Part shown: one piece after another, positions 1 to 64,000 of the stretch
Layout of the letters: each line of letters opens with the position of its first letter
How positions within the stretch are numbered: position 1 is the first letter of the stretch
Assembly: GCA_017469425.1 (NCBI GenBank)
Contig: JAFUGJ010000024.1
Span: 51,738-115,737 of the forward strand
DNA: 64,000 bases
DNA from: Bacteroidales bacterium
GTDB taxonomy: Bacteria > Bacteroidota > Bacteroidia > Bacteroidales > UBA932
Direction: 5' to 3'
Notes under the pieces: generated by a model
What the model was told of the DNA's origin: nothing
Seen by the model: only the letters and a program-made list of their open reading frames with translations
The model's database searches: none
Made by a program: the position numbers and the translations under genes

Positions 1-1568
1 GACTGTACGGGGTCAAGAGCGAGATGGAGAACATCTGGCTGCGCTTCAAGGAGCCCGAGGCATACAAGGAGATTTCGGACAGGGTCAACCGCAATGTTAC
101 GGCGAGGGCCAAGGAAATAAATGATTTCGTCGCCCCCATAGAATCGGCCCTGAAGCAGGCTGACATCGCGTTCAGCATCAAAAAACGCATCAAGACCCCT
201 TACTCCGTGTGGTTCAAGATGCGCACCAAGAATGTGCCCTTCGAACAGATTTACGACCTGTATGCCGTACGCATCATATTTGACCCCACTTCGCCTGATG
301 CCGAGGTGGAACGCAGGCAGGCATATCTGATTTATTCCATACTTATCGGGCTTTACACCTCGCAGCAAAGCCGTTTCCGCGACTGGATAAGCACCCCCAA
401 GAGCAATGGCTATGAAGCCTTGCACTGTACTCTCATGAGCCAGGCCGGAATCTGGATAGAGGTTCAGATAAGGTCGCGCCGCATGGACGACATTGCCGAG
501 AAAGGCATCGCCGCGCATTGGGCTTACAAGAACGACGGTTATCTCTCCGAAGTCGACAGCGAGATGGACCGCTGGCTGAAGAAGGTGCAGGAAATACTTG
601 TCAGCGAGGATGTGAATGCAATCGAGTTGTTGGACATCATCCACAAGGACCTGGTCGCCACCGATATAGTGGTGTTCACCCCCAAGGGCGAGCAGCGTTC
701 CGTGCAGTATGGCGCCACCGTGCTGGATTTTGCATACAACATCCACACCCACATAGGGAACCAGGCAATTGCGGCAAAGGTCAATATGAAGCTTACCCCG
801 CTTTCCCAGACGCTCAAGGCCGGTGACCAGGTGGAAATCATTACGGCTGAAAGCGGAAAACCCAAGATTGAATGGCTGCAGTTCCTGCAGACCAGGCATG
901 CCCGCAATCAGGTTATCGAGTATTTCAAACGGGACAGGCGGAAACTTGTGGAAAGAGGCAAGGCCGTTTATGCCGAGCGGCTGTCTGCAATGGGCGTGGA
1001 GAACAGCAAAAGCAATGTCAAGCTCTTCCTGCGCTACAATATGCTGAACGATGCTTCGGAAATGTTTTTCCGCATAGGGCTCGGACTTATAGGCCCCGAG
1101 GCTTTCCGCAGCGCTTTCGGCTCCGGCCATGGCGAGGCTCCCCGTCTTCAGGGATACTCCATTGCAACATGCTGCAATCCCATTCCAGGCGACCCTGTAA
1201 TAGGATTCAGGAATGACGACGGCACGGTGCTCATTCATAAGAAATCATGCCCGGAACTCGAAAAACTCGCAATGAAATTCGGAAGCTCCCGTTTCGTGGT
1301 GGTTGACGATTTTGAAGGTGGACTCAGCGAGTTCCCCGTCAGGCTTTCCATACGCGGCATCGACACAAAGGGCCTGCTCAATAAAATCACCCAGTACATC
1401 TCCCTCACCATGGGCATCAACATACGCGAAATCCATCTAGGCGGCAAGGACGGTGTCATGGAAGGCTATATCGAGATGCTGGTGCACGACAGGCAGGTTC
1501 TTTCCGCCATGCTGAAGGGAATTGCGGGTATAGATGGCATACAAGATGTAGTACGGACAGATATATGA
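1..1568 (+). CDS. RelA/SpoT-family (p)ppGpp synthetase, 5' truncated by window edge
   Basis: Alarmone synthetase/hydrolase of the stringent response. The open frame continues upstream of the first in-window ATG (base 24) to the window edge, so the N-terminal HD hydrolase domain lies outside. Seen here: the synthetase domain (KTPYSVWFKM, then DLYAVRII, GYEALHCTLM and EVQIRS), a TGS domain (VVFTPKGEQRS to about residue 270 of the visible part), a Cys-containing region (ATCCNPIPGD) and a C-terminal ACT domain (LSIRGIDTKGLLNKI). This is the long Rel/SpoT layout. The stop overlaps the ATG of the next gene by 4 bases, so the two are probably translationally coupled. Whether hydrolase activity is retained cannot be judged from this part. 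Confidence 0.93.
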   Translation, partial: LYGVKSEMENIWLRFKEPEAYKEISDRVNRNVTARAKEINDFVAPIESALKQADIAFSIKKRIKTPYSVWFKMRTKNVPFEQIYDLYAVRIIFDPTSPDAEVERRQAYLIYSILIGLYTSQQSRFRDWISTPKSNGYEALHCTLMSQAGIWIEVQIRSRRMDDIAEKGIAAHWAYKNDGYLSEVDSEMDRWLKKVQEILVSEDVNAIELLDIIHKDLVATDIVVFTPKGEQRSVQYGATVLDFAYNIHTHIGNQAIAAKVNMKLTPLSQTLKAGDQVEIITAESGKPKIEWLQFLQTRHARNQVIEYFKRDRRKLVERGKAVYAERLSAMGVENSKSNVKLFLRYNMLNDASEMFFRIGLGLIGPEAFRSAFGSGHGEAPRLQGYSIATCCNPIPGDPVIGFRNDDGTVLIHKKSCPELEKLAMKFGSSRFVVVDDFEGGLSEFPVRLSIRGIDTKGLLNKITQYISLTMGINIREIHLGGKDGVMEGYIEMLVHDRQVLSAMLKGIAGIDGIQDVVRTDI

Positions 1569-3364
1569 TGAATATCAGAAAATACATACCCCTCTTCATA
1601 GCTTTGATGCTTGTTTCCCCGCTTGCGTTCGTGCATGGCTGCGCAAACACGACCGAAGCTCCTTCCGGCGGCAAGAAGGACACGATTCCTCCATTCATAA
1701 CAAACATCCGTCCTCTGCCGGGAGTCACCTCCTTCCCTCTCGAAGGCGGGAAAATCGTCTTCGATTTCAGCGAATATGTAACCTTGAAGACCGCTACCGA
1801 CATTTTCCTCTCCCCTCCTCTCGAGAAACGGCCCAAGGCCAGTGTGAAAGGCAAGTCGGTGGTCGTCACTTTCGAAGGAGCTCTCGAACCCTCCACCACA
1901 TATACCCTGAACCTGAACAATGCGATTGTCGACAATAACGAAGGCAACATTTTCCCCGGTTTTACCTATGTGTTCAGCACCGGAGAGAATATCGATTCCA
2001 TGTTCGTGACGGGTACCGTGCTGGATTGCAACACCCTCGCTCCCGTTAAAGGCGCAACCGTCATGCTTTACAAGGACCACCGCGACTCGGCGGTGTTCCT
2101 CGAGCGCCCCTATGCTGCAGGACGCACGGACGACTGGGGCTTTTTCGTAATTCCTTTCATACAGGATACGCTTTACCGCATCTATGCCATCAAGGATGCG
2201 AACGGCAACAACATCTATGATCCCGACCAGGAAAGGGTGGCATTCATCGATTCTCTTGTCCAGCCCAAATGGAAAGTGGCCGATACTATCCCGGAACTGT
2301 TAAAATACGACATGACCGACACCCTCGGATGCAAGGAAAGACGCAGTGAGCATGAACTGAAGATTTTCCGCGAGCGGCCTTCGAAGCAGCTGCTCATGAA
2401 CAAGGTCCGCACATCGCCGAGGTCGGCATACATAACCTTCATGGCTTCCAATGCCTGGATAGATTCGCTTTGGATTGGCGGTTACAGGGCCGACCAGGTC
2501 ATCACCCAGTTCAATATCATGCAGGACAGTCTGGAAATATGGCTGAACGACCGGCGTCCCGCTCCCGATACCATGCATCTTTTCGTGAATTATCGCAAAA
2601 CCGACTCTACCGGCATCATGCGCCCGGAACTGGAGCATCTGAAAATGGTCATGGATCCGGAAGTGAAGAAGAATTTCTCCAAGAGCCGCCGCAGGAACCT
2701 GAAGCATGAGGACACGATTTGCGTGTATACCCTGTCCGCAGAGGCCGACAAGGTGGAGCAGGACGGCTTTGTGCTTGAGTTCAAATATCCCATCATTTAT
2801 GAGAAATTCGACTCCGTGCAGTTCCGCTACATCAATCCCCGCCAGAAAGAGTTTACCGACAAAATCAAGGTGGAGCGCGACAGCATGAATCTGCGGAGGT
2901 ATGTCATAAGGCCCGAGGTCAAATTCCAGACAGGCTTCGAATACTTTCTCAAGATTCCCCACAGGGCTTTCCGCGACATCAACGGTTATTGGTCGGACAG
3001 TACGGAGGTGAAAGTCTCCCTGCCTACCGATGAAAACCTGAGCGTGATGCATGCGCTGTTTACAGGGGTCGACCGGAAGTATATCGTGGATATGCTGAAT
3101 GAGCAGAAGAACACGGTGCTCCGCAACTATGTCATAGATTCCGACTGCACCCTGGATTTCCCCTACCTGAAGGAAGGGAAATATTCGATTCGCATAACCG
3201 ACGACGGCAACAGAAACTCCATAGTCGATACCGGCGACCTGCTTTCGCACCGCCAGCCAGAGCCCGTGCTGTTCGTCAAGTTTGGCGACGAGGACTATAT
3301 TCAGATTCCCAAAGGCTCCGAAATCGACCAGACAATCAATGTAAAAGAATTATTCGGATACTGA
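1565..3364 (+). CDS. Large Ig-like domain lipoprotein (SbsA_Ig/Big_5 type), probably cell envelope
   Basis: 599 residues starting in the ATGA overlap with relA/spoT; a second ATG follows at once. The N-terminus is a lipoprotein signal (hydrophobic stretch ending in FVHGC), so the mature protein should be a lipid-anchored envelope protein. After the Cys come a short PSGGKKD linker and a bacterial Ig-like domain (DTIPPFITNIRPLPG, then FSEYV, and TTYTLNLNNAIVDNNEGN around residues 100-125), a pattern common in Bacteroidota lipoproteins annotated as Ig-like. The rest is beta-rich with no catalytic motif I recognise. It overlaps the next gene, a predicted outer-membrane barrel, by one base, suggesting a shared envelope role. 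The function is unknown. Confidence 0.8.
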   Translation: MMNIRKYIPLFIALMLVSPLAFVHGCANTTEAPSGGKKDTIPPFITNIRPLPGVTSFPLEGGKIVFDFSEYVTLKTATDIFLSPPLEKRPKASVKGKSVVVTFEGALEPSTTYTLNLNNAIVDNNEGNIFPGFTYVFSTGENIDSMFVTGTVLDCNTLAPVKGATVMLYKDHRDSAVFLERPYAAGRTDDWGFFVIPFIQDTLYRIYAIKDANGNNIYDPDQERVAFIDSLVQPKWKVADTIPELLKYDMTDTLGCKERRSEHELKIFRERPSKQLLMNKVRTSPRSAYITFMASNAWIDSLWIGGYRADQVITQFNIMQDSLEIWLNDRRPAPDTMHLFVNYRKTDSTGIMRPELEHLKMVMDPEVKKNFSKSRRRNLKHEDTICVYTLSAEADKVEQDGFVLEFKYPIIYEKFDSVQFRYINPRQKEFTDKIKVERDSMNLRRYVIRPEVKFQTGFEYFLKIPHRAFRDINGYWSDSTEVKVSLPTDENLSVMHALFTGVDRKYIVDMLNEQKNTVLRNYVIDSDCTLDFPYLKEGKYSIRITDDGNRNSIVDTGDLLSHRQPEPVLFVKFGDEDYIQIPKGSEIDQTINVKELFGY

Positions 3365-4233
3365 TGCGCAAAAGTCTTTTAATAACTGCCGCCCTTTTTG
3401 TCTGCTGTCTGCTGTCCGCCCAGGAAGCCGAAAACGGATACCTGCGCTACATTGCCGACACTACGACAAAGGTCCGGAACTATGCCGACATCAACAATTA
3501 CTCTCTGATTGGAGTGAACTATGGGGTTACTTTCTCCCAGATGCAGTTCAACCCTTCCCAGAAGCAGAGCTGGCTGTTCAATCCTGTGTATGTCTCGCTG
3601 ATGTACACCCACTATCTGAAACTGTTCCAGTACATGCCATATTTCGGCTATAAGGTAGGTATTGCTTATGGAAAAGAAGGCTACAGGTTCAAGGAAAACA
3701 AGGACACCCATACGACTTTTTCCATAGAAGGAGCGCATGAGGCCGTGATTGATGTGGTGGAAGTGCCTTTCCTTGCCCATTTCCATTATGATGCGCTTCA
3801 TTTCAAGCTCATGGTCGACGCAGGGCTTTACGCTGGCTACAGGCTCGGCATAGAGCGCCGCGGCGACAATGTGAAAGACGGAATGGCGCGCTCATTCGCC
3901 ACTACCGACCTCCGACCCGAATACGGCCTTCAGGGAGGCGGCGGAATCGGCTTCGTGTTCAGTCCGGTGGAACTCCACATTTCGGCCCTGGTGCGTTATT
4001 CCTGGTCGAGCCTCTACGAACCCGATTCATCGCCCTCGGTAAACAACAAGTATTATTATCGCTTCGCATATCCTCTCGATGTTTCGATTATGGCCGGTGT
4101 ACATTTCCAGATAAGCAAGCGCACCGGACGCACTTCCGCCGACCTTCGCAGACAGGCCATGGAGATAGTTAAAAACGGATGGGACATAGAAAATGTTGAA
4201 ACAGAAGACAATTCAGGTAAAAGTGGGGAATGA
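3364..4233 (+). CDS. Outer-membrane beta-barrel protein (PorT-like fold)
   Basis: 289 residues with a signal peptide ending near LLSAQ. The rest alternates aromatic and polar residues in short strands, with no cytoplasmic motif, as expected for an 8- to 10-stranded outer-membrane barrel of the PorT/OmpW-like sort. The ATG overlaps the upstream stop by one base, and the 3' end overlaps ispG by 41 bases, so it is internal to the relA/spoT-lipoprotein-barrel-ispG operon. A barrel cotranscribed with a lipoprotein could mean the two act together at the outer membrane; this is inference. The family assignment rests on overall character, not a diagnostic motif. Confidence 0.72.
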   Translation: MRKSLLITAALFVCCLLSAQEAENGYLRYIADTTTKVRNYADINNYSLIGVNYGVTFSQMQFNPSQKQSWLFNPVYVSLMYTHYLKLFQYMPYFGYKVGIAYGKEGYRFKENKDTHTTFSIEGAHEAVIDVVEVPFLAHFHYDALHFKLMVDAGLYAGYRLGIERRGDNVKDGMARSFATTDLRPEYGLQGGGGIGFVFSPVELHISALVRYSWSSLYEPDSSPSVNNKYYYRFAYPLDVSIMAGVHFQISKRTGRTSADLRRQAMEIVKNGWDIENVETEDNSGKSGE

Positions 4234-5545
4234 CCTTCTTATCGGCGACCCCTCTCACATAGTTATCCAGACGATGTGCAATACGCACACCAACGATATT
4301 GATGCCACCCTGGCGCAATGCAGACAGCTCGCCGCCTCCGGGGCTGAGTTGATTCGCATTACCGTGCCCGGCATGAAGGATGTTCCCTGTATCGGGGAGA
4401 TTCACGACACCCTCAGGGCCGAAGGCATTGCAACCCCTTTGGTGGCGGATATTCATTTTTCTTCGGAAACCGCCATTGCAGTTGCCTCCATAGTCGAAAA
4501 GGTCCGCATCAATCCGGGTAATTTCCATCCTGACCATGAAGAGGCCAAGGCCCGGTTCGCGAAGCTGGTGTCCGTTTGCAAGGCGCATGGAACTGCAATC
4601 CGTATCGGTCTGAATCACGGTTCGCTCGGCAAATACATTACCGAACTCTACGGCAACACTCCCCTTGCCATGGCGAAAGCCGCAATGGAATGGCTTGCGC
4701 TCTGCGACGAGAACGATTTCCACAATGTTGTGGTGTCGCTGAAGTCAAGCAACACAGTTGTGATGGTGGAGGCATACCGCATTCTGCAGAAGCTGATGCA
4801 GGAGGCTGGCTGCGTCTATCCCCTTCATCTCGGGGTTACGGAAGCAGGCAATGGCGACAGCGGACGCATCAAATCCTGCGTCGGCATTTCCGCCCTGCTC
4901 TCCCAGGGCATAGGCAATACCATTCGCGTCTCGCTCACGGAGGACCCTGCCGCCGAACTCCCGGTAGCGGCATTCCTCGCAGACAGGTACGGCGGCAAGA
5001 GCAAGAGTTCCCTTATATCCTGTACGACTAAGGACCGCGTTGCATACGCTGAGTATTCTTCTCCCGACAGGACTACGCTGATGCTTGATGCCGCCTGCGA
5101 CTTTGGCCGCGCCCTTCTTGACCGCGAAATCGACGATGTGGTATTCTCCGGAAACTACATTGCAGACAACGGGGAGAGCGTAGACATAGCCGAATCCGGA
5201 TTCGGAAGCTATCTGCAGGATGAAATCCTCCAGGCTGCGCGGAGGCGTTTCTACAAGCCCGAATACATTGCCTGCCCCGGATGCGGGAGGACCATGTATA
5301 ATCTTCAGGAGGCCTTCGAAACTGTCAAGCGGCGCACTTCGCATCTCAAGGGAATGGTAATTGCCGTGATGGGCTGCATAGTTAACGGCCCCGGAGAGAT
5401 GGCGGATGCCGACTGGGGCTATGTGGGAGAAGGAAACGGCAAGGTGAGCATATACAAAAAGAATGTGCCCATACTGAGGCACATTCCTGAGTCTGAAGCC
5501 GTTGACCGTCTGCTCGAACTTATCGATGCGGAAGTTCGGCAATGA
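4193..5545 (+). CDS. ispG: 4-hydroxy-3-methylbut-2-enyl diphosphate synthase, intermediate-length insert form
   Basis: Penultimate enzyme of the MEP isoprenoid pathway, converting MEcPP to HMBPP with a [4Fe-4S] cluster. The 450 residues contain the TIM barrel (VIQTMCNTHT near residue 25 to NTIRVSLTEDP near 250) and the C-terminal cluster domain with Cys361, Cys364 (CPGC), Cys395 (MGCIVNGPGE) and Glu402. Between them lies an insert of roughly 90 residues (about 268-356). Bacteroidota and plant IspG usually carry a much larger extra domain (total near 600) and the short proteobacterial form has almost none, so this is intermediate. The start gives the standard lead-in QVKVGN. Its 3' end overlaps the convergent psd by 26 bases. 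Confidence 0.95.
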   Translation: MLKQKTIQVKVGNDLLIGDPSHIVIQTMCNTHTNDIDATLAQCRQLAASGAELIRITVPGMKDVPCIGEIHDTLRAEGIATPLVADIHFSSETAIAVASIVEKVRINPGNFHPDHEEAKARFAKLVSVCKAHGTAIRIGLNHGSLGKYITELYGNTPLAMAKAAMEWLALCDENDFHNVVVSLKSSNTVVMVEAYRILQKLMQEAGCVYPLHLGVTEAGNGDSGRIKSCVGISALLSQGIGNTIRVSLTEDPAAELPVAAFLADRYGGKSKSSLISCTTKDRVAYAEYSSPDRTTLMLDAACDFGRALLDREIDDVVFSGNYIADNGESVDIAESGFGSYLQDEILQAARRRFYKPEYIACPGCGRTMYNLQEAFETVKRRTSHLKGMVIAVMGCIVNGPGEMADADWGYVGEGNGKVSIYKKNVPILRHIPESEAVDRLLELIDAEVRQ

Positions 5546-6185
5546 TGCTTTCGCAGGCGCGGACCTTGTCGCCGACCTTCACATTAATCTTTGTATCCAG
5601 AGGGAGATAATAATCCACCCGCGAGCCGAACTTGATGATGCCGCACTGCTTTCCGGATTCGACCCGGAGCCCGTCGGTGGCATAGTTCACTATGCGCCGT
5701 GCAAAGGTGCCCGCAATCTGTTTGAAAAAGACCTTGTCGCCGTCCGGCGTACGCAGGCATACCGAATGATGCTCATTGTCGGTGGAAGATTTGGGAAGGA
5801 ATGCCAGCAAATGCTTTCCGGGGTGATACTTCGTGTATTCCACTTCCCCGTTCACGGGCCAGAAATTGGCGTGGACATCGAAAAAGTCCATATATACGCA
5901 AACCCTCTTGCAAAGCACCTTCAGGTATTCCTCCTCCACGCATTCATCCACAATCACCACTATCCCGTCGGCTGCGCTTGCAACAAGATGTCCGCTTCCG
6001 GCAGCCTCCCTTTCCGGCACCCGGAAAAAGAATACCTGCCAGATACAGAAAACCCAGGCAAAAACGATTACCGCCCATTTCAGCCATGCCGCCGAAATGA
6101 AATGATAGCTCAGAACCATTACTATCGCAGCAATGATGAATACCACGGCCAGGGTTCCGAAGGAGTTGTGGTCGATACGGGTCAT
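5520..6185 (-). CDS. psd: Phosphatidylserine decarboxylase, short form
   Basis: Converts phosphatidylserine to phosphatidylethanolamine at the inner membrane. 221 residues: two hydrophobic segments near residues 10-55 for membrane attachment, then a lipoyl-like core with SAADGIVV, the conserved VYMDFFDVHANFWPVNG segment, and near the C-terminus IIKFGSRVDYYLP, where the Gly-Ser bond is the self-cleavage site that makes the pyruvoyl cofactor. The length fits the short, archaeal-like class common in Bacteroidota. cdsA lies one base upstream on the same strand and supplies CDP-diacylglycerol, so the pair forms a phospholipid operon behind ftsH. Confidence 0.93.
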   Translation of the reverse strand: MTRIDHNSFGTLAVVFIIAAIVMVLSYHFISAAWLKWAVIVFAWVFCIWQVFFFRVPEREAAGSGHLVASAADGIVVIVDECVEEEYLKVLCKRVCVYMDFFDVHANFWPVNGEVEYTKYHPGKHLLAFLPKSSTDNEHHSVCLRTPDGDKVFFKQIAGTFARRIVNYATDGLRVESGKQCGIIKFGSRVDYYLPLDTKINVKVGDKVRACESIIAELPHR

Positions 6186-6186
6186 A

Positions 6187-6840
6187 TTATAAAAGTTTAA
6201 AGATGAGCAGGTAAAGGCCCCCGACGGGAAAAGCCGCCAGGGAACTGTCGAAGCGGTCCAGCAGCCCTCCGTGGCCGGGGATTATATTCCCCGAATCCTT
6301 GGCCCCGCAGCGGCGCTTCCAAAGCGATTCCAGAAGGTCGCCGCATACTCCCGCGCAGTGAACAAGCACCGCAAGCACGAGGCAGTGTACGAGCGGAATG
6401 GCGGAAAGCAGGTTGAAATGCAGGATTACGGCGGCGACAACGCTGAATGCGAGTCCGCCCCAGAAACCTATCCATGATTTGTTGGGTGATATGGACGGGG
6501 CAAGTTTCCGGCTTCCTTCTTTCTGTCCGAACAGTGAACCGACGCAGAAGGCTCCCACATCGGAACTCCATATAATGATGAAAAAGGCCAGTATCAGAAG
6601 GCCGGAGAATTCTCCTCCAGGAAATCCGAGCCGGTATATCAGGGAAACCGATGCTATTATGTAAACAATTCCGATAGGAAGATAGGCGGCCTTTCCGGAC
6701 AGCTTGACAAACTCGTACAACATTCCGCCGCAGATGAAAAGCAGCAGGGCCGTGAAGACATACTTGTCAATGAGAAGCCCCGCCAACATTACAAGAATGA
6801 AGACGGTGCCTGAAATGCCTCTTGTGACTACCTTGTTCAT
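6187..6840 (-). CDS. cdsA: Phosphatidate cytidylyltransferase
   Basis: Makes CDP-diacylglycerol from phosphatidic acid and CTP, the entry to phospholipid synthesis. The 217-residue multi-span protein ends with the family signature WKRRCGAKDSGN...PGHGGLLDRFDS, containing the Lys-Asp and HGG-DR-D residues that bind metal and substrate; SPNKSWIGFWGG precedes it. It is shorter than the usual 260-285 residues, missing some N-terminal membrane spans. The start is 2 bases from the end of ftsH on the same strand and psd follows, so ftsH-cdsA-psd read as one transcript. There is no sign of damage. Confidence 0.93.
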   Translation of the reverse strand: MNKVVTRGISGTVFILVMLAGLLIDKYVFTALLLFICGGMLYEFVKLSGKAAYLPIGIVYIIASVSLIYRLGFPGGEFSGLLILAFFIIIWSSDVGAFCVGSLFGQKEGSRKLAPSISPNKSWIGFWGGLAFSVVAAVILHFNLLSAIPLVHCLVLAVLVHCAGVCGDLLESLWKRRCGAKDSGNIIPGHGGLLDRFDSSLAAFPVGGLYLLIFKLL

Positions 6841-6842
6841 CT

Positions 6843-8765
6843 TTAATCGGCTTTGGCCTTGGGGCCGAGGATTGCTTCTATGTCATCTGCAAATATAACT
6901 TCTTTTTCGAGAAGCATTGCAGCAACTTTCTCAAAAGCGTCGCGATTGTCGGAAAGCAGGGCAAGGGTGCGTCTGTGAACCTCCGCCACGAGGTCCTTGA
7001 CCTCCTGGTCCATAAGTTCTGCGGTTTTCTCGGAATAAGGCTTGGATAGGTCGTATCCGCGGGCTCCTGTGGAATCGTAGAAGGATATTTCACCGACCTT
7101 CTCGCTCATTCCATAGTACTGCACCATGCTGTAGGCAATCTTGGTGAGCCTTTCGAGGTCGTTGAGCGCTCCCGAAGCAGGTTCTCCGTTGATGAGCTCT
7201 TCGGCTGCGCGTCCTCCCATCAGGGTGCACATTTCATCCATCATCCACGACTTGGAAAGAATTTTCCTTTCGCTTGGAAGGCTCCAGGTAAGGCCGAGGG
7301 CCTGTCCGCGCGGTATGAGGCTGACTTTGAACACAGGGTCGGCATAGGGCAGGAGCCATCCTACCACTGCATGCCCGGCCTCATGGTAGGCGGTCGTCCG
7401 TTTTTCTGCAGGCGTCATTATCGTGGAACTCTTGCGCTCCAGGCCCCCTACTATTCTGTCGACCGCATCCAGGAAATCCTGTTGAGTGATTGCCGTGCGG
7501 TTTCGCCTTGCCGCTGTGAGGGCAGCTTCGTTGCAGACATTGGCTATGTCTGCGCCGGAGAAGCCCGGAGTATGCTTGGCCATGAATTCCACATTGAAGT
7601 CGGAGTCCAGCTTCAGCCCGCGGAGATGGACTTTGAATATCTCTTCCCTCTCCTTGAGTTCGGGGAGTTCGACATGAATCTGCCTGTCGAATCGTCCGGC
7701 CCTCATGAGGGCACTGTCGAGAATGTCGGCGCGGTTGGTGGCGGCGAGCACGATTACGCCGCTGTTGGTTCCGAAACCGTCCATTTCGGTAAGCAGCTGG
7801 TTAAGAGTATTTTCCCGTTCGTCATTCGACGACCATCCCACATTCTTTCCCCTGGCACGGCCTACGGCGTCGATTTCGTCGATGAACACGATGCACGGGG
7901 CTTTCTCTTTGGCCTGGGCAAAAAGGTCGCGCACTCGGCTGGCGCCGACTCCCACGAACATTTCCACGAAATCGGAACCGCTGATGGAGAAGAAAGGCAC
8001 ATCCGCCTCTCCGGCCACTGCCTTTGCAAGCAGGGTCTTGCCTGTGCCGGGAGGGCCTACCAGCAATGCACCCTTGGGAATCTTGCCTCCGAGAGCGGTA
8101 TATTTCTGGGGATTCTTCAGGAAATCGACGATTTCCATCACTTCTTCCTTGGCACCGTACAGTCCGGCGACATCCTTGAAAGTAACCTTGACCGAGTTCT
8201 TGTCGGCGAGTTTTCCGGTCGCTTTCCCTACATTGAATATGCCGCCGGGGCCTCCCTGGCCTTTTCCGCCGCCCATGGCTCCGCTCATGCCGCGGAACAT
8301 CCATACCCACATGAGAATCAGCAGCACCACCCATATCCAGTCGAACATGTTGTGCCACATCTTGTTCTCGCTCTTCATCACGAGTTTTACCGGACTGGCC
8401 TGGGGATTGGTGAGCGCAAGTTCGGAATTAAGGTTTTCCATTTCAAGTTCGGGGTCGAACTTGTCGGAAACGATGAATGTGAAGTGCGGCGACTTGGGCG
8501 GCACCTGCGAATTGGGAAACATGTCGGCGTATTTGCCGAGCGCTTCAGGGCGCACCGAGACATTGCCCTTGTAGGAGTCGCGAATGAAAACTATCTCTTT
8601 TACATCACCGCTCCTAACCATCTGTTTGACCTGGCTCCATTCTATCTTTTCGGGGCCGTTGCCGGAACTGCGGAACAGCATGTACCCCATGGAGAGTACC
8701 AAAATCAGATAGAGCCAGGAAAAGTTGAAGCGGATGACGAATCGTTTATTCTGTTTGTCTGCCAT
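6843..8765 (-). CDS. ftsH: ATP-dependent zinc metalloprotease FtsH
   Basis: Membrane-anchored AAA+ protease degrading misfolded membrane and regulatory proteins. 640 residues: first transmembrane helix about 15-31, a periplasmic domain to about 135, second helix about 140-158, Walker A GPPGTGKT at 237-244, Walker B VFIDEID near 293-299, the second region of homology ([20 protein letters not shown]) and the zinc-protease motif HEAGH at 461-465. Length and order are standard. The start lies 52 bases from the divergent birA start, with a minus-strand TATATTTG -7 box between. cdsA and psd follow downstream on the same strand. Confidence 0.97.
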
Positions 8766-8817
8766 TTCAGAGTTTAATTGTAAATTTGCACTAAAGTTTA
8801 CAAATATAACAACAAAA
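8766..8817. promoter_or_regulatory. Divergent ftsH/birA promoter region
   Basis: The 52-base gap between two divergent genes holds two TAnnTTTG -7 boxes: TAAATTTG on the plus strand at 8781-8788 for birA, and TATATTTG on the minus strand at 8808-8801 for ftsH. No good TTTG -33 element at the expected spacing was found for either, so only the -7 boxes are supported. Confidence 0.55.
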
Positions 8818-9495
8818 ATGACACCAAGGAACGGTACGGGACATATCTATTGGTACGAAAGCATTGATTCTACAAATCTTGAAGTCAGGAGGCGCATTGC
8901 GGAGCTTGACAATTTGTCAGTAATCGCTGCGCGATTCCAGACGGCAGGACGCGGGCAGGGTTCCCATACCTGGATTTCGCCGGAGGATGAGAACCTTACC
9001 TTTACCGTTCTCCTGCGCTTCGCTAATGGCGGAATCTCTCCGCTCCCGGCCCAGGATGTAGTTCGCATCACGCAGATGGCGACGCTTGCCATTTTCGATT
9101 TCCTGAAGGAGGAAGGAATAGTGTCGCGCATCAAATGGCCAAACGACATCTGGGTGGGCGACAGAAAGATATGCGGGATGCTGATAGAAAACATTCTTGA
9201 CGGCAGCTTTGTATTCGGGAGCATCGTTGGGATTGGTCTGAACCTTAACCAGAAAGAGTTCGACCCGTCCCTTCCCAATCCCGTGTCGCTGAGCCAGCTG
9301 ACAGGCAGGCAATATCCGGTGGAGGAAACCTTGCAGAGGGTATATGAAAATATTTGCCGCCAGGCAGTCCTGCTGGACACGCCCGACGGCAGATGCGAGT
9401 TGGAAAAAAGATTCAGTCAGCATTTGTTCCATCTGGACAGGAGCCGTCAGGAACAGTTAAGTTCCGCTATCGAGGATTTCGAAGCAAATCGATAG
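8818..9495 (+). CDS. birA: Biotin--[acetyl-CoA-carboxylase] ligase, without DNA-binding domain
   Basis: Attaches biotin to the carboxyl carrier protein. 225 residues from ATG 8818; the open frame runs further upstream but would enter ftsH. Motifs: YESIDSTN, the biotinyl-AMP loop GRGQGSHTW, and KWPNDIWVGDRKICGMLIEN. The N-terminal winged helix that makes E. coli BirA a repressor is absent, so this is a ligase only. In Bacteroidota the gene is often near rsfS and ftsH; no rsfS is seen here. The 3' end overlaps convergent rpe by 29 bases. Confidence 0.92.
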   Translation: MTPRNGTGHIYWYESIDSTNLEVRRRIAELDNLSVIAARFQTAGRGQGSHTWISPEDENLTFTVLLRFANGGISPLPAQDVVRITQMATLAIFDFLKEEGIVSRIKWPNDIWVGDRKICGMLIENILDGSFVFGSIVGIGLNLNQKEFDPSLPNPVSLSQLTGRQYPVEETLQRVYENICRQAVLLDTPDGRCELEKRFSQHLFHLDRSRQEQLSSAIEDFEANR

Positions 9496-10120
9496 CCTCG
9501 GCGGGATTCTCCGCCTTGAAAACTGAGCTTCCGGCAACGAATATGCTTGCACCGGCCCTGGCAAGCAAGCCCGCGTTTGCAGGGCCCACTCCCCCGTCAA
9601 CCTCAATGGGAGCGTCGTTTCCCGCTTTGTCAAGCTCGGCTTTCAGCTTTTCTATCCTGCCCAAACTTTCGGGGATGAACTTCTGTCCGCCGAATCCTGC
9701 AAATACCGACATGATGAGGAAATAGTCGGCTTTGCCAATAAAGGGATACAAATCTTCCACGGGGATATTCGGATTGATGACCAGCCCGGCCTTCATTCCG
9801 TGCGAGCGTATGTCTGCAAGAATTCCTTCTGCCTCATCGCGGGCGGCCTCCAGATGGAAACTCATCATGGCAACCCCCAGCGATGCGCAGCGTTCCACCC
9901 ATTTCCCGGGATTCACCACCATCAGGTGTGCATCCATGGGGATGGTTGCGACAGCTGCAACGGCCTCTATGACAGGAAAACCGAAAGAGATATTGGGCAC
10001 GAAACTGCCGTCCATCACATCAAGATGGACAAGGTCGGCAGAAGCGTTGAGCATGCGGATGTCACGGGCAAGGTTGCCGAAATCCGCTGAAAGGATGGAA
10101 GGTGCTATTTGAAGTTGCAT
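9467..10120 (-). CDS. rpe: Ribulose-phosphate 3-epimerase
   Basis: Interconverts ribulose 5-phosphate and xylulose 5-phosphate in the pentose phosphate pathway. The 217-residue TIM barrel has the family motifs APSILSADF, LVHLDVMDGSFVPN, DAHLMV, and the C-terminal EVDGGVGPANA phosphate-binding loop. Standard length. The start overlaps the end of pepD by 16 bases on the same strand, so it is probably cotranscribed with it. Confidence 0.96.
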   Translation of the reverse strand: MQLQIAPSILSADFGNLARDIRMLNASADLVHLDVMDGSFVPNISFGFPVIEAVAAVATIPMDAHLMVVNPGKWVERCASLGVAMMSFHLEAARDEAEGILADIRSHGMKAGLVINPNIPVEDLYPFIGKADYFLIMSVFAGFGGQKFIPESLGRIEKLKAELDKAGNDAPIEVDGGVGPANAGLLARAGASIFVAGSSVFKAENPAEAIDLLRNPR

Positions 10121-11520
10121 ACCACATCATCTAAAAGTGCTTCGAAGCGGTCCATGGATGCGAGTTCCAATTTCTCGCCGGGGGCATGCACGCCCCTGAG
10201 GGTGGGACCGAATGAAATCATGTCGAGTCCGGGGAACTTTTCGAGGAACAGTCCGCACTCGAGCCCGGCATGGATGGCAAGGACGAGGGGTTCTTCGCCG
10301 AAAAGTCTGCGGTAAGACTCCACGCAGTCTTTCAGAATCTTCGACTTCAGGTCCGGCTTCCATCCCGGATATTTGCTGTAGCAGTCTACCCTTGCGCCTG
10401 CATTGCGGAAGATTCCGGCCACTTTTTCCACGAGCGCGTCGAGTTCCGCCTCCACGCTGCTTCTCTGGCTGGTGGCAATCTTGATAACTCCGGGCTCAGG
10501 GGAACTGACGGCGGCGAGATTGGTCGATGTCTGTACAAGGCCCGTTATGTCCGGACTCATCTTGACGACACCGTGGGGCACTTCGGCGAGGGCTCCTATA
10601 ATCCTGCCTGCCGCTCCGCTTTCGACAGCCCGGGCGGCTTCGCATTCCCTGACGCTGAAGCGAAGGGCAGGCTCCGTTGAAGAATAAGCGGCTCGGACCA
10701 GTTTGCCGTAGGCTTCAAAATCGGCTGCCAGCACATCTGCACAGGGGCTCGCAACCACTGCCTTGCATTCCCTGGCAATCGCATTCGACTTGCCTCCTCC
10801 GTTGATGGAAACAAGTTGGAAACTCTCGTTGCGTTCGAGGAAATCCGCAAGTATCTTGACAGTGTTTGCACGCAGTTTGTTGATATCATCGCCGCTGTGG
10901 CCGCCGAGGGCATCGGTAACCGACAACTCCAGAACTTTCGAACCCTCTGCGATATTCTCAAAACCATGCTCGAAATATGCATCGGTATGCTCTCCCCCGG
11001 CACAGCCGATAAAGAGCTGCCCCTCATCCTCCGAATCCAGGTTGATAAGGGTTTTGCCGGTAAAGAATCCTTCCTGCATGGCATCGGCCCCGTCCATGCC
11101 GGTTTCTTCGGAAATGGTGAAGATGCACTCCAGCCTGCCCATGGGCCTGTCGCTTTCCAGAAGCGCCAGACAGGCGGCTATGCCGATGCCGTCGTCGGCA
11201 CCGAGGGTAGTGTCCTTCGCTACCATCCAGCCGTCTTCGATGACATAAGGGATGGGATCCTTCGAAAAATCAAATTCAAAACCTTCGTTCTTTTCGCATA
11301 CCATGTCCTGGTGAGCCTGCAGCACAAGCGTGGGAACATTCTCTTTCCCGGGAGCTGCATTCTTTATTATGCAGACATTGTGGATGTCATCGACCTTGTA
11401 CTCAAGGCCATGGGCCTCCGCCCATTTGCAAAGCCACTCTGTAATGGGGCCTTCGTGTCCGGATTCGCGCGGGATACGGGTTATTTCCTTGAAAATATCA
11501 AGTACGGTTTCTGATGTCAT
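10105..11520 (-). CDS. pepD: Aminoacyl-histidine dipeptidase (M20 metallopeptidase)
   Basis: Cytosolic zinc dipeptidase that cleaves Xaa-His and other dipeptides. 471 residues with M20 motifs: VLQAHQDMVCEK (zinc His and Asp), TTLGADDGIG, ISEETGMDGA (catalytic and zinc Glu), a lid domain, and the C-terminal AIHAGLECGLF with a zinc-binding His. Standard length for PepD/beta-Ala-Xaa dipeptidase. It lies 18 bases downstream of dnaA on the same strand and overlaps rpe. Confidence 0.94.
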   Translation of the reverse strand: MTSETVLDIFKEITRIPRESGHEGPITEWLCKWAEAHGLEYKVDDIHNVCIIKNAAPGKENVPTLVLQAHQDMVCEKNEGFEFDFSKDPIPYVIEDGWMVAKDTTLGADDGIGIAACLALLESDRPMGRLECIFTISEETGMDGADAMQEGFFTGKTLINLDSEDEGQLFIGCAGGEHTDAYFEHGFENIAEGSKVLELSVTDALGGHSGDDINKLRANTVKILADFLERNESFQLVSINGGGKSNAIARECKAVVASPCADVLAADFEAYGKLVRAAYSSTEPALRFSVRECEAARAVESGAAGRIIGALAEVPHGVVKMSPDITGLVQTSTNLAAVSSPEPGVIKIATSQRSSVEAELDALVEKVAGIFRNAGARVDCYSKYPGWKPDLKSKILKDCVESYRRLFGEEPLVLAIHAGLECGLFLEKFPGLDMISFGPTLRGVHAPGEKLELASMDRFEALLDDVVCNFK

Positions 11521-11538
11521 ATATAAAAGTATGGTTGT

Positions 11539-12963
11539 TTACTTTGCGGCGGGAGCAAGCAAATGCTCCAGGTCGGTGACATACTTGCGGAACGACCTGT
11601 CGGTAGCCATCAGGTCCGATACGGTGGCGCATGCGTGCAGCACCGTAGCGTGGTCCTTGCCTCCGGTTTCGGCTCCGATGGTCGAGAGCGAGCAATTGGT
11701 GATCAGGTTGCGGCTCAGATACATGGATATCTGTCGGGCCTGGACAATCTGACGCTTGCGTGAAACCGAGAGAAGGATGTCGCGGCTGATGTTGAAGTAG
11801 TCGCAGACTGTCTTCTGCACTTTTTCTATGGTGATGGTGCTCAGGTCCTCACCCACTATCTTGCGGGTGACCCTGGCGGCGAGCTCGACGGAATTCTCCT
11901 CGCGGGAGAGGGCCGAGTGGGCTGCCACCGATATGAGGGCGCCTTCAAGTTCGCGGAAATTGGTCTGTATGTTTGCCGCGAGGTACTCCAGCACATCGTC
12001 ACCTATGTTCATCCCTTCGCGGAAAGCCCTTGCCTTAAGCATTGCGAGCCTGGTTTCGTAGTCGGGATGGGTAAGCTCCACGGAAAGCCCCCACTTGAAG
12101 CGCGAGAGCAGCCTGTCTTCAAAATTCTGCAAATCCACCGGAGCCCTGTCGGAAGTAAGGATGAGCTGCTTGCCGTTCTGGTGCAGGTGATTGAAGATAT
12201 TGAAGAAGGCATTCTGGTTCCCCTGCCCGGACATGTCCTGGATGTCATCGACTATGAGTACATCTATTTTCATGTAATAGGCAAGGAAGTCGGTGAGTTT
12301 GTTGTGGACATTCACCGCATCCATGAACTGGGTCTTGAACTCGTTGCCGGTTACATAGAGCACTACCAGCTCGGGATACTTTTCCTTGACTGCGAGTCCG
12401 ATGGCGTTTGCAACATGAGTCTTGCCGAGGCCGGGCCCGCCGAATATGAACAAGGGGTTGAAAGGGGTTTTGCCGGGATGCTCGGAAATGTCGACACCGG
12501 CGGAAACCGCCAGCTTGTTGCAGTCGCTGGTAACCAGGTTCGTGAAATTGTAAACGGGGTTGAGATGCGGATTGGGCTGAATCTTCTGGAGACCCGGGAA
12601 TACGAAAGGACCGGGATTGCCGGACGGCTGGTAGGTGTTGATGGAAATCGCCTTGTTGACGGGCGGATTGCCGGGCCCTTCCGGAAGCCTCATGCTGGTG
12701 CTGCCTGCGGGCTTTACGATATAATTCAGCCTTGCATCGGCGCCGATTACGCGCTTCAGCGTTTTTTTGATGATATCCAGATACGATTCCTCTAGATATT
12801 CGCGGAAAAACAGCGAAGGAACCTCTACGGTAATCGTGGAATCCACGAGCGAAACCGGCCTGATTCTTTTGAACCAGGTATCAAATTGCTGCGGTTCAAT
12901 TATCTGCGAAATAATCTGCAGACAATTGTTCCAACAGTCGATATGTCGCTCTTTGTTTTCCAT
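11539..12963 (-). CDS. dnaA: Chromosomal replication initiator DnaA
   Basis: AAA+ initiator binding DnaA boxes at oriC. 474 residues: N-terminal helicase-loading domain (about 1-90), a Pro/Asn-rich linker, the ATPase with Walker A GGPGLGKTHV and Walker B LIVDDIQDMSGQ, sensor regions, and the C-terminal DNA-binding domain ending in GGKDHATVLHACATV. Normal size. The gene is followed by pepD and rpe on the same strand, and preceded by a very A+T-rich 212-base gap. No clear array of DnaA boxes was seen, so I do not call oriC here. Confidence 0.97.
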   Translation of the reverse strand: MENKERHIDCWNNCLQIISQIIEPQQFDTWFKRIRPVSLVDSTITVEVPSLFFREYLEESYLDIIKKTLKRVIGADARLNYIVKPAGSTSMRLPEGPGNPPVNKAISINTYQPSGNPGPFVFPGLQKIQPNPHLNPVYNFTNLVTSDCNKLAVSAGVDISEHPGKTPFNPLFIFGGPGLGKTHVANAIGLAVKEKYPELVVLYVTGNEFKTQFMDAVNVHNKLTDFLAYYMKIDVLIVDDIQDMSGQGNQNAFFNIFNHLHQNGKQLILTSDRAPVDLQNFEDRLLSRFKWGLSVELTHPDYETRLAMLKARAFREGMNIGDDVLEYLAANIQTNFRELEGALISVAAHSALSREENSVELAARVTRKIVGEDLSTITIEKVQKTVCDYFNISRDILLSVSRKRQIVQARQISMYLSRNLITNCSLSTIGAETGGKDHATVLHACATVSDLMATDRSFRKYVTDLEHLLAPAAK

Positions 12964-13175
12964 CGGATTTTAACTGTGCAAAAATGGTTAAAAAAAAAAC
13001 GAAAAAATATTTTTTAACTATTGCATATTATTTTTTTTAGGCCTATATAAAAGAAAAATGAGGAACATTTAAGTCCTCTGCCTAACTTGTTATTTATGAG
13101 CGAATTGCATTGTCGCGAAGGCGATTTCAATGCCATGCTTCATATATTGTAGTTTGGAAAAACTAAAAATTACAG
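12964..13175. other. A+T-rich dnaA upstream region with a hairpin
   Basis: 212 bases between the amidase stop and the dnaA start. Bases about 12985-13045 are nearly pure A/T with long A and T runs and a TTAAAAAA/TTTTTTAA inverted pair. A perfect hairpin lies at 13107-13133: GCATTG/CAATGC flanking TCGC-GAAG-GCGA. It has no following T-run on either strand, so a terminator call is uncertain. The region must hold the dnaA promoter, but I found no strict TAnnTTTG box. Confidence 0.45.
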
Positions 13176-14273
13176 CTACTTCTCTGCCTTGAATCTCGTA
13201 ACTCCTTCAGGAGTAATTTTTACCATGAAGCAGGTGGAGTATTTTTCCTTTATTTTATTGTACTCCTCACGCGCCTCAGATTCACTTTCGCAAATGCCGA
13301 TAATGTACTTGTTGAGCGAACCTATATTTATCCTTTTATGCGTATAGCCAAGGAAAGCCGGGTCGCCGGAGTCGATGATGCGGCTGCTTGCAAAAATCTG
13401 GGTTCCGTAATATGCTTTTTCCGGTTCTGAAGGGGCTTTGGCTTCTTCATTTTTTGGAGCGGGAGCCGCAGCAGTCTTGTCTGCCTTGGCCTGGCCCACA
13501 TCCATGCTGCTGTCGTAAAGTTCTTTATATTCCTTGAAAGCGTTGAAAAGGCATTCGGCAATCTTCGTCCTGTTGGCATCCTGACGCAGAGCAGCGAGGT
13601 CGGTGGCGTTTGAAATGAAACCAAGTTCCACCAAAACCGAAGGCATCGCGGTTTTCCAAAGCACATAGAAAGGATTCTGCCATATTCCCCTGTCGGCCTT
13701 GATGGGGCCTCCCTTGAGTTTTTCGGAGATGATGGATGCCACCAGCAGGCTCTGCTCGAGGTAGGCATTCTGCATCAGCGACATGAAAATGTTCGATTCG
13801 TCGTCGGATGGGTCGAAACCCTGATATTTCGTGCTGTAGTCGTCTTCGAGAAGGATAACGGAGTTCTCCCTCTTCACCACATCCATATTATATGCAAACA
13901 AATCCCTGTTTTTGTTTGATGATTGGCCCAGAATATGTACGGAATATCCGTTGGCCGAAGTGGAAACGGCAGAATTGATATGTATGGATATGAAAAGATT
14001 GGCTCCGGCCTTGTTCGCAATCCCGGCACGGTCGCGCAGCTCGACGAACTTATCGGTGCTACGGGTAAGCACAACCTTGACTCCGGGGTATTCTTTGCGG
14101 ATTTTTTCGGCCAGTTGGGTGGCGATGGAAAGGGTAAAGGTTTTTTCGTAGGATTTTTTGTCTTTGCTGACTGCTCCTGCATCTTTTCCGCCATGCCCCG
14201 CATCTATTACAACGGTGTTGAGTTCAATGCCTCCGGCCAGGAGGAGATGCGCTCCCAGCAGCAGAGAAAGCAA
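13176..14273 (-). CDS. N-acetylmuramoyl-L-alanine amidase (AmiC-type, Amidase_3) with SPOR-like C-terminus
   Basis: Periplasmic zinc enzyme cleaving peptide stems from murein. After a hydrophobic signal come TVVIDAGHGGKDAGA (zinc His), the Amidase_3 core with FISIHINS and the VLVELGFISN segment that holds the catalytic Glu, then a charged linker rich in Lys, Ala and Pro and a C-terminal region that resembles a SPOR or stage-II-like tail. No ATG or GTG fits: the call uses TTG at 14273. A CTG at 14294 would add LKHAICI and give a better signal peptide with a charged start. A minus-strand TAAATTTG box at 14327-14320 fits either. Confidence 0.9.
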   Translation of the reverse strand: MLSLLLGAHLLLAGGIELNTVVIDAGHGGKDAGAVSKDKKSYEKTFTLSIATQLAEKIRKEYPGVKVVLTRSTDKFVELRDRAGIANKAGANLFISIHINSAVSTSANGYSVHILGQSSNKNRDLFAYNMDVVKRENSVILLEDDYSTKYQGFDPSDDESNIFMSLMQNAYLEQSLLVASIISEKLKGGPIKADRGIWQNPFYVLWKTAMPSVLVELGFISNATDLAALRQDANRTKIAECLFNAFKEYKELYDSSMDVGQAKADKTAAAPAPKNEEAKAPSEPEKAYYGTQIFASSRIIDSGDPAFLGYTHKRINIGSLNKYIIGICESESEAREEYNKIKEKYSTCFMVKITPEGVTRFKAEK

Positions 14274-14341
14274 TATGCAGATTGCGTGTTTCAGAAAATA
14301 ATCTTACTTTTGTACTTTGCAAATTTAGGAAAAAATTGCAA
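14274..14341. promoter_or_regulatory. Divergent promoters for the amidase and the LptD-like gene
   Basis: Plus strand: TACTTTTG at 14305-14312, with TTG 20 bases upstream, facing the LptD-like gene. Minus strand: TAAATTTG at 14327-14320, facing the amidase. The two boxes are only a few bases apart, so transcription in the two directions is likely to compete. Confidence 0.55.
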
Positions 14342-17068
14342 TTGAGGAAAATTAAATACATGTTTATTGCAGCCCTGCTGTTCATGGCGGCGGCACCCCG
14401 TTCCGACGCGCAGCGTCCGAGGCGCTCCCAGGGCGGTATGTTTTCCTCCCAGGTTGCAGAAAAGAAAGTTGTGCTTCCTGATTCCGTCCAGATTGCAAGG
14501 AGGGATTCCATCCGCAGGGCCGATTCCCTTTTCAGGGCCGACTCGGCGCTCATGATGAAGCAGAGCTCGCTCACCGCACCGGTTTTTTCCAATGGCAAAG
14601 ATTCCACCAAACTATCCATCCTCGAAGACGGGAGCCGCGTCATGAGCTACTACGGCGATGTGTCTGTCTCCTATGGCAACATGGAGCTCAAAGCGGAGCG
14701 GATGGACTACGACATGAACTCCGGCACCGTGCACGCCTATGGGGTATACGATTCCCTGGCCGGAGAGTGGAAGGGTCGTCCTGTAATGACCGACAACGGG
14801 AAAACCTACAACATGGAAGAGTTGTTCTACAATTTCAACTCGAGCAAGGCCCGCATCAAAAACATGGTGACCAACGAGGACGAGGGCATCCTGCACGGAC
14901 GCAGCATCAAGATGATGCCGGACAAGTCCATCAACATCACTTCCGGCAAATACACCGTTTGCGATGCCGACCATCCTCATTATTATCTGGAACTCACTGC
15001 CGCCAAGGTGGTTACCAAACCCAACCAGAAGATAGTGTTCGGCCCGGCCTATGTCGTGATAGAAGATGTGAAAGTGTATCCGCTCATACTCCCCTTCGGT
15101 TTCGTGCCAAAACGGCCCAAGCGGGCCACGGGCATCCTCTTCCCTACTTTCGGCGAAGAAACAGCACGAGGTTTCTACATGAAGGACCTGGGCATGTACT
15201 TCGTTTTCGGCGACCACCTCGACCTTTCCGCAACCGGGGATTATTTTACGCTTGGCTCATGGGCCATCGCGCTGAATTCGCGGTATAAAGTCAATTACAA
15301 GTTCAACGGTACTTTCTCCCTGAACTATTCCGACGACCGCACGGGCGAAAAAGGCAGCGCCGATTATCTGCGGAGCACCAACTTCGGGCTGCGGTGGTCA
15401 CACTCGCAGGATTCCAAGGCGCATCCCGGAACCACTTTCAGCGCTTCGGTCAACTTCTCCAGTCCGAGGAATAATACCTACAATGCATCGAGCCTGGACG
15501 GAGCCCTTCAGAACCAGGCATCTTCGTCAATTTCATATTCCAAGAGTTTCAACGGCAAGGCCACGCTCTCCCTTAACATGCTGCATTCGCAGAATTCAAG
15601 GGACAGCTCCTATGCGTTCACTCTCCCGAACATGACTTTTTCGGTGGCTACTTTCTATCCTTTCAAACGCAAGAACCGCGTAGGTAAGGAGAAATTCTAC
15701 GAGAAGTTCAGCCTGGGCTACAACACTTCCTTCCAGAACAAGGTGAACTTCAAGTCGTCCGAAATAGATTTTTCAAACATGGGCAAGACGGCTGATACGC
15801 TGATTGGCAAGATGCAGAACGGCATGACCCACAATTTCAGCATCGGACTGCCGAGTTTCAGCGTACTCAAATACATCAACATTTCGCCTTCCGTGAGTTA
15901 TGGACAGAACTGGTTCTTCAAGGCAAACAGCGTCCATTTCGACGAAAAGACCAACCGGCCTGTGCTCGAACAGGGAGACCCGTTCACCCGCCTCGGCATC
16001 ACCCAGACATATTCCGGCTCGCTTTCCGCCAGCACCAGGCTCTACGGCATGTTCCAGTTCGGCCCCATGTCGAAAGTACAGGCCCTGCGCCATGTGGTGT
16101 CGCCTTCGCTTTCCATGTCATTCAGCCCTGACCTTGCCAAGTCCTTCAACGGCTACCGCACTTTCAACTACACCGACACCCTCGGAGTGGAGCAGAGCTA
16201 CCGTTACAATCTTTACAGCGGGCAGATGTATTCGGTGCCCGGTTCGGGTAAATCCGCCACAGCGTCATTCTCCATTGGCAACAACCTGGAGGCCAAGGTG
16301 CGCGACTTCGCCGACACCACCGGAACCGGCAACAAGAAAGTCAAGCTTATAGACCAGCTGAACATCCGCTCTGGATACAATTTCCTGGCTGATTCCCTGC
16401 GCATGAATACGGTGAGCATGAGCATGAACACATCAATCTTCGGGAAGGTAAGCATCAGTGCCAGCGCGAACTTCGACCCTTATGCCATGGACATGGAAAA
16501 AGGCACGAGGATAAACAAGTTCGCGTTCGGCAAAGGACAAGGGCTGCTGCGGTTCACGAACGCTTCGGCATCGCTCTCCTACTCGATTTCCGGAAAGGGA
16601 GCCATCAGCGGCAACGACGGCACGCCGGGCGGAGGCCCTGCCGACTATTACCAGCGCATGTATGTGAATCCCTACACAGGTGAATACATCCCCGGCGGCT
16701 GGGTTTACTACACAAATCCCAATGTGCCGTGGTCGGCCAACTTCAGTTATAGCTTCAGCTGCAACCGGAGGTTCGACCGGGCGAACCAGAGTTTCAAAAA
16801 CGACATTACCCAGACCCTGAGGCTTACCGGAAATGTCAAGCTCACCCCCAGGATGAATATCAATGCAAGCTCCGGTTACGACTTCGTAGCCAAGCAGATT
16901 ACCCCTACGCAGCTTAGTGCGACTTATGAAATCCACTGTTTCAACATAGCAATTTCATGGGTTCCCACAGGACAGTGGCAGTCGTACAGCTTCCGCATCC
17001 AGGCAAATGCGGCGGCTCTTGCCGACCTTCTGCGCTTCAAAAAGAGCAGCAGCTTCTGGGACAGGTAA
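14342..17068 (+). CDS. LptD/OstA-like LPS-assembly outer-membrane protein
   Basis: About 908 residues. The N-terminus carries a signal peptide ending near RSDAQ, an OstA-like domain (MSYYGDVSVSYGNMELKAER and following, about residues 95-260), then a long beta-barrel rich in aromatic and polar strands (STNFGLRWSHS, SISYSKSFNGKATLSLNM and so on) to the C-terminus. This is the layout of the Bacteroidota putative LPS-assembly protein, which inserts lipopolysaccharide into the outer leaflet. TTG at 14342 is chosen because it restores the charged RKIK before the hydrophobic core; ATG at 14360 would remove it. It is the only LPS-export gene seen here. Confidence 0.86.
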   Translation: MRKIKYMFIAALLFMAAAPRSDAQRPRRSQGGMFSSQVAEKKVVLPDSVQIARRDSIRRADSLFRADSALMMKQSSLTAPVFSNGKDSTKLSILEDGSRVMSYYGDVSVSYGNMELKAERMDYDMNSGTVHAYGVYDSLAGEWKGRPVMTDNGKTYNMEELFYNFNSSKARIKNMVTNEDEGILHGRSIKMMPDKSINITSGKYTVCDADHPHYYLELTAAKVVTKPNQKIVFGPAYVVIEDVKVYPLILPFGFVPKRPKRATGILFPTFGEETARGFYMKDLGMYFVFGDHLDLSATGDYFTLGSWAIALNSRYKVNYKFNGTFSLNYSDDRTGEKGSADYLRSTNFGLRWSHSQDSKAHPGTTFSASVNFSSPRNNTYNASSLDGALQNQASSSISYSKSFNGKATLSLNMLHSQNSRDSSYAFTLPNMTFSVATFYPFKRKNRVGKEKFYEKFSLGYNTSFQNKVNFKSSEIDFSNMGKTADTLIGKMQNGMTHNFSIGLPSFSVLKYINISPSVSYGQNWFFKANSVHFDEKTNRPVLEQGDPFTRLGITQTYSGSLSASTRLYGMFQFGPMSKVQALRHVVSPSLSMSFSPDLAKSFNGYRTFNYTDTLGVEQSYRYNLYSGQMYSVPGSGKSATASFSIGNNLEAKVRDFADTTGTGNKKVKLIDQLNIRSGYNFLADSLRMNTVSMSMNTSIFGKVSISASANFDPYAMDMEKGTRINKFAFGKGQGLLRFTNASASLSYSISGKGAISGNDGTPGGGPADYYQRMYVNPYTGEYIPGGWVYYTNPNVPWSANFSYSFSCNRRFDRANQSFKNDITQTLRLTGNVKLTPRMNINASSGYDFVAKQITPTQLSATYEIHCFNIAISWVPTGQWQSYSFRIQANAAALADLLRFKKSSSFWDR

Positions 17069-17074
17069 ATGCAT

Positions 17075-17105
17075 TTTGCCATATAAATCTTTTTTGCTAT
17101 ATTTG
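17075..17105 (+). promoter_or_regulatory. rho promoter (TTTG-N19-TATATTTG)
   Basis: TTTG at 17075-17078, 19 bases of spacer, and TATATTTG at 17098-17105 match the Bacteroidetes housekeeping promoter. Transcription would start near 17112, giving a leader of about 55 bases before rho, room for the autoregulation known for rho in other bacteria. Confidence 0.7.
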
Positions 17106-17167
17106 CATCGTTCTCGATTCGGAGCTCTTTTCCGACGAACGATTATTTACTTATACATATTCATTAT

Positions 17168-18979
17168 ATGCCACACACTCTTTTCGAGCTCAACAGCATG
17201 AGCAGAGAGCAGCTCGAGACAATTGCAAATCAGTTCAACATCAAGAAAATCAAGGGTATGGAGGATGCCGACCTGGCTTTTGCCATCCTGGATGCGCAGG
17301 CCGACGCCGCGTCGCATCAGCCCGACAACGATAAACCCAAACCCCGCCGGGGGCGTCCCCGCAAAGATGCCGTGAAGCCTGCAGAACAGGCTCCTGCGGA
17401 GAAGAAAGCTGCAGATGACAAGGCGGTTGAAAAGAAGGATGAAGTTCCCGCTTCGGAAGCTGCCAAACCCGTGGCAGCCAAAGGACGGCGCGGACGCAAG
17501 CCAAAGGCTGTCAAGGAAGAAGAGACCAAGGCCGAAGTTACTGTAAAGCCTGAAGCCGAGATTGCAGCTCCCAAAGCTGCAGCTGAACCTGATGCTGCCG
17601 CACCCAAGAAACGCGGGCGCAAACCCAAGAATGCGGCTGTGGTTACGGATGCCCCAGCAGTTGAAGATACTTTGAAGGAACAGGCGAAGGAACTTGCTAA
17701 AGAGAATCTCGACCAGGCGCGTGCCGATTTCCTGAAACCCCATCCTTCCAGGCCCCAGCAAGTCCAGCAGGCTCAGCAGGGGCAACAGCCCCAGCAGTTC
17801 CCCAAGCCCCGTGTTCCTGAATATGAGGGAACGGTGGAGGCTACCGGTGTGCTGGAACTCATGCCCGATGGCTACGGTTTCCTGCGTTCATCGGACTACA
17901 ACTATCTGAATTCACCCGACGATATTTATGTATCCCAGCAGCAGATAAAGCAGAATGCTCTGAAGAATGGCGATACCGTCACCGGAGAAATCCGTCCTCC
18001 GCGCGAAGGCGACAAATATTTCCCTCTGGTCCGCATCAAGCAGGTAAACGGCCGTTCGCCCCAGTTCATACGCGACAGGGTTCCCTTCGACTTCCTCACT
18101 CCCCTCTTCCCGGACAAGAAGTTCAATCTCCTGGGACACGGGCACGGCAAGGATATTTCGTGCCGTATCGTGGACCTTTTCTCCCCTATCGGCAAAGGAC
18201 AGCGCGGCCTCATAGTGGCTCAGCCCAAGACCGGTAAAACCATGCTGCTCAAGAGTATAGCGAACGCCATCGCCGACAATCATCCCGAAGTCTACGAAAT
18301 CGTCCTTCTCATCGACGAGCGCCCCGAGGAAGTTACTGACATGCAGCGCAGCGTAAAGGCCGAAGTGGTTGCCTCCACCTTCGACGAACCCGCGGAAAGG
18401 CATGTGAAAGTAGCCAACATGGTTCTCGAAAAAGCCCGCCGCCTGGTGGAATGCGGACACGATGTGGTTATCCTCCTCGATTCCATCACCCGCCTTGCCC
18501 GCGCATACAACACCGTGCAGCCCGCATCCGGAAAAGTCCTTACCGGCGGCGTCGATGCCAATGCGCTCCAGAAGCCCAAACGCTTCTTCGGTGCAGCCCG
18601 AAATATTGAAGGCGGCGGGTCGCTCACCATTCTTGCCACCGCACTCACTGAAACCGGCTCCAAGATGGATGATGTCATCTTCGAGGAATTCAAGGGCACC
18701 GGCAACATGGAGCTCCAGCTCGACCGCAACCTCAGCAACCGCCGCATCTTCCCTTCTGTCAATGTTATCCTTTCCGGAACACGACGCGACGACCTGCTCC
18801 TTCCCAGGGAAAAGGCCCAGCGCATCTGGATACTCCGCAAGCTTCTTGCTGAAATGAATCCCCTGGAAGCCATGAACTTCATGCTCCAGCTCATGGACGA
18901 ATACAAGACCAACGACGACCTGCTCGACAACATGAGCAAGGTGTCGCCGCGCGAAGCGAAGTATTACGATACTTATTGA
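17168..18979 (+). CDS. rho: Transcription termination factor Rho with long N-terminal extension
   Basis: Hexameric RNA helicase that terminates transcription. 603 residues, versus about 419 in E. coli. The Rho-N helical domain (residues 1-45) is followed by a 150-residue Lys/Ala/Pro-rich insert, a Gln-rich run ([14 protein letters not shown] near 200), the RNA-binding cold-shock fold ([25 protein letters not shown], from about 233) and the ATPase with Walker A QPKTGKT (352-358) and Walker [17 protein letters not shown]. The insert contains three AT-hook-like motifs: RGRPRK 61-66, RRGRKPK 107-113 and KRGRKPK 148-154. Such basic extensions are known in Bacteroidetes and Actinobacteria Rho. Confidence 0.97.
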
Positions 18980-18988
18980 TTCTGAGCT

Positions 18989-19450
18989 TTGTTCCAGAGA
19001 ATAGGCGAAATATTGCGCAAGCTGATAGCATTTTCCACGAGCAGTCTTCTCGGTACTGCCGTGGATATGCTTGTGTTGTGGATTTGCTCGCACTACCTGT
19101 TTGACGGATACTTCCACGAGTATATCCTTTCTCCTTTCATTTCTTTCGAATTTGCGGTTCTCACCAACTTCAGCGTCGCATATTTTCTGATTTGGAGAGA
19201 AAGGGTGACACGACACAGCGCCGGGTCGTTCTTCCGGCATCTATGTGCGTATAACCTGTCGTCGTTCGGGGTGTTCCTTGTAAAACTCGGTATGATACAG
19301 GCAATTCACTTCATATTCCCCGGCATGGATGTGCTGATATGCAACCTGCTGGCTCTGTGCGTTTCCGGCGGAATCAATTTCGTTCTCAACGAATGGGTGA
19401 TTTTCCGCAAGAAGGAGGTCCGTGAGATTATCGATGATGATACAGTTTGA
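18989..19450 (+). CDS. GtrA-family membrane protein
   Basis: 153 residues with four predicted transmembrane helices (about 8-28, 40-62, 85-108, 115-135), matching the GtrA family, which carries undecaprenyl-linked sugars or helps modify cell-surface polymers. Key pieces are FSTSSLLGTAVDM at the start and NFVLNEWVIFRKK at the end, typical of GtrA. A TGA sits one codon before the start, so translation has to begin at TTG 18989 (next ATG is far inside). The gene overlaps the start of mnmE by 17 bases. Confidence 0.8.
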   Translation: MFQRIGEILRKLIAFSTSSLLGTAVDMLVLWICSHYLFDGYFHEYILSPFISFEFAVLTNFSVAYFLIWRERVTRHSAGSFFRHLCAYNLSSFGVFLVKLGMIQAIHFIFPGMDVLICNLLALCVSGGINFVLNEWVIFRKKEVREIIDDDTV

Positions 19451-20795
19451 CGACACCATCTGCGCCCCTGCCACGACTCCGGGCACCGGAGCCATCTCCA
19501 TTGTTCGCATAAGCGGCCCGGATACCTTTCGCGTGCTTGACTCCGTGGTGGAATTCCGTGCCGGAAGTGCATCTGAATCTGAAGGATACAGACTCAAATT
19601 CGGGGTGATTCCCGGTGTGGACGAAGTGCTGGTGAGCATTTTTCGCGCCCCGAACTCCTACACTGGAGAAGATTCCGCCGAAATCAGCTGCCATGCTTCT
19701 GCATACATCGTGGAGCAGATTCTCCGCCTCCTGGTTGCCTCGGGAGTCCGCCTGGCAGGACCAGGGGAATTTACCAGACGGGCCTTCGTCAATGGCAAAA
19801 TGGACCTTGCCCAGGCTGAAGCGGTGGCCGATGTGATTACGGCCTCATCCGAAGCTGCGCACAGGGTCGCCCTTAACCAGCTTCGAGGCAAGTATTCTTC
19901 TGAACTCCGTGCACTTCGCGACCATCTGCTGGAACTTGCTTCGCTGCTGGAGCTTGAACTCGATTTCAGCGAAGAAGATGTGGAATTTGCCGGACGCGGA
20001 AAACTCCGCAGCCTGCTGGAACTTTCTTCGGAGCATATCCGGCGCCTCACCGAGAGCTTCAAACTGGGCAATGCCATCAAAAAGGGCGTTCCGGTAGCTA
20101 TCGTGGGGGCTGTCAATTCCGGAAAAAGCACTTTGCTAAATGCCCTTCTTGGTGAAGAAAGGGCAATTGTTTCCGATGTGCCCGGCACCACGCGCGACAC
20201 GGTGGAGGAAATGCTGAACATAGACGGTGTGGCGTTCCGTTTCATCGACACGGCAGGGCTGAGGGATGCTTCCGATTATGTGGAAAAGATAGGAATTGAA
20301 AGGTCGCTTCGAAGCATGGAAAGTGCGGATGTGGTGCTTGCCGTACTGGATGGCGATGCGAGCCCTTCAGAGGCTGCGGACACGCTCCGTTCCATTTCCT
20401 GTCGCCTCTCCCTTTCCCAGACGCTCATTACCCTCCGGAACAAGGCAGATGCCGTGCCTGACGGTCCATCCGGATTTCCTTCATGTGAACTTGAAATATC
20501 GGCTAAAACGGGTTTTGGGCTCGATGCCCTCAAATCCCGCCTCTCCGCTTTGTATAAAACCGGAGCAATGGACGAAGACTCTGTTCTCGTTACCAACCTC
20601 CGTCATTACGAAGCCCTCACCCTCGCCCTTGCCGACCTTGACTCAGTCCGCACCGGACTTGATAGCGGCATCCCCACCGACCTCCTCGCCGAAGACCTCC
20701 GCTCCGCAATCCGCCACCTCGGCACCATCTTCGGTGAAGTCACCCCAGACGAGCTGCTCGGGAGTATTTTCGGGAGGTTTTGCATCGGAAAATAA
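19434..20795 (+). CDS. mnmE: tRNA modification GTPase MnmE (TrmE)
   Basis: With MnmG makes the 5-carboxymethylaminomethyl group on the wobble uridine of some tRNAs. From ATG 19434 it is 453 residues: folate-binding N-domain (FDDTICAPATTPGTGAISI), helical domain, G domain with G1 VGAVNSGKST, G2/G3 VSDVPGTTRDT and DTAGLRD, and the C-terminal FCIGK whose Cys is functional. An alternative GTG at 19422 exists; GAAGGAGGT at 19411-19419 lies just upstream. The last genes before the mobile element are this and gtrA. The 3' end is intact. Confidence 0.95.
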   Translation: MMIQFDDTICAPATTPGTGAISIVRISGPDTFRVLDSVVEFRAGSASESEGYRLKFGVIPGVDEVLVSIFRAPNSYTGEDSAEISCHASAYIVEQILRLLVASGVRLAGPGEFTRRAFVNGKMDLAQAEAVADVITASSEAAHRVALNQLRGKYSSELRALRDHLLELASLLELELDFSEEDVEFAGRGKLRSLLELSSEHIRRLTESFKLGNAIKKGVPVAIVGAVNSGKSTLLNALLGEERAIVSDVPGTTRDTVEEMLNIDGVAFRFIDTAGLRDASDYVEKIGIERSLRSMESADVVLAVLDGDASPSEAADTLRSISCRLSLSQTLITLRNKADAVPDGPSGFPSCELEISAKTGFGLDALKSRLSALYKTGAMDEDSVLVTNLRHYEALTLALADLDSVRTGLDSGIPTDLLAEDLRSAIRHLGTIFGEVTPDELLGSIFGRFCIGK

Positions 20796-21083
20796 GTCCA
20801 CCAAACCACCCTCTCTCAACTCCGCACAAAACCGTCTAACTCTCACATAATCAACGAATTTTTGTTGATAACTTTTCCCGAATAGTTTGGTATTATTCGG
20901 GATATTTTTGCTATATTTGAACCACATTTGAACCACACGTGGTTCAAGACTATGGAGGGCACCGGCCAAATACTGTCCTTTTACATAGGTTTACGTAGAT
21001 TTACAAACTTGTACCCAATTTGAGGGCATAAACGGGAGAACAAAGGTTTTGCATTCCATCTTCGCCTCAACGTTGTAAAAAGT
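20796..21083. other. Left junction region: hairpin, promoter and TTTGAACCAC half-sites
   Basis: 288 bases between mnmE and the first mobile-element gene. CCCGAATA (20877-20884) pairs with TATTCGGG (20894-20901), followed by ATATTTTTG: possibly the mnmE terminator. TATATTTG at 20912-20919 is a -7 box for the HTH gene. Two direct copies of TTTGAACCAC (20916-20925, 20927-20936; 11-base period) and an inverted GTGGTTCAA (20939-20947) overlap and follow that box. An attachment site is likely nearby, but no matching repeat was found at a right end. Confidence 0.5.
20912..20947 (+). promoter_or_regulatory. -7 box overlapped by three TTTGAACCAC half-sites (probable operator)
   Basis: TATATTTG (20912-20919) shares its last four bases with the first half-site. 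The half-sites are spaced 11 bases apart, one turn of the helix; the last one is inverted and makes a 9-bp perfect dyad with a 2-base centre. The neighbouring gene product has five HTH domains and is the obvious candidate ligand; this is inference. Confidence 0.5.
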
Positions 21084-22148
21084 ATGCACACTGTGACCAG
21101 AACATGTCCCTGCTGCGGCAGCGCCTTCACCACGGATAACCCGAGGCAGACATACTGTAGCCATACCTGCCGCAACACTCAGAACATGCGCGTCAAAAGG
21201 CAGCGCAAGCAGGCACGTAAGGCAAAAATTGAAGCGATGGCCGCCCGTGATGCATTCGAAGGCAAGAGCCACCTCTCCATCACCGAAGCCGCCCAATACC
21301 TCGGAGTATCCCGCCCTACCCTGTACGCCCGCATCAATGCCGGAGAGCTCACGCCGCTCAAAGTATCCTCCCGCACCATCCGCATTCCCATTGACCAGCT
21401 CAAAGCGGACAGCCAGATCCAGCCTCAACCCAGCAAAGGCGACTTCTCCATCCTCATATCAAAGGCCGAAGTCCTCCTCAAATACAACATCTCCGAATCT
21501 TGGCTGATGCGCAGGATGAAAGAAGAAGGCATCCGCCCACGCATAATCAAAGGCAAAGCCTTTTACCCCAAGAAGGACGTGGACCGCATGTTCAAGCCCA
21601 AACCAACCTACAACAAAGACGACTGGTACAATGCCGAAGAGCTGGTGCGGAGCGAAGGTTTCACGCGCAAATACCTTTCTTCATACGTGCGTGAGAAGAA
21701 GATAGACTGCAAGCGAATCGGACGGACGATGCTCGTTGACAAAAAGCAATGGGACCGCAGCCGCCTCTTCCGCGGCGACATAGAAAAGAACTACCTCACC
21801 GTGGACCAGGCCCGCAAGCACTATCATCTGGCCCAGAAGACCTTCTACGACAAAGTGCACGCAGCAGGAGTTGAAGGCATCCGTACCGGCGTGAATGTCT
21901 ATTACAAGATAACGGACCTCGACCCTCTCTTCAAAGACAAGACCCCCAAAATCCCCGCAGAAATCCGCAAAAACTACATGCGCAGCGGCGATGCCCTCAA
22001 ACACTACCACCTCGGCCAGAAACGCTTCAGCGAAGAAACCCAGGCCGCAAGCGTGACCAAAGTCCGGACAGAAGGAAACTACGTCTGGTACAAGAAAGAC
22101 GAACTCGATAAACTCTTCAAAAAGATAAGCGACAATGGGAGCAACTAA
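21084..22148 (+). CDS. Zinc-ribbon protein with five tandem HTH_17/MerR-like domains (integrase-linked regulator)
   Basis: 354 residues. The N-terminus has Cys8, Cys10/11, Cys25 and Cys29 in a small zinc-ribbon arrangement, then a basic segment (RVKRQRKQARKAK). Five similar helix-turn-helix units follow at about 64-108 (LSITEAAQYLGVSRPTLYA), 121-172, 180-227, 236-285 and 297-347, each with the winged pattern of excisionase/MerR-like folds. The stop overlaps the integrase start by 14 bases, so the two are coupled. It could be a recombination directionality factor and regulator binding several half-sites at once; function is inferred from context only. The half-sites upstream fit autoregulation. 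Confidence 0.78.
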   Translation: MHTVTRTCPCCGSAFTTDNPRQTYCSHTCRNTQNMRVKRQRKQARKAKIEAMAARDAFEGKSHLSITEAAQYLGVSRPTLYARINAGELTPLKVSSRTIRIPIDQLKADSQIQPQPSKGDFSILISKAEVLLKYNISESWLMRRMKEEGIRPRIIKGKAFYPKKDVDRMFKPKPTYNKDDWYNAEELVRSEGFTRKYLSSYVREKKIDCKRIGRTMLVDKKQWDRSRLFRGDIEKNYLTVDQARKHYHLAQKTFYDKVHAAGVEGIRTGVNVYYKITDLDPLFKDKTPKIPAEIRKNYMRSGDALKHYHLGQKRFSEETQAASVTKVRTEGNYVWYKKDELDKLFKKISDNGSN

Positions 22149-23244
22149 AGTAAAACTTCGGCAGCGCTTGTTGCCAAGCGGCAAGATCACCCTCTACCTG
22201 GACTTCTACCCGCCCCTCAGAGACCCGAACACCCGCAAATACGTCCGGCACGAATACCTGGGCATCTACCTCGTGAACAAACCCAAGTTCCAGACCGACA
22301 AGGAAGCCAACAAAGAAAAGATCCGCCAGGCCGAAGCCATCCGCTCCGAGCGCGAACTGGCCATCATCCGAGGGCAGTTCGACTTCCTGGACAAGACCAA
22401 ACTCAAGATGGACTTCCTCGCCTACTTCAAAACCAAGCTGGACACCAAGGACCAGAAGTGGATTCGTGTCTATGACCACTTCTACAACTACTGCGGCGGC
22501 CATTGCAAAATGGGCGAAATCGACGTCCCCTTCTGCGAAGGCTTCAAAGAATACCTTCTCACCGCAAAGCAGCTCAGGCATCCCGACAAGACCCTCTCCC
22601 AGAACTCTGCAGCCGGATACTGGTCCACCTTCCGCGGCTTCCTCAAAATCGCTTATCAGGAAAAACTCCTGCAGGAGAACGTCAACGACTACCTTGAAGC
22701 CATTGACGCCGTGGACGGCCGCAGAGAATACCTTACCCTTGAAGAAGTCCGCCAACTGGCCCAGACCCCCTGCTTCACCCCGGACCTCAAGGAAGCCTCC
22801 CTTTTCAGTTGCCTTACCGGACTGCGCATCAGCGACATACTCGCCCTCACCTGGAGCAACATCGTAAAAGCCCAGGACGGCGGCTGGTGCATCCGGCTCA
22901 AGACTGAAAAGACCGACACCGAGGCCACCCTGCCGCTCTCCCGGGAAGCCTACGAACTCTGCGGAACGCCCGGCACCGGACTCGTCTTCAAGAACCTCAA
23001 GCGCCACTACACCCAGAAGCCACTCCAGGACTGGCTCAATGATGCCGGCATCAGCAAGCACATCACCTTCCACTGCTTCCGCCACACCTTCGCCACCCTC
23101 CAGGTAGCCGAAGGTACCGACATATACACCGTCTCCCACCTGCTCACCCACGCCAACGTAGGCACCACCCAGATTTATGCCGACATCGTGGACAAGAGCA
23201 AGAGAGACGCAGTTGAACGCATAAAGATTAAGGACACCAAATAA
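22135..23244 (+). CDS. Tyrosine recombinase (integrase)
   Basis: 369 residues. N-terminal arm-binding region (about 1-90), SAM-like core-binding domain (90-190), and catalytic domain with Arg231 (LTGLRISDI), His313 and Arg316 (FHCFRHTFA), His339 (LLTHANVGTT) and Tyr348 (QIYAD): all catalytic residues are present. It should integrate and excise the element by site-specific recombination. It starts 14 bases inside the HTH gene, and a hypothetical gene follows by 7 bases. The position right next to mnmE suggests that the left att site is in 20796-21083. Confidence 0.95.
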   Translation: MGATKVKLRQRLLPSGKITLYLDFYPPLRDPNTRKYVRHEYLGIYLVNKPKFQTDKEANKEKIRQAEAIRSERELAIIRGQFDFLDKTKLKMDFLAYFKTKLDTKDQKWIRVYDHFYNYCGGHCKMGEIDVPFCEGFKEYLLTAKQLRHPDKTLSQNSAAGYWSTFRGFLKIAYQEKLLQENVNDYLEAIDAVDGRREYLTLEEVRQLAQTPCFTPDLKEASLFSCLTGLRISDILALTWSNIVKAQDGGWCIRLKTEKTDTEATLPLSREAYELCGTPGTGLVFKNLKRHYTQKPLQDWLNDAGISKHITFHCFRHTFATLQVAEGTDIYTVSHLLTHANVGTTQIYADIVDKSKRDAVERIKIKDTK

Positions 23245-23251
23245 TTACGCC

Positions 23252-24580
23252 ATGCAACCGAGAGAATTCATTTATACCGATAAGAGGAACCTGGATGACT
23301 ACCTCGACAACGACCTCCTCAACGAGGCCTTGTACGAAGATGTGCTGCTGGATGTCAAAGAAGCAAACCAATACCGTTACTTCCTGAAAATGCCCATTCT
23401 GGAAGTATTCAACATTGCCTATTATATCTGTGCCAAAATGCAGGAGGATTCCCATCCTGAAGAACAGTTCTACGAAAAATACTGGTCCGCAGTTGATTGC
23501 TGCGTCGAGCGTAAATACGAAATCCGCCTCGTCCTAAGTCTCGCCTACGCCATCATCGCCCTGCAGGCCGACCAACCACGCAACTACCGCTATTTTCTCT
23601 CCAGTTGCGAAAAGCGTCTCTGCGACGATAATGCCTACTTCCCTTACTTCAAAGAGTTTGTTGAGAAAACACGCCAGAAAGGAATGGTCTTCACAAGCGA
23701 CTTCACCTGGCACGGACTTGATGTCTCCTTCACAAAAGAAGAACTACTCGACATGGATTGGGATCGTAAAACCGACAACTTCAACGAGAGCATCATCAAG
23801 CGCTACATCTCTGCCGGCAAGACCGTCGAAGAGCAACTGAATGTGCTGGATGCCATCAAATCCAAGTATGTCTCTGCCAATACTCAATATCCCGCTATGC
23901 CTTGGGATGATGACCCGCCCATATTTCCCGACACCTCCTTCTTCGACTCACTCCGGGAAGAAGTGGAGATGGGAGCCTATGATTTGCCCTCTCCTGATGA
24001 TTTTGATAGTCCGACTAAAACCGTCCCTATAGGGGAAGACCCGCGTATCTCCCAGCTCCAAGGCACGGTTGATGCACAACAACAGACCATAATCGAACTC
24101 CAACAGCAGATTGATGCTCTGCAAGTCCAGCGCTCTGAAACCCGCTCCATCAAGATTCGCGCTATCTACGAAGAAGCGAAATCCTATCCCGACAACATTC
24201 GTTCGGCAATTCTTACCATGCTGAGAGCTCTTATTGCAGACCAGGACGAGAACTGGATAGAAAGGATCAAGGCAGAAGAAGACCGCATCGCTTCTTTCTC
24301 CAGTTCCGACAACGAGGTTTCCTCCAAAAAGACGCTCTGCCTGGGCGTAGCAACCGACCTGATGCTTCTCCTGCTCAGGAAAGCCGGCATCTCCGCCTAT
24401 GCAGACAATACGAAGATGGCCGCACTCATTGCAGCAGTAACAGATTACTCTCCTGAAAAGATACGCCAGCGCCTTTCCGGCTCCGTACCTGTCACCAAAC
24501 GGCATCAGAGCGAGATAGATGCAGTCAACCAAATACTTGCCGACCTCAACATCCCGGACAAACTTCCTGATGCCCGGTAA
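23252..24580 (+). CDS. Hypothetical protein with coiled-coil, mobile-element backbone
   Basis: 442 residues of unknown function. N-terminal half is helical and rich in aromatic residues (LKMPILEVFNIAYYICAKM), with no enzymatic motif. Residues about 270-295 form a short coiled coil (QGTVDAQQQTIIELQQQIDAL). The C-terminal part is helical (KTLCLGVATDLMLLLLRKAG and following). Its place between integrase and excisionase-like gene is common for Bacteroidota integrative elements, so a role in element maintenance is plausible. I do not recognise the family. Confidence 0.75.
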   Translation: MQPREFIYTDKRNLDDYLDNDLLNEALYEDVLLDVKEANQYRYFLKMPILEVFNIAYYICAKMQEDSHPEEQFYEKYWSAVDCCVERKYEIRLVLSLAYAIIALQADQPRNYRYFLSSCEKRLCDDNAYFPYFKEFVEKTRQKGMVFTSDFTWHGLDVSFTKEELLDMDWDRKTDNFNESIIKRYISAGKTVEEQLNVLDAIKSKYVSANTQYPAMPWDDDPPIFPDTSFFDSLREEVEMGAYDLPSPDDFDSPTKTVPIGEDPRISQLQGTVDAQQQTIIELQQQIDALQVQRSETRSIKIRAIYEEAKSYPDNIRSAILTMLRALIADQDENWIERIKAEEDRIASFSSSDNEVSSKKTLCLGVATDLMLLLLRKAGISAYADNTKMAALIAAVTDYSPEKIRQRLSGSVPVTKRHQSEIDAVNQILADLNIPDKLPDAR

Positions 24581-24741
24581 TATGTAACCGGTTACAACCC
24601 CGGTACACCCTCCCTTTATTACCACCTTTGCGGTACCATGCCTGCAGAGGTGTTTTTTAATCATTGCTGCTTCACCTTTGGCGACATGCCCCTTCGAGGA
24701 CCGCTGAGTAGCAAGGGAACCCCCGGCGAAGGGAAACCAAT
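24581..24741. other. Intergenic region with GTAACCGGTTAC palindrome
   Basis: 161 bases without a gene. A perfect 12-bp palindrome, GTAACCGGTTAC, lies at 24584-24595, three bases after the preceding stop; CGGTA motifs recur at 24601-24635. No TAnnTTTG box. It may carry an operator for the excisionase-like gene at 24742. Confidence 0.4.
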
Positions 24742-25095
24742 ATGGTGACAACACCTACAACTTTCGAAACGATGCCCTCCAAATTGGACATCCTCGAGGA
24801 CAAGGTCAACCACCTCGTTGCCCTTGTCGAAAAACTCACTGCACAGGAGCCCGTCACAGACGAATGGTTCGATGTCGACGGACTCTGTGCTTACCACCCG
24901 GATAAGCCCGCCCGCAAGACGGTCTATGACTGGGTCACGCTACGCCGTGTTCCTTACCACAAGGACGGCAAGCGCCTGCGTTTCTTGAAGTCCGAGATAG
25001 ACGCCTGGCTTTCCGGCGGCTATCACAAGACCGAAGACGAAATGCAAGACGCTGCGGTAGATTATATTAACATGCGAAGGGAGGGAAGGCTATGA
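24742..25095 (+). CDS. Excisionase-like helix-turn-helix protein (HTH_17)
   Basis: 117 residues: a short heptad-rich helix (LDILEDKVNHLVALVEKL) that may dimerise, then an HTH_17/MerR-like winged helix, with DVDGLCAYHPDKPARKTVYDW and LRRVPYHKDGKRLRFLKSEI. Such small HTH proteins, next to integrases and VirE-like primase genes, commonly act as excisionases or regulators in Bacteroidota elements. The stop overlaps the primase start by 4 bases. Its role is inferred. Confidence 0.8.
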   Translation: MVTTPTTFETMPSKLDILEDKVNHLVALVEKLTAQEPVTDEWFDVDGLCAYHPDKPARKTVYDWVTLRRVPYHKDGKRLRFLKSEIDAWLSGGYHKTEDEMQDAAVDYINMRREGRL

Positions 25096-25676
25096 AAACC
25101 CAAGAGATCCCCCGCCTCATCTTCGGTCCTCAGATCAGCTTCTACCGTAAGCCGGTCTGGAACACAGCGCCGTACAAATCCGTATCCCTGCATGATGTAT
25201 ACACGTACATAACAGGGGCCTACGCTGCGCCGCAGACAGAACACTTGAGGACGCTCACGGAGAAGAAAGAAGCCGATGCCTACAAAGCCAGAGCGTTTGA
25301 CTATGTAACCTTCGGCGGCACATTCATCAAGCGTGACGACTCTTGCCTCATCTTTCCCTCCGATCTCCTCTGCCTGGACTTCGACAACGTTCCGAACGTT
25401 CAGATGTACCGCAATCAGTTCCTTGCAGACCCTGAGTTCGAGACAGCGCTGATGTTCACCAGCCCCTCCGGACAAGGCATCAAGTGGATCGTCCCCATCC
25501 GGACCTGCTGCCACACATACCAGCAAGTCTTTGCCGCCGTCACCAACTATGTGAAGGCGACATACGGCCTGGTTCCCGACCAGAAATGCAAGGATATCTC
25601 CAGGGCTTGTTTTCTGCCCCACGACCCGCAGGCGTACATCAACCATAAATACGTGCCGTTCAATGCCCAGCGATAA
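25092..25676 (+). CDS. VirE-N/BT4734-like primase-type protein (AEP-like domain)
   Basis: 194 residues. Matches the BT4734/BF3469 (VirE N-terminal) family by its layout: an N-terminal Phe/Tyr-rich part, SDLLCLDFDNVPN with the two acidic residues, LMFTSPSGQGIKWIVPI, and DQKCKDISRACFLPHDP. The family is thought to be related to archaeo-eukaryotic primases, so it may prime element replication. It starts 4 bases inside the HTH gene and ends 14 bases inside the helicase-like gene, so it works with both. In many elements this domain is fused to the next protein; here they are separate. Confidence 0.82.
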   Translation: MKTQEIPRLIFGPQISFYRKPVWNTAPYKSVSLHDVYTYITGAYAAPQTEHLRTLTEKKEADAYKARAFDYVTFGGTFIKRDDSCLIFPSDLLCLDFDNVPNVQMYRNQFLADPEFETALMFTSPSGQGIKWIVPIRTCCHTYQQVFAAVTNYVKATYGLVPDQKCKDISRACFLPHDPQAYINHKYVPFNAQR

Positions 25677-27474
25677 CTTCTACGACAAATGGCTTGGCGA
25701 GGAGCCCAAGCCTACGCTCCGTCCGTACAAGACGCCGCCCACCGGAATCACCCCCTCGGACGATGTAGAGACAATAACGCAGCGTATAGAGGCCGCCGGC
25801 ATCGACATTACAGCCGACTACGGCGACTGGGTCAATCTGGGCTTTGCCCTCACGGAAGAATACGGAGAGAATGGCCGGGACTACTTCCACCGCCTCAGTC
25901 GGTTCTATCCCAGCTACGAAGAAGCCGAATGTGACCGCCAGTACGACAAGTGTCTGCGGTCACACGGTACCGGCATAACAATCCGAACTTTCTTCCAGCT
26001 GGCAAAGGACCACGGAGTCAGCGTCTCCATTCCATCATTACCATCACAACCATCAATACCATCACAGGCATCTTCCGCTGAGGACATGCCTGACTTCTCG
26101 CAAGTACCCCTTGATGGTAATGATGGTAACGATGGAAGTGATGGAAAACAGCGGCTCTTGATGCCAACCTTTTACCCCGCCGTGAAAGGCCGTCTCCCCC
26201 GCTTCCTTGAGCGAATTGCAGCAGTCAATGACTCGGATGCCGATGCGGATATGCTTATCCTCGGCACCCTGGCGGTCCTTTCCGCCTGCATGCCGAATAT
26301 CTCCGGCATCTACGCTAAACGGCACATCTTCCCCAACCTTTACCTGTTCGTCACGGCTCGTGCCGGCACGGGAAAGGGCCGTCTCTACCTCTGCAAATCC
26401 ATTGTGGAGCCTATCCACGATGAATTACGCGCATTAGCAGAGGTCGAAGAGGAAAAGTACCGCGAGGAGAAAGAAGCCTACAAACGGCAAAAGAAGGGCG
26501 ACTGTATCCCTGAACCTACACCCCCGCCCATCCGACTTCTCTTTCTTCCTGCCAACAGCAGTTCAACGGCCATTTATCAAGCCCTGAACGAGAACGGCGA
26601 GCAGGGACTGATGTTCGAGACGGAAGGCGACACGCTTGCCTCAACTTTCGGTCAGGACTTTGGCGACTTCTCTGACGGCCTCCGAAAAGCGTTTCACCAC
26701 GAGTCCATCTCGTACCTAAGACGCACACAGCGTGAGTATGTCAACATCAAGAAGCCGCGTCTGTCCACAGTCCTCTCCGGCACTCCGCAGCAGGTCGTAA
26801 ACCTGATGTCAAGCGTCGAAAACGGCCTTTTCAGCCGCTTCCTGTTCTATTACCTGGACAAGAAGACGGAATGGATCGACGTGCTCGACGAAGGTGATGG
26901 AGAACCTTTGGACGAGTTCTTCGAGAAGTTGGGAAAGGAATATCTTGCATTTTTCCACACCCTGAAAGAACTGCCGCCTATCAAGTTCAAAATGACATCG
27001 GAGCAAGGAGCCGATTTCAATCAGCATTTCGCTTTGCTCCAGGCTGACTACATGGGTTTGTTCGGCGATGATACTGTGGCATCCGTCCGCCGTCTCGCTA
27101 CCAGCACCTTCCGCATAGCGATGATACTCTCTGCGCTGCGCATCTGGGAAGACGGCGACACGGTCGGGATACGCACCTGCAATGAAGATGATTACCGCAC
27201 CGCGATGGCCATCAGCGAAGTGCTCCAGCAGCACATGCTGCGTGTCATCAAGGAACTCCCAGCCTCTTCCTCCAAGATGGTAGTTGGTCAAGCCAAGGAG
27301 CCGCTGCTGCTCAAATCCTTCTGGGACTCGCTCCCGGAAGACTTTGATGCAAAGGACTTCAAGTCCATTGCCCAGGAGGTCGGTTTATCCATTCCAACTG
27401 CCGAGCGTTATATCCGGCAATGGGTTGATACCCGGCTTGACAAAGTCTCTCGAGGACGATACCGAAAGCGGTAA
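25663..27474 (+). CDS. PriCT-2 and DUF3987 replication protein (primase C-terminal/helicase-like)
   Basis: 603 residues. The PriCT-2 region (about 25-120; DYGDWVNLGFALTEEYGENG, FHRLSRFYPSYEEAECDRQYDKC) is followed by a low-complexity linker (about 123-163; xPS and DGN/DGS tripeptides) encoded by two 9-bp repeat arrays, and DUF3987 with a P-loop-like AGTGKGR near 230 and a long helicase-like core. Together with the preceding protein it is the replication module of the element. A strong terminator follows 10 bases after the stop. No truncation is visible. Confidence 0.85.
   Translation: MPSDNFYDKWLGEEPKPTLRPYKTPPTGITPSDDVETITQRIEAAGIDITADYGDWVNLGFALTEEYGENGRDYFHRLSRFYPSYEEAECDRQYDKCLRSHGTGITIRTFFQLAKDHGVSVSIPSLPSQPSIPSQASSAEDMPDFSQVPLDGNDGNDGSDGKQRLLMPTFYPAVKGRLPRFLERIAAVNDSDADADMLILGTLAVLSACMPNISGIYAKRHIFPNLYLFVTARAGTGKGRLYLCKSIVEPIHDELRALAEVEEEKYREEKEAYKRQKKGDCIPEPTPPPIRLLFLPANSSSTAIYQALNENGEQGLMFETEGDTLASTFGQDFGDFSDGLRKAFHHESISYLRRTQREYVNIKKPRLSTVLSGTPQQVVNLMSSVENGLFSRFLFYYLDKKTEWIDVLDEGDGEPLDEFFEKLGKEYLAFFHTLKELPPIKFKMTSEQGADFNQHFALLQADYMGLFGDDTVASVRRLATSTFRIAMILSALRIWEDGDTVGIRTCNEDDYRTAMAISEVLQQHMLRVIKELPASSSKMVVGQAKEPLLLKSFWDSLPEDFDAKDFKSIAQEVGLSIPTAERYIRQWVDTRLDKVSRGRYRKR
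26031..26148 (+). repeat. Two oppositely oriented arrays of four 9-bp repeats (iteron-like)
   Basis: In the linker of the PriCT-2/DUF3987 gene. Array 1 (26031-26066): CCATCA at 26032, 26041, 26050 and 26059, exact 9-base spacing. Array 2 (26113-26148): GATGG at 26113, 26122, 26131 and 26140, exact 9-base spacing. CCATCATTACCATC (26032-26045) is the perfect reverse complement of GATGGTAATGATGG (26113-26126). Read as protein they give xPS and DG(N/S) tripeptides. Confidence 0.8.
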
Positions 27475-27483
27475 TTCACGACG

Positions 27484-27514
27484 CAGCCCCGGCGATGAAC
27501 CGGGGCTGTTTGTT
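27484..27514 (+). terminator. Rho-independent terminator after the DUF3987 gene
   Basis: CAGCCCCGG (27484-27492), loop CGATGAA, CCGGGGCTG (27500-27508), then TTTGTT. A perfect 9-bp GC-rich stem 10 bases after the stop codon. Confidence 0.85.
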
Positions 27515-27516
27515 AT

Positions 27517-27548
27517 AGACCATTTTCGTAACCTCACGAAAATGGTCT
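27517..27548 (-). repeat. 13-bp perfect inverted repeat, copy of a coding segment of dinD
   Basis: AGACCATTTTCGT, loop AACCTC, ACGAAAATGGTCT. Bases 27518-27547 match 28198-28227 inside dinD at 29 of 30 positions in the same orientation. It begins 16 bases after the dinD stop. No T-run follows on either strand, so a simple terminator is not the obvious explanation. Confidence 0.8.
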
Positions 27549-27564
27549 GTACGTATAGGCCGTT

Positions 27565-28431
27565 TTACTTCTTTTTGGGAAGTTTCGGTGAAGTCTTCTC
27601 AATTCTCTTCTCTTCTGAAGCAACGCGACGTTCAAGTTTCTTGATATCTTCTGCCGGCGGAAGTTCTTCTGGGCGGATTCCTCGTTTACCAAGCATCTCC
27701 CTGACACTTTGATTATTCTGCATATGCTCGTTCGTTATGTCCCGTTCGCCGTAGAGATTTTTCCCTTCCACGTTATAGTTGGTCATTTCTGTGGCCAGGT
27801 TCTTAGCAGCAATAGTCAACGTCGGAAGAAAATCTGCCAGCGGCCGGCTATCTTTCACGCCTAGCCGTTTCTTCATATCTTCGGTTGTATGGCCACCAAA
27901 CAGGACGGCATCGCCTTTGGAACGTATTCTACCAAAGCCCTTGTCATCCACTCCGCGCTCATAGATATTCTGCGACAACTGTTTCTCAGATGCACGGAGG
28001 CGATCACGAGATTCAAGACGCGCGATGTAGTTTATACGTTCCTCGATGAGTTCCGCTTTGCGGGTCTGGACGGCGAAATAGCTCTGAGCGAAAGCTACAG
28101 GTTCTTTTTTCGGGTCGCCATTCTGGGCTATCAAGTAGCAAGCATAGCGAGTGAGCATGAAATCTTGGACATCTCTGTTTGCACCGCTTCCCAGCTTGAC
28201 CATTTTCGTGACCTCACGAAAATGGTCGTCTACGTTGATTCCCTGTGTGCTGCAGGATTCAACTGCGCGGTTAATAGCGGATTGAAAGTTTTCCCAACGG
28301 GCATAGCCCAGGACCTCCTGCAGTTCTCTGGCAAACCAAACCTCAACTTTCTCTTTCCCATTGTCGCTTTCGATGTAGGTTGCGATGGCATCAAATGCGC
28401 CTTTATACTGTATAATGCTCTGTTTATCCAT
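27565..28431 (-). CDS. dinD: DNA damage-inducible protein D (BRO-like N-terminus)
   Basis: 288 residues of the DinD family, SOS-linked in E. coli and reported there to affect RecA filaments. The N-terminal BRO-like domain contains VWFARELQEVLGYARWENF, then DDHFREVTKMVKLGSG, RYACYLIAQNGDPKK and FAQSYFAVQTRKAELIEE. The C-terminal half has FGGHTTEDMKKRLG and a Lys-rich tail. Full length, on the strand opposite to its neighbours. The segment for DHFREVTKMV is a DNA palindrome (28198-28227) duplicated past the stop codon. A full -33/-7 promoter with a dyad in the spacer precedes it. Confidence 0.92.
   Translation of the reverse strand: MDKQSIIQYKGAFDAIATYIESDNGKEKVEVWFARELQEVLGYARWENFQSAINRAVESCSTQGINVDDHFREVTKMVKLGSGANRDVQDFMLTRYACYLIAQNGDPKKEPVAFAQSYFAVQTRKAELIEERINYIARLESRDRLRASEKQLSQNIYERGVDDKGFGRIRSKGDAVLFGGHTTEDMKKRLGVKDSRPLADFLPTLTIAAKNLATEMTNYNVEGKNLYGERDITNEHMQNNQSVREMLGKRGIRPEELPPAEDIKKLERRVASEEKRIEKTSPKLPKKK
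28198..28227 (-). repeat. Coding palindrome within dinD
   Basis: GACCATTTTCGT (28198-28209), loop GACCTC, ACGAAAATGGTC (28216-28227): a perfect 12-bp stem that encodes HFREVTKMV on the minus strand. Its near-identical copy lies at 27518-27547. Confidence 0.85.
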
Positions 28432-28450
28432 AAGCCAATAAGTTTACGCA

Positions 28451-28482
28451 CAAAGATAGCCATACTTTCTGGGCTATCCAAA
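28451..28482 (-). promoter_or_regulatory. dinD promoter with operator dyad in the spacer
   Basis: On the minus strand TTTG (28482-28479), a 20-base spacer and TATCTTTG (28458-28451): a full consensus match. GATAGCC (28455-28461) and GGCTATC (28472-28478) form a 7-bp inverted repeat with a 10-base centre that overlaps the -7 box and the spacer, ideal for a repressor. Leader about 13-20 bases. Confidence 0.7.
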
Positions 28483-28545
28483 GTCATTACCTGATCTTTT
28501 TTAAGCCGATGGCTCCTTTCTACTGGTAATTTCGGGGAAAATCGC

Positions 28546-28553
28546 TAAATTTG
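28546..28553 (+). promoter_or_regulatory. -7 box ahead of the hairpin RNA and defence operon
   Basis: TAAATTTG, followed by CCTTTGC; transcription would begin near 28560. No TTTG was found at the -33 position, so the promoter may be weak or activated. Confidence 0.5.
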
Positions 28554-28559
28554 CCTTTG

Positions 28560-28800
28560 CAATCCACAAGGAAAGCAATTTACATACCGAAAGCGTTTAG
28601 CTTTATTCCGTATTGGCGAATCTCGACAATTCACAATTTGATACAGGAATACAGTGCAACGCTTGCGCTGGCTATAATTTGGGCTTCGGCTCACGCTATA
28701 GCAGTGCGAGCCATAATTGTACTTATTCGTATCAATCGGAGTCGAGACCGTGCCAATAGGATAAGTCGCTAAGGAGGCTCGCACTTTCGCGTAATATAGA
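28560..28800 (+). ncRNA. Candidate long-hairpin structured RNA upstream of the defence operon
   Basis: Bases 28588-28789 pair in one nested hairpin. Stems from outside in (5' arm/3' arm): 588-593/784-789, 597-601/768-772, 602-605/762-765, 608-609/759-760, 611-617/752-758, 621-627/741-747, 638-644/729-735, 647-651/724-728, 653-659/717-723, 661-670/702-711, 672-676/697-701, 680-684/689-693 (all plus 28000), about 70 pairs, closed by C(UUCG)G. Non-Watson-Crick pairs I see (G656-U720, U664-G708, G667-U705, G682-U691, U602-G765) are all G-U on the plus strand, which favours plus-strand RNA. It may be an independent RNA or the operon leader. No known RNA family was recognised and no reverse transcriptase gene is near, so a retron is not supported. 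Confidence 0.65.
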
Positions 28801-28807
28801 GAGTATC

Positions 28808-28824
28808 GCTCCCCGGGCCGGAGC
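28808..28824 (+). promoter_or_regulatory. Small leader hairpin before the helicase start
   Basis: GCTCC (28808-28812), loop CCGGGCC, GGAGC (28820-28824). The 3' arm contains GGAG, 14 bases before the ATG at 28838, so the stem could hide a ribosome-binding site. Weak: Bacteroidota rarely use a strong Shine-Dalgarno. Confidence 0.35.
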
Positions 28825-28837
28825 ACAAAATGCGACC

Positions 28838-31800
28838 ATGGCCCAGATATACGACAACATCGAGATAAAATTCACGGAAGGCCTTAGAGGCATCATCTCC
28901 AGCCTCGGAGTGAAACGAGTGGACTTTTGCGTGGGCTATTTCAACCTCCGTGGTTGGAATCTCGTAGTTGACCAGATTGACTCCCTCCCCGGTGACAACG
29001 TATATGAAAATGACGAAAGGCTATTCCGCACCTGTCGACTCCTGATTGGAATGCATCGTCCGCCGGAGGAACTGATCCGCCAGCTATACAGTGGCGAAGA
29101 ATATCATCCCGATGCCAATGATGTCCAAGACGCAAAACTCCAGATTGCAGAAGATTTTCGCAAGCAGTTGCTTCTAGGGCTTCCGACAAACGCCGACCAG
29201 GCAACCCTTCGCAAACTCTCCAAGCAGCTGAAAGAAAAGAAGGTCTGCGTCAAGTTGTATCTCCGCGAGCCTCTTCACGCCAAACTCTACCTTGCCTATC
29301 GCCCTGATGACCATTTCAACCCGATTCCGGCTATCCTCGGCAGCAGCAACTTGACCTACTCCGGTCTAACGAAACAAGGTGAACTTAATGCCGAGTTCGC
29401 CGACAGCGATAGCGCAAAGAAACTCTCTGCCTGGTTCGATGACCGCTGGAATGACCGTTTTTGTGTCGACATTACGGAGGAACTTATCAAGGTAATCGAT
29501 GACAGTTGGGCCAGCGAAAATGAGATTTCTCCGTACTACATCTATTTGAAAACGGCATACCATCTTAGCGAAGAAGCCCGTATGGGCGTGAAGGAGTTCT
29601 CTCTTCCGCCTGAATTCCGCAAGGACTTGTTCGATTTTCAGCAGACCGCGGTCAAGATTGCCGCACGTCATCTCCATAACGAGAAACGAGGCGGCGCTAT
29701 GATTGGTGATGTGGTCGGTCTTGGTAAGACCATCACTGCCTGCGCCATCGCAAAACTCTATGAGAACACCTACGGCAGCAACACGCTCATAATCTGCCCT
29801 GCCAACCTACAGGAAATGTGGCAGAAATACCGCAAGAAATACGATCTGAAAGCTGACATCGTCTCAATGGCAAAGCCCATTGACATAGCCAACGCAAGAT
29901 ACTACAAACTCATCATCGTTGATGAAAGCCACAATCTCCGTAACTCAACCGGAGCGCGTTACCAGAACATCCAGAGCCTGATACAGAAGCAGAACAGCAG
30001 CGTTCTTCTCCTGACGGCAACGCCGTACAACATGGATTTCCGCGACCTGAGCAATCAACTCAAACTTTTCATCGAAGAAGACCAAGACCTCGGCATCCGC
30101 CCGGAAATATATATCAAATCCATTGGTGGCGAACGGGAATTCCTGATGAAACACAACGAAGTGTTCATCCGCAGCATAAAAGCCTTCGAGCAAAGCCCAT
30201 ACGTCGAGGATTGGAACGAGTTGATGAAACTCTTCCTCGTCCGTCGAACCCGCACTTTTATCAAGGACAACTACGCCAAGAAAGACGATAGCAACGGACG
30301 CCGCTATCTCGAATTCCCGGATGGTTCAAAGTCATACTTCCCTGACCGTATTCCAAAGTCCATCAAGTTCCCAACCGTCCATGGAGACCAGTATAGTCGG
30401 CTCTACTCAGATGAGATGATAAATCTGATGGAATCCCTGAAACTCCCCCGCTACGGCCTCATTCATTACATCAGCGAGGAACGGACTGCCGATGCATCAA
30501 AACCGGAGAAACTCCTCATTGAGAATCTTTCCCGTGCAGGGGAACGTATGATGGGTTTCTGCAAGAGCACATTCTTCAAGCGAATGGACAGTTGCGGCTA
30601 TTCTTTCCTGCTGACCTTGTACCACCACCTGCTACGCAATGCCGTATTCATGTATGCGCTGGATAATGGTCTCGACCTCCCGATAGGCGACGAAAACTCC
30701 CTTCCGGACGATTTTATAGATGACGAGGATACCAATATCTCCATCTTCGGAGATAATTCCGACCAGTATCGCGCATCCGGCTCCCTGCTCGCTGCCAAGC
30801 CCATTCCTACTGATCTGTCTGTCTATGCGACATTGGCAAAAGAACACTACGAGACCATCAAACTCAAAAACAATGTTTCCTGGTTGAAACCGACATACTT
30901 CAAGCGGACGTTGAAACAGCAGCTCAAAAAAGACTCTGATACCATCATTCAGATGATTGAACTATGCGGCATCTGGAACCCGTGCGAAGACCGGAAGATT
31001 CAAAGCCTCTACGACTTGCTTAACAAGGCCCACCAGAAAGACAAGGTCATCGTGTTTACCCAGTACTCCGATACGGCCATGTATCTGTATACCCAACTCA
31101 AACAAATGGGAATGAAACAGATATACTACGTAACGGGTGATAGCAAGAATCCTACGGAATCCGTTGACCGCTTCTCTCCCAAGAGCAACGGACAGGAAGT
31201 TGAACCTGTCGACCAGTATCGTGTCCTCATTGCAACGGACGTGCTCTCGGAAGGTCAGAACTTACAGGATTCCCACGTCATCGTCAACTACGATATGCCC
31301 TGGGCCATCATCCGCCTCATCCAGCGAGCCGGTCGTGTTGACCGTATCGGACAGGAATCCAAAGAGATATACTGCTACTCCTTCTTCCCGGCAGACGGCA
31401 TCGAAGACATTATCCGGCTTCGCAGCCGCCTCAATAAGCGTATCAACGAGAACGCAAATGTAGTCGGCTCCGACGAAGTGTTCTTCGAGGGCAATGAAAA
31501 GAACCTGATGAATCTCTACAACGAGCAGAGCGGCATCCTTGACCAGGAAGAAGGCGATTCTGACGTAGACCTTTCGTCGCAGGCATATCAAATCTGGCAG
31601 AAAGCCATCAAATCCAATCCCCGCCTCAAGGAAATCATACCGAACCTCAGCGATATGATATACTCCACCAAGAAGGCATCACCGAACCGTCCTGACGGAG
31701 TTATAACCTTCTGCCGCACCTACAACGACTTCGACATTCTCAGTTGGTACGACCGCGCAGGAAATCTTGTCAGTCAGTCCCAGAAGCGGATTCTTGCAGC

Positions 31801-32230
31801 TATGGAATGCGGACCGAAAGAACCGCGTCTCGACCAGATGCCTGACCACTTTGACCTCGTAAAGAAATCGGTTGATGATATTGCTGACGATGTCCCCTCC
31901 TCAATGGGCGTTCTCGGCAACCGTTTCAGCACACGTTACCGTATCGTACAACTGCTGGAGAGTTTCTATGGACAACAAACCAACATCTTCTTCGATGTGG
32001 ACTATAAGCAGCAGGTCAAATTGGCCATTGACGATATTTACAACTACCAACTGATTGAGACCACGAAGACCGTTATTGGCCGGATGCTCAACAAGGGTGA
32101 TTCTCAGGAAGAAATCGTCGAGGCCGTCCTTGACTTTCGCAAAAAGGGTGTCCTATGCCGCAAACAGGACAGCAACATCAAGAACAAATCCCCAAAGATC
32201 CTCTGCTCGATGGGGCTCGTAAGACAATAA
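28838..32230 (+). CDS. PLD-like nuclease fused to SNF2-type helicase (defence)
   Basis: 1130 residues. An N-terminal phospholipase D-like nuclease domain (about 1-210) has a single HxK motif (His147, Lys149 in LHAKLYL) and GSSNLTYSGL near 168-177. The helicase follows: motif I GLGKT (294-298), motif II DESH (362-365), motif III LLTATPYN near 392-399, and the C-terminal part with VIVFTQYSD, VLIATDVLSEGQNLQDS and LIQRAGRVDRIGQ. SNF2 translocases with PLD domains occur in defence systems such as DISARM (DrmD and DrmC), where methylase, helicase and PLD protein are cooperating parts. It is followed after 6 bases by a methyltransferase gene. No known system name is assigned. Confidence 0.88.
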   Translation: MAQIYDNIEIKFTEGLRGIISSLGVKRVDFCVGYFNLRGWNLVVDQIDSLPGDNVYENDERLFRTCRLLIGMHRPPEELIRQLYSGEEYHPDANDVQDAKLQIAEDFRKQLLLGLPTNADQATLRKLSKQLKEKKVCVKLYLREPLHAKLYLAYRPDDHFNPIPAILGSSNLTYSGLTKQGELNAEFADSDSAKKLSAWFDDRWNDRFCVDITEELIKVIDDSWASENEISPYYIYLKTAYHLSEEARMGVKEFSLPPEFRKDLFDFQQTAVKIAARHLHNEKRGGAMIGDVVGLGKTITACAIAKLYENTYGSNTLIICPANLQEMWQKYRKKYDLKADIVSMAKPIDIANARYYKLIIVDESHNLRNSTGARYQNIQSLIQKQNSSVLLLTATPYNMDFRDLSNQLKLFIEEDQDLGIRPEIYIKSIGGEREFLMKHNEVFIRSIKAFEQSPYVEDWNELMKLFLVRRTRTFIKDNYAKKDDSNGRRYLEFPDGSKSYFPDRIPKSIKFPTVHGDQYSRLYSDEMINLMESLKLPRYGLIHYISEERTADASKPEKLLIENLSRAGERMMGFCKSTFFKRMDSCGYSFLLTLYHHLLRNAVFMYALDNGLDLPIGDENSLPDDFIDDEDTNISIFGDNSDQYRASGSLLAAKPIPTDLSVYATLAKEHYETIKLKNNVSWLKPTYFKRTLKQQLKKDSDTIIQMIELCGIWNPCEDRKIQSLYDLLNKAHQKDKVIVFTQYSDTAMYLYTQLKQMGMKQIYYVTGDSKNPTESVDRFSPKSNGQEVEPVDQYRVLIATDVLSEGQNLQDSHVIVNYDMPWAIIRLIQRAGRVDRIGQESKEIYCYSFFPADGIEDIIRLRSRLNKRINENANVVGSDEVFFEGNEKNLMNLYNEQSGILDQEEGDSDVDLSSQAYQIWQKAIKSNPRLKEIIPNLSDMIYSTKKASPNRPDGVITFCRTYNDFDILSWYDRAGNLVSQSQKRILAAMECGPKEPRLDQMPDHFDLVKKSVDDIADDVPSSMGVLGNRFSTRYRIVQLLESFYGQQTNIFFDVDYKQQVKLAIDDIYNYQLIETTKTVIGRMLNKGDSQEEIVEAVLDFRKKGVLCRKQDSNIKNKSPKILCSMGLVRQ

Positions 32231-32236
32231 CCACGT

Positions 32237-35200
32237 ATGGCACTCACCAAAAAGCAATTTGCCCAGTACCTGAAAGAAGCCGACTTCCGTACCCTTTTCA
32301 TCGAAGAAATGGGATGGAACAAATACAGCACAACCCTTGCTGACATCCCTGCCATCATCCTTGAAGGTAAAGAGTTCAATATCAAGACTATTGCTCACCG
32401 CAACGGTTATCAGATTCTTCTGTGCATTGTAAAAGAACTCCCCACCAACTCCCTCTGCAAGAAACTGGACACCAAACTCCGCCGTGCCGCACAGGACTAC
32501 ATCTGCATCTTTGTGGTCCCCGGTACCGAACATCACCTTTGGGCAGCGCCTGTCAAGACTAACGAAAAGCGGGATATAGTTCTCATTGAATATGCCACTA
32601 CAGACCAGGCACAGTTCCTCTTCGAGAAGATTTCCGGACTGTCCTTCGGTATTGATGAGGTAACAACCATCGTCGATGTCAAGGAACGAGTACAGGGAGC
32701 ATTTGCTGTCAATTCCGAGAAGATTACCAAGGACTTCTACACCGGCTTCAACAAGCAGCACAAAGCCTTTGCCGAGTTCATTACCGGCATCGATGACCAG
32801 GTGGCCGCAAAAGACAACAAGAACAAGCAGTGGTACACCTCCGTCATGCTCAATCGCCTGATGTTCTGCTACTTCATCCAGAAGAAAGGTTTCCTCGATG
32901 GCGATGAGAATTACCTTCGCAATAGACTCCATTGGGTGCAGGAACTGAAAGGGAATAACCAGTTCTTCAAGTCATTCTACAAAGGCTTTCTGGTTCAGCT
33001 CTTCCGCGGCGGCCTCAACTCACCCAAACATGACAGTGACTTTGAAGACATCTATGGCCGTATTCCGTACCTTAACGGCGGTATGTTCGATGTCCACCAG
33101 ATAGAGCACGACTACGCCGACATCGACATTAAGGACGAAGCCTTTGAGTCCCTCTTTGAATTCTTCGACAAATGGCGCTGGCATCTTGACACCCGAGTAA
33201 CGGCTTCCGGACGAGATATCAACCCCGACGTGCTGGGCTACATCTTCGAGCAATACATCAATGACCGCGCCCAGATGGGCGCCTACTACACTAAAGAAGA
33301 CATCACGGAGTACATTGGACGCAACACCATCATTCCGTATCTGTTTGATGCTGTGTCAAAGAATTATCCTGAGGCATTCGCCGAGGATGGCGAGTTCTGG
33401 TCATACTTCAAGGAAAAGGGCAAGGACTTCATCTATGATGCCGTCAAGAAGGGTGTAGATGAGCCTATTCCGGACGACATCGCACAGGGGCTTGACACAA
33501 CGGCCCCCGGCCTTCTGGAACGCCGCAAATCCTGGAACAACCCCACGCCTGCAAAATATGCACTGCCTACTGAGATTTGGCGCGAGACCATCGAGCGTCG
33601 GCAGCGGTACGAAACCATTACGGACTTGATTTCCACTGGCGAAATCAAGTCCGTGAACGACTTCATTACCTATAATCTGAACACGCCAAAGATTGCGTAT
33701 GATTTCCTGAACAATACACAGGATAAGAAGTTCATTGAATTGTTCTATGCCGAACTCCAGAAGGTCACCATCCTTGACCCTACCTGCGGCTCCGGTGCTT
33801 TCCTTTTCGCTGCACTCAATCTCCTGGAGCCTTTATACGAGGTATGCATCACCCGAATGGAGGAATTCAATAGTCAGGATTATTCTTGCTTTGCTGAACA
33901 GCTCTCGGAGATTCAGAACAAGTACCGCAGCAATATCCAGTACTTCATCTACAAGAGCATCATCCTCCGGAATCTCTATGGCGTTGACATCATGGCCGAG
34001 GCCGTGGAGATTGCCAAGCTACGACTGTTCCTGAAAATGGTGGCCGTTGTGGACGTTGACAAGCGTGCTGACAACCTGGGCCTTGACCCGCTGCCGGACA
34101 TCGACTTCAATATCCGCTGCGGAAATACACTCGTGGGATATGCCACGGAAGCCCAACTGTACCGTGATTTGGATATTGCTACCGATTTCCTCCAGCAACT
34201 TGCCAATCAGGAATTAAAGGAGAAATTACACGCACAGCTCCAGGACGTAGCAGACACATACGAGGTTTTCCGGATGGAGCAGCTGAGCAAAGAATCAGAC
34301 ATTCAAGTACTGAAAGACGCCAAGGCCTCTCTGAACACAGAACTTGCCCAACTCAATACCCTGCTGAATGAGCACCTGTATGCATCAACCGCCCAGATAG
34401 ACTACACCAAATGGCTGGAAACCCATCAGCCATTCCACTGGATGGCAGAATTTTATCAAATCTTGCATAATGGCGGATTTGATGTTATTATTGGAAATCC
34501 GCCCTATGTCGAGTACTCGAAGCGTAATGTGCGCTACACGATAAGCGGATATGACACTATTAAGAGTTCCAACCTATATGCCTTTGTCTTTGAACGCTCA
34601 TTCTACCTAACATCGAAAAAGATAGCATTTATTGTTCAAATGTCCGCAGTAGGAACGGAATCGATGCGTTCGTTGCAGCAATTCTTGTTGAGTAATACGT
34701 CAATGCTTCATTTCGGATGCTTCCCAGAACGACCTAAGCAGCTGTTTGATGGTGCTTGTATCGCACTATCAATTATACTCTGCGACCACTCTATGACTGA
34801 GGATAGATTGCTATACGGAAGCGGCGTGTCAAGAACGACAGACGAAGGAAGACCATCCTTGTTCTCCTCTCTGTCGTATATCTCAATTCCCAAATCATCT
34901 TTTCTTCCTGACTATTTTCTCTTTCCAAAGTTCAAGTCTGCGATTGAAATAGAAATAATTCAGAAACTGTTTAAGGATAAGCCAATCATTAGATATACTA
35001 CACCTATTGCATCGAATAATACTATTTCATATCGTACTGCAGGGGGCCGATATTGGAAGATTGTGTTGAATCGTCCTTTCGCAACCGAATCAACTTCAAA
35101 CAAGACAAAGTATATAAGAAGTGATATGCCTTCTAACGCATTGGTCGCAATTCTCAACTCCAATACGCTCTGGTGGTACTATGTCAACTATTTCGACCTG

Positions 35201-35506
35201 TATAATTTCAAGGATTACATGATTTTCAATTTCTGTTATTCGGTTAAGGAAGACATCGCAGAACTGGAGAATTTGGGAGAACAGTTGATGGAATCATTTG
35301 AAGCTCACGAAGTTGTTAATACTCAATACATCAAGTCAAAACAAAAAGAATCAATTTTTGAGTCATTCAATCCACAATTATCAAAAGAAATCATTGACCG
35401 AATCGATATGATCCTTGCCAAACACTACCAATTCTCTGAACAGGAGTTAGACTATATCATAAATTATGACATTAAGTATAGAGTAGGTGGAGAATTGAAC
35501 GAGTAG
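32237..35506 (+). CDS. Eco57I/PglX-type adenine-specific DNA methyltransferase (defence)
   Basis: 1089 residues. An N-terminal alpha/beta region (1-about 150) resembles the start of type IIG/BREX-type proteins; the methyltransferase core has motif I DPTCGSGAFLF near 513-523 and motif IV NPPYVEY near 754-760, typical of N6-adenine methylases. The C-terminal third (after about 760) is more A+T-rich at DNA level and should contain the target-recognition domain. Paired with the helicase just upstream (6-base gap) and the small third gene 1 base downstream, it probably marks self DNA. Whether it also cuts DNA cannot be told; no clear PD-(D/E)XK motif was identified. Confidence 0.88.
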   Translation: MALTKKQFAQYLKEADFRTLFIEEMGWNKYSTTLADIPAIILEGKEFNIKTIAHRNGYQILLCIVKELPTNSLCKKLDTKLRRAAQDYICIFVVPGTEHHLWAAPVKTNEKRDIVLIEYATTDQAQFLFEKISGLSFGIDEVTTIVDVKERVQGAFAVNSEKITKDFYTGFNKQHKAFAEFITGIDDQVAAKDNKNKQWYTSVMLNRLMFCYFIQKKGFLDGDENYLRNRLHWVQELKGNNQFFKSFYKGFLVQLFRGGLNSPKHDSDFEDIYGRIPYLNGGMFDVHQIEHDYADIDIKDEAFESLFEFFDKWRWHLDTRVTASGRDINPDVLGYIFEQYINDRAQMGAYYTKEDITEYIGRNTIIPYLFDAVSKNYPEAFAEDGEFWSYFKEKGKDFIYDAVKKGVDEPIPDDIAQGLDTTAPGLLERRKSWNNPTPAKYALPTEIWRETIERRQRYETITDLISTGEIKSVNDFITYNLNTPKIAYDFLNNTQDKKFIELFYAELQKVTILDPTCGSGAFLFAALNLLEPLYEVCITRMEEFNSQDYSCFAEQLSEIQNKYRSNIQYFIYKSIILRNLYGVDIMAEAVEIAKLRLFLKMVAVVDVDKRADNLGLDPLPDIDFNIRCGNTLVGYATEAQLYRDLDIATDFLQQLANQELKEKLHAQLQDVADTYEVFRMEQLSKESDIQVLKDAKASLNTELAQLNTLLNEHLYASTAQIDYTKWLETHQPFHWMAEFYQILHNGGFDVIIGNPPYVEYSKRNVRYTISGYDTIKSSNLYAFVFERSFYLTSKKIAFIVQMSAVGTESMRSLQQFLLSNTSMLHFGCFPERPKQLFDGACIALSIILCDHSMTEDRLLYGSGVSRTTDEGRPSLFSSLSYISIPKSSFLPDYFLFPKFKSAIEIEIIQKLFKDKPIIRYTTPIASNNTISYRTAGGRYWKIVLNRPFATESTSNKTKYIRSDMPSNALVAILNSNTLWWYYVNYFDLYNFKDYMIFNFCYSVKEDIAELENLGEQLMESFEAHEVVNTQYIKSKQKESIFESFNPQLSKEIIDRIDMILAKHYQFSEQELDYIINYDIKYRVGGELNE

Positions 35507-35507
35507 T

Positions 35508-36395
35508 ATGGATATGACTGTTTTTGAAGAAATCATCGCTCGGCTGAACTATTTCAAAGACATCGAGGCAATTATGCAATTTTCTGCTGATAGTAGTGTC
35601 ATAATAGAGGAACTTTGTACCTATACATTGATGTGCAGCAGAAAGATCATCGATCCAAATCCTGACAACTATCTCCAATATGACCCAGATGACGCAGTCG
35701 TCGTTGGTTTACTGGTCAAACAACACAAAGGTCTTGAACAACTTATTCAAGCGCATAATTCTGGAAATCTTGATGTTGCATGGCCATTCATCAGGATCAA
35801 TTATGAGGCTTATATAAAGATGCGTTACTTAATCCGTGAGGGTAAATCTGCTCAGCGTGACTATAGGCTTAAATCCTACAAGAATCGCTACAAAATGTAC
35901 GAGAAGTACAATAGGAAAGGGAACGGGGTCACGGATGTTTTCTTATACAAATTTTTGGAAGATATTAAGGTAGAGGGATTCACGATACAAGACTTTGAAG
36001 CCATAAAATCATGGAAAGCATTCGGAGGGAAATCATTTGAAAACCTGATGAAAGAGTTTGAGTCTGCGGAATTGTACCTCCCAAGTTACGCACTTGTCTC
36101 GGATTCCATACATTCTGATTGGGGTGATATTCGGCAACTGCATCTGCAAGAATTAGATGGCAAATTTGCTGTCAAGATTGAGCCGGAAAAGTATCATGGC
36201 AGAGTCATTCTTTCGTGCGTTTATCTCCACCTGCAGGCACTCGAGAATTTCCTTCAGTGGTACAGAACAGATTTTGGCGCAGAAATAATCCACGCAGAAG
36301 ACCTCGTAGCAGAGTTAATACGCGTCATCGGAATCCTAAATTCCTATTTCATAGGCATCTATGAGAACAAGCCTGATGTCTTTGTTAGAAATTAG
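35508..36395 (+). CDS. Hypothetical protein, third gene of the defence operon (HEPN/DUF5677-like helical)
   Basis: 295 residues, almost all helical. The sequence WPFIRINYEAYIKMRYLIREG followed by Lys/Arg-rich helices and SDSIHSDWGDIRQLHL resembles DUF5677/HEPN-type proteins, which have a Ser/His-rich segment and sometimes RNase activity. The similarity is weak and no RxxxxH motif is certain. The ATG is 1 base beyond the methyltransferase stop, so it belongs to the operon. The A+T content is higher than in most of the window and like that of the methyltransferase 3' end, suggesting the two were acquired together. Confidence 0.65.
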   Translation: MDMTVFEEIIARLNYFKDIEAIMQFSADSSVIIEELCTYTLMCSRKIIDPNPDNYLQYDPDDAVVVGLLVKQHKGLEQLIQAHNSGNLDVAWPFIRINYEAYIKMRYLIREGKSAQRDYRLKSYKNRYKMYEKYNRKGNGVTDVFLYKFLEDIKVEGFTIQDFEAIKSWKAFGGKSFENLMKEFESAELYLPSYALVSDSIHSDWGDIRQLHLQELDGKFAVKIEPEKYHGRVILSCVYLHLQALENFLQWYRTDFGAEIIHAEDLVAELIRVIGILNSYFIGIYENKPDVFVRN

Positions 36396-37877
36396 CTTAT
36401 CATCAAAACGGAACTCGCTCGTCAGGTCGGCAAAGCCGTCCAGACCAGCGACCTTTATTGCCACCCTTCGCTGTGAGATTGTGGCCGAACGAATCGTCCA
36501 CAAACTCACGGACGCCCTCCCCGCAGATAGAAAAAGGTAGCGGTCACGGCCAGCAGTCGGTTGCTCTCCCCGAAGGGCCCCCTCAGCAACCGCCAGCTCG
36601 CCGTGCTGGTTCATCCCCTCCCAACCTCCCCAGGGAGGAGAATATCGCCCGGGAGCGCCCTGCCGGCGCGACCGTCACTTCCCCGAATCCGCGAGGATTA
36701 ACATAATCTTATCGAGATTGTGTCACTCCTCGCAACACCGGAGTACCTCCGCATCAAAGACTACAATATGTGAAGGTCCTCCCCCGCCGTCACCGTCCTG
36801 CAGGCTGCGGGTGAGCACAATCTAGATTATGTTAACCTCGCTCCGGTAGTGAGTTGCGAGCGTACTACCTCCGATCTCCCGGGCGAGGCGGCGGCAGGAA
36901 AGGAGTTCGCTCAGGGAGGGGACCACCCCTCCCCTCCGTCGCTCACTCCGCACTTTGCGCATCTTCGTAGGACCGTCAGTGCTCGGCCAGCCCCGCTCCA
37001 GTTGTCGTCTCCTCCGCAAGCTCCGGAGACCACAACTTCCGCTACGTTCTTCAATAGGAGGCTTGGGTGGTGTTCGTGGGCGCAAAGTGCAGCCCCGAAG
37101 ACCGTCCGTGCTTTTCGACCGTCATCTCTCGCATTCAGCATACGTGCGGTGCGGGCATCCTGCCGCCTTAGGCAGCTCCGCTGCTGGGTCGCTCCTGGCC
37201 GTGACTCCTCTTCCTCCGCAAGCTCCGTCAGAAGAGTCCCGTCCCTCCGCTCCTCGGTAAGCCTACGGCTTGGTTATACCCGGCTGCTATTCCTCCAGGC
37301 ACTGCAAGCCTCTGCCTGCGAAAGTGTCAAGGCGCTTTTGGACAGCACAGCTGTCCAGCGCCATCGACACTTTCTTGGCTCCAGCTCGCAGAGCCTTCCG
37401 GGCGTCCGGAATGCAGCCGTTCCGGCTGCTGGCGCAGACAGTGTCGGAACAAGTCCGCCACAGACTGCGCCGGTGGGTTTGTGTCTGGCAGCATACGCTG
37501 CCGCGAACGTCGTGCTGCTATTCGGGCAAGTGAGCCGTCCCGGCTCAGTCCGGTGAGGCCATCTGTCCACCCTTCGCGTCTGGTCTCCTCCGCTCCATTG
37601 CTCCGCCCTGACGGGCTCCGCAGTATTCCGCTCCGGAGCCCAGCCGCCCCACCACGCCAGACCGCCTCCCCGGACACGCTCCACTTCGTTCCGCGCCCTA
37701 TGGCACTGCCAGACTCTTAGCAGCCACCCACAATCCTCTCGCACACAATCCCGGCGACTAAGAGACTGGACAGCACCATAGGCCATCCACTGGCCCTTCG
37801 ACTCACCGCCAGTGCGGATTCGAGCGTCCTGCCTCCGAATCACCGGCAGAAAAGGGGTTATATATATGCAACAGGAA

Positions 37878-37911
37878 GCAGACGGCGGCTATCGCCGCCG
37901 CTGCAGGTTTT
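37878..37911 (+). terminator. Probable terminator at the end of the structured region
   Basis: GCAG (37878-37881), CGGCGGC (37883-37889), loop TATC, GCCGCCG (37894-37900), CTGC (37901-37904), then AGGTTTT. An 11-bp interrupted stem with a short T-run. Confidence 0.5.
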
Positions 37912-37928
37912 CGCGTAGATATTAGGAG

Positions 37929-37936
37929 TATCTTTG
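37929..37936 (+). promoter_or_regulatory. -7 box upstream of the first DUF6266-like gene
   Basis: TATCTTTG, about 57 bases before ATG 37993. No well-spaced TTTG -33 element, so the promoter is weakly supported. Confidence 0.45.
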
Positions 37937-37992
37937 GGCAACATCGGAACAACCCCCTCTGATGTACCTATTTGATTAAGACTTGTACCGCG

Positions 37993-38709
37993 ATGCCTCG
38001 CTTTTATCCGAACATACAATACTCAGACTGCTGGGCCTCTGTTGGGGACATCACCTACTACCATCGCAATGGGGTGTGCTTCTTCAGGTCCAAGCCTTAT
38101 ACGGAGTTTCCGGGTACAGCGCAGCAGCTTGTGCGCCTGGATTTGCACCGAAGGGCTATCAGGGCCTGGCAGGGTCTCGACCACGGTACGCAGATGATCT
38201 GGAGGGAGCTTGCGGGGCCGGTCGTGGCTCACCGGCCTCCGTTTGACAACAAGGGCCATATCAGCGGCTACAATCTCTTCGTGTCGGCTTACCACGGATT
38301 TGCACAGCTGGGGCACGAGCACATCCCAGAGCCGAAACCTTTCGTCCCCTTCCCCATCTTCTGCTTGGACTTTGGCGGAAGTGGCGTAGTTGGCGACACT
38401 GACATATTGCTGGGCTTCCGGCTCACGCTGTGCGGTACTGATGAATTCTCACGTTACCGGGTCATCGGCAAGATTCAGTTCGAGGTACCTGGCCACGGCC
38501 GCAACCCGGGCAAGATGCGGAACTTCCTCTCATACTCGGTTCCATCCGGCACCGTGAGTGACATCTCCTTCTTGGTCCAGGACTATGAATCCGTCTGGGG
38601 TCTTGCGCTGGATTCTTACCAGCTTCATATGAGGTACATACTGCTCGACACCGTGACCGGATACCGGTCACAGTATCATACGCTGTCTACATTGGTGGTT
38701 GTCAGGTAA
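37993..38709 (+). CDS. DUF6266-like protein 1
   Basis: 238 residues from ATG 37993 (an in-frame TTG at 37972 is possible). It resembles the two later paralogues: GDITYYHRNGVCFFRSKPY, then Gln-rich helix, and WQGLDHGTQMIWRELA, matching the pattern in the DUF6266 family, where a small beta motif is followed by a helix with Trp residues. The C-terminal half is beta-rich. Function is unknown; the family is common in Bacteroidota elements. It ends 7 bases before the convergent YhcG-type gene. Confidence 0.65.
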   Translation: MPRFYPNIQYSDCWASVGDITYYHRNGVCFFRSKPYTEFPGTAQQLVRLDLHRRAIRAWQGLDHGTQMIWRELAGPVVAHRPPFDNKGHISGYNLFVSAYHGFAQLGHEHIPEPKPFVPFPIFCLDFGGSGVVGDTDILLGFRLTLCGTDEFSRYRVIGKIQFEVPGHGRNPGKMRNFLSYSVPSGTVSDISFLVQDYESVWGLALDSYQLHMRYILLDTVTGYRSQYHTLSTLVVVR

Positions 38710-38716
38710 ATTGTGG

Positions 38717-39844
38717 CTACAAGAGTTTCTTCATCTCGTCCTCGTCAGGAAGGAGTTCTTTGAGTTGTTCCTGGCTGGTCTTGTAGGTCGCTACACCCAT
38801 CGGACGCTGATAATCCTGCAGCACATACTCGACAAAAGTTCTGTCGGCATCCTTGCAGAGGATGATGCCCAACGGTGCATTTTCCCACTCCAGGCGGTCA
38901 TCGTCATCTATGACGTGCAGGTAGTGGGACAACTGCCCCAGATAGCTGGGTTTAAATTTGCCTTTCTTGAGTTCCACCACAACGGTCGCCCGCAGGATTC
39001 GGTTAAAGAACAGCAGATCCACCCAGTGATCGTGCCCCAACTTGTCGTAATGCACCTCACTGCCGGAGAAGGTGAATCCCTTGCCAAAGGTCATGATGAA
39101 GTTCTTGACGTTGTTGACAATTGCCTTCTCGATGACGCGCTCATCGATGTCCTCATCCCGCTCTCCCAACTGCTCTACGTTGATGTAATCCAGCAGGTAC
39201 TCATCCTTGAACATCTGGACGGCCCGGAAGGCCTGCTTACTATCTGAGATGGTCTTGGCGAAGTTATTGGGCATTTTACCCTGATTGTGGAAAACGTCCT
39301 CATCAATTTTATGCCCCAATGCTTCGTGGCTCAAGTGCATATCCGCGGCAAGTTGTATATAGAACTTGCGTTCTTCCTCCGTCTTTACCTTGGATAGAAT
39401 AAGAACATGATGGGAGAAACTGATGCTGAAGAATGCCACCAGAGGAATCTCCAGCATAGCTGCGGAGACTATATTCGAATCAACCGGTAATTTGGCAGAT
39501 GTGTCTGCTGAATTATCCGTGCTTTGCAATTTGGCAGACGCGTCTGCCAAATTGGAGTCAAGGGCGCTCCACTGTTCATAGAAGGTCCTCATGTTGCGAA
39601 GGTTTCGTGGAGAGAAACCGCGCAATCCAGGCATCTCGGCAGAGAGCTGCCTGCTGATGGTTTCGATAGCATCTTTGCCCCAGAACCCAGCCCGTGAGTT
39701 GTTGGAGATGTACCGACCTATGCCATAGTACAATGCCAGTTGCTCTTGATTCACGCCGGCAAGTGCTTTTGCCTGACTCTTGAGAATGGCCGCCTTGATT
39801 TGCTGAACGGCGTCATTGTATTTGGTGCTCAATTTCTCTTCCAT
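38717..39844 (-). CDS. YhcG/DUF1016-type PD-(D/E)XK nuclease
   Basis: 375 residues from ATG 39844 (a TTG at 39865 would add seven). N-terminal DUF1016 helical domain (LYYGIGRYISNNS, GFSPRNLRNMRTFYEQW), then the nuclease domain: HWVDLLFFNR with the acidic residue, ATVVVELKKGKFKPSYLGQL with ELKKG as the E-x-K element. YhcG proteins often lie beside restriction systems. Between the two domains a repeated A-D-x-S-A-K-L segment is coded by a 28-bp perfect palindrome plus a diverged copy. The gene runs against its neighbours and might be a later insertion. Confidence 0.88.
   Translation of the reverse strand: MEEKLSTKYNDAVQQIKAAILKSQAKALAGVNQEQLALYYGIGRYISNNSRAGFWGKDAIETISRQLSAEMPGLRGFSPRNLRNMRTFYEQWSALDSNLADASAKLQSTDNSADTSAKLPVDSNIVSAAMLEIPLVAFFSISFSHHVLILSKVKTEEERKFYIQLAADMHLSHEALGHKIDEDVFHNQGKMPNNFAKTISDSKQAFRAVQMFKDEYLLDYINVEQLGERDEDIDERVIEKAIVNNVKNFIMTFGKGFTFSGSEVHYDKLGHDHWVDLLFFNRILRATVVVELKKGKFKPSYLGQLSHYLHVIDDDDRLEWENAPLGIILCKDADRTFVEYVLQDYQRPMGVATYKTSQEQLKELLPDEDEMKKLL
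39489..39554 (-). repeat. Two coding palindromes in the YhcG nuclease gene
   Basis: 39527-39554 is a 28-bp perfect palindrome: left arm CAATTTGGCAGACG, right arm the exact reverse complement with no spacer. A diverged copy lies at 39489-39514 (arms AATTTGGCAGATG and TGTCTGCTGAATT). Both encode a repeated AD-x-SAKL segment in frame. Confidence 0.85.
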
Positions 39845-40010
39845 AAGCGGTCTGTTCAATATCAATGTGCAATTTACGAATTTTTGTTGGAACTATCCTT
39901 ATAGAAGTCTGCCATTCAAGCAAGATAAAGCAACAAAAAGCAGCATAAACCGCTTCTGTTTCAAGACCTTAAATATGTATTAAATTCGCTCTTGAAATAG
40001 ATTTCGAGGT

Positions 40011-41072
40011 ATGAAAGCGCTGCCATCAATTGCATTTAACGACTTCTCGGGAACCGCCAAGGATGTTACCGCACGTCAGTTCAAAGGACGCACGGTTCTT
40101 ACTGTACGGCCGTTCCCGAGCAAAGTCGTTTCTTCGTCCCAGAAGACGAATCGCAATGCGATGGACAAGATCTCCCGCACTTTCAAAAAACTCACCGATG
40201 CACAGATTGCCGGATGGGCTGCCCTCGGCGAGCGTCTTAAGAGTGAATCTGTCCTCGGTAGCAGCATCGGTCTGTCCGCCCACAATGCTTTTGTTCGCCT
40301 GAACCGCAATCGCCAGATGGCCGGGATGGATCTTCTTCTTGATGCGCCTTCTCACCTGGTCAATATCCCCAACGTGGTTTACGAGAAAATCTGGGTTACT
40401 CCCAAGACTATCGTATTAAAGGGCGTTCAGCACGAACCGGGCCCCTACTCCCTCGTTATCAAGATGTCCGCAGGCCAATCCGCTGGTATCTCCAGCGGCT
40501 GGAGCAAGACCGTGATTGTTTCGCCCGGTATGGAAGATGACTGGGGCGATGCCGATGTGACGGCTCTCTACACGAAAATACTCGGGTTCAAGCCCGCCGT
40601 TGGCGAGAAAGTATTCTTCGAGATGTACTGGATAGATACGGCAACCGGATTCTCCGGACTGAACGTGCTGGACAGTAAGATTTGCGAATCCGAGGAAGAT
40701 GCCGCTGAAGAAGGCTATGTCAAGCGCAACAAGATCACTATGGTTGATGTCAAGGAAGATAGCAACGTTACCGAATGCGACGTGGACTTCTCCACCGGTG
40801 CTCCGGTCATCTCCTTCGATGCCGTCTGCCTCGGCCACAGCAATGTGGCTTCCTCCTATGCCTATCTGGAAGAGGACATTCCTGAAGACTGCATCGGCAC
40901 CAGCATGGCGCTCGGCCGTGGTATGGGCGAAGGCAACTGTGCTCTTGCTGCACAGTCCTACATCATCTGGCTGCGCAACGACAGGTGGGACGGAGCCTAT
41001 ATATGCTACGCCCACCGTGGCGGCTACTATGTCAAACCTACCGAGGTCTTCGGCTCGGGCATTCTTTACTAA
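40011..41072 (+). CDS. DUF6266-like protein 2 with C-terminal extension
   Basis: 353 residues. N-terminal part IAFNDFSGTAKDVTARQFKG, then SSQKTNRNAMDKISRTFKKL and AQIAGWAALGERL, matching the arrangement in proteins 1 and 3: a beta hairpin, a Gln-containing helix, and Trp-containing helix. The middle is a beta-rich fold and the last 110 residues (SSYAYLEEDIPEDCIG and following) have no counterpart in the others. It heads a three-gene set with gaps of 7 and 31 bases. The role is unknown. Confidence 0.68.
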   Translation: MKALPSIAFNDFSGTAKDVTARQFKGRTVLTVRPFPSKVVSSSQKTNRNAMDKISRTFKKLTDAQIAGWAALGERLKSESVLGSSIGLSAHNAFVRLNRNRQMAGMDLLLDAPSHLVNIPNVVYEKIWVTPKTIVLKGVQHEPGPYSLVIKMSAGQSAGISSGWSKTVIVSPGMEDDWGDADVTALYTKILGFKPAVGEKVFFEMYWIDTATGFSGLNVLDSKICESEEDAAEEGYVKRNKITMVDVKEDSNVTECDVDFSTGAPVISFDAVCLGHSNVASSYAYLEEDIPEDCIGTSMALGRGMGEGNCALAAQSYIIWLRNDRWDGAYICYAHRGGYYVKPTEVFGSGILY

Positions 41073-41079
41073 TCAAGCT

Positions 41080-41829
41080 ATGTTCACATCAACCGGCAAT
41101 AACTTCGGAGCAGGCTCCATCCAGTTTAAGGACTACCAGGCGGAGAATTACGTGGTTCTCAACGCCAAGTTCTCCTACGACCCCACCAACGCTGCCTATC
41201 AGGGCGTGGATGTTCTGGAGATTTACGTTCCCGACCTCAGCATCAACCGCAGCGCCATTGCGGGGGTTATACTGACGTTCCAGGACCGCTATGTGTATTC
41301 TTCCTACACCTGGAACAACGACGGTGGCACTTCCATCAAATCGTGGATCAAGGACAAGAATACCATCTGTATGGAGAAGTTCACCAACTTCGATGACAAG
41401 GGCGAGATTACCATCTTCATACAAGCGTTGTACCCGACACTCAATCAGGGCCGAAATCCCATCAAGGGAACCCGCACGACCCTCAATATGACTCAAGAAA
41501 CCCGCTACCTCTATTGGAGTTCCGAGACTTTCTGCGTCATCTTCGAACACTGGGTATTCCTGCACATGCAGTTCTCAAGCTGCTCATATTCCTACCGTAA
41601 TCACCCCTGGGAAGCCCAGATGGGCGGTTTCCCTATCGACGTGAACGCAGATGTTCCTTTCCTCGGCGGCTCCAACCAGTACAATCCTTCCGTGAACGGG
41701 TTCTCGCTGGCCCACGTTAAGAACGGCGTGTTCACCTGCCAGGAGAGGATGAATGGATTCGAGAGTACGGGTTATGATCCATTTATCTTCGCTTTCCTCG
41801 TGAGAGACGGTGAAAGTAATTCTGAATAA
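41080..41829 (+). CDS. Hypothetical protein between two DUF6266-like genes
   Basis: 249 residues from ATG 41080. The open frame continues far upstream but there it overlaps the previous gene, so the ATG 7 bases after that stop is chosen. The protein is beta-rich and aromatic, with many Tyr, Phe and Trp (YVYSSYTWNNDGG, ETRYLYWSSETFCVIFEHW), suggesting a secreted or surface fold; no signal peptide is visible. I recognise no family. The close spacing suggests it works with its DUF6266-like neighbours. Confidence 0.62.
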   Translation: MFTSTGNNFGAGSIQFKDYQAENYVVLNAKFSYDPTNAAYQGVDVLEIYVPDLSINRSAIAGVILTFQDRYVYSSYTWNNDGGTSIKSWIKDKNTICMEKFTNFDDKGEITIFIQALYPTLNQGRNPIKGTRTTLNMTQETRYLYWSSETFCVIFEHWVFLHMQFSSCSYSYRNHPWEAQMGGFPIDVNADVPFLGGSNQYNPSVNGFSLAHVKNGVFTCQERMNGFESTGYDPFIFAFLVRDGESNSE

Positions 41830-41860
41830 AACATTGTTTAACCCTTTAAATAACAACAAG

Positions 41861-42550
41861 ATGAAGTACAATCCTTCAATCGCCTTCGACGAAATGTCGG
41901 GCTCCGCAAAGGGTGTCACCGCTGCCAAGACGCGCGGTAGCAAGTACATCCGCAATCGTGGTTACGGCGGCTCCACCAGGACCGCGTTCCAGTCTTCCGT
42001 CAAAGCTGTTTTCAAGCAGCTCTCTCAGGCCTGGCAGAATCTTACCAACGAGCAGCTCCTCGCGTGGAATGCCGCGGCCAACACCGCACAGGGCAAGTTC
42101 GTTCTGGTTACCAAAGCAAGGATTACCGGCTCCAATCTCTTCATGAGGCTGAACTACTGGGTGGTCTATTGCGGAGGCAACATCCTGAACACCCCGCCCG
42201 TCCTCTCCGGCGTTGTCGCTCCTGCAGCCGCAACCGTCTCTCTCACCGGCTCCGCGATGACATTCACTCTCGCAGAGATTCCCGCCGACGTGACCAACCT
42301 GAAGCTCGTCATTCTGGCTTCCGAGCCCCAGAGCAACGGTATCACCCGCGCTTACAGCAAGGCTGCCGCCTTCGATGATCCGATGACCCCGGTCAACACA
42401 GCCATCGACATCAAGGCAAAGTACGACGCCAAGTGCGGTACTCCCAACGCCGGGAATCCGAAGGTCTTCTTCCGGTACTTTTATGTAAACACCGCAACAG
42501 GAGAGAAATCCGGCGACGTGTTTGCCCAGGCTAAACTCGCCAGCGAGTAG
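41861..42550 (+). CDS. DUF6266-like protein 3
   Basis: 229 residues from ATG 41861. It opens with MKYNPSIAFDEMSGSAKGVT, like protein 2 (LPSIAFNDFSGTAKDVT), followed by RGYGGSTRTAFQSSVKAVFK and AWQNLTNEQLLAWNAAA. The C-terminus FFRYFYVNTATGEKSG is the part matched by the broken gene at 44842-45152. No catalytic residue stands out. Tandem paralogues of different lengths suggest diversification. Confidence 0.68.
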   Translation: MKYNPSIAFDEMSGSAKGVTAAKTRGSKYIRNRGYGGSTRTAFQSSVKAVFKQLSQAWQNLTNEQLLAWNAAANTAQGKFVLVTKARITGSNLFMRLNYWVVYCGGNILNTPPVLSGVVAPAAATVSLTGSAMTFTLAEIPADVTNLKLVILASEPQSNGITRAYSKAAAFDDPMTPVNTAIDIKAKYDAKCGTPNAGNPKVFFRYFYVNTATGEKSGDVFAQAKLASE

Positions 42551-42738
42551 CAGATGCCCCCTCTCCGAATGTTCCCCGGCCAGCAATGACAGGGGAATTT
42601 AACAAATGAGTGTCGTATGTTTGAGACTCTTGCAGAAGACCTTCGCGACGCCATTACTGCAATTCAAATGGTGGAACCATCGGGCACATCACCCCGACAA
42701 AGTTCTCGGAAATATCTCCCGCATTTTCCGAAACAGAA

Positions 42739-42769
42739 TTTGAAATGTAACGAAAAATGACTAAATTTG
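42739..42769 (+). promoter_or_regulatory. Isolated consensus promoter
   Basis: TTTG at 42739-42742, 19-base spacer, TAAATTTG at 42762-42769. No convincing gene follows, so it may drive a small RNA or be a remnant. Confidence 0.5.
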
Positions 42770-43099
42770 AACAATGAACCTCACGAGCGAGGTCGTTAGA
42801 TTTTAATGGTTTACATTCTGTACTAATGGCGTTTCCGTACCTTATTTGTACCGCCAACCGTACAACTTATTGATAATCAATAACACCTATATTCTGCATT
42901 GGAAAATAACATAACACGCGATTGAAGAAAGAAACGACATAGTCATCTATAACTCCTATGACGGTCTTTTGACCAATATTGAAGGCAATCGCGGCACTGT
43001 TTGGCGTCACTGCGTCTAATATTTCATACCACATTGGACATATTTTTCCAGAGCGGTGAATTGAAGGCAGTGCGGTATTTTTATTCAGCACAAATATTT

Positions 43100-43143
43100 C
43101 TGATTGGTAAATTTGCCAATCAGAAAATCATTTCCTATATTTG
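43100..43143 (+). promoter_or_regulatory. Promoter with overlapping 24-bp palindromic operator of the XRE gene
   Basis: CTGATTGG (43100-43107) and CCAATCAG (43116-43123) flank TAAATTTG, a nearly perfect 24-bp palindrome. Its TTTG (43112-43115) is the -33 box for TATATTTG at 43136-43143 (spacer 20). The repressor site thus covers the -33 element. Confidence 0.72.
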
Positions 43144-43196
43144 TTCCAAGTTTAATTTTCCGTGGGGTGCACCACATTAAAAACGCTTGGAAAATT

Positions 43197-43694
43197 ATGG
43201 ACAAAAATCTAAAAAAGTTTATGGCGACTGAGACAAGGTCTCGGGCCCAGATCCTCGACCGTTACTTTGTCGAGGTGCAGACGCCGGATGGCGAGCTCTT
43301 CAAAATCATGTCTGACATAGCCAAGTACGACAGCGATGAGTACAAGGCTTATGTCCTCCACTTGATTGAATTCATTTTCGACCGAAACTTCTCCGACGAC
43401 AAGGAGCAGATGGTGAACCGTATCAGCCGGGAATTCCTCCTGAACGCCGTTCCGTCTATGGGTATGGACTCCGGAAACCGCCAGGCTGAACGCGTGCGCA
43501 TCGGCCGCCGCATCAAGGAGCTACGGGAAGCCAAAAAGATGGAAGCCCGAGATCTGGCCATCCTCACCGGCATTGATGCGGCCAACCTTTCTCGTATTGA
43601 GCAAGGCAAGTATTCCACTGGTGTGGATATTCTCTCCCGCATCTGCGTCATCCTTGATGCACACCTGGATCTGATCCCCAACAACGAAAAGTAG
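43197..43694 (+). CDS. XRE-family transcriptional regulator
   Basis: 165 residues from ATG 43197. The N-terminal half (ETRSRAQILDRYFVEVQTPD and following) is a helical domain of unknown function; the C-terminal half is a Cro/CI helix-turn-helix, IGRRIKELREAKKMEARDLAILTG and NLSRIEQGKYSTG. A palindrome overlaps its own promoter, so it is probably autoregulated. It lies 7 bases upstream of a CoiA-like nuclease gene; regulator-nuclease pairs of this sort occur in defence loci. An in-frame start further upstream (43104) would lie before the -7 box and is rejected. Confidence 0.82.
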   Translation: MDKNLKKFMATETRSRAQILDRYFVEVQTPDGELFKIMSDIAKYDSDEYKAYVLHLIEFIFDRNFSDDKEQMVNRISREFLLNAVPSMGMDSGNRQAERVRIGRRIKELREAKKMEARDLAILTGIDAANLSRIEQGKYSTGVDILSRICVILDAHLDLIPNNEK

Positions 43695-43701
43695 AATTGC
43701 C

Positions 43702-44826
43702 ATGGCTGGGGTGAAGTATCACTATGCTCTTGATGAGCAGAACCGACTCGTATGCATTGACGAGGTGACAGAGGAAGACCGACATGCACATTCATATCAT
43801 TGCCTGAACTGCGGCGCCGGAATGATTCCCAGGATGGGCGAAGTACGCTTCTGGCATTTTGCCCATCGTGGCAACGATGACCACTGTGGAACCGAAACCT
43901 ATCTCCACAAATTAGCTAAACGCCTGATAAAAGAAAAGTTTTACCGGGAAGGCTATTTCGAGGTCGGCTACTACCGCGATGTCAAATGCTCAGATCAAGA
44001 CACCTGTCCTTTTACCAAACCGGAAGAATGTCATGACCGGAAGCTGGACCCCTTCGACCTAAAGCAATTCTATGACACCTGTATTGAGGAGCAATCAGTA
44101 AATGGCTATATTGCTGACTTGATGCTTACCAGTTCTGAGAAGCCGGATCGGGAGCCGGTCTTTATAGAGATTCAGGTCTCACATAAGAGCACAGACCAAA
44201 AGCTCCAATCGGGACTCCGCATCATTGAAATCCGCATAAAGACAGAGGAGGACATCAAATCACTCTTGGGCTCCCCTATTGTCGAAAACCCGGAAGCCAA
44301 ATTCGGCCAGGTCAGGGATGTAGAAACGATAGGATTCGCCAAGTTCCACAACTTCAAGAGAAAAGCATCTCATTCTGAACCACTCGAGAAACGCGGTATA
44401 CAACGATTCTACCTGTTCCGCAGCGGAAAGGCATTCGTCTCCAATATGGACGAATTCAAGTCCTGCAGAGAGGTTCACAAGAAGGATAACGATAAAGCTA
44501 TCTTCGCGGCCAGCATCGACTGCTCCTATCTGGACTCCCCTTCTCCTTATGAATTCGGATATATGGCGGCAATGCAGAACGGAATCCAAGTACGAACCTG
44601 CCAATTCTGCAAATACCACCGAAGCGGATACGAAGTCGGCTTCGGCCTCGATCCAATCTTCTGCTGCCTCTACAAGAAATACGGCACGCCAGAGAACCCG
44701 GAGCAACAATACGCCCGACAATGCGAATACTACCGTGAAGACAAGGCGCGGATGGATAAGATCCGCCGACTCATGCCGCCTATTGTGATAGCCTCAAGCG
44801 AGGTCAAGCCCTCTTCATTCCGCTGA
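43702..44826 (+). CDS. CoiA-like nuclease/zinc-finger protein
   Basis: 374 residues. N-terminus HCLNCGAGMIPRMGEVRFWHFAHR matches the CoiA-like family zinc finger; the central part has ADLMLTSSEKPDREPVFIEIQVSH, where Asp and Glu-x-Gln/Lys resemble the active site of PD-(D/E)XK nucleases of CoiA. The C-terminus has more Cys and His (CQFCKYHRSG, FCCLYKKYG). The family is linked to competence in Firmicutes; here, with an XRE regulator on a mobile element, a defence or DNA-processing function is more likely. Catalysis not proven by sequence. Confidence 0.72.
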   Translation: MAGVKYHYALDEQNRLVCIDEVTEEDRHAHSYHCLNCGAGMIPRMGEVRFWHFAHRGNDDHCGTETYLHKLAKRLIKEKFYREGYFEVGYYRDVKCSDQDTCPFTKPEECHDRKLDPFDLKQFYDTCIEEQSVNGYIADLMLTSSEKPDREPVFIEIQVSHKSTDQKLQSGLRIIEIRIKTEEDIKSLLGSPIVENPEAKFGQVRDVETIGFAKFHNFKRKASHSEPLEKRGIQRFYLFRSGKAFVSNMDEFKSCREVHKKDNDKAIFAASIDCSYLDSPSPYEFGYMAAMQNGIQVRTCQFCKYHRSGYEVGFGLDPIFCCLYKKYGTPENPEQQYARQCEYYREDKARMDKIRRLMPPIVIASSEVKPSSFR

Positions 44827-44841
44827 AGCACCGTTCTGAAG

Positions 44842-45152
44842 GCTTGGTTCCGTCCTCCTGGGCGTGGTGCACCCCTCTGCGAACTCCACTTGTGGCAGCT
44901 TCACTGCGAGATTCTTCCCACTGCACCAGAGAGCTCTGGTTAGAGACTTGCAGACTTTCCTTGCAGAGCATCCGGTACCACCATTACCTGCCAGGGTGAA
45001 ACCTTCAACTTCAAACTGGACCAGGCCATCGACATCCGCGCGAACTAAGTAGCCAAGAATGGCGTACCAGGAGCCGGAGCCCTGAAGATTTCTTTCGCTA
45101 CTACTATGTGGACTCCGCCACGAGTGTCAAGTCTCAGGCCATGCTGGCGTAG
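44842..45152 (+). pseudogene. Broken fourth DUF6266-like gene
   Basis: The translation retains LLGVVHPSAN (like LSGVVAPAAA in protein 3), then AIDIRAN followed by a stop codon (like AIDIKAK), then after a frame change FFRYYYVDSATSVKS (like FFRYFYVNTATGEKS). Stops and a frameshift make it a pseudogene of the same family as the gene at 41861-42550. The N-terminal half is missing. Confidence 0.75.
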
Positions 45153-45225
45153 ACCAAATGGGAAGCTGTAGCAGCATCCAATTCAAGCGGCTGGTGCCGC
45201 AAACTTAAACCTGACCTATGAACCA

Positions 45226-45260
45226 GCCCTCCGTAGTCGTGAGATTCCGGAGGGCTTTTT
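45226..45260 (+). terminator. Rho-independent terminator
   Basis: GCCCTCCG (45226-45233) pairs with CGGAGGGC (45248-45255), followed by TTTTT. It ends the pseudogene/CoiA transcript. Confidence 0.8.
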
Positions 45261-45378
45261 GTGTTCTGCGGCACGGCTGCAAGATCCAAGAAACGCGCAT
45301 TCCGTCTACTTTTCGCGCGCGGTACATACATTGTACACAAAATGACGGCTTCGTTTGGAAAAATGTGTCGATTCTATT

Positions 45379-45477
45379 AAAAGTCATTGAAAAAATTACG
45401 ACGAAGTCATAAAAACTCGTTTGAAAAATTACGAAAGATATTTGAAAACTCGTTTGAAAAAGTGTATCTTTGCCGTG
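45379..45477 (+). repeat. Three 33-bp tandem repeats before the ATPase gene
   Basis: Units start at 45379, 45412 and 45445 (exact 33-base period). AAAACTCGTTTGAAAAA is identical in units 2 and 3 (45412-45428, 45445-45461); unit 1 is AAAAGTCATTGAAAAA. The last unit carries the -7 box. Confidence 0.8.
45441..45472 (+). promoter_or_regulatory. Promoter of the DUF4143-type ATPase gene
   Basis: TTTG (45441-45444), 20-base spacer, TATCTTTG (45465-45472): complete consensus. It lies within the 33-bp repeats; leader about 15 bases. Confidence 0.78.
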
Positions 45478-45494
45478 GACGAAACGATAATCCT

Positions 45495-46928
45495 ATGTTG
45501 AAAAGAAAGATTGAAGACGCTCTTGTCGCGTGGAAAAACAAGCCGGAACACAAACCCCTGGTGATTATGGGTATACGCCAATGCGGTAAAACATATATCT
45601 CTCAGCACTTTGCAGAGAAGAACTACAAGAATGTCGTCTATATGAATTTCATCAAGCAGCCGGAGCGAATAGGTGCCTTCGTCGGTTCAAAGGATGTGGA
45701 CAGCATTCTGCTCAACTTATCGGCGCAGATCAAAGGCGTCAAGTTCATTCCCGGGGAGACCTGCCTGATCTTTGATGAAATTCAGGAGTGCCCCGAGGCC
45801 AGGACTTCACTCAAGTTCTTCAAAGAGGACGGTCGCTTTGATGTGATTGCCACCGGCTCCCTGCTGGGCGTCCAAGGCTACGGCGATGAGCTTAAAAAAC
45901 TGCGTCGAAAGATGGTTGAAAAGAAAGAGCCGGGCATCAATTCTGTTCCCGTGGGCAGCGAGGACATCATTGAAATGTATCCGCTGGACTTTGAAGAATT
46001 CCTCTGGGCCATCGGGTTAAATCCGGATGTCATAGAGGCTCTCCGGAAGTTTTACTCGGAGGAAACGCCGGTTCCTGAAGGTATTCATGTGGCCATGAAG
46101 CAGTATTTGAACCTCTATGTTGCTATCGGTGGTCTCCCCGCCCCTATCAATACATTTCTGGCCACCAATAATATGAACGCCGTTAGCAAGGAATACAAAG
46201 GCATCCTGAAGGAGTATCGCGACGATATGGTTAAATATGCTCCGGACAAAGACAAGCCCCATATCCGGGAATGCTTCAATTCCATTCCCAAGCAGTTGTC
46301 AAAAGAGAACAAGAAGTTTCAGTACAGCAAGGTTAAGCCCGGCGGACGCGGCGAAACATATCTTGGTTCCCTGCAGTGGCTGGAAGATGCCGGGATTATC
46401 TGCCGCTGTTACAATACGGACATCACCGGACTTCCGATGGAAGGCAACGCCAAGGACAATGTGTTCAAGGTTTACACAGCAGATATCGGCTTGCTGATCG
46501 AGATGCTGGGACCTGGAACCAGAGCGGATATCCTGCAGGGGAACTTGGGAGGATTCAAAGGCGCCATTTACGAGAACCTGATGGCAGACACGCTTCACAA
46601 GAAGCAGCAGAGTCTATACTACTTCCTGAAAGACTCAGGCCTAGAGCTGGACTTCCTCGTCCGGATGAAAGGCGAATGCGTGCCACTTGAAGTGAAAGCC
46701 AAGACGGCTCAGGCCAAGAGCGTTCAGACCGTCCTGAAGCACGCGGACAAATACCATGTGAAACATGTCATCAAATTCGGCGACTACAATATCGGCCGCG
46801 AAGGTCCGCTGCTCACACTCCCCAATTACATGCAGTTCCTCCTGGATCTGGAACCGGAAGAAATTGTCCTTGAACCAATCAATGTGGACGCAGTCAACGC
46901 CCTTGCAAAGAATATTCTACATCAATGA
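45495..46928 (+). CDS. AAA ATPase with DUF4143 C-terminal nuclease-like domain
   Basis: 477 residues from ATG 45495, right after the promoter. Walker A in VIMGIRQCGKTYISQ, Walker B LIFDEIQECPEA, sensor IATGSLLGV, then the DUF4143 domain (TAKTAQAKSVQ, VPLEVKAK with the E-x-K nuclease-type motif, GLELDFLVRM). The family is common in Bacteroidota, often with repeats in front of it, and its function is unknown; a nuclease or toxin role has been proposed. A terminator follows. Confidence 0.85.
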   Translation: MLKRKIEDALVAWKNKPEHKPLVIMGIRQCGKTYISQHFAEKNYKNVVYMNFIKQPERIGAFVGSKDVDSILLNLSAQIKGVKFIPGETCLIFDEIQECPEARTSLKFFKEDGRFDVIATGSLLGVQGYGDELKKLRRKMVEKKEPGINSVPVGSEDIIEMYPLDFEEFLWAIGLNPDVIEALRKFYSEETPVPEGIHVAMKQYLNLYVAIGGLPAPINTFLATNNMNAVSKEYKGILKEYRDDMVKYAPDKDKPHIRECFNSIPKQLSKENKKFQYSKVKPGGRGETYLGSLQWLEDAGIICRCYNTDITGLPMEGNAKDNVFKVYTADIGLLIEMLGPGTRADILQGNLGGFKGAIYENLMADTLHKKQQSLYYFLKDSGLELDFLVRMKGECVPLEVKAKTAQAKSVQTVLKHADKYHVKHVIKFGDYNIGREGPLLTLPNYMQFLLDLEPEEIVLEPINVDAVNALAKNILHQ

Positions 46929-46947
46929 TTGTTTTGTGTTGTTGTGT

Positions 46948-46991
46948 CGGACATGGTTCCGAGCTTTTAGACCATGCCGTCCGGTGTTTTT
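46948..46991 (+). terminator. Terminator at the end of the ATPase gene
   Basis: CGGACATGGT (46948-46957) pairs with ACCAT-(GC)-C-GTCCG (46971-46983), followed by GTGTTTTT. It marks the end of the mobile-element cargo. Confidence 0.7.
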
Positions 46992-47048
46992 GAAACCGCA
47001 TTTCTCCGTTACCTCCACCAAAGGCGGGGTTTTCAACGAAATTTACCA

Positions 47049-47948
47049 TCAAATTTCCGCTGCCCGGCTCTTGCTCACAAGGATGACTCCGCCTACAACA
47101 AGCAAAGAAGCAAGGACTTTCTGCCATGTCAGCGTATCGATTCCGGCCCAGATGCTCACGATGGCGGCGATGATTGGCTGGATATAGGAGTACATGCTGA
47201 CCAGCGTAGGACGGATGAATTTCTGCGCGTAAGGAATCAGGAAGTATGCGACGAAGGTCGCGAAGATTATCAGATAACCTATCTCCCAGCGGACATTGAC
47301 AGGTATGGCGGCATAGTCGGTTGTCACCAACCCTTTTGCCGAAATCGGGAGCGAGACAATCAGTGAAAACAGGAAGGTCCACTTCATGAATGTGACGACG
47401 CTGTATTTGGCGATAAGCGGCCTGAAGATACCGAGATACAGCGAGAAACTTAGGCTGTTCACAAGGAGAAGCGCTACGCCCCAGGGAGATGTGACAGAAG
47501 CGCCGCCTGAGTGTACGGAATTGAATATCAGAAAAAGGATACCTGCGAAGCTCAGCGCCACTCCCCCGGCTTTCTTTCCGGTGATGGGCTCTTTCAGGAA
47601 GAAGAATGCGAAGACCATCGTGAAGATGGGGCCGAGGGTGCCGATGATGGCCGTGTCGATGGCAGAAGTCATGGTGATGGCCATGAGAAAGGTCATCTGG
47701 GGAACAAACAAGCCGACAACGGATGCGGCTGCAATCTTCCGGTAGTCGCCCCTCTCGACCTTCTCCCTCGGCATAAAGAGCGACAGCAACCAGAACAGGG
47801 CGCTGGCTCCGATTGCTCTCAGGGTAAAAAGCACATAAGGCGACACTGTCTCGGAGTTTGCAATATCCTTGCAAAAGACGAGATTAAGGCCGAATATCGT
47901 GTATGCGGCAGTAATGGAAAGATGCCCTTTTAGTTTGTCTGCGCTCAT
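47049..47948 (-). CDS. DMT/EamA-family transporter
   Basis: 299 residues with ten predicted transmembrane helices in two EamA repeats, for drug/metabolite export. The GAIGASALFWLLSLFMP and IYSWAGI-type helix ends fit. The start shares one base with the stop of the upstream oxidoreductase gene. Substrate unknown. The first ordinary chromosomal gene right of the mobile element. Confidence 0.85.
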   Translation of the reverse strand: MSADKLKGHLSITAAYTIFGLNLVFCKDIANSETVSPYVLFTLRAIGASALFWLLSLFMPREKVERGDYRKIAAASVVGLFVPQMTFLMAITMTSAIDTAIIGTLGPIFTMVFAFFFLKEPITGKKAGGVALSFAGILFLIFNSVHSGGASVTSPWGVALLLVNSLSFSLYLGIFRPLIAKYSVVTFMKWTFLFSLIVSLPISAKGLVTTDYAAIPVNVRWEIGYLIIFATFVAYFLIPYAQKFIRPTLVSMYSYIQPIIAAIVSIWAGIDTLTWQKVLASLLVVGGVILVSKSRAAEI

Positions 47949-48598
47949 TAAACCGTGTCGTTAACTGAAAGGATGGCTTGGGATTCGACAATGCGTACAC
48001 CTGTATCCCCTGACTTGCTCAAACGAATCATTGCCGAGGCCACTTCCTCTGTCGGCATGGGCTTCCATGAGCGCATCAGGCCAATGGCATTAAGGACTTT
48101 GAGCACTGCCACGCCGGCCTTTTCCCCGAAGCGGTCGCTTCCTTTCCGGATAAGGGAAGGCGGCCTCAGGATGAATAATCCCGGGAATCCCAGTTCCCTT
48201 ACATCTTTTTCCAGCCGCCCTTTCATCCTCGTGTAGAATACTTTGGATTTGGGGTTCGCTCCGATGGAGGAAACCAGCACGAGCTTGCCCGTTCCATTGT
48301 CCTTGGCATTTTTGGCCGCATTGTACTGATAGGTGTAGTCCACCTTCCACTGGGCATCCTGGCTTCCAGCCGCCTTGATGGTGGTTCCCAGGCATGAGAA
48401 AAGGACATCTCCGGCAAGAAGGCCGCTCCAGCCTTCCGGGTGGTCGAAATCAACGACATGGGTAACCAGCTTTGCCGAAGGGATGGATACTTCCCTGCGG
48501 ACAAAGATGTCAACCCGCTCGAAGGAATTGTCGGCCAGGAGTTGCTGAATCAGGTCTTTGCCTATCGCGCCGGTGGCGCCAATGACTAATGCTTTCAT
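47948..48598 (-). CDS. NAD(P)H-binding oxidoreductase (HTATIP2/SDR-like)
   Basis: 216 residues. The Rossmann motif is at the start (MKALVIGATGAIGKDLIQQL), then VDFDHPEGW, LFSCLGTTIKAAGSQ, and LVLVSSIGANPKSKVFYTRMKG with the Ser and Tyr-x3-Lys triad of the atypical SDR/HTATIP2-like group. Substrate unknown. It is immediately upstream of the DMT transporter, with one-base overlap. Confidence 0.85.
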   Translation of the reverse strand: MKALVIGATGAIGKDLIQQLLADNSFERVDIFVRREVSIPSAKLVTHVVDFDHPEGWSGLLAGDVLFSCLGTTIKAAGSQDAQWKVDYTYQYNAAKNAKDNGTGKLVLVSSIGANPKSKVFYTRMKGRLEKDVRELGFPGLFILRPPSLIRKGSDRFGEKAGVAVLKVLNAIGLMRSWKPMPTEEVASAMIRLSKSGDTGVRIVESQAILSVNDTV

Positions 48599-48622
48599 AA
48601 TGTCAGTTTTTTGAATCGGAGC

Positions 48623-49606
48623 TTAAATCACCCGCACCTTCCATGTGATTCCAAGCTGGAAGTTGTCGCAGTGAAGTTCGCTGTCGCGGAAGTAAATGGC
48701 GTGAAGGCGGATTTTATCCCGCCCGAGAGGAAACCATTCCAGCCCGCATCCGCCATAAAAATATTCGGTTCCGGGCGCAATGACAAGGTCGTAGGCCCTT
48801 CCCGATGAATCAATGCTGCGTGCGTCGTTCCATTCGTATCCCGCCTTTGCACATATATTCCAGTTTCCGAGGCTCCAGATGAATTTTGAGATAAAACTCA
48901 TGTCGCCTCCAAAAAATCGCCTTTGCCCTATTCCCCCGCGGTTCATTACATCCAGGTCAAGCATGGTATTGCCGGATGAGAAATGGTTTCCCAGGGCTAT
49001 GTAGTTGATGAACTGATGGTCCATGTCTTCCACAATGTTCACGCTCCATATCGTTCTCCACCATGGCCGTATATGCCCGTTCCATGCAAGATTGTATGAG
49101 TAGATGTTGCTGAGCCCAAGCGACAGGGGTGAATTGCAAATCTGCGCAACTATCGTCTGGTTCCCGTTGACATGATAGCTTGCCGAGCCTCCGAATGTGA
49201 AACCCTGGAATATTTTTCCGCAAAACATGCTGTAGAAATACACATCGATGGGGGCGGCGTCGTATTCGTAACCGCCTATCAGCACGGCGTACTTCCCGAA
49301 CAGGAAGCTCCAATGCTTGTTGGGTTGCCAGTTAAGATAGAGGATGTCGGTGCCGTTGAACAGGTTGTTCTCGTCGAACTGCTGTTTGCTGATGCTGTGG
49401 CGGATACGGTAATCGATGGTAGGGGAAATATTCCCGAGGATGTGCAGATTGAATTGGTCGCCTATCAGCCGGCTGTCGTAGCTGCCGCCGGAGAGTTCCT
49501 GATGAAAACTTGCGCGGGTGTCTACAAAGAGCGTACTGACCTTTTCCTGAGCGGAAGCTGCGATGCAGCAAAAAAGGGATGCAATCCAAATGAGCGGTCT
49601 ATTCAT
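48623..49606 (-). CDS. Outer-membrane porin-like protein
   Basis: 327 residues with a signal peptide (LFCCIAASAQ) and barrel strands throughout: HWSFLFGKYAVLIGGYEY, FGGSASYHVNGNQTIVAQ, and the C-terminal NFQLGITWKVRVI ending, typical for barrel proteins. It resembles phosphate-selective porin O/P-type proteins of Bacteroidota. It reads opposite to YitT, with an 86-base gap. No TonB box or plug is seen, so a passive pore is likely. Confidence 0.72.
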   Translation of the reverse strand: MNRPLIWIASLFCCIAASAQEKVSTLFVDTRASFHQELSGGSYDSRLIGDQFNLHILGNISPTIDYRIRHSISKQQFDENNLFNGTDILYLNWQPNKHWSFLFGKYAVLIGGYEYDAAPIDVYFYSMFCGKIFQGFTFGGSASYHVNGNQTIVAQICNSPLSLGLSNIYSYNLAWNGHIRPWWRTIWSVNIVEDMDHQFINYIALGNHFSSGNTMLDLDVMNRGGIGQRRFFGGDMSFISKFIWSLGNWNICAKAGYEWNDARSIDSSGRAYDLVIAPGTEYFYGGCGLEWFPLGRDKIRLHAIYFRDSELHCDNFQLGITWKVRVI

Positions 49607-49692
49607 CGTCGGTTTTTTGAATGAACGAAATTAACTTAATATTTTGATTTGTCAAAGTCTTTTACCAATTTTGAATCATAATACCGAAACCA

Positions 49693-50616
49693 ATGACAAA
49701 ATTTTTATCGCCCCTTGCTACCGTCAAATTCTGGAAGGAACTCATTATCATGACTCTGGGCATGTCCGTCAGCGCCGCTGCCGTTTACTATTTCCTCATG
49801 CCCGGCAAACTCATAATCGGCAGCATATCGGGCCTTTCCATAGTGTTGTCCGAAATCCTTGCCGGAGCCGGTATCACGCTTAAGGTATCGAATATTGTCC
49901 TCATCATCAATGCCATCCTGCTTGTGCTTGCCTGGTTGTTAATAGGTACGGAGTTCGGCATGAAAACCGTCTATACCGCGATGATACTCGGACCGCTGAT
50001 TGATATGTGGGAAAAGATTCTGCCCTACGAAAAATTGCTGTACGGCGGCACTTCCGTAATGAACGACCCTTGGTTCGACCTCCTTTGCTTCGTATTGCTG
50101 CTGAGCATCTCCCAGGCTATTCTTTTCCGTATCAATGCATCCACCGGAGGACTCGACATACTTGCCAAGATTGTCAACAAATACCTGCATTTCGACATCG
50201 GCGCTTCCGTCACCGTTGCCGGAGCCCTCATCTGCTGCTCCGCATTCACCATCAATCCTTTCAGAATGGTGGTGATAGGTCTTATAGGAACTTGGATCAA
50301 CGGCATCTTCGTAGATTATTTCACCGACACCCTGAACAAGCGCAAACGCGTCTGCATCATAAGCGACAGGCACGAGGAAATCCGGCAGTACATTGTGCAT
50401 ACCCTTGTGCGCGGATGCAGCATCTACCGTCTCACCGGGGGCTACAGCGGCGAAGAGAAATTCGAAGTCGTCGCCCTGCTTACCCAGAACGAGTATTCCT
50501 CCCTCTTCAATTTCCTGAAAGAGGAAGGCATAGACGCATTCATTACCGCCGGCAATGTAAGCGAGATTTACGGGGCCTGGAATACGGACAAGAAAAATCT
50601 CGCCGAAAAGCGTTAG
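49693..50616 (+). CDS. YitT-family membrane protein (DUF2179)
   Basis: 307 residues: five to six transmembrane helices (to about residue 200) with ITLKVSNIVLIINAILLVLAW and GTSVMNDPWFD, followed by the cytoplasmic DUF2179 domain (VCIISDRHEEIRQYI, STIYRLTGGYSG-like and VVALLTQNEYSSLFNFL). The family is widespread with unknown transport function. The end overlaps the convergent MscS gene by 4 bases. Confidence 0.9.
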   Translation: MTKFLSPLATVKFWKELIIMTLGMSVSAAAVYYFLMPGKLIIGSISGLSIVLSEILAGAGITLKVSNIVLIINAILLVLAWLLIGTEFGMKTVYTAMILGPLIDMWEKILPYEKLLYGGTSVMNDPWFDLLCFVLLLSISQAILFRINASTGGLDILAKIVNKYLHFDIGASVTVAGALICCSAFTINPFRMVVIGLIGTWINGIFVDYFTDTLNKRKRVCIISDRHEEIRQYIVHTLVRGCSIYRLTGGYSGEEKFEVVALLTQNEYSSLFNFLKEEGIDAFITAGNVSEIYGAWNTDKKNLAEKR

Positions 50617-53189
50617 TCGCCGTTTCCCGGCAATTCCTTCACATAGAGGTCCTGCTGAGGGAAAGGAATCTCGATTCCGTTCTCATTTAAGGCATTGTAC
50701 ACAAGCTCCTTTGCCTTGGCAGCATAGGTGAACTTATCTTCCACGGTTACGAACTGCAGCACGGACAAATCCACGCTGCTGTCGCCGAAGTCGCTGAAGC
50801 GCACCTGTATGCCAAATGACCGGTCGATGATTTCACGCCCGTACCTGTCCTTTTTCTTGAGGGGCTCGAGTGCCGCAAGGATAATCCTTCGCACCTGTTC
50901 CACATCGGAGCCATATTTCACGCCCACCGTAAACGATAGCATCTCGTAGGAGTGGTTGCGGGTCAGATTCTTGAAATTCTTGTTGAAAAGGGTGCTGTTG
51001 GGGAAGGCCATGACGGAGCCGTCGCCGGACACAATCTGGGTGCTCTGGTAGTTGATGCTGTCAACCTTGCCGCGCACGCCGTCACATTCGATGTAATCCC
51101 CCACCCTGAGGCGTCCGGACATAAGCTGCACACCATAGAAGAAGTTGTTCAGGATGTCCTTCATGGCGAATCCCAGGCCGGTTGCAAGCCCCGCGCCTAT
51201 AACCTTTATGGCCGCGGTGGGAATACGCAGAAGCGTGAAGAGGGATACGACATAGATGCCCCAGAGCAAAATACCGATGACATGTTCCGCCAGGGTAAAG
51301 TTCACCTGATTTTCGCTGACGAATTTCGCTTCCGAATCCTTGAGGATGGACCGCACCCTGTACTGGCGATAAGCGGCCCTGCACAGGTAAGAAAGGAAGC
51401 GGAAGAGGAAATACAGCGTGACAACTATTATTATCTTGTTGAAAGTAAGACTGATATATCCTTCTATATTGAGGAAAGGATAGTTCAGGTTTTCCTTGAA
51501 GATTTCCGTGAGGTCAAATACTCCCGACGCCATATTGAGGCTTACGGGGAAAGAGAGCACGAGCGCGATGGGAAGCAGTGCCATCTTCAAGAACGCATCC
51601 GGCCAGGTGACGGCTATCAAGTCCTGGTCGCTGCCGTGTGGGAGGGAAGGATGCTCGTCGATGTAGCGGAGCTTCCTTTCGTGTATGTTCTTGCGGTAGA
51701 AGCGACCGATAAGGATATAGAGGGCGTTGATTGTCTGGAGAAGGGTAAGTTGGAAGAACCACCAGATGAGCAGCTGCACGCCAAGCAGCACATATCCTGC
51801 AAACGCAATCAAGGTCGTTATAACCATCACCAGCAGCGACACCCATCCGTAAATCATGTCGCTGGTGGGCAGAGCCTTGCGGAAGCGATGGAGGGTGTAA
51901 CCCTGAAGAATGGTAAATAAGAGAAGGATGGGAGGGAATACGATGTTGATGAGGCTGTTGGGTATGAAGATGATGCGGAAGGTAATTATAATCAGGCACA
52001 TCAGTATTGTAGGAAGATAGAGTGCAATCCCCTTCTTCTCGCTGTCCTCGTCGAGCCTGATGACGAGCGAAACGATGATTGCGGCAAGCATCCAGGCGAA
52101 TTCCACAACGATACCGGAGGCCATGCGGAAGAAATTATGGGAGGAGAACGCGCTTCCGAACATGACTGCGAGGGCAAAGATTATGATGGTGAAAATAAGC
52201 ACCATGGCAAATCTGTTGCCCGCCGCCACACTCTTGGAACCGAACCTGGGAAACTTCTTGCGAAGCAGCGTAACCAAGCCTGAACTCAGCAGGAAAGAAA
52301 GCACCAGGTAAAACAGGATGAAAATGGAAAAACCTATGACGACCGGGCCACGCCACTGGCTCTGTATGCCGGTGCCGTCCTTGGTGCTGTATTTGTCGCG
52401 GGCGTCGTTGGATGCCTGGCTCCAGTAGCGGCGGAAGTTTCTTAGTATTTCCGGGTAGGAAGTCTGCCCGTCTATGAAAATCTTGTTCTGCACGCTGCGA
52501 TAGCGCTGCTGCGCGTAGTCGTAGGCCGACTTTAGCATGTCGGCGGTTTCCTTGTAGTCGGTGCTGTCGCGAATCAGTTGTTCTTTCTGTCCGAGACTGG
52601 AATCGAGAAGAAACTGCGCATAGAAAATGCAGCTGTCCCTGTCGACGCGCCCGATGGAATCAAGGACGAAGGCATTTTCTCTTGCTTCGCGTTTGCGTGA
52701 AAGCCCGCTTCTGGATGAAGGGAGAGCCGTCGCTTCGAGATACACCACATTGCCCAGGCTGTCCACATACTCGACCGTAGAAGATGGGGGAAGGCTGCGC
52801 AGGGTATGGATGAGGCGGTCGTAGCGGTCGATATCCACATCCAGTCTGGCAAGGATTTCGTCGAAGGGAAGTTTTCGGGAAGAGAACTCCTCATACTGCC
52901 TCGACACCTCATTGAGGGCGTATGTCATGTCGAAAGTATAGTCCTGTTTCTGCGAATACAGCATGAGCGAAAGTTCGTTGCTCTGCTGCATCATCCGCAC
53001 CAGGCGGGCGTGCTGGCGCTCTCCGCTGCCGCGCATGCGCTTTGCTCCGCGCTCGGAATCCTTATAAGCCGTAAGCAGTTCCGACCTCAGGACGGACAGG
53101 GTCTGGGAAAGGTCCTTTTCGTTCAACACGGCAAATGCCGGAACAAGGACCAGCAGTGCAAGAACGACCGAAATAACTCTCTTTTTCAT
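50613..53189 (-). CDS. Large MscS-family mechanosensitive channel
   Basis: 858 residues. A signal peptide, a periplasmic helical region to about residue 270, several transmembrane helices (about 275-480), and the C-terminal MscS pore and beta domain with YIECDGVRGKVDSINYQS, VMAFPNSTLFNKNFKNL. It is larger than E. coli MscS (286) and like the YbdG/MscK-type large channels. It should protect the cell from hypo-osmotic shock. Single gene, divergent from the polyferredoxin gene. Confidence 0.88.
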   Translation of the reverse strand: MKKRVISVVLALLVLVPAFAVLNEKDLSQTLSVLRSELLTAYKDSERGAKRMRGSGERQHARLVRMMQQSNELSLMLYSQKQDYTFDMTYALNEVSRQYEEFSSRKLPFDEILARLDVDIDRYDRLIHTLRSLPPSSTVEYVDSLGNVVYLEATALPSSRSGLSRKREARENAFVLDSIGRVDRDSCIFYAQFLLDSSLGQKEQLIRDSTDYKETADMLKSAYDYAQQRYRSVQNKIFIDGQTSYPEILRNFRRYWSQASNDARDKYSTKDGTGIQSQWRGPVVIGFSIFILFYLVLSFLLSSGLVTLLRKKFPRFGSKSVAAGNRFAMVLIFTIIIFALAVMFGSAFSSHNFFRMASGIVVEFAWMLAAIIVSLVIRLDEDSEKKGIALYLPTILMCLIIITFRIIFIPNSLINIVFPPILLLFTILQGYTLHRFRKALPTSDMIYGWVSLLVMVITTLIAFAGYVLLGVQLLIWWFFQLTLLQTINALYILIGRFYRKNIHERKLRYIDEHPSLPHGSDQDLIAVTWPDAFLKMALLPIALVLSFPVSLNMASGVFDLTEIFKENLNYPFLNIEGYISLTFNKIIIVVTLYFLFRFLSYLCRAAYRQYRVRSILKDSEAKFVSENQVNFTLAEHVIGILLWGIYVVSLFTLLRIPTAAIKVIGAGLATGLGFAMKDILNNFFYGVQLMSGRLRVGDYIECDGVRGKVDSINYQSTQIVSGDGSVMAFPNSTLFNKNFKNLTRNHSYEMLSFTVGVKYGSDVEQVRRIILAALEPLKKKDRYGREIIDRSFGIQVRFSDFGDSSVDLSVLQFVTVEDKFTYAAKAKELVYNALNENGIEIPFPQQDLYVKELPGNGD

Positions 53190-53265
53190 ATTAATTGCTG
53201 ATAAATTCCTGCAATTTATGGATAATTGGGCATTATCGCAAGAATTTTGATTATCTTAGCGAATT

Positions 53266-54669
53266 ATGAAGTTGTTAAGACCCCTCAGGACCGGCCTTGC
53301 CTTGTTCTTTTTCATTGCAATTACGCTCCTTTTCCTGGATGCGTCCGGAACCTTCTCCCGTTGGTTCGGCTGGACTGCCAAACTCCAGTTCCTTCCTTCG
53401 GTGATGGCCATGAATGTTTTCGTGATTGCCTTCCTTATCCTTCTGACCCTGCTTGCAGGGCGCATTTACTGCTCTGTGATTTGCCCCTTGGGCGTACTGC
53501 AGGACATTGTCTCGCGGGTGCGCATTACCCTGTTCAAGAAGCGCAATCCGTTCAAGTATGTCAAAGAGCACAAATGGCTGCGCTATGCCGTATGGGTCGT
53601 TTTCCTCGCGGCATATCTGGCAGGCATCCAGGTAGTGGTCGCCCTGCTCGCCCCTTACAGCGCATACGGCAGGATTGTCCGCACCCTGGTGCATCCTGCG
53701 GGGGCTGTTGCCATAATCGTTGCGGCGCTCACTCTCCTTCTTGTTGGCATCCTTGCCTGGACGGGAGGAAGGACTTACTGCAACTCCATCTGCCCTGTGG
53801 GAACTACTCTCAGCTTCTTCTCCCGCTTTGCGATGTTCCGCCCGGTGATAGATGAGCAGAACTGCAAGAACTGCCGCATCTGCGAACACAACTGCAAGGC
53901 GCAGTGCATCGACATCGCCAATCACAAAATCGACTACAGCCGCTGCGTGGACTGCTTCGACTGCATAGGAGGCTGCAAATTTGATGCGCTTCACTACAAA
54001 TATGCCTGGGGCGCAAAAAAGAGCGGCCTCTCCCCTGCCTCAGAGCCGGGAAGCAACGGACGCAGAGCCTTCCTTTCAGGGGCTGCACTCGGTCTCGGGG
54101 CCCTTACGCTCAATGCTCAGAAAAAGAAAGTTGACGGAGGCTTTGCCGCCGTACTTGACAAGGAAATTCCTACCCACGACACTCCACTGACGCCTCCCGG
54201 AAGCAAGTCAGTCAAAGACTTTTACAGTCGCTGCACGGCCTGCCAGCTTTGCATTTCCGAATGTCCCAACGGGGTACTCAGGCCATCAACCGACCTTTCC
54301 CGCCTCATGCAGCCCGAGATGGCATACGAAAAAGGATACTGCCGCCCGGAATGCACCCGTTGTTCGCAGCTCTGCCCTGCCGGGGCCATTATCCCCATCT
54401 CCCGCGAAGAAAAAACGGAATATCACATAGGAACCGCCCATGTAAACCGCAGCCTCTGCGTCGCCCAGGAAGGCACCAAATGCGGAAACTGCGCACGCCA
54501 CTGCCCCGTAGGAGCAATACAGATGGTGGAGAACGAGGACTTGGGTAACACTATCCCTGCGGTGAACGAACAGATATGCATTGGCTGCGGAGCCTGCGAA
54601 AACCTCTGCCCCGTGCGTCCCATCAGCGCCATAACGGTAAACGGCCGCCACAACCATTTAAACATCTAA
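53266..54669 (+). CDS. NapH-like polyferredoxin membrane protein
   Basis: 467 residues. N-terminal transmembrane helices with CSVICPLGVL and CNSICPVGT motifs, then 4Fe-4S cluster motifs (CKNCRICEHNC, CVDCFDCIGGC), a Tat-like internal hydrophobic segment preceded by RR (GRRAFLSGAALGLGALTL, near 265-285), and four further Cys motifs (CTACQLCISEC, CTRCSQLC, CGNCARHC, CIGCGACENLC). This indicates a membrane-bound multi-cluster electron carrier. It lies 5 bases before a Tat-exported aldo/keto reductase with two 4Fe-4S motifs, so it could supply it with electrons. Confidence 0.85.
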   Translation: MKLLRPLRTGLALFFFIAITLLFLDASGTFSRWFGWTAKLQFLPSVMAMNVFVIAFLILLTLLAGRIYCSVICPLGVLQDIVSRVRITLFKKRNPFKYVKEHKWLRYAVWVVFLAAYLAGIQVVVALLAPYSAYGRIVRTLVHPAGAVAIIVAALTLLLVGILAWTGGRTYCNSICPVGTTLSFFSRFAMFRPVIDEQNCKNCRICEHNCKAQCIDIANHKIDYSRCVDCFDCIGGCKFDALHYKYAWGAKKSGLSPASEPGSNGRRAFLSGAALGLGALTLNAQKKKVDGGFAAVLDKEIPTHDTPLTPPGSKSVKDFYSRCTACQLCISECPNGVLRPSTDLSRLMQPEMAYEKGYCRPECTRCSQLCPAGAIIPISREEKTEYHIGTAHVNRSLCVAQEGTKCGNCARHCPVGAIQMVENEDLGNTIPAVNEQICIGCGACENLCPVRPISAITVNGRHNHLNI

Positions 54670-54674
54670 AGAGT

Positions 54675-56018
54675 ATGGACAGAAGAGATTTCCTCAAAAT
54701 ATCCGCCGCCGGTGCCGCAAGCCTTGGCGCCGCTGCCTGCGTTTCCCCGAAGAATTCCTCCGCCGCAGAAGAGGGAAAGATGATTTACCGTACAAACCCC
54801 GTGAACGGAGACAAAGTGTCGCTGATAGGTTTCGGTTGCATGCGCTGGCCCATGGTAAAGAATGCCGAAGGGAAAGATGTCATTGACCAGGAGGCCGTAA
54901 ACGAGATGGTGGACCATGCCCTCGCGCACGGCATCAACTACTACGACACCTCCCCCGCCTACCTTCAGGGACAGTCGGAGCGGGCTGCGGGCATCGCACT
55001 TAGCAGGCACCCCCGCGAGAGCTACTACATCGCCACAAAACTTTCCAATTTCGGCGACCACAGCATGGAGGCTTCCATCAAAATGTATGAGGACTCCTTT
55101 GCGGAAATGCAGACCGACTATTTCGACTACTATCTGCTTCATTCCATAGGGCGCGGAGGCGACCATGCTTTCCGCGAGAGATATGTAAAGAATGGCATGA
55201 TGGAGTTCCTGCTGAAGGAAAAAGAGAAGGGCCGCATTCGCAACCTGGGATTTTCTTTCCATGGGGCGAAAGAGGCATTCGACTCCTTCATGAAGATTCA
55301 CGACAGCGGCGAATTTACATGGGATTTCTGCCAGATAGAGATGAACTATGTAGACTGGAAGCATGCTGACGGCGTGCGCAATGTAAACGCCGATTATCTC
55401 TATGCAGAGCTTTCCAAGCGCCATATACCCATGGTTATCATGGAACCGCTGCTGGGCGGACGCCTTGCAAATGTACCCGCTGCCATTTCCCGGCAAATGA
55501 AGGAAAGGGAGCCGGACCAGTCAATCGCATCATGGGCTTTCCGTTTCTGCGGCAGCTATCCCGATGTGATGTGCATCCTCAGCGGAATGACCAACATGGA
55601 CCCTCTGCTGGACAACCTGCAGACCTTCGAGCATTTCAAGTCTCTGAATGAGGAGGAACTCGATTTCCTTGAGAGGATGGCCACCCAGATGAAGGAATAT
55701 CCCATGGTGAACTGCACCAACTGCAAGTATTGCATGCCTTGCCCCTGGGGAATCGACATCCCCGGCATCTTCAAGCATTACAATGAGTCCATCACTGCCG
55801 GAAGCTATGCCCAGAGCAAGGAGCAGAAAGACTATCAGAAACTGAAAAAAGCCTATATCAGTTCATACGACAAGGCAATTCCCACCGTGCGGCAGGCGAG
55901 TCACTGCATAGGATGCGGACAATGCCTGATGCACTGTCCCCAGAGCATTGACATTCCATCGGAATTGCATCGTATTGATTCTTATGTAGAGCGCTTGAAG
56001 CAGGACAGTTTAGGCTGA
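54675..56018 (+). CDS. Tat-exported aldo/keto reductase with C-terminal 4Fe-4S domain
   Basis: 447 residues from ATG 54675. The N-terminus MDRRDFLKISAAGAASLGAA has the twin-arginine motif and lipobox-like AAACVS. The barrel has DTSPAYLQGQSE with catalytic Asp/Tyr and KLSNFGD-type segments. The C-terminus has Cys motifs CTNCKYCMPCPWGIDIP and CIGCGQCLMHCPQSIDIP, typical of ferredoxin-type aldo/keto reductases. An upstream open frame runs into the previous gene and is not used. Electron transfer from the polyferredoxin is inferred. Confidence 0.88.
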   Translation: MDRRDFLKISAAGAASLGAAACVSPKNSSAAEEGKMIYRTNPVNGDKVSLIGFGCMRWPMVKNAEGKDVIDQEAVNEMVDHALAHGINYYDTSPAYLQGQSERAAGIALSRHPRESYYIATKLSNFGDHSMEASIKMYEDSFAEMQTDYFDYYLLHSIGRGGDHAFRERYVKNGMMEFLLKEKEKGRIRNLGFSFHGAKEAFDSFMKIHDSGEFTWDFCQIEMNYVDWKHADGVRNVNADYLYAELSKRHIPMVIMEPLLGGRLANVPAAISRQMKEREPDQSIASWAFRFCGSYPDVMCILSGMTNMDPLLDNLQTFEHFKSLNEEELDFLERMATQMKEYPMVNCTNCKYCMPCPWGIDIPGIFKHYNESITAGSYAQSKEQKDYQKLKKAYISSYDKAIPTVRQASHCIGCGQCLMHCPQSIDIPSELHRIDSYVERLKQDSLG

Positions 56019-57131
56019 CGCCCCCGCCTTTGCAAGTTTTTCCACTTCTTCCCTGTGCTCGAAGAGAGTACAGCCTCCGCTGTGTTCCCAACCAAGGGCG
56101 TGGGCATTTCTGAGAGCTCGGAACAGCGGTGAACGCAGCGCTCCCCTGATTCCGATTTCGGTTACTTTCCCATCTGAGAAAGGTGAGAAGGGGCAGGGCT
56201 CTGCCGCTCCGTCCGGTCCTATGTGAAAGAATCCCCTGCCTGAAGCCAGGCATCCTCCCAGTTCTTTTTCATCGCCGGGGAAAGAAAGGAAGATGATATC
56301 GGCATACTCGGAACGGCGTTCCTCCATCAGCCTTTCCATTTCAGCCACATGCGCGTCGCCAAAGGCCAGATTCTCCGTACCCGCTTCGGTGGGAACATAT
56401 TCCACATAGAATACAATCTTGCAGCCATAACCGCGCAGCGTGTCTATAAATTCCCTGGAAGTGACCTGAAGGTAGTTTTCCGTCGTAACCGTGATGCTTG
56501 CGCCAAAGAAAAGGTCCTCCCCTTTCAGCATTTCCATCGATTTGACGGCACGCTGGAAAACGCCCTGGCCCCTGCGGGCATCGGTGCCCATAGCCGTTCC
56601 TTCGATGCTGATTACCGGAATCATGTTAAGATGCTCCCTGAAGAACTCCATGTAGCGGACACCAATCAGGGTGCCGTTTGTAAACACCGGGAAAATCATG
56701 TCCTTCACCTCGGAAACCGCTTCCAGAATGTCGCGCCTTGTAAGAGGCTCCCCTCCTGCCAGAAGGGAGAAGTTGATGCCGAGTGAAGCAGCTTCGGTGA
56801 AAATATCCTTCCACTGTCGGGGCGAGAGGGTTTCCTTGGCGGGTGCTCCGTCGTCGGCGGCAATCCCGTTGGAACGCGCATAGCAACCTTTGCAGTGCAG
56901 ATTGCAGGTGGTGGCGATGCTGCTGATAAGGAAAGGCGGTACATCGATTCCTTCCTCCTTAAGGACAGCTTTGCGGCGGCTTTCGGAACGGGTGAACAGG
57001 CGTTGCATGCGCCAGGCGAACTTTGCCTCCCTTGGGTTGGTAAGCACATTCCTGTAGGCCGTTGCCATTATATTCCGGATGCTGCCGCTCATGTATGCGG
57101 CAAGGTCCACATTCTGTTCAGCTGCCGACAT
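56010..57131 (-). CDS. Radical SAM protein
   Basis: 373 residues from ATG 57131 (a start at 57164 is also possible, but would run further into the HMA gene). The N-terminal domain has a helical lead, the SAM motif CNLHCKGCYAR with the three cluster Cys, LLAGGEPLTRRD and VISIEGTAMGTDARRG. The C-terminus has Cys in GGCLASGRGFF and AAEPCPFSPF, hinting at a second cluster (SPASM-like). Substrate unknown. It overlaps the HMA protein gene by 14 bases on the same strand, so the two are coupled. Confidence 0.85.
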   Translation of the reverse strand: MSAAEQNVDLAAYMSGSIRNIMATAYRNVLTNPREAKFAWRMQRLFTRSESRRKAVLKEEGIDVPPFLISSIATTCNLHCKGCYARSNGIAADDGAPAKETLSPRQWKDIFTEAASLGINFSLLAGGEPLTRRDILEAVSEVKDMIFPVFTNGTLIGVRYMEFFREHLNMIPVISIEGTAMGTDARRGQGVFQRAVKSMEMLKGEDLFFGASITVTTENYLQVTSREFIDTLRGYGCKIVFYVEYVPTEAGTENLAFGDAHVAEMERLMEERRSEYADIIFLSFPGDEKELGGCLASGRGFFHIGPDGAAEPCPFSPFSDGKVTEIGIRGALRSPLFRALRNAHALGWEHSGGCTLFEHREEVEKLAKAGASA

Positions 57132-57432
57132 TTTTGGACTCTCGTTTGGTCGCGGTATATCCAAGTTTCTCTATGGTTTCCATAAAAGTCTTCTCCTGAA
57201 CCTTTGCAGGGTTGAACTTGACGGTTACCGTTTTGTCCTTGAGGGAAACCTTTAAATCTTCCACCCCTTTAAGGAACGAGATTTTGTCGGTAATCTTATT
57301 CACGCAATTCTGGCAGTGCATGTTCACTACATAAGTGACGGTTTCTGTCTTTGCCTTGGGTTTGGCGGCAATTGCCGAATAGAAAGCGGCGCCCAGCAAA
57401 GTGAGGACGGTGATGATGATAAACTTTTTCAT
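57118..57432 (-). CDS. Exported heavy-metal-associated (HMA) domain protein
   Basis: 104 residues: signal peptide (LGAAFYSAIAA) and one HMA domain with the metal-binding MHCQNCVNK motif, ending in EKLGYTATKRE. It probably binds copper or a similar metal in the periplasm. Its 3' end overlaps the radical SAM gene, so they may be part of one pathway; this is inferred. No regulator nearby. Confidence 0.85.
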   Translation of the reverse strand: MKKFIIITVLTLLGAAFYSAIAAKPKAKTETVTYVVNMHCQNCVNKITDKISFLKGVEDLKVSLKDKTVTVKFNPAKVQEKTFMETIEKLGYTATKRESKNVGS

Positions 57433-57532
57433 TATATGATGTTTTTATTTTATATACATTTTGCCGTTCGGATGCTGACATCACAGGGGTATATTTTTGT
57501 TTGCAAATAGCGTTCCATAGCAAAATGAATAC

Positions 57533-57540
57533 TAACTTTG
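57533..57540 (+). promoter_or_regulatory. -7 box just before the phosphatase gene
   Basis: TAACTTTG, ending 5 bases before ATG 57545. Transcription would begin near the start codon, so the message may be almost leaderless. No -33 element at the right spacing. Confidence 0.45.
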
Positions 57541-57544
57541 CAGC

Positions 57545-58012
57545 ATGATTTTTAGAGTTTTATTCGTTTGCCACGGCAATATCTGCAGGAGTGCCATGGC
57601 GGAGTTCATACTGAAGGCTTTGGTAAAAGCCAAGGGCATCGAAGACAGGTTCTATATTGAATCGGCAGCTGTTTCAACGGAAGAAATAGGCAATCCCATC
57701 TATCCCCCGGCAAAACGCTGCCTGAGTCAGCACGGCGTATGGTTTGATCCTGATAAGAGTGCGCGTCAGGTGCGGCAGGCCGACTATGGGCGTTTCGACA
57801 GAATCATCTGCATGGATGCCTCGAACATGAGGCTCATCAAACGCATCATCCCCTCAGACCCGGAAAGGAAAATCCATCTCCTGATGTCTTATACCGGGAA
57901 AGGGCGCGATGTGGCCGACCCCTGGTACACCGGAGATTTCGAAACGACCTTCCAGGACCTTTTGGAAGGCTGTGAATCAATGCTGGAATTTTTGTGTACC
58001 TTTGTTCCGTGA
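57545..58012 (+). CDS. Low-molecular-weight protein tyrosine phosphatase
   Basis: 155 residues. The P-loop CHGNICRSAMAEF has Cys9 and Arg15, and the catalytic Asp lies in ADPWYTGDF near 124. Dephosphorylates phosphotyrosine; in Bacteroidota a role in polysaccharide or stress regulation is possible. The stop overlaps the GTG of a 49-codon gene (GTGA), which in turn lies 4 bases before an antiporter gene. Confidence 0.92.
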   Translation: MIFRVLFVCHGNICRSAMAEFILKALVKAKGIEDRFYIESAAVSTEEIGNPIYPPAKRCLSQHGVWFDPDKSARQVRQADYGRFDRIICMDASNMRLIKRIIPSDPERKIHLLMSYTGKGRDVADPWYTGDFETTFQDLLEGCESMLEFLCTFVP

Positions 58013-58158
58013 AGTCGCTGATAGTCATACTGTCCTTGTTTTTGTCCTTCTTCTGCGGAGTAAAGGAGGATGGGAATGTGATTGCAGCAGGAATCGGCGA
58101 CGACGCATTGCTTTCCAAGAAAGCGCTGGATGTAGAACCTATGTACAGCAAGATTTAA
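58009..58158 (+). CDS. Small protein (49 residues) with N-terminal hydrophobic segment
   Basis: Starts at GTG 58009 in the GTGA overlap with the phosphatase stop and ends 4 bases before the antiporter ATG at 58163. The N-terminus MKSLIVILSLFLSFFCG is a signal peptide or membrane anchor; the rest (AAGIGDDALLSKKALDVEP) is polar. No family recognised. The tight fit between two genes supports translation; it might be a membrane or secreted partner of the antiporter. Confidence 0.6.
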   Translation: MKSLIVILSLFLSFFCGVKEDGNVIAAGIGDDALLSKKALDVEPMYSKI

Positions 58159-58162
58159 TCCC

Positions 58163-59752
58163 ATGACTACGCTCTTTCTCATCCTCATCGCGGTAGTAAT
58201 CCTTACCTGCATCTGGCTCAATGACATATCTGCCAGAATCGGAGTGCCGACGCTGCTTGCATTTATCGTCCTGGGCATCATCTTTGGCAATGTGGGAGCT
58301 ATCCCTGTGTATCTGGACGACCATTCATTTGCCAAGGACTTGTGTACAGTTGCACTGATTTTCATCATGTTCTACGGTGGTTTCGGTACGCGCTGGGAGG
58401 CGGTGAAACCAGTAGTGCGCGAGTCCGTGCTGCTGGCATCGGCAGGCGTTATCGTGACTGCCGGCCTTACCGGGCTGTTCTGCCGTTTCGCCCTGCAATG
58501 GGGATGGGCGGAAAGTTTCCTTTTGGGGGCGGTGGTCAGTTCTACCGACGCCGCTTCCGTCTTTTCGATTCTCCGCTCCAAACGACTGGGCCTTAGGAAC
58601 AATACGGCTCCTATGCTGGAGATGGAGAGCGGGAGCAACGACCCCTGTGCTTATATGCTCACTGCCATAATGATTTCCGTGATGAACGGAACGGCTTCCG
58701 GCGCTTCTCTTGTATGGATGGTGTTCGCCCAACTTGTTTTCGGTGCCGGGCTGGGTTTCTGCATAGCCAAGGCTGCCTCATGGGCGCTCCAACGGATGAA
58801 ATTCTCAACGGAAGGCTTTGATACGCTTTTCATCTTTGCCGTGGCAATAGCCGCCTATGCGCTTCCCGACCTGCTCGGAGGAAACGGTTACCTGAGCGCT
58901 TACATAGTGGGCATCATGCTGGGAAATGAGGAGTTCAGAGGGAAGAAGTCGATGGTTGGGTTCTTTGACGGGCTGACCGGCCTTATGCAGGTGCTTATAT
59001 TCTTTGTCCTTGGTCTTCTGGCCCGCCCTGCAGAACTGCATAGGGCTATTCTCCCGGCGCTTGCAATATCGGTCTTCCTTCTGCTTGTGGCACGCCCTGC
59101 TGCCGTCATGAGCATCCTGACGCCTTTTCGCAAGTATTCCTTCCGTCAGCAGGAACTAATCTCTTTTGTGGGCCTCCGCGGTGCGGCATCCATCGTATTC
59201 GCCATCATGGCAATCACCGGCGTGGATACGCTGGACACGCAACTTTTCAATATCGTGTTCTGCATCGTCCTGATTTCCATCTCCCTGCAAGGCTCGCTCA
59301 TTCCCCTGGCCGCCCGCAAGCTGGATATGCTGGATGCCGGGGCCGATGTAATGAAAACCTTCAGCGATTACTCGGAAAATACGGAAATGCAATTCAGTCA
59401 AATCAGCATCGTAGCGGGCAGCGCCTGGGAAGGAAAGCAGGTGGCCGGGCTGGGGCTGCCGGGAAATGTGCTGATTGCTCTTGTAATCAGGGGTAAGGAG
59501 CGTATCGTCGCGAGGGGCGATACCCTCCTGCTTTCAGGTGACAAAGTCATCGTGGTAACCAAGACTTTTGAAGACAAACAGACTTATCTGGTGGAAAAGA
59601 CCGTGAAGCCGGGCGGAAAACGGGCCGGACATGCCATTCGTGAGTTTTCGCACGACGGGCTTGTGCTGCTGGTAAAGCGCGGAGAAAGGGAGATTATTCC
59701 CAGCGGTGATACCGTGATGGAGGCAGGTGATGTGCTTTATCTTATAAAGTGA
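58163..59752 (+). CDS. Cation:proton antiporter (NhaP2/CvrA-like, K+/H+) with two TrkA_C domains
   Basis: 529 residues: about 12 transmembrane helices in an antiporter domain (GAVVSSTDAASVFS, ESGSNDPCAYMLT with the key acidic residue, FVGLRGAASIVFA), followed by two TrkA_C regions (SAWEGKQVAGLGLPGNVLIA and EFSHDGLVLLVKRGE). Typical K+/H+ NhaP2 exchangers have this type of cytosolic regulator domain. It probably exports K+ or Na+. It is the third gene of the phosphatase/small protein/antiporter operon. The end overlaps the convergent gene by 16 bases. Confidence 0.9.
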   Translation: MTTLFLILIAVVILTCIWLNDISARIGVPTLLAFIVLGIIFGNVGAIPVYLDDHSFAKDLCTVALIFIMFYGGFGTRWEAVKPVVRESVLLASAGVIVTAGLTGLFCRFALQWGWAESFLLGAVVSSTDAASVFSILRSKRLGLRNNTAPMLEMESGSNDPCAYMLTAIMISVMNGTASGASLVWMVFAQLVFGAGLGFCIAKAASWALQRMKFSTEGFDTLFIFAVAIAAYALPDLLGGNGYLSAYIVGIMLGNEEFRGKKSMVGFFDGLTGLMQVLIFFVLGLLARPAELHRAILPALAISVFLLLVARPAAVMSILTPFRKYSFRQQELISFVGLRGAASIVFAIMAITGVDTLDTQLFNIVFCIVLISISLQGSLIPLAARKLDMLDAGADVMKTFSDYSENTEMQFSQISIVAGSAWEGKQVAGLGLPGNVLIALVIRGKERIVARGDTLLLSGDKVIVVTKTFEDKQTYLVEKTVKPGGKRAGHAIREFSHDGLVLLVKRGEREIIPSGDTVMEAGDVLYLIK

Positions 59753-60357
59753 AAGGGCTCCCACGGCTCTTCGCCACGACCGGGAGCAGGTTTTCCTTCT
59801 GTTGCTTTCAGAAGCCATGCCATATTGTTGGCAAGGGCCCGCATGGTCTGGAGTCCTTCGGCGTCCAGGGATGCCTGCCCCTGCTCGCGGCCATAAACGA
59901 TGTTCCAATACTGCGAAGTCACCACCGGCATGTTCATCATCTGGAAGGGCATGTTGAGAGTTTCGAAGGAAGCGGTAGCCCCTCCCCTTCTGCAAACCGC
60001 AACGGCTGCCGCAGGTTTTCCGGCAACAGCTTCGCCATTTGAAAAGAATGCCCTCTGGATAATGCTCAGGACGGCGCCGTTAGGCTGGCCATAATAAACC
60101 GGGGAACCTACGATGAGTGCATCGGCCTCTGCGAATCTGGAGCTGATGCTGTTGCAGACATCGTCATCAAAAATGCACTTGCCGTTCATCTTTGCTTTGC
60201 ACTGCCCGCAGGCGATGCAACCCCTTACAGGTTTATTGCCAATCCATACAATGTCGCTTTCGATGCCGTTCTTCTCAAGTTGTTTTGCTATCTCTCCAAG
60301 AGCAATGGCAGTATTTCCCTTCGGATGCGGACTGCCGTTAATCATCAATACTTTCAT
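59737..60357 (-). CDS. Flavodoxin-like NAD(P)H-dependent reductase with a Cys motif
   Basis: 206 residues. MINGSPHPKGNTAIALGEI is the flavin phosphate loop, and CIACGQCKAKMNGKC near residues 45-65 is a Cys motif of the NADPH-dependent FMN-reductase (iron-sulfur flavoprotein-like) group. The SPVYYGQPNGAVLSII segment follows. Substrate unknown. It is preceded by greA on the same strand at 12 bases, suggesting cotranscription. Confidence 0.87.
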   Translation of the reverse strand: MKVLMINGSPHPKGNTAIALGEIAKQLEKNGIESDIVWIGNKPVRGCIACGQCKAKMNGKCIFDDDVCNSISSRFAEADALIVGSPVYYGQPNGAVLSIIQRAFFSNGEAVAGKPAAAVAVCRRGGATASFETLNMPFQMMNMPVVTSQYWNIVYGREQGQASLDAEGLQTMRALANNMAWLLKATEGKPAPGRGEEPWEPFHFIR

Positions 60358-60368
60358 TTATTAGAAAT

Positions 60369-60839
60369 TCAATAGTCCATTGTAATGCTTTCGATTCTTA
60401 GGCGCAGGAGCCCCGAGGGAACATGAGCCTCGGCTATTTCGCCTACTTTCTTTCCCATCAGGGCGGCCCCGATCGGGGATTTCAGCGAAATCTTGCCAGC
60501 ATCGAGGTCCATCTCGTGGGGGCTGACAATCTCGAATGTCATCCGGGTATTTGTCGTCAGGTTCGTGAATTCAACCTTGCTAAGAAGGCTGACCCTGTCT
60601 TTGGGAAGGGCATCGGAATTTATCACGCGGGAATGTTCCAATATCTTCTGCAGGAAGCGGATACGGCTGATGGTCTTTGCCTGAATCCGCCTTGCTTCAC
60701 GGTATCCTGCATTGTCGCTTCGGTCGCCCTGTGCGCTGGCTTCGGCAAGGTCGTCCTTCACTTTGGGATAAACCTCGCTGACAAGGTGCTTCAACTCGGC
60801 TGCAATCTCGTCGTATCGTTGCTTTGACAGATATTCCAT
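60369..60839 (-). CDS. greA: Transcription elongation factor GreA/GreB family
   Basis: 156 residues with the N-terminal coiled coil (RYDEIAAELKHLVSEVYPKV ... ASAQGDRSDNAGYREARR) including the two acidic tip residues, and the C-terminal FKBP-like domain (FEIVSPHEMDLDAGKISLKS, SPIGAALMGKKVGE). It binds RNA polymerase and triggers cleavage of back-tracked RNA. Normal length. Confidence 0.92.
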   Translation of the reverse strand: MEYLSKQRYDEIAAELKHLVSEVYPKVKDDLAEASAQGDRSDNAGYREARRIQAKTISRIRFLQKILEHSRVINSDALPKDRVSLLSKVEFTNLTTNTRMTFEIVSPHEMDLDAGKISLKSPIGAALMGKKVGEIAEAHVPSGLLRLRIESITMDY

Positions 60840-60885
60840 GGCGCGAATTTACTCATTTTTTCAGTCGTCAAGGTCAATTTTTTTG

Positions 60886-60893
60886 TATCTTTG
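60886..60893 (+). promoter_or_regulatory. -7 box of the MFS transporter gene
   Basis: TATCTTTG, 46 bases before the ATG at 60940. No -33 TTTG was found at the correct distance. Confidence 0.5.
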
Positions 60894-60939
60894 CGCTCCT
60901 TTTTAGAATGCTTGGCAGAGCTTGTACTCCGTTTGAATT

Positions 60940-62094
60940 ATGATTAAGAACAATAGCGGAAAGCTCGCCTTGACGATTCTTTCCATTTCTCTTCTCACTG
61001 TCATGGCCGGTGCGGCCATTGCGCCCGCTTTGGGCATTATTCGCGACCATTTTGCCGACGAGCCCGACATGCTGATACAACTCATAGTGAGTTTGCCGGC
61101 ACTATTCATCATCGTTACAAATCTGCTTTTCTCGAGCTTGTGCAAGCTGATGAAAACCCGGACCCTGGCCCTTAGCGGACTCCTTCTGTATGTGGTTACG
61201 GGTGTCGGATGCTTCTGTGTAAACAATATTTGGATGCTGCTTCTTCTGAGGGCGCTTCTTGGCGTGAGCGTCGGGATGATAATGCCGCTATCCACCGGCT
61301 TGCTGGCATATTACTTCCCTCCGGAAAAACAGGCAGGGCTCATGGGCTTGTCAGCTGCAATGAATCAGATGGGAGGCGTTGTTGCAACCTTGCTTGCGGG
61401 CTTGCTTGCAAATATCCAGTGGAATTATGCGTTTTTCGTATATCTGCTTGGTTTGTTTGCAGTTGCGCTTGTTGCAATCTTCCTTCCAAATGAGCGCCTG
61501 CAAGGTGGCAGCGGTCCTTCGCTGAAACTGCTTCGCCGCTTCCATCCTTCGGTCGTGGGCATGTTTCTGGTGATGATTCTGTTCTTCATATATCCCACAC
61601 GCTTTGCCCTCAGCGCCCATACCGGAACATCCCTTTCCAACAATGCCATTACCTTGATTATGGTGGGATTGGATTTGGTTGCTTTCCTGGTAGGATTGGT
61701 TTTTGGCAAGCTGATGCAAGGATTCAGGCACGGAATGAAATATATAGCTCCGCTTTGCTTCATGGCGGGATACCTTTTCCTTTCCGCAGGCTCTTCCCTG
61801 CCCATACTGCTGGCCGGGTCTGCATTTATCGGCATTGCCAACGGAATAGCCGTGCCATACCTGAACACCATCGCCTCCATGAAAGCGGGAAAGGAAGCTG
61901 CCTCGACAGTGATGCCGCTGCTTTCTGCAGCGCTCTACCTCGGACAGTTCCTCTCCCCTCTTCTGGTTACACCGCTGGGCGCTCTTTGCTTCGGTGCATC
62001 CGATATGCTCTCACCTTTCAAGGCAGGTGTTCTGATTGCGGCAGTCTATCTGCTCCAATCATTCCTTACCAGGAAAAAACAGGTGGTGGAATAA
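60940..62094 (+). CDS. MFS transporter
   Basis: 384 residues with about 12 transmembrane helices and the MFS-type loop SGLLLYVVTG and ALLGVSVGMIMPLSTGLLA. It starts MIKNNSGKLALTILSISLLT and ends with a Lys-rich tail. Likely a drug or metabolite exporter; substrate not predictable. The gene is convergent with the flavin reductase gene. Confidence 0.86.
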   Translation: MIKNNSGKLALTILSISLLTVMAGAAIAPALGIIRDHFADEPDMLIQLIVSLPALFIIVTNLLFSSLCKLMKTRTLALSGLLLYVVTGVGCFCVNNIWMLLLLRALLGVSVGMIMPLSTGLLAYYFPPEKQAGLMGLSAAMNQMGGVVATLLAGLLANIQWNYAFFVYLLGLFAVALVAIFLPNERLQGGSGPSLKLLRRFHPSVVGMFLVMILFFIYPTRFALSAHTGTSLSNNAITLIMVGLDLVAFLVGLVFGKLMQGFRHGMKYIAPLCFMAGYLFLSAGSSLPILLAGSAFIGIANGIAVPYLNTIASMKAGKEAASTVMPLLSAALYLGQFLSPLLVTPLGALCFGASDMLSPFKAGVLIAAVYLLQSFLTRKKQVVE

Positions 62095-62108
62095 AAATTT
62101 GCGCGGGC

Positions 62109-62786
62109 TTACTCTGAAATGCTTTTTCCTGCTCCCCAGGCTTTGCCAACCACATCACCAAGGGCGCGGTAGCACATTCCTGCTGCATCAAAGACGATAG
62201 GCTTGAGCTTGGCAAGGTCCACCTGCCCGTCGGTGAGGATGCTCTCGTCGGCGCTCTGGTTCACCACTTCGCCAATGAGCATTCCATCTTCGAAACTCAG
62301 CACTTTGCACTCCAGAGTGAGCGGATATTCATTGATGATAGGTGCATTCACATTGGGGCTCGGTGTCACGGTGAAACCGGCTTTTGCCACCTTGTCGGGA
62401 ACTTTGTTGCCGCTCTCGAGGCCGAAATAGTCGGACTCTGCAACGGTGCGTTCGTCAGCGAAACTGATTGTAAAGGCACCTGTCTTTTCAAGGTTGTCGG
62501 TCGTTTTGTGCTTGGAAAGGCTGATGACAATTTGTTTGGAGTCCAACTGACCGGCCCAGGCAGCCATCATCACATCGGGGTTCTTGTTCTCATCCCAGGT
62601 GGCTATCATAACGCAGGGCTGAGGCGTGGTCACGAGGGCATGGCTGGCGCCGAAATTCTTTCGTCCGGTCACTTCTTGAAGGGTTGCATTGTTCATGTCT
62701 TCTGTGTTTTGCTTTGTTGTTTTGTTGTCGGTGCATCCTGCGGCAAGAATGAGCATGCCAATCAGGGGCAATAGATTTCTTTTCAT
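62109..62786 (-). CDS. Flavin reductase-like lipoprotein
   Basis: 225 residues. The signal has a lipobox (LAAGC), unusual for the family: cytosolic flavin reductases of the FMN-binding split-barrel type normally lack one. The rest shows the split barrel: TTPQPCVMIATWDENKNP, FTISFADERTVAESDYFG, GEVVNQSADESILTDGQ. A cytosolic start at a later Met (after NTED) is possible; the visible signal and Cys support export. Lies between the MFS gene and acyltransferase gene. Confidence 0.82.
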   Translation of the reverse strand: MKRNLLPLIGMLILAAGCTDNKTTKQNTEDMNNATLQEVTGRKNFGASHALVTTPQPCVMIATWDENKNPDVMMAAWAGQLDSKQIVISLSKHKTTDNLEKTGAFTISFADERTVAESDYFGLESGNKVPDKVAKAGFTVTPSPNVNAPIINEYPLTLECKVLSFEDGMLIGEVVNQSADESILTDGQVDLAKLKPIVFDAAGMCYRALGDVVGKAWGAGKSISE

Positions 62787-62811
62787 ATTTTTGGGGTTAT
62801 TCTGTTTATTG

Positions 62812-63975
62812 TCAGCCGATTATCAATTTTCCGGCTTTTGGGATGCGCTGCACCAGGCAAGACGCAAGTGCTGTCAGCGAGAACGATATGAGGGTGCTGC
62901 ATATAATCTGCACGGGAGTGGTCCAGATGCCAAGTACGCCGCTTGTGCCGATGCCGAGCCAGGAGCGGAACCAGCCGGAAACCGCGCCCAGAATCAGCAA
63001 GTGGCAGAGGTACATGCCATAACTCGCCTTGGAGACGGGAAGCAGGACCTTTTCGTAGAAACGGCCACCGTGCTCAATCTTTCGAAACATGAGCACATAT
63101 GCAATGACCATCAGTGCAACGCCGAAAGTGTCGTTGAGCCAGGGGCCTTCCCATAGTGCGGCGAGACCCACCGGACCTTCAATTGGGAACTGCCCTCCGC
63201 AGTCAGCCCAAACGCGGGAAAGGAAGCCGCCGCAGCAGATGCCGAAACCGGCGATGAAGCAGGGCAGCGCAATCGCCAGGGTCCTCCCCCAGCTGAGCTT
63301 TCCTGCAAACTTGCGGAAATAAAGCCCGAGCAGAAGATACCCTATGAAACCGCTGAGATAGTAAAATGTTCCATAGGTATTCCAACTGGCCTCGCCCCAG
63401 AGAGGATACTTGGCGGCGTTGGGTATCCCCGAAGGACCATAGATAACCGGAGGAGCACCGCCTGCCCACTGTCGGATAAAGGGGATGAGCGTGGTAAAAA
63501 GCCAGATGGCGAGGTATATCTGCAGTTCACGCTTGCCGACCTTCTCCGCCCATGGGGAAAGCAGCGGCATGATGAGGTACAGGCCGACGAGCATATACAC
63601 GAACCAAAGATGCCCGGCTGCATAGTTGAAGTTGAGAATGACATCTTTGAGGTTCTGCACGGGGTTGCCCCAGGCAAGCGCATAGACCAGCGTCCAGAAA
63701 AGGAACGGCGGAAAGATGCGTACAAGCCTTTTCCTGAAAAATTCGCCTGTGGAGTAGTGCAAGGGGAATTGCAGGTATGACGAAGCAAACACGAAAAGCG
63801 CTACGCACGCCCGCGGAATGACATTGAGGATTGATACCCAGATGGCATCAGACCTGGTAAGGATCAGAGAACCTTCACCGCCGAGGTAGAAAGGCTCGCA
63901 ACAGTGGGTGGCCATCACCAGAAAGCAGGCGGTCACGCGCAGCCAGTCGAGCCAGATTTCCCTGTTTTTGTTCAT
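62812..63975 (-). CDS. Membrane acyltransferase (acyltransferase 3 family)
   Basis: 387 residues, about ten transmembrane helices. The N-terminus has LDWLRVTACFLVMATHCCEPF with the family His, followed by SYLQFPLHYSTGEFFRKRLVRIFPPF. This family adds acetyl or other acyl groups to sugars of the cell surface (OafA/NolL-like). Standard length. The start is 25 bases from the window end, so its upstream region is not visible. Confidence 0.88.
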   Translation of the reverse strand: MNKNREIWLDWLRVTACFLVMATHCCEPFYLGGEGSLILTRSDAIWVSILNVIPRACVALFVFASSYLQFPLHYSTGEFFRKRLVRIFPPFLFWTLVYALAWGNPVQNLKDVILNFNYAAGHLWFVYMLVGLYLIMPLLSPWAEKVGKRELQIYLAIWLFTTLIPFIRQWAGGAPPVIYGPSGIPNAAKYPLWGEASWNTYGTFYYLSGFIGYLLLGLYFRKFAGKLSWGRTLAIALPCFIAGFGICCGGFLSRVWADCGGQFPIEGPVGLAALWEGPWLNDTFGVALMVIAYVLMFRKIEHGGRFYEKVLLPVSKASYGMYLCHLLILGAVSGWFRSWLGIGTSGVLGIWTTPVQIICSTLISFSLTALASCLVQRIPKAGKLIIG

Positions 63976-64000
63976 GTTGCGAAGATACTCATTTTCTCGT

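Follow-up and report, generated by a model that had tools for sequence, protein, structure and literature searches.

The hairpin at positions 28588-28789 of the window (the whole 64,000-nucleotide stretch of Bacteroidales DNA that was analysed) is real and, judging by its homologues, is one of a family of structured RNAs found across Bacteroidota. The explanation that we favour, as probably correct though by no means firmly so, is that the helicase/type IIG operon has this feature as its 5' leader RNA, which belongs to an orphan family of cis-acting, attenuator- or riboswitch-like elements. The simple hairpin is one among alternative folds of this leader RNA.

Structure of the leader RNA

The initial annotation had drawn by eye a hairpin of about 200 nt and some 70 pairs, and ViennaRNA comes close to that drawing: it gives 28588-28789 a single long arm with 73 nested pairs (-76.7 kcal/mol) and a C(UUCG)G loop at 28684-28689. 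The five wobble pairs given with the drawing are too few, as the minimum-free-energy fold has eight G-U pairs (six in the fold of 28560-28837). That longer stretch folds at -93.3, compared with -71.3 +/- 5.1 for 200 dinucleotide shuffles, none of which is as good (z -4.3); the comparison with shuffled sequence, suggested beforehand as a check, thus favours an RNA. The raw energy is unexceptional: across the whole 64 kb, 21 of 426 windows that are 201 nt long equal or beat the hairpin. The nested fold also misses pairs that are kept in the family, because a kissing loop and a pseudoknot (S2:S3) cannot be represented in it. The parts of the leader in the window copy are as follows.

28546..28553 (+): -7 box of the TAnnTTTG (sigma-A) type, with a predicted transcription start at about 28558
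28554..28577 (+): variable 5' hairpin between promoter and core, a small inverted repeat seen by eye in many homologues
28588..28788 (+): conserved RNA core, matched end to end by covariance models R1 (182.9 bits; a model to which this copy contributed) and R2 (155 bits)
28589..28597 (+): 5' strand GAAAGCGTT, which can pair with CTTTC at 28784-28788 (P0)
within 28589..28597 (+): AAGCGTT of the 5' strand, which can pair with AACGCTT at 28658-28664 (P1, 7 bp in the window)
28611..28617 with 28752..28758 (+): stem P3, 97.8% paired, with four Watson-Crick types
28618..28632 (+): hairpin A (GAAT/ATTC), 99.3% paired, whose loop strand 28621-28627 kisses hairpin B
28638..28644 with 28729-28735 (+): arm P5, from covariation in nine sequences and a duplex test
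28661..28669 (+): strand S1, pairing with S2 in the long hairpin arm, 88.8% of cells paired
28684..28689 (+): C(UUCG)G loop of the distal arm, from sequence and fold
28703..28712 (+): strand S2, complementary to S1 and to S3
28722..28728 with 28759-28765 (+): P8, CTTATTC with GGATAAG, 83.1% paired, outside the model fit
28737..28750 (+): hairpin B (CGG/CCG), which kisses hairpin A through its loop strand 28741-28747
28776..28785 (+): strand S3, which could replace S1 in pairing with S2, 86.6% of cells paired in the family, outside the model fit
28809..28823 (+): 3' hairpin P10, whose loop GGGCC (28815-28819) can pair with GGCTC of S3

The sequence of the distal-arm loop is not conserved across the RNA family. 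The pairing of S3 with the 3' hairpin loop (P9) looks convincing by eye in many homologues but is weakly supported, since its median duplex z is only -1.1 (0.2 in the window).

The leader RNA structure as a whole is well supported by the family alignment. The covarying pairs that the initial annotation had proposed to look for are there and again favour an RNA. Across 101 aligned sequences all four Watson-Crick types occur at each of six pairs of P3, and the loop-loop helix of 7 bp between hairpins A and B is 99.2% paired, with changes on both sides at six of its seven pairs. In 40 of 41 loci a search that used no model found a perfect distant complement of 6-7 bp to the hairpin-A loop, and nine versions of this sequence occur. 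Hairpin B has 285 of 303 cells paired compared with 260.4 +/- 2.3 after shuffling. In P5 all four pairs counted change on both sides (nine sequences, 92% paired), and the duplex of this arm, in a test that includes part of S1:S2, has z below -2 in 96% of the 101 sequences. The alignment, A4, was fitted to P1, P3, P4, P5 and P6, so that the fit had no hand in S2:S3, P8, P0 and hairpins A and B only. Among the fitted helices 19 of 21 pairs show both-side changes, in 488 cells compared with 130 +/- 13 in shuffled alignments and at most 133 in slid ones; the unfitted S2:S3 and P8 give 114 such cells compared with 47.5 +/- 5.3 shuffled and at most 49 slid. P0, which joins the 5' strand to the 3' end, is paired in 84.9% of cells, and a complementary run of at least 6 bp for P1 is present in 72/101 sequences (about 20% in shuffled controls).

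Shuffles preserve base composition and nothing more in the duplex z tests (113 sequences), in the hairpin B and P5 tests and in the window S2:S3 test. For the duplex z set 113 of 117 sequences were kept (L111, L156, L164 and L169 dropped), and for the U-tract and strand sets 170 of 175 (the same four and L271b dropped). The 41 + 76 loci used are part of those found. L136 and L163, which are the places of L090 and L063, are both omitted; L173-L206 were scanned and not added; and L283 is the same place as L133.

Counted on the plus strand over five helices of the 101 sequences, G-U pairs fill 320 cells and A-C only 54, which indicates that the selected molecule is the plus-strand RNA. The plus strand also folds better in 154 of 170 copies, and so the direction first assigned to the hairpin from its wobble pairs holds for the RNA family. 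The same bias bears on the suggestion that the feature acts as DNA, whether as a cruciform or as a site of recombination or cassette insertion. Such an element might well occur in many copies near diverse cargo, and the window copy does lie in an integrase-bearing island. It would not be expected to favour G-U over A-C on one strand, nor to keep a promoter box and an ORF start at preferred distances, and we give the suggestion hardly any weight. A DNA cruciform was rejected on the G-U to A-C bias. A stand-alone hairpin or MITE was also rejected, because the homologues share primary motifs, promoter box and ORF spacing beyond the inverted repeat.

Position between promoter and first gene

The box noticed in the initial annotation is TAAATTTG at 28546-28553, and the ATG of the helicase is at 28838, 49 nt past the core. 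PMC9723704 gives -12 to -5 as the consensus position of the TAnnTTTG box. Within 75 nt upstream of the core, TAnnTTTG occurs in 108 of 131 loci, compared with 17 of 490 background windows. The other 23 loci comprise nine with a CCTATGACATA-like box and 14 with neither. The CCTATGACATA-like box, which replaces TAnnTTTG upstream of the core in, for example, L096, L106, L121, L128, L142 and L078, possibly serves another sigma factor. In the 50-nt gap between core and gene only two of the 131 loci have TAnnTTTG.

Taking as the ORF start the first ATG, no more than 250 nt on, with a reading frame of at least 60 codons, we find it 45-60 nt after the core in 48/108 cases (117 loci), compared with 32/337 from random points, and in 26/52 cases of a further set (58 loci); more than half of the loci lack one there. 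Another spacing figure, 57/103, was obtained by choosing the in-frame ATG nearest to 52 nt and is biased to the peak, and the unbiased recount is preferred. Since the distance is a preferred one and the gap almost never holds a box, the downstream gene appears to need the leader transcript. The position of the RNA as a leader between promoter and first gene is well supported. The initial annotation had left the choice between an RNA component of the defence system and a long regulatory leader; the upstream box, the preferred ATG distance and the gap almost free of boxes speak for the leader. At one locus (L006, about 1501-1600) only the promoter and the first 60 nt or so are recognisable and the rest differs, as in a truncated or diverged leader.

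After S3 a U-tract (at least five T in the next 8 nt) follows in 116 of 170 copies, compared with 10 of 170 thirty bases further on. The window copy has no U-tract, CACTTTCGCGTAA following S3 instead, and neither have its close relatives L004 and L057.

A promoter box of its own, a terminator-like U-tract and the large share of loci without an ORF start at the preferred distance could also be those of a stand-alone small RNA that acts in trans, with its own promoter and terminator, and to which the downstream gene is incidental. The excess of ORF starts over random points and the two boxes in 131 gaps make such an RNA improbable.

The operon in the window and the cargo of other copies

The genes behind the leader, with the nearest integrase, are these.

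28838..32230 (+): first gene, PLD and SNF2-type helicase, 1130 aa (PLDc_2, SNF2-rel_dom, Helicase_C)
32237..35506 (+): second gene, type IIG restriction-modification-like protein, 1089 aa (Eco57I, MmeI_Mtase; PADLOC REase_MTase_IIG, E 4.7e-247)
35508..36395 (+): third gene, DUF5677 protein, 295 aa (Pfam)
22135-23244: tyrosine integrase, beside the window operon

Primase-like genes after mnmE also lie beside the operon, which looks as if it sits in a mobile island. Two of the primase-like proteins match PADLOC RTasVirE-PriCT2, a match that we read as the primase part, because Pfam gives only PriCT_2, DUF3987 and BT4734-like domains. Between the primase-like genes and the operon, a DinD-like (BRO-N) gene at 27568-28431 on the minus strand diverges from the leader. 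A retron had been thought unlikely from the start, and Pfam finds no RT domain in 17 neighbouring proteins. With no Rfam match either, a retron or other RT-associated ncRNA was rejected.

As the RNA adjoins the operon on the same strand, it might be thought a guide, scaffold or sensor for the helicase or the type IIG protein. In none of the four helicase homologues examined, which come from four other genera and show 48-68% identity, does the 1.5 kb upstream contain the RNA, and the sole match in their loci, at 6 bits, is on the other strand; the RNA also precedes lipoprotein, SusC-like, signalling and mobile-element genes. We therefore conclude that the leader RNA is not a part of the defence system. 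This half of the initial choice falls, the chance that it is correct being minimal, and an RNA part of a PLD-SNF2/type IIG system was rejected. The initial annotation had regarded homologous loci without the hairpin as telling against its proposal in general; these four count against the defence reading only.

Copies elsewhere in this genome, like those of other genera, precede unrelated cargo, which ranges from lipoproteins and SusC to NusG-like, mobile-element, signalling and defence genes. The 116 operon proteins contain 109 Pfam families, none in more than six proteins (FHA in 6, BACON in 5, leucine-rich repeats and zinc ribbons in 4, PP2C and trypsin-like in 2). A second set, 52 first genes, contains 47 families, none in more than three (SusC-like TonB receptors, RibD-like and DUF6383 in 3 each, BspA repeats in 2, and GntR, LytTR and NusG-like in one each). 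Some operon proteins are recognised by defence-type models (type III RM, Hma, AbiLi and others), as a rule a single protein for each model. A crude home-made rule, with the ATG chosen nearest to 52 nt, marks about 45 of the 117 first ORFs as apparently exported. At four loci in Flavobacteriia (L055, L056, L212 and L214) the divergent upstream genes share similar N-termini; these genes are probably transposase-like (IS1595).

Distribution of the RNA family

A nucleotide search found a second locus in the window's genome, identical on two contigs, and the RNA in six other genomes among 101 searched in the genus. Contigs C39 and C75 of genome G000 share one identical locus, by duplication or as an assembly artefact (contamination estimate 6.29). 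The first alignment and model R1 were made from nine copies. Within the genus R1 finds the RNA in 48 of 151 genomes, and phylum-wide in 3 of 296; R2, made from 101 sequences, finds it phylum-wide in 28 of 395 genomes and, by genus, in 15 of 171, the window's own genome being counted each time. These tallies are lower bounds, since few candidates (6-16) were scored per genome, compared with up to 150 in the control genomes and in those reached through named records. With this deeper scoring seven of eight genomes from named records have the RNA, with 2-25 matches each, the weakest at E near 0.001: Dysgonomonas sp. 520 (25), Phocaeicola sartorii (12), Xylanibacter caecicola (12), Segatella copri iAQ1173 (10), Parabacteroides faecalis (8), Dysgonomonas alginatilytica (2) and Flavobacterium cerinum (2). 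Pedobacter cryoconitis has no match under the same scoring. The window's genome has at least six distinct copies.

A short motif pattern finds at least 114 stretches in the named genome collection, and among the matches listed the covariance models confirm the RNA in 104 of the 114. The ten unconfirmed, again among the matches listed, are seven labelled outside Bacteroidales/Flavobacteriia and three labelled Bacteroidota (L113, L117, L184). None of seven control genomes labelled outside Bacteroidales/Flavobacteriia has a match (Latescibacterota, Treponema, Campylobacterales, Ignavibacteria, Paenibacillus, Spechtbacteria and Paceibacter); some taxonomies put Ignavibacteria inside Bacteroidota. 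A MAG labelled Clostridium (G850; L177, 7484-7738) has two copies, perhaps through a mislabelled bin, a mixed bin or transfer. The plasmid and phage collections gave no matches. The exact motif pattern occurs in only two IMG/VR contigs; contigs L091 and L092, called viral, carry copies of 48 and 44 bits.

Two possible partners for one strand

S2 pairs with both S1 and S3 at six or more of eight positions in 80 of 101 sequences. The mean, 6.51, compares with 6.08 +/- 0.05 when the S3 rows are shuffled, an excess of only 0.43 of 8 positions. By duplex energy S2:S3 is the stronger helix in 73/101 copies, and over 113 sequences it has a median z of -3.3. The same helix in the window copy hardly beats shuffled S3 (z -1.2, 35/300 as good; -0.8 in another test). 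S2 is at least 60% paired within the central hairpin in only 70 of 113 sequences. As the 5' strand, S1, S2 and S3 can pair with one another, they could make a four-way junction, and since S2 fits either of the nearly repeated strands S1 and S3, such a junction could migrate.

Several suggestions can be made regarding what this arrangement would do. In the one that we favour, the leader would be transcribed from its own sigma-A-type promoter, and P3 would close a riboswitch-like junction bearing the kissing hairpins A and B and the long P5/P6 arm. S2 would serve as the output module by pairing either with upstream S1 or with downstream S3. In most homologues S3 with its U-tract would resemble an intrinsic terminator placed some 45 nt ahead of the start codon, and the core would sense a common signal that biases S2, towards S1 for read-through or towards S3 for termination or reduced translation. 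If correct, one signal would gate many unrelated accessory operons. The loop of such a terminator would be unusually long, which counts against the terminator reading. Since the window copy has no U-tract, its output may act on translation or on RNA stability instead.

Dual complementarity does not prove switching, because the same strands could form a static four-way junction. The leader may then be a non-switching one, a pseudoknotted junction that stabilises the mRNA or presents an A-rich start region to ribosomes. The 5' end, S1, S2 and S3 can indeed pair in a ring, the distance to the first ATG is a preferred one, there is an A-rich stretch at +36 to +40, and in the window copy the start region is less paired than the leader (probability of being unpaired 0.54 on average, compared with 0.28). 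A static junction would not need S1 and S3 to be near repeats across the whole of S2, however, and it leaves the U-tract after S3 unexplained. It is a live rival of the switching leader, and one that we regard as unlikely without dismissing it.

Comparison with known RNAs

Kissing-loop aptamers are known in the purine and cobalamin riboswitch classes. Our RNA resembles kissing-loop riboswitches and attenuators in having an aptamer-like junction with a loop-loop helix, followed by a putative alternative-pairing module; a further likeness, found in most of its copies, is a U-tract before the first gene. It differs from them in that it has no Rfam match, its cargo has no common pathway, and its S1 and S3 nearly repeat one another within what may be a four-way junction. 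A conserved aptamer-like structure in the 5' UTR, as expected of a riboswitch, is found in the family; a single pathway, as is also expected, is found neither in the first genes (n=52) nor in the operon proteins (n=116), which argues against an ordinary metabolite riboswitch. For this reason, and because ligand binding is hypothetical, membership of that class is not claimed; at most, the family would work like a riboswitch.

Phage put RNAs, bacterial EAR and UpxY-type systems are antitermination leaders. By analogy with put and EAR, the RNA could be one for processive antitermination, letting RNA polymerase through long acquired operons. Like these systems it lies right after the promoter of operons that are often long and often surface-related, and one of the 52 first genes, by sequence that of L290, is NusG-like. 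Unlike them it is present in many genera, with heterogeneous cargo and a preferred start-codon distance; this spacing would not be expected of an antiterminator, and several first genes are in short operons. Antitermination is also a live rival, and we consider it quite unlikely. At L290, in Phocaeicola sartorii, the RNA lies upstream of a gene that appears NusG/UpxY-like, with a gap of 240 nt to the ATG.

Rfam 15 has no match in the window at the gathering score, none for 28450-28900 at E up to 10 and none for ten homologous loci at E up to 5; for seven further loci it gives only five matches, every one below the gathering score. Nor is the motif described in the open-licence PMC papers searched, excluding supplements, in which the core motif strings are absent as well. 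The main texts of PMC11109978 and PMC8632094 contain none of four Bacteroidota names searched, and the accessible portions of PMC7366714, PMC10994844, PMC9723704 and PMC13370916 hold nothing that fits the leader RNA. Some copies may be listed as plain 5' UTRs in supplementary tables of transcriptome papers. Structured 5' elements of Flavobacterium without names or Rfam hits, described in PMC9723704, fall outside the comparison made here. The motifs reported for Bacteroidetes by Weinberg 2010 (PMC2864571) include 6S-flavo, Bacteroid-trp, Bacteroidales-1, Bacteroides-1 and Flavo-1, with Rfam numbers. They are structured RNAs of the same phylum, like our family, and those with Rfam numbers match neither the window nor any of 17 homologous loci. 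The table of that paper gives no Rfam number for Bacteroides-2 and GUCCY-hairpin, which therefore lie outside a comparison based on Rfam.

Implications

A more far-reaching suggestion is that this one family acts as an RNA-based global regulator in Bacteroidota, with up to about 25 copies per genome, gating acquired and surface-exposed operons to one shared signal by branch migration of the four-way junction. We put it forward tentatively, as possible and on balance doubtful. The operons in question are those of lipoproteins, SusC transporters, capsule, mobile elements, signalling and anti-phage systems. If this is so, the family would be an RNA counterpart of xenogeneic silencers or of RfaH-type activators; and if one signal drives all the copies, defence, capsule, nutrient uptake and mobile elements would be linked in a dominant gut phylum. 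Whatever its function, this is a pseudoknotted and strongly covarying leader RNA that is absent from Rfam 15. It can readily be tested, with dozens of natural copies, clear mutable pairs and cultured hosts; records of cultured species with matches include Segatella copri, Phocaeicola sartorii, Parabacteroides faecalis, Dysgonomonas and Flavobacterium cerinum. At L269, where about 96 nt separate the two copies, and at L160 (3106-3292 and 3488-3681), the RNA occurs twice in tandem before one gene, much as tandem riboswitches do.
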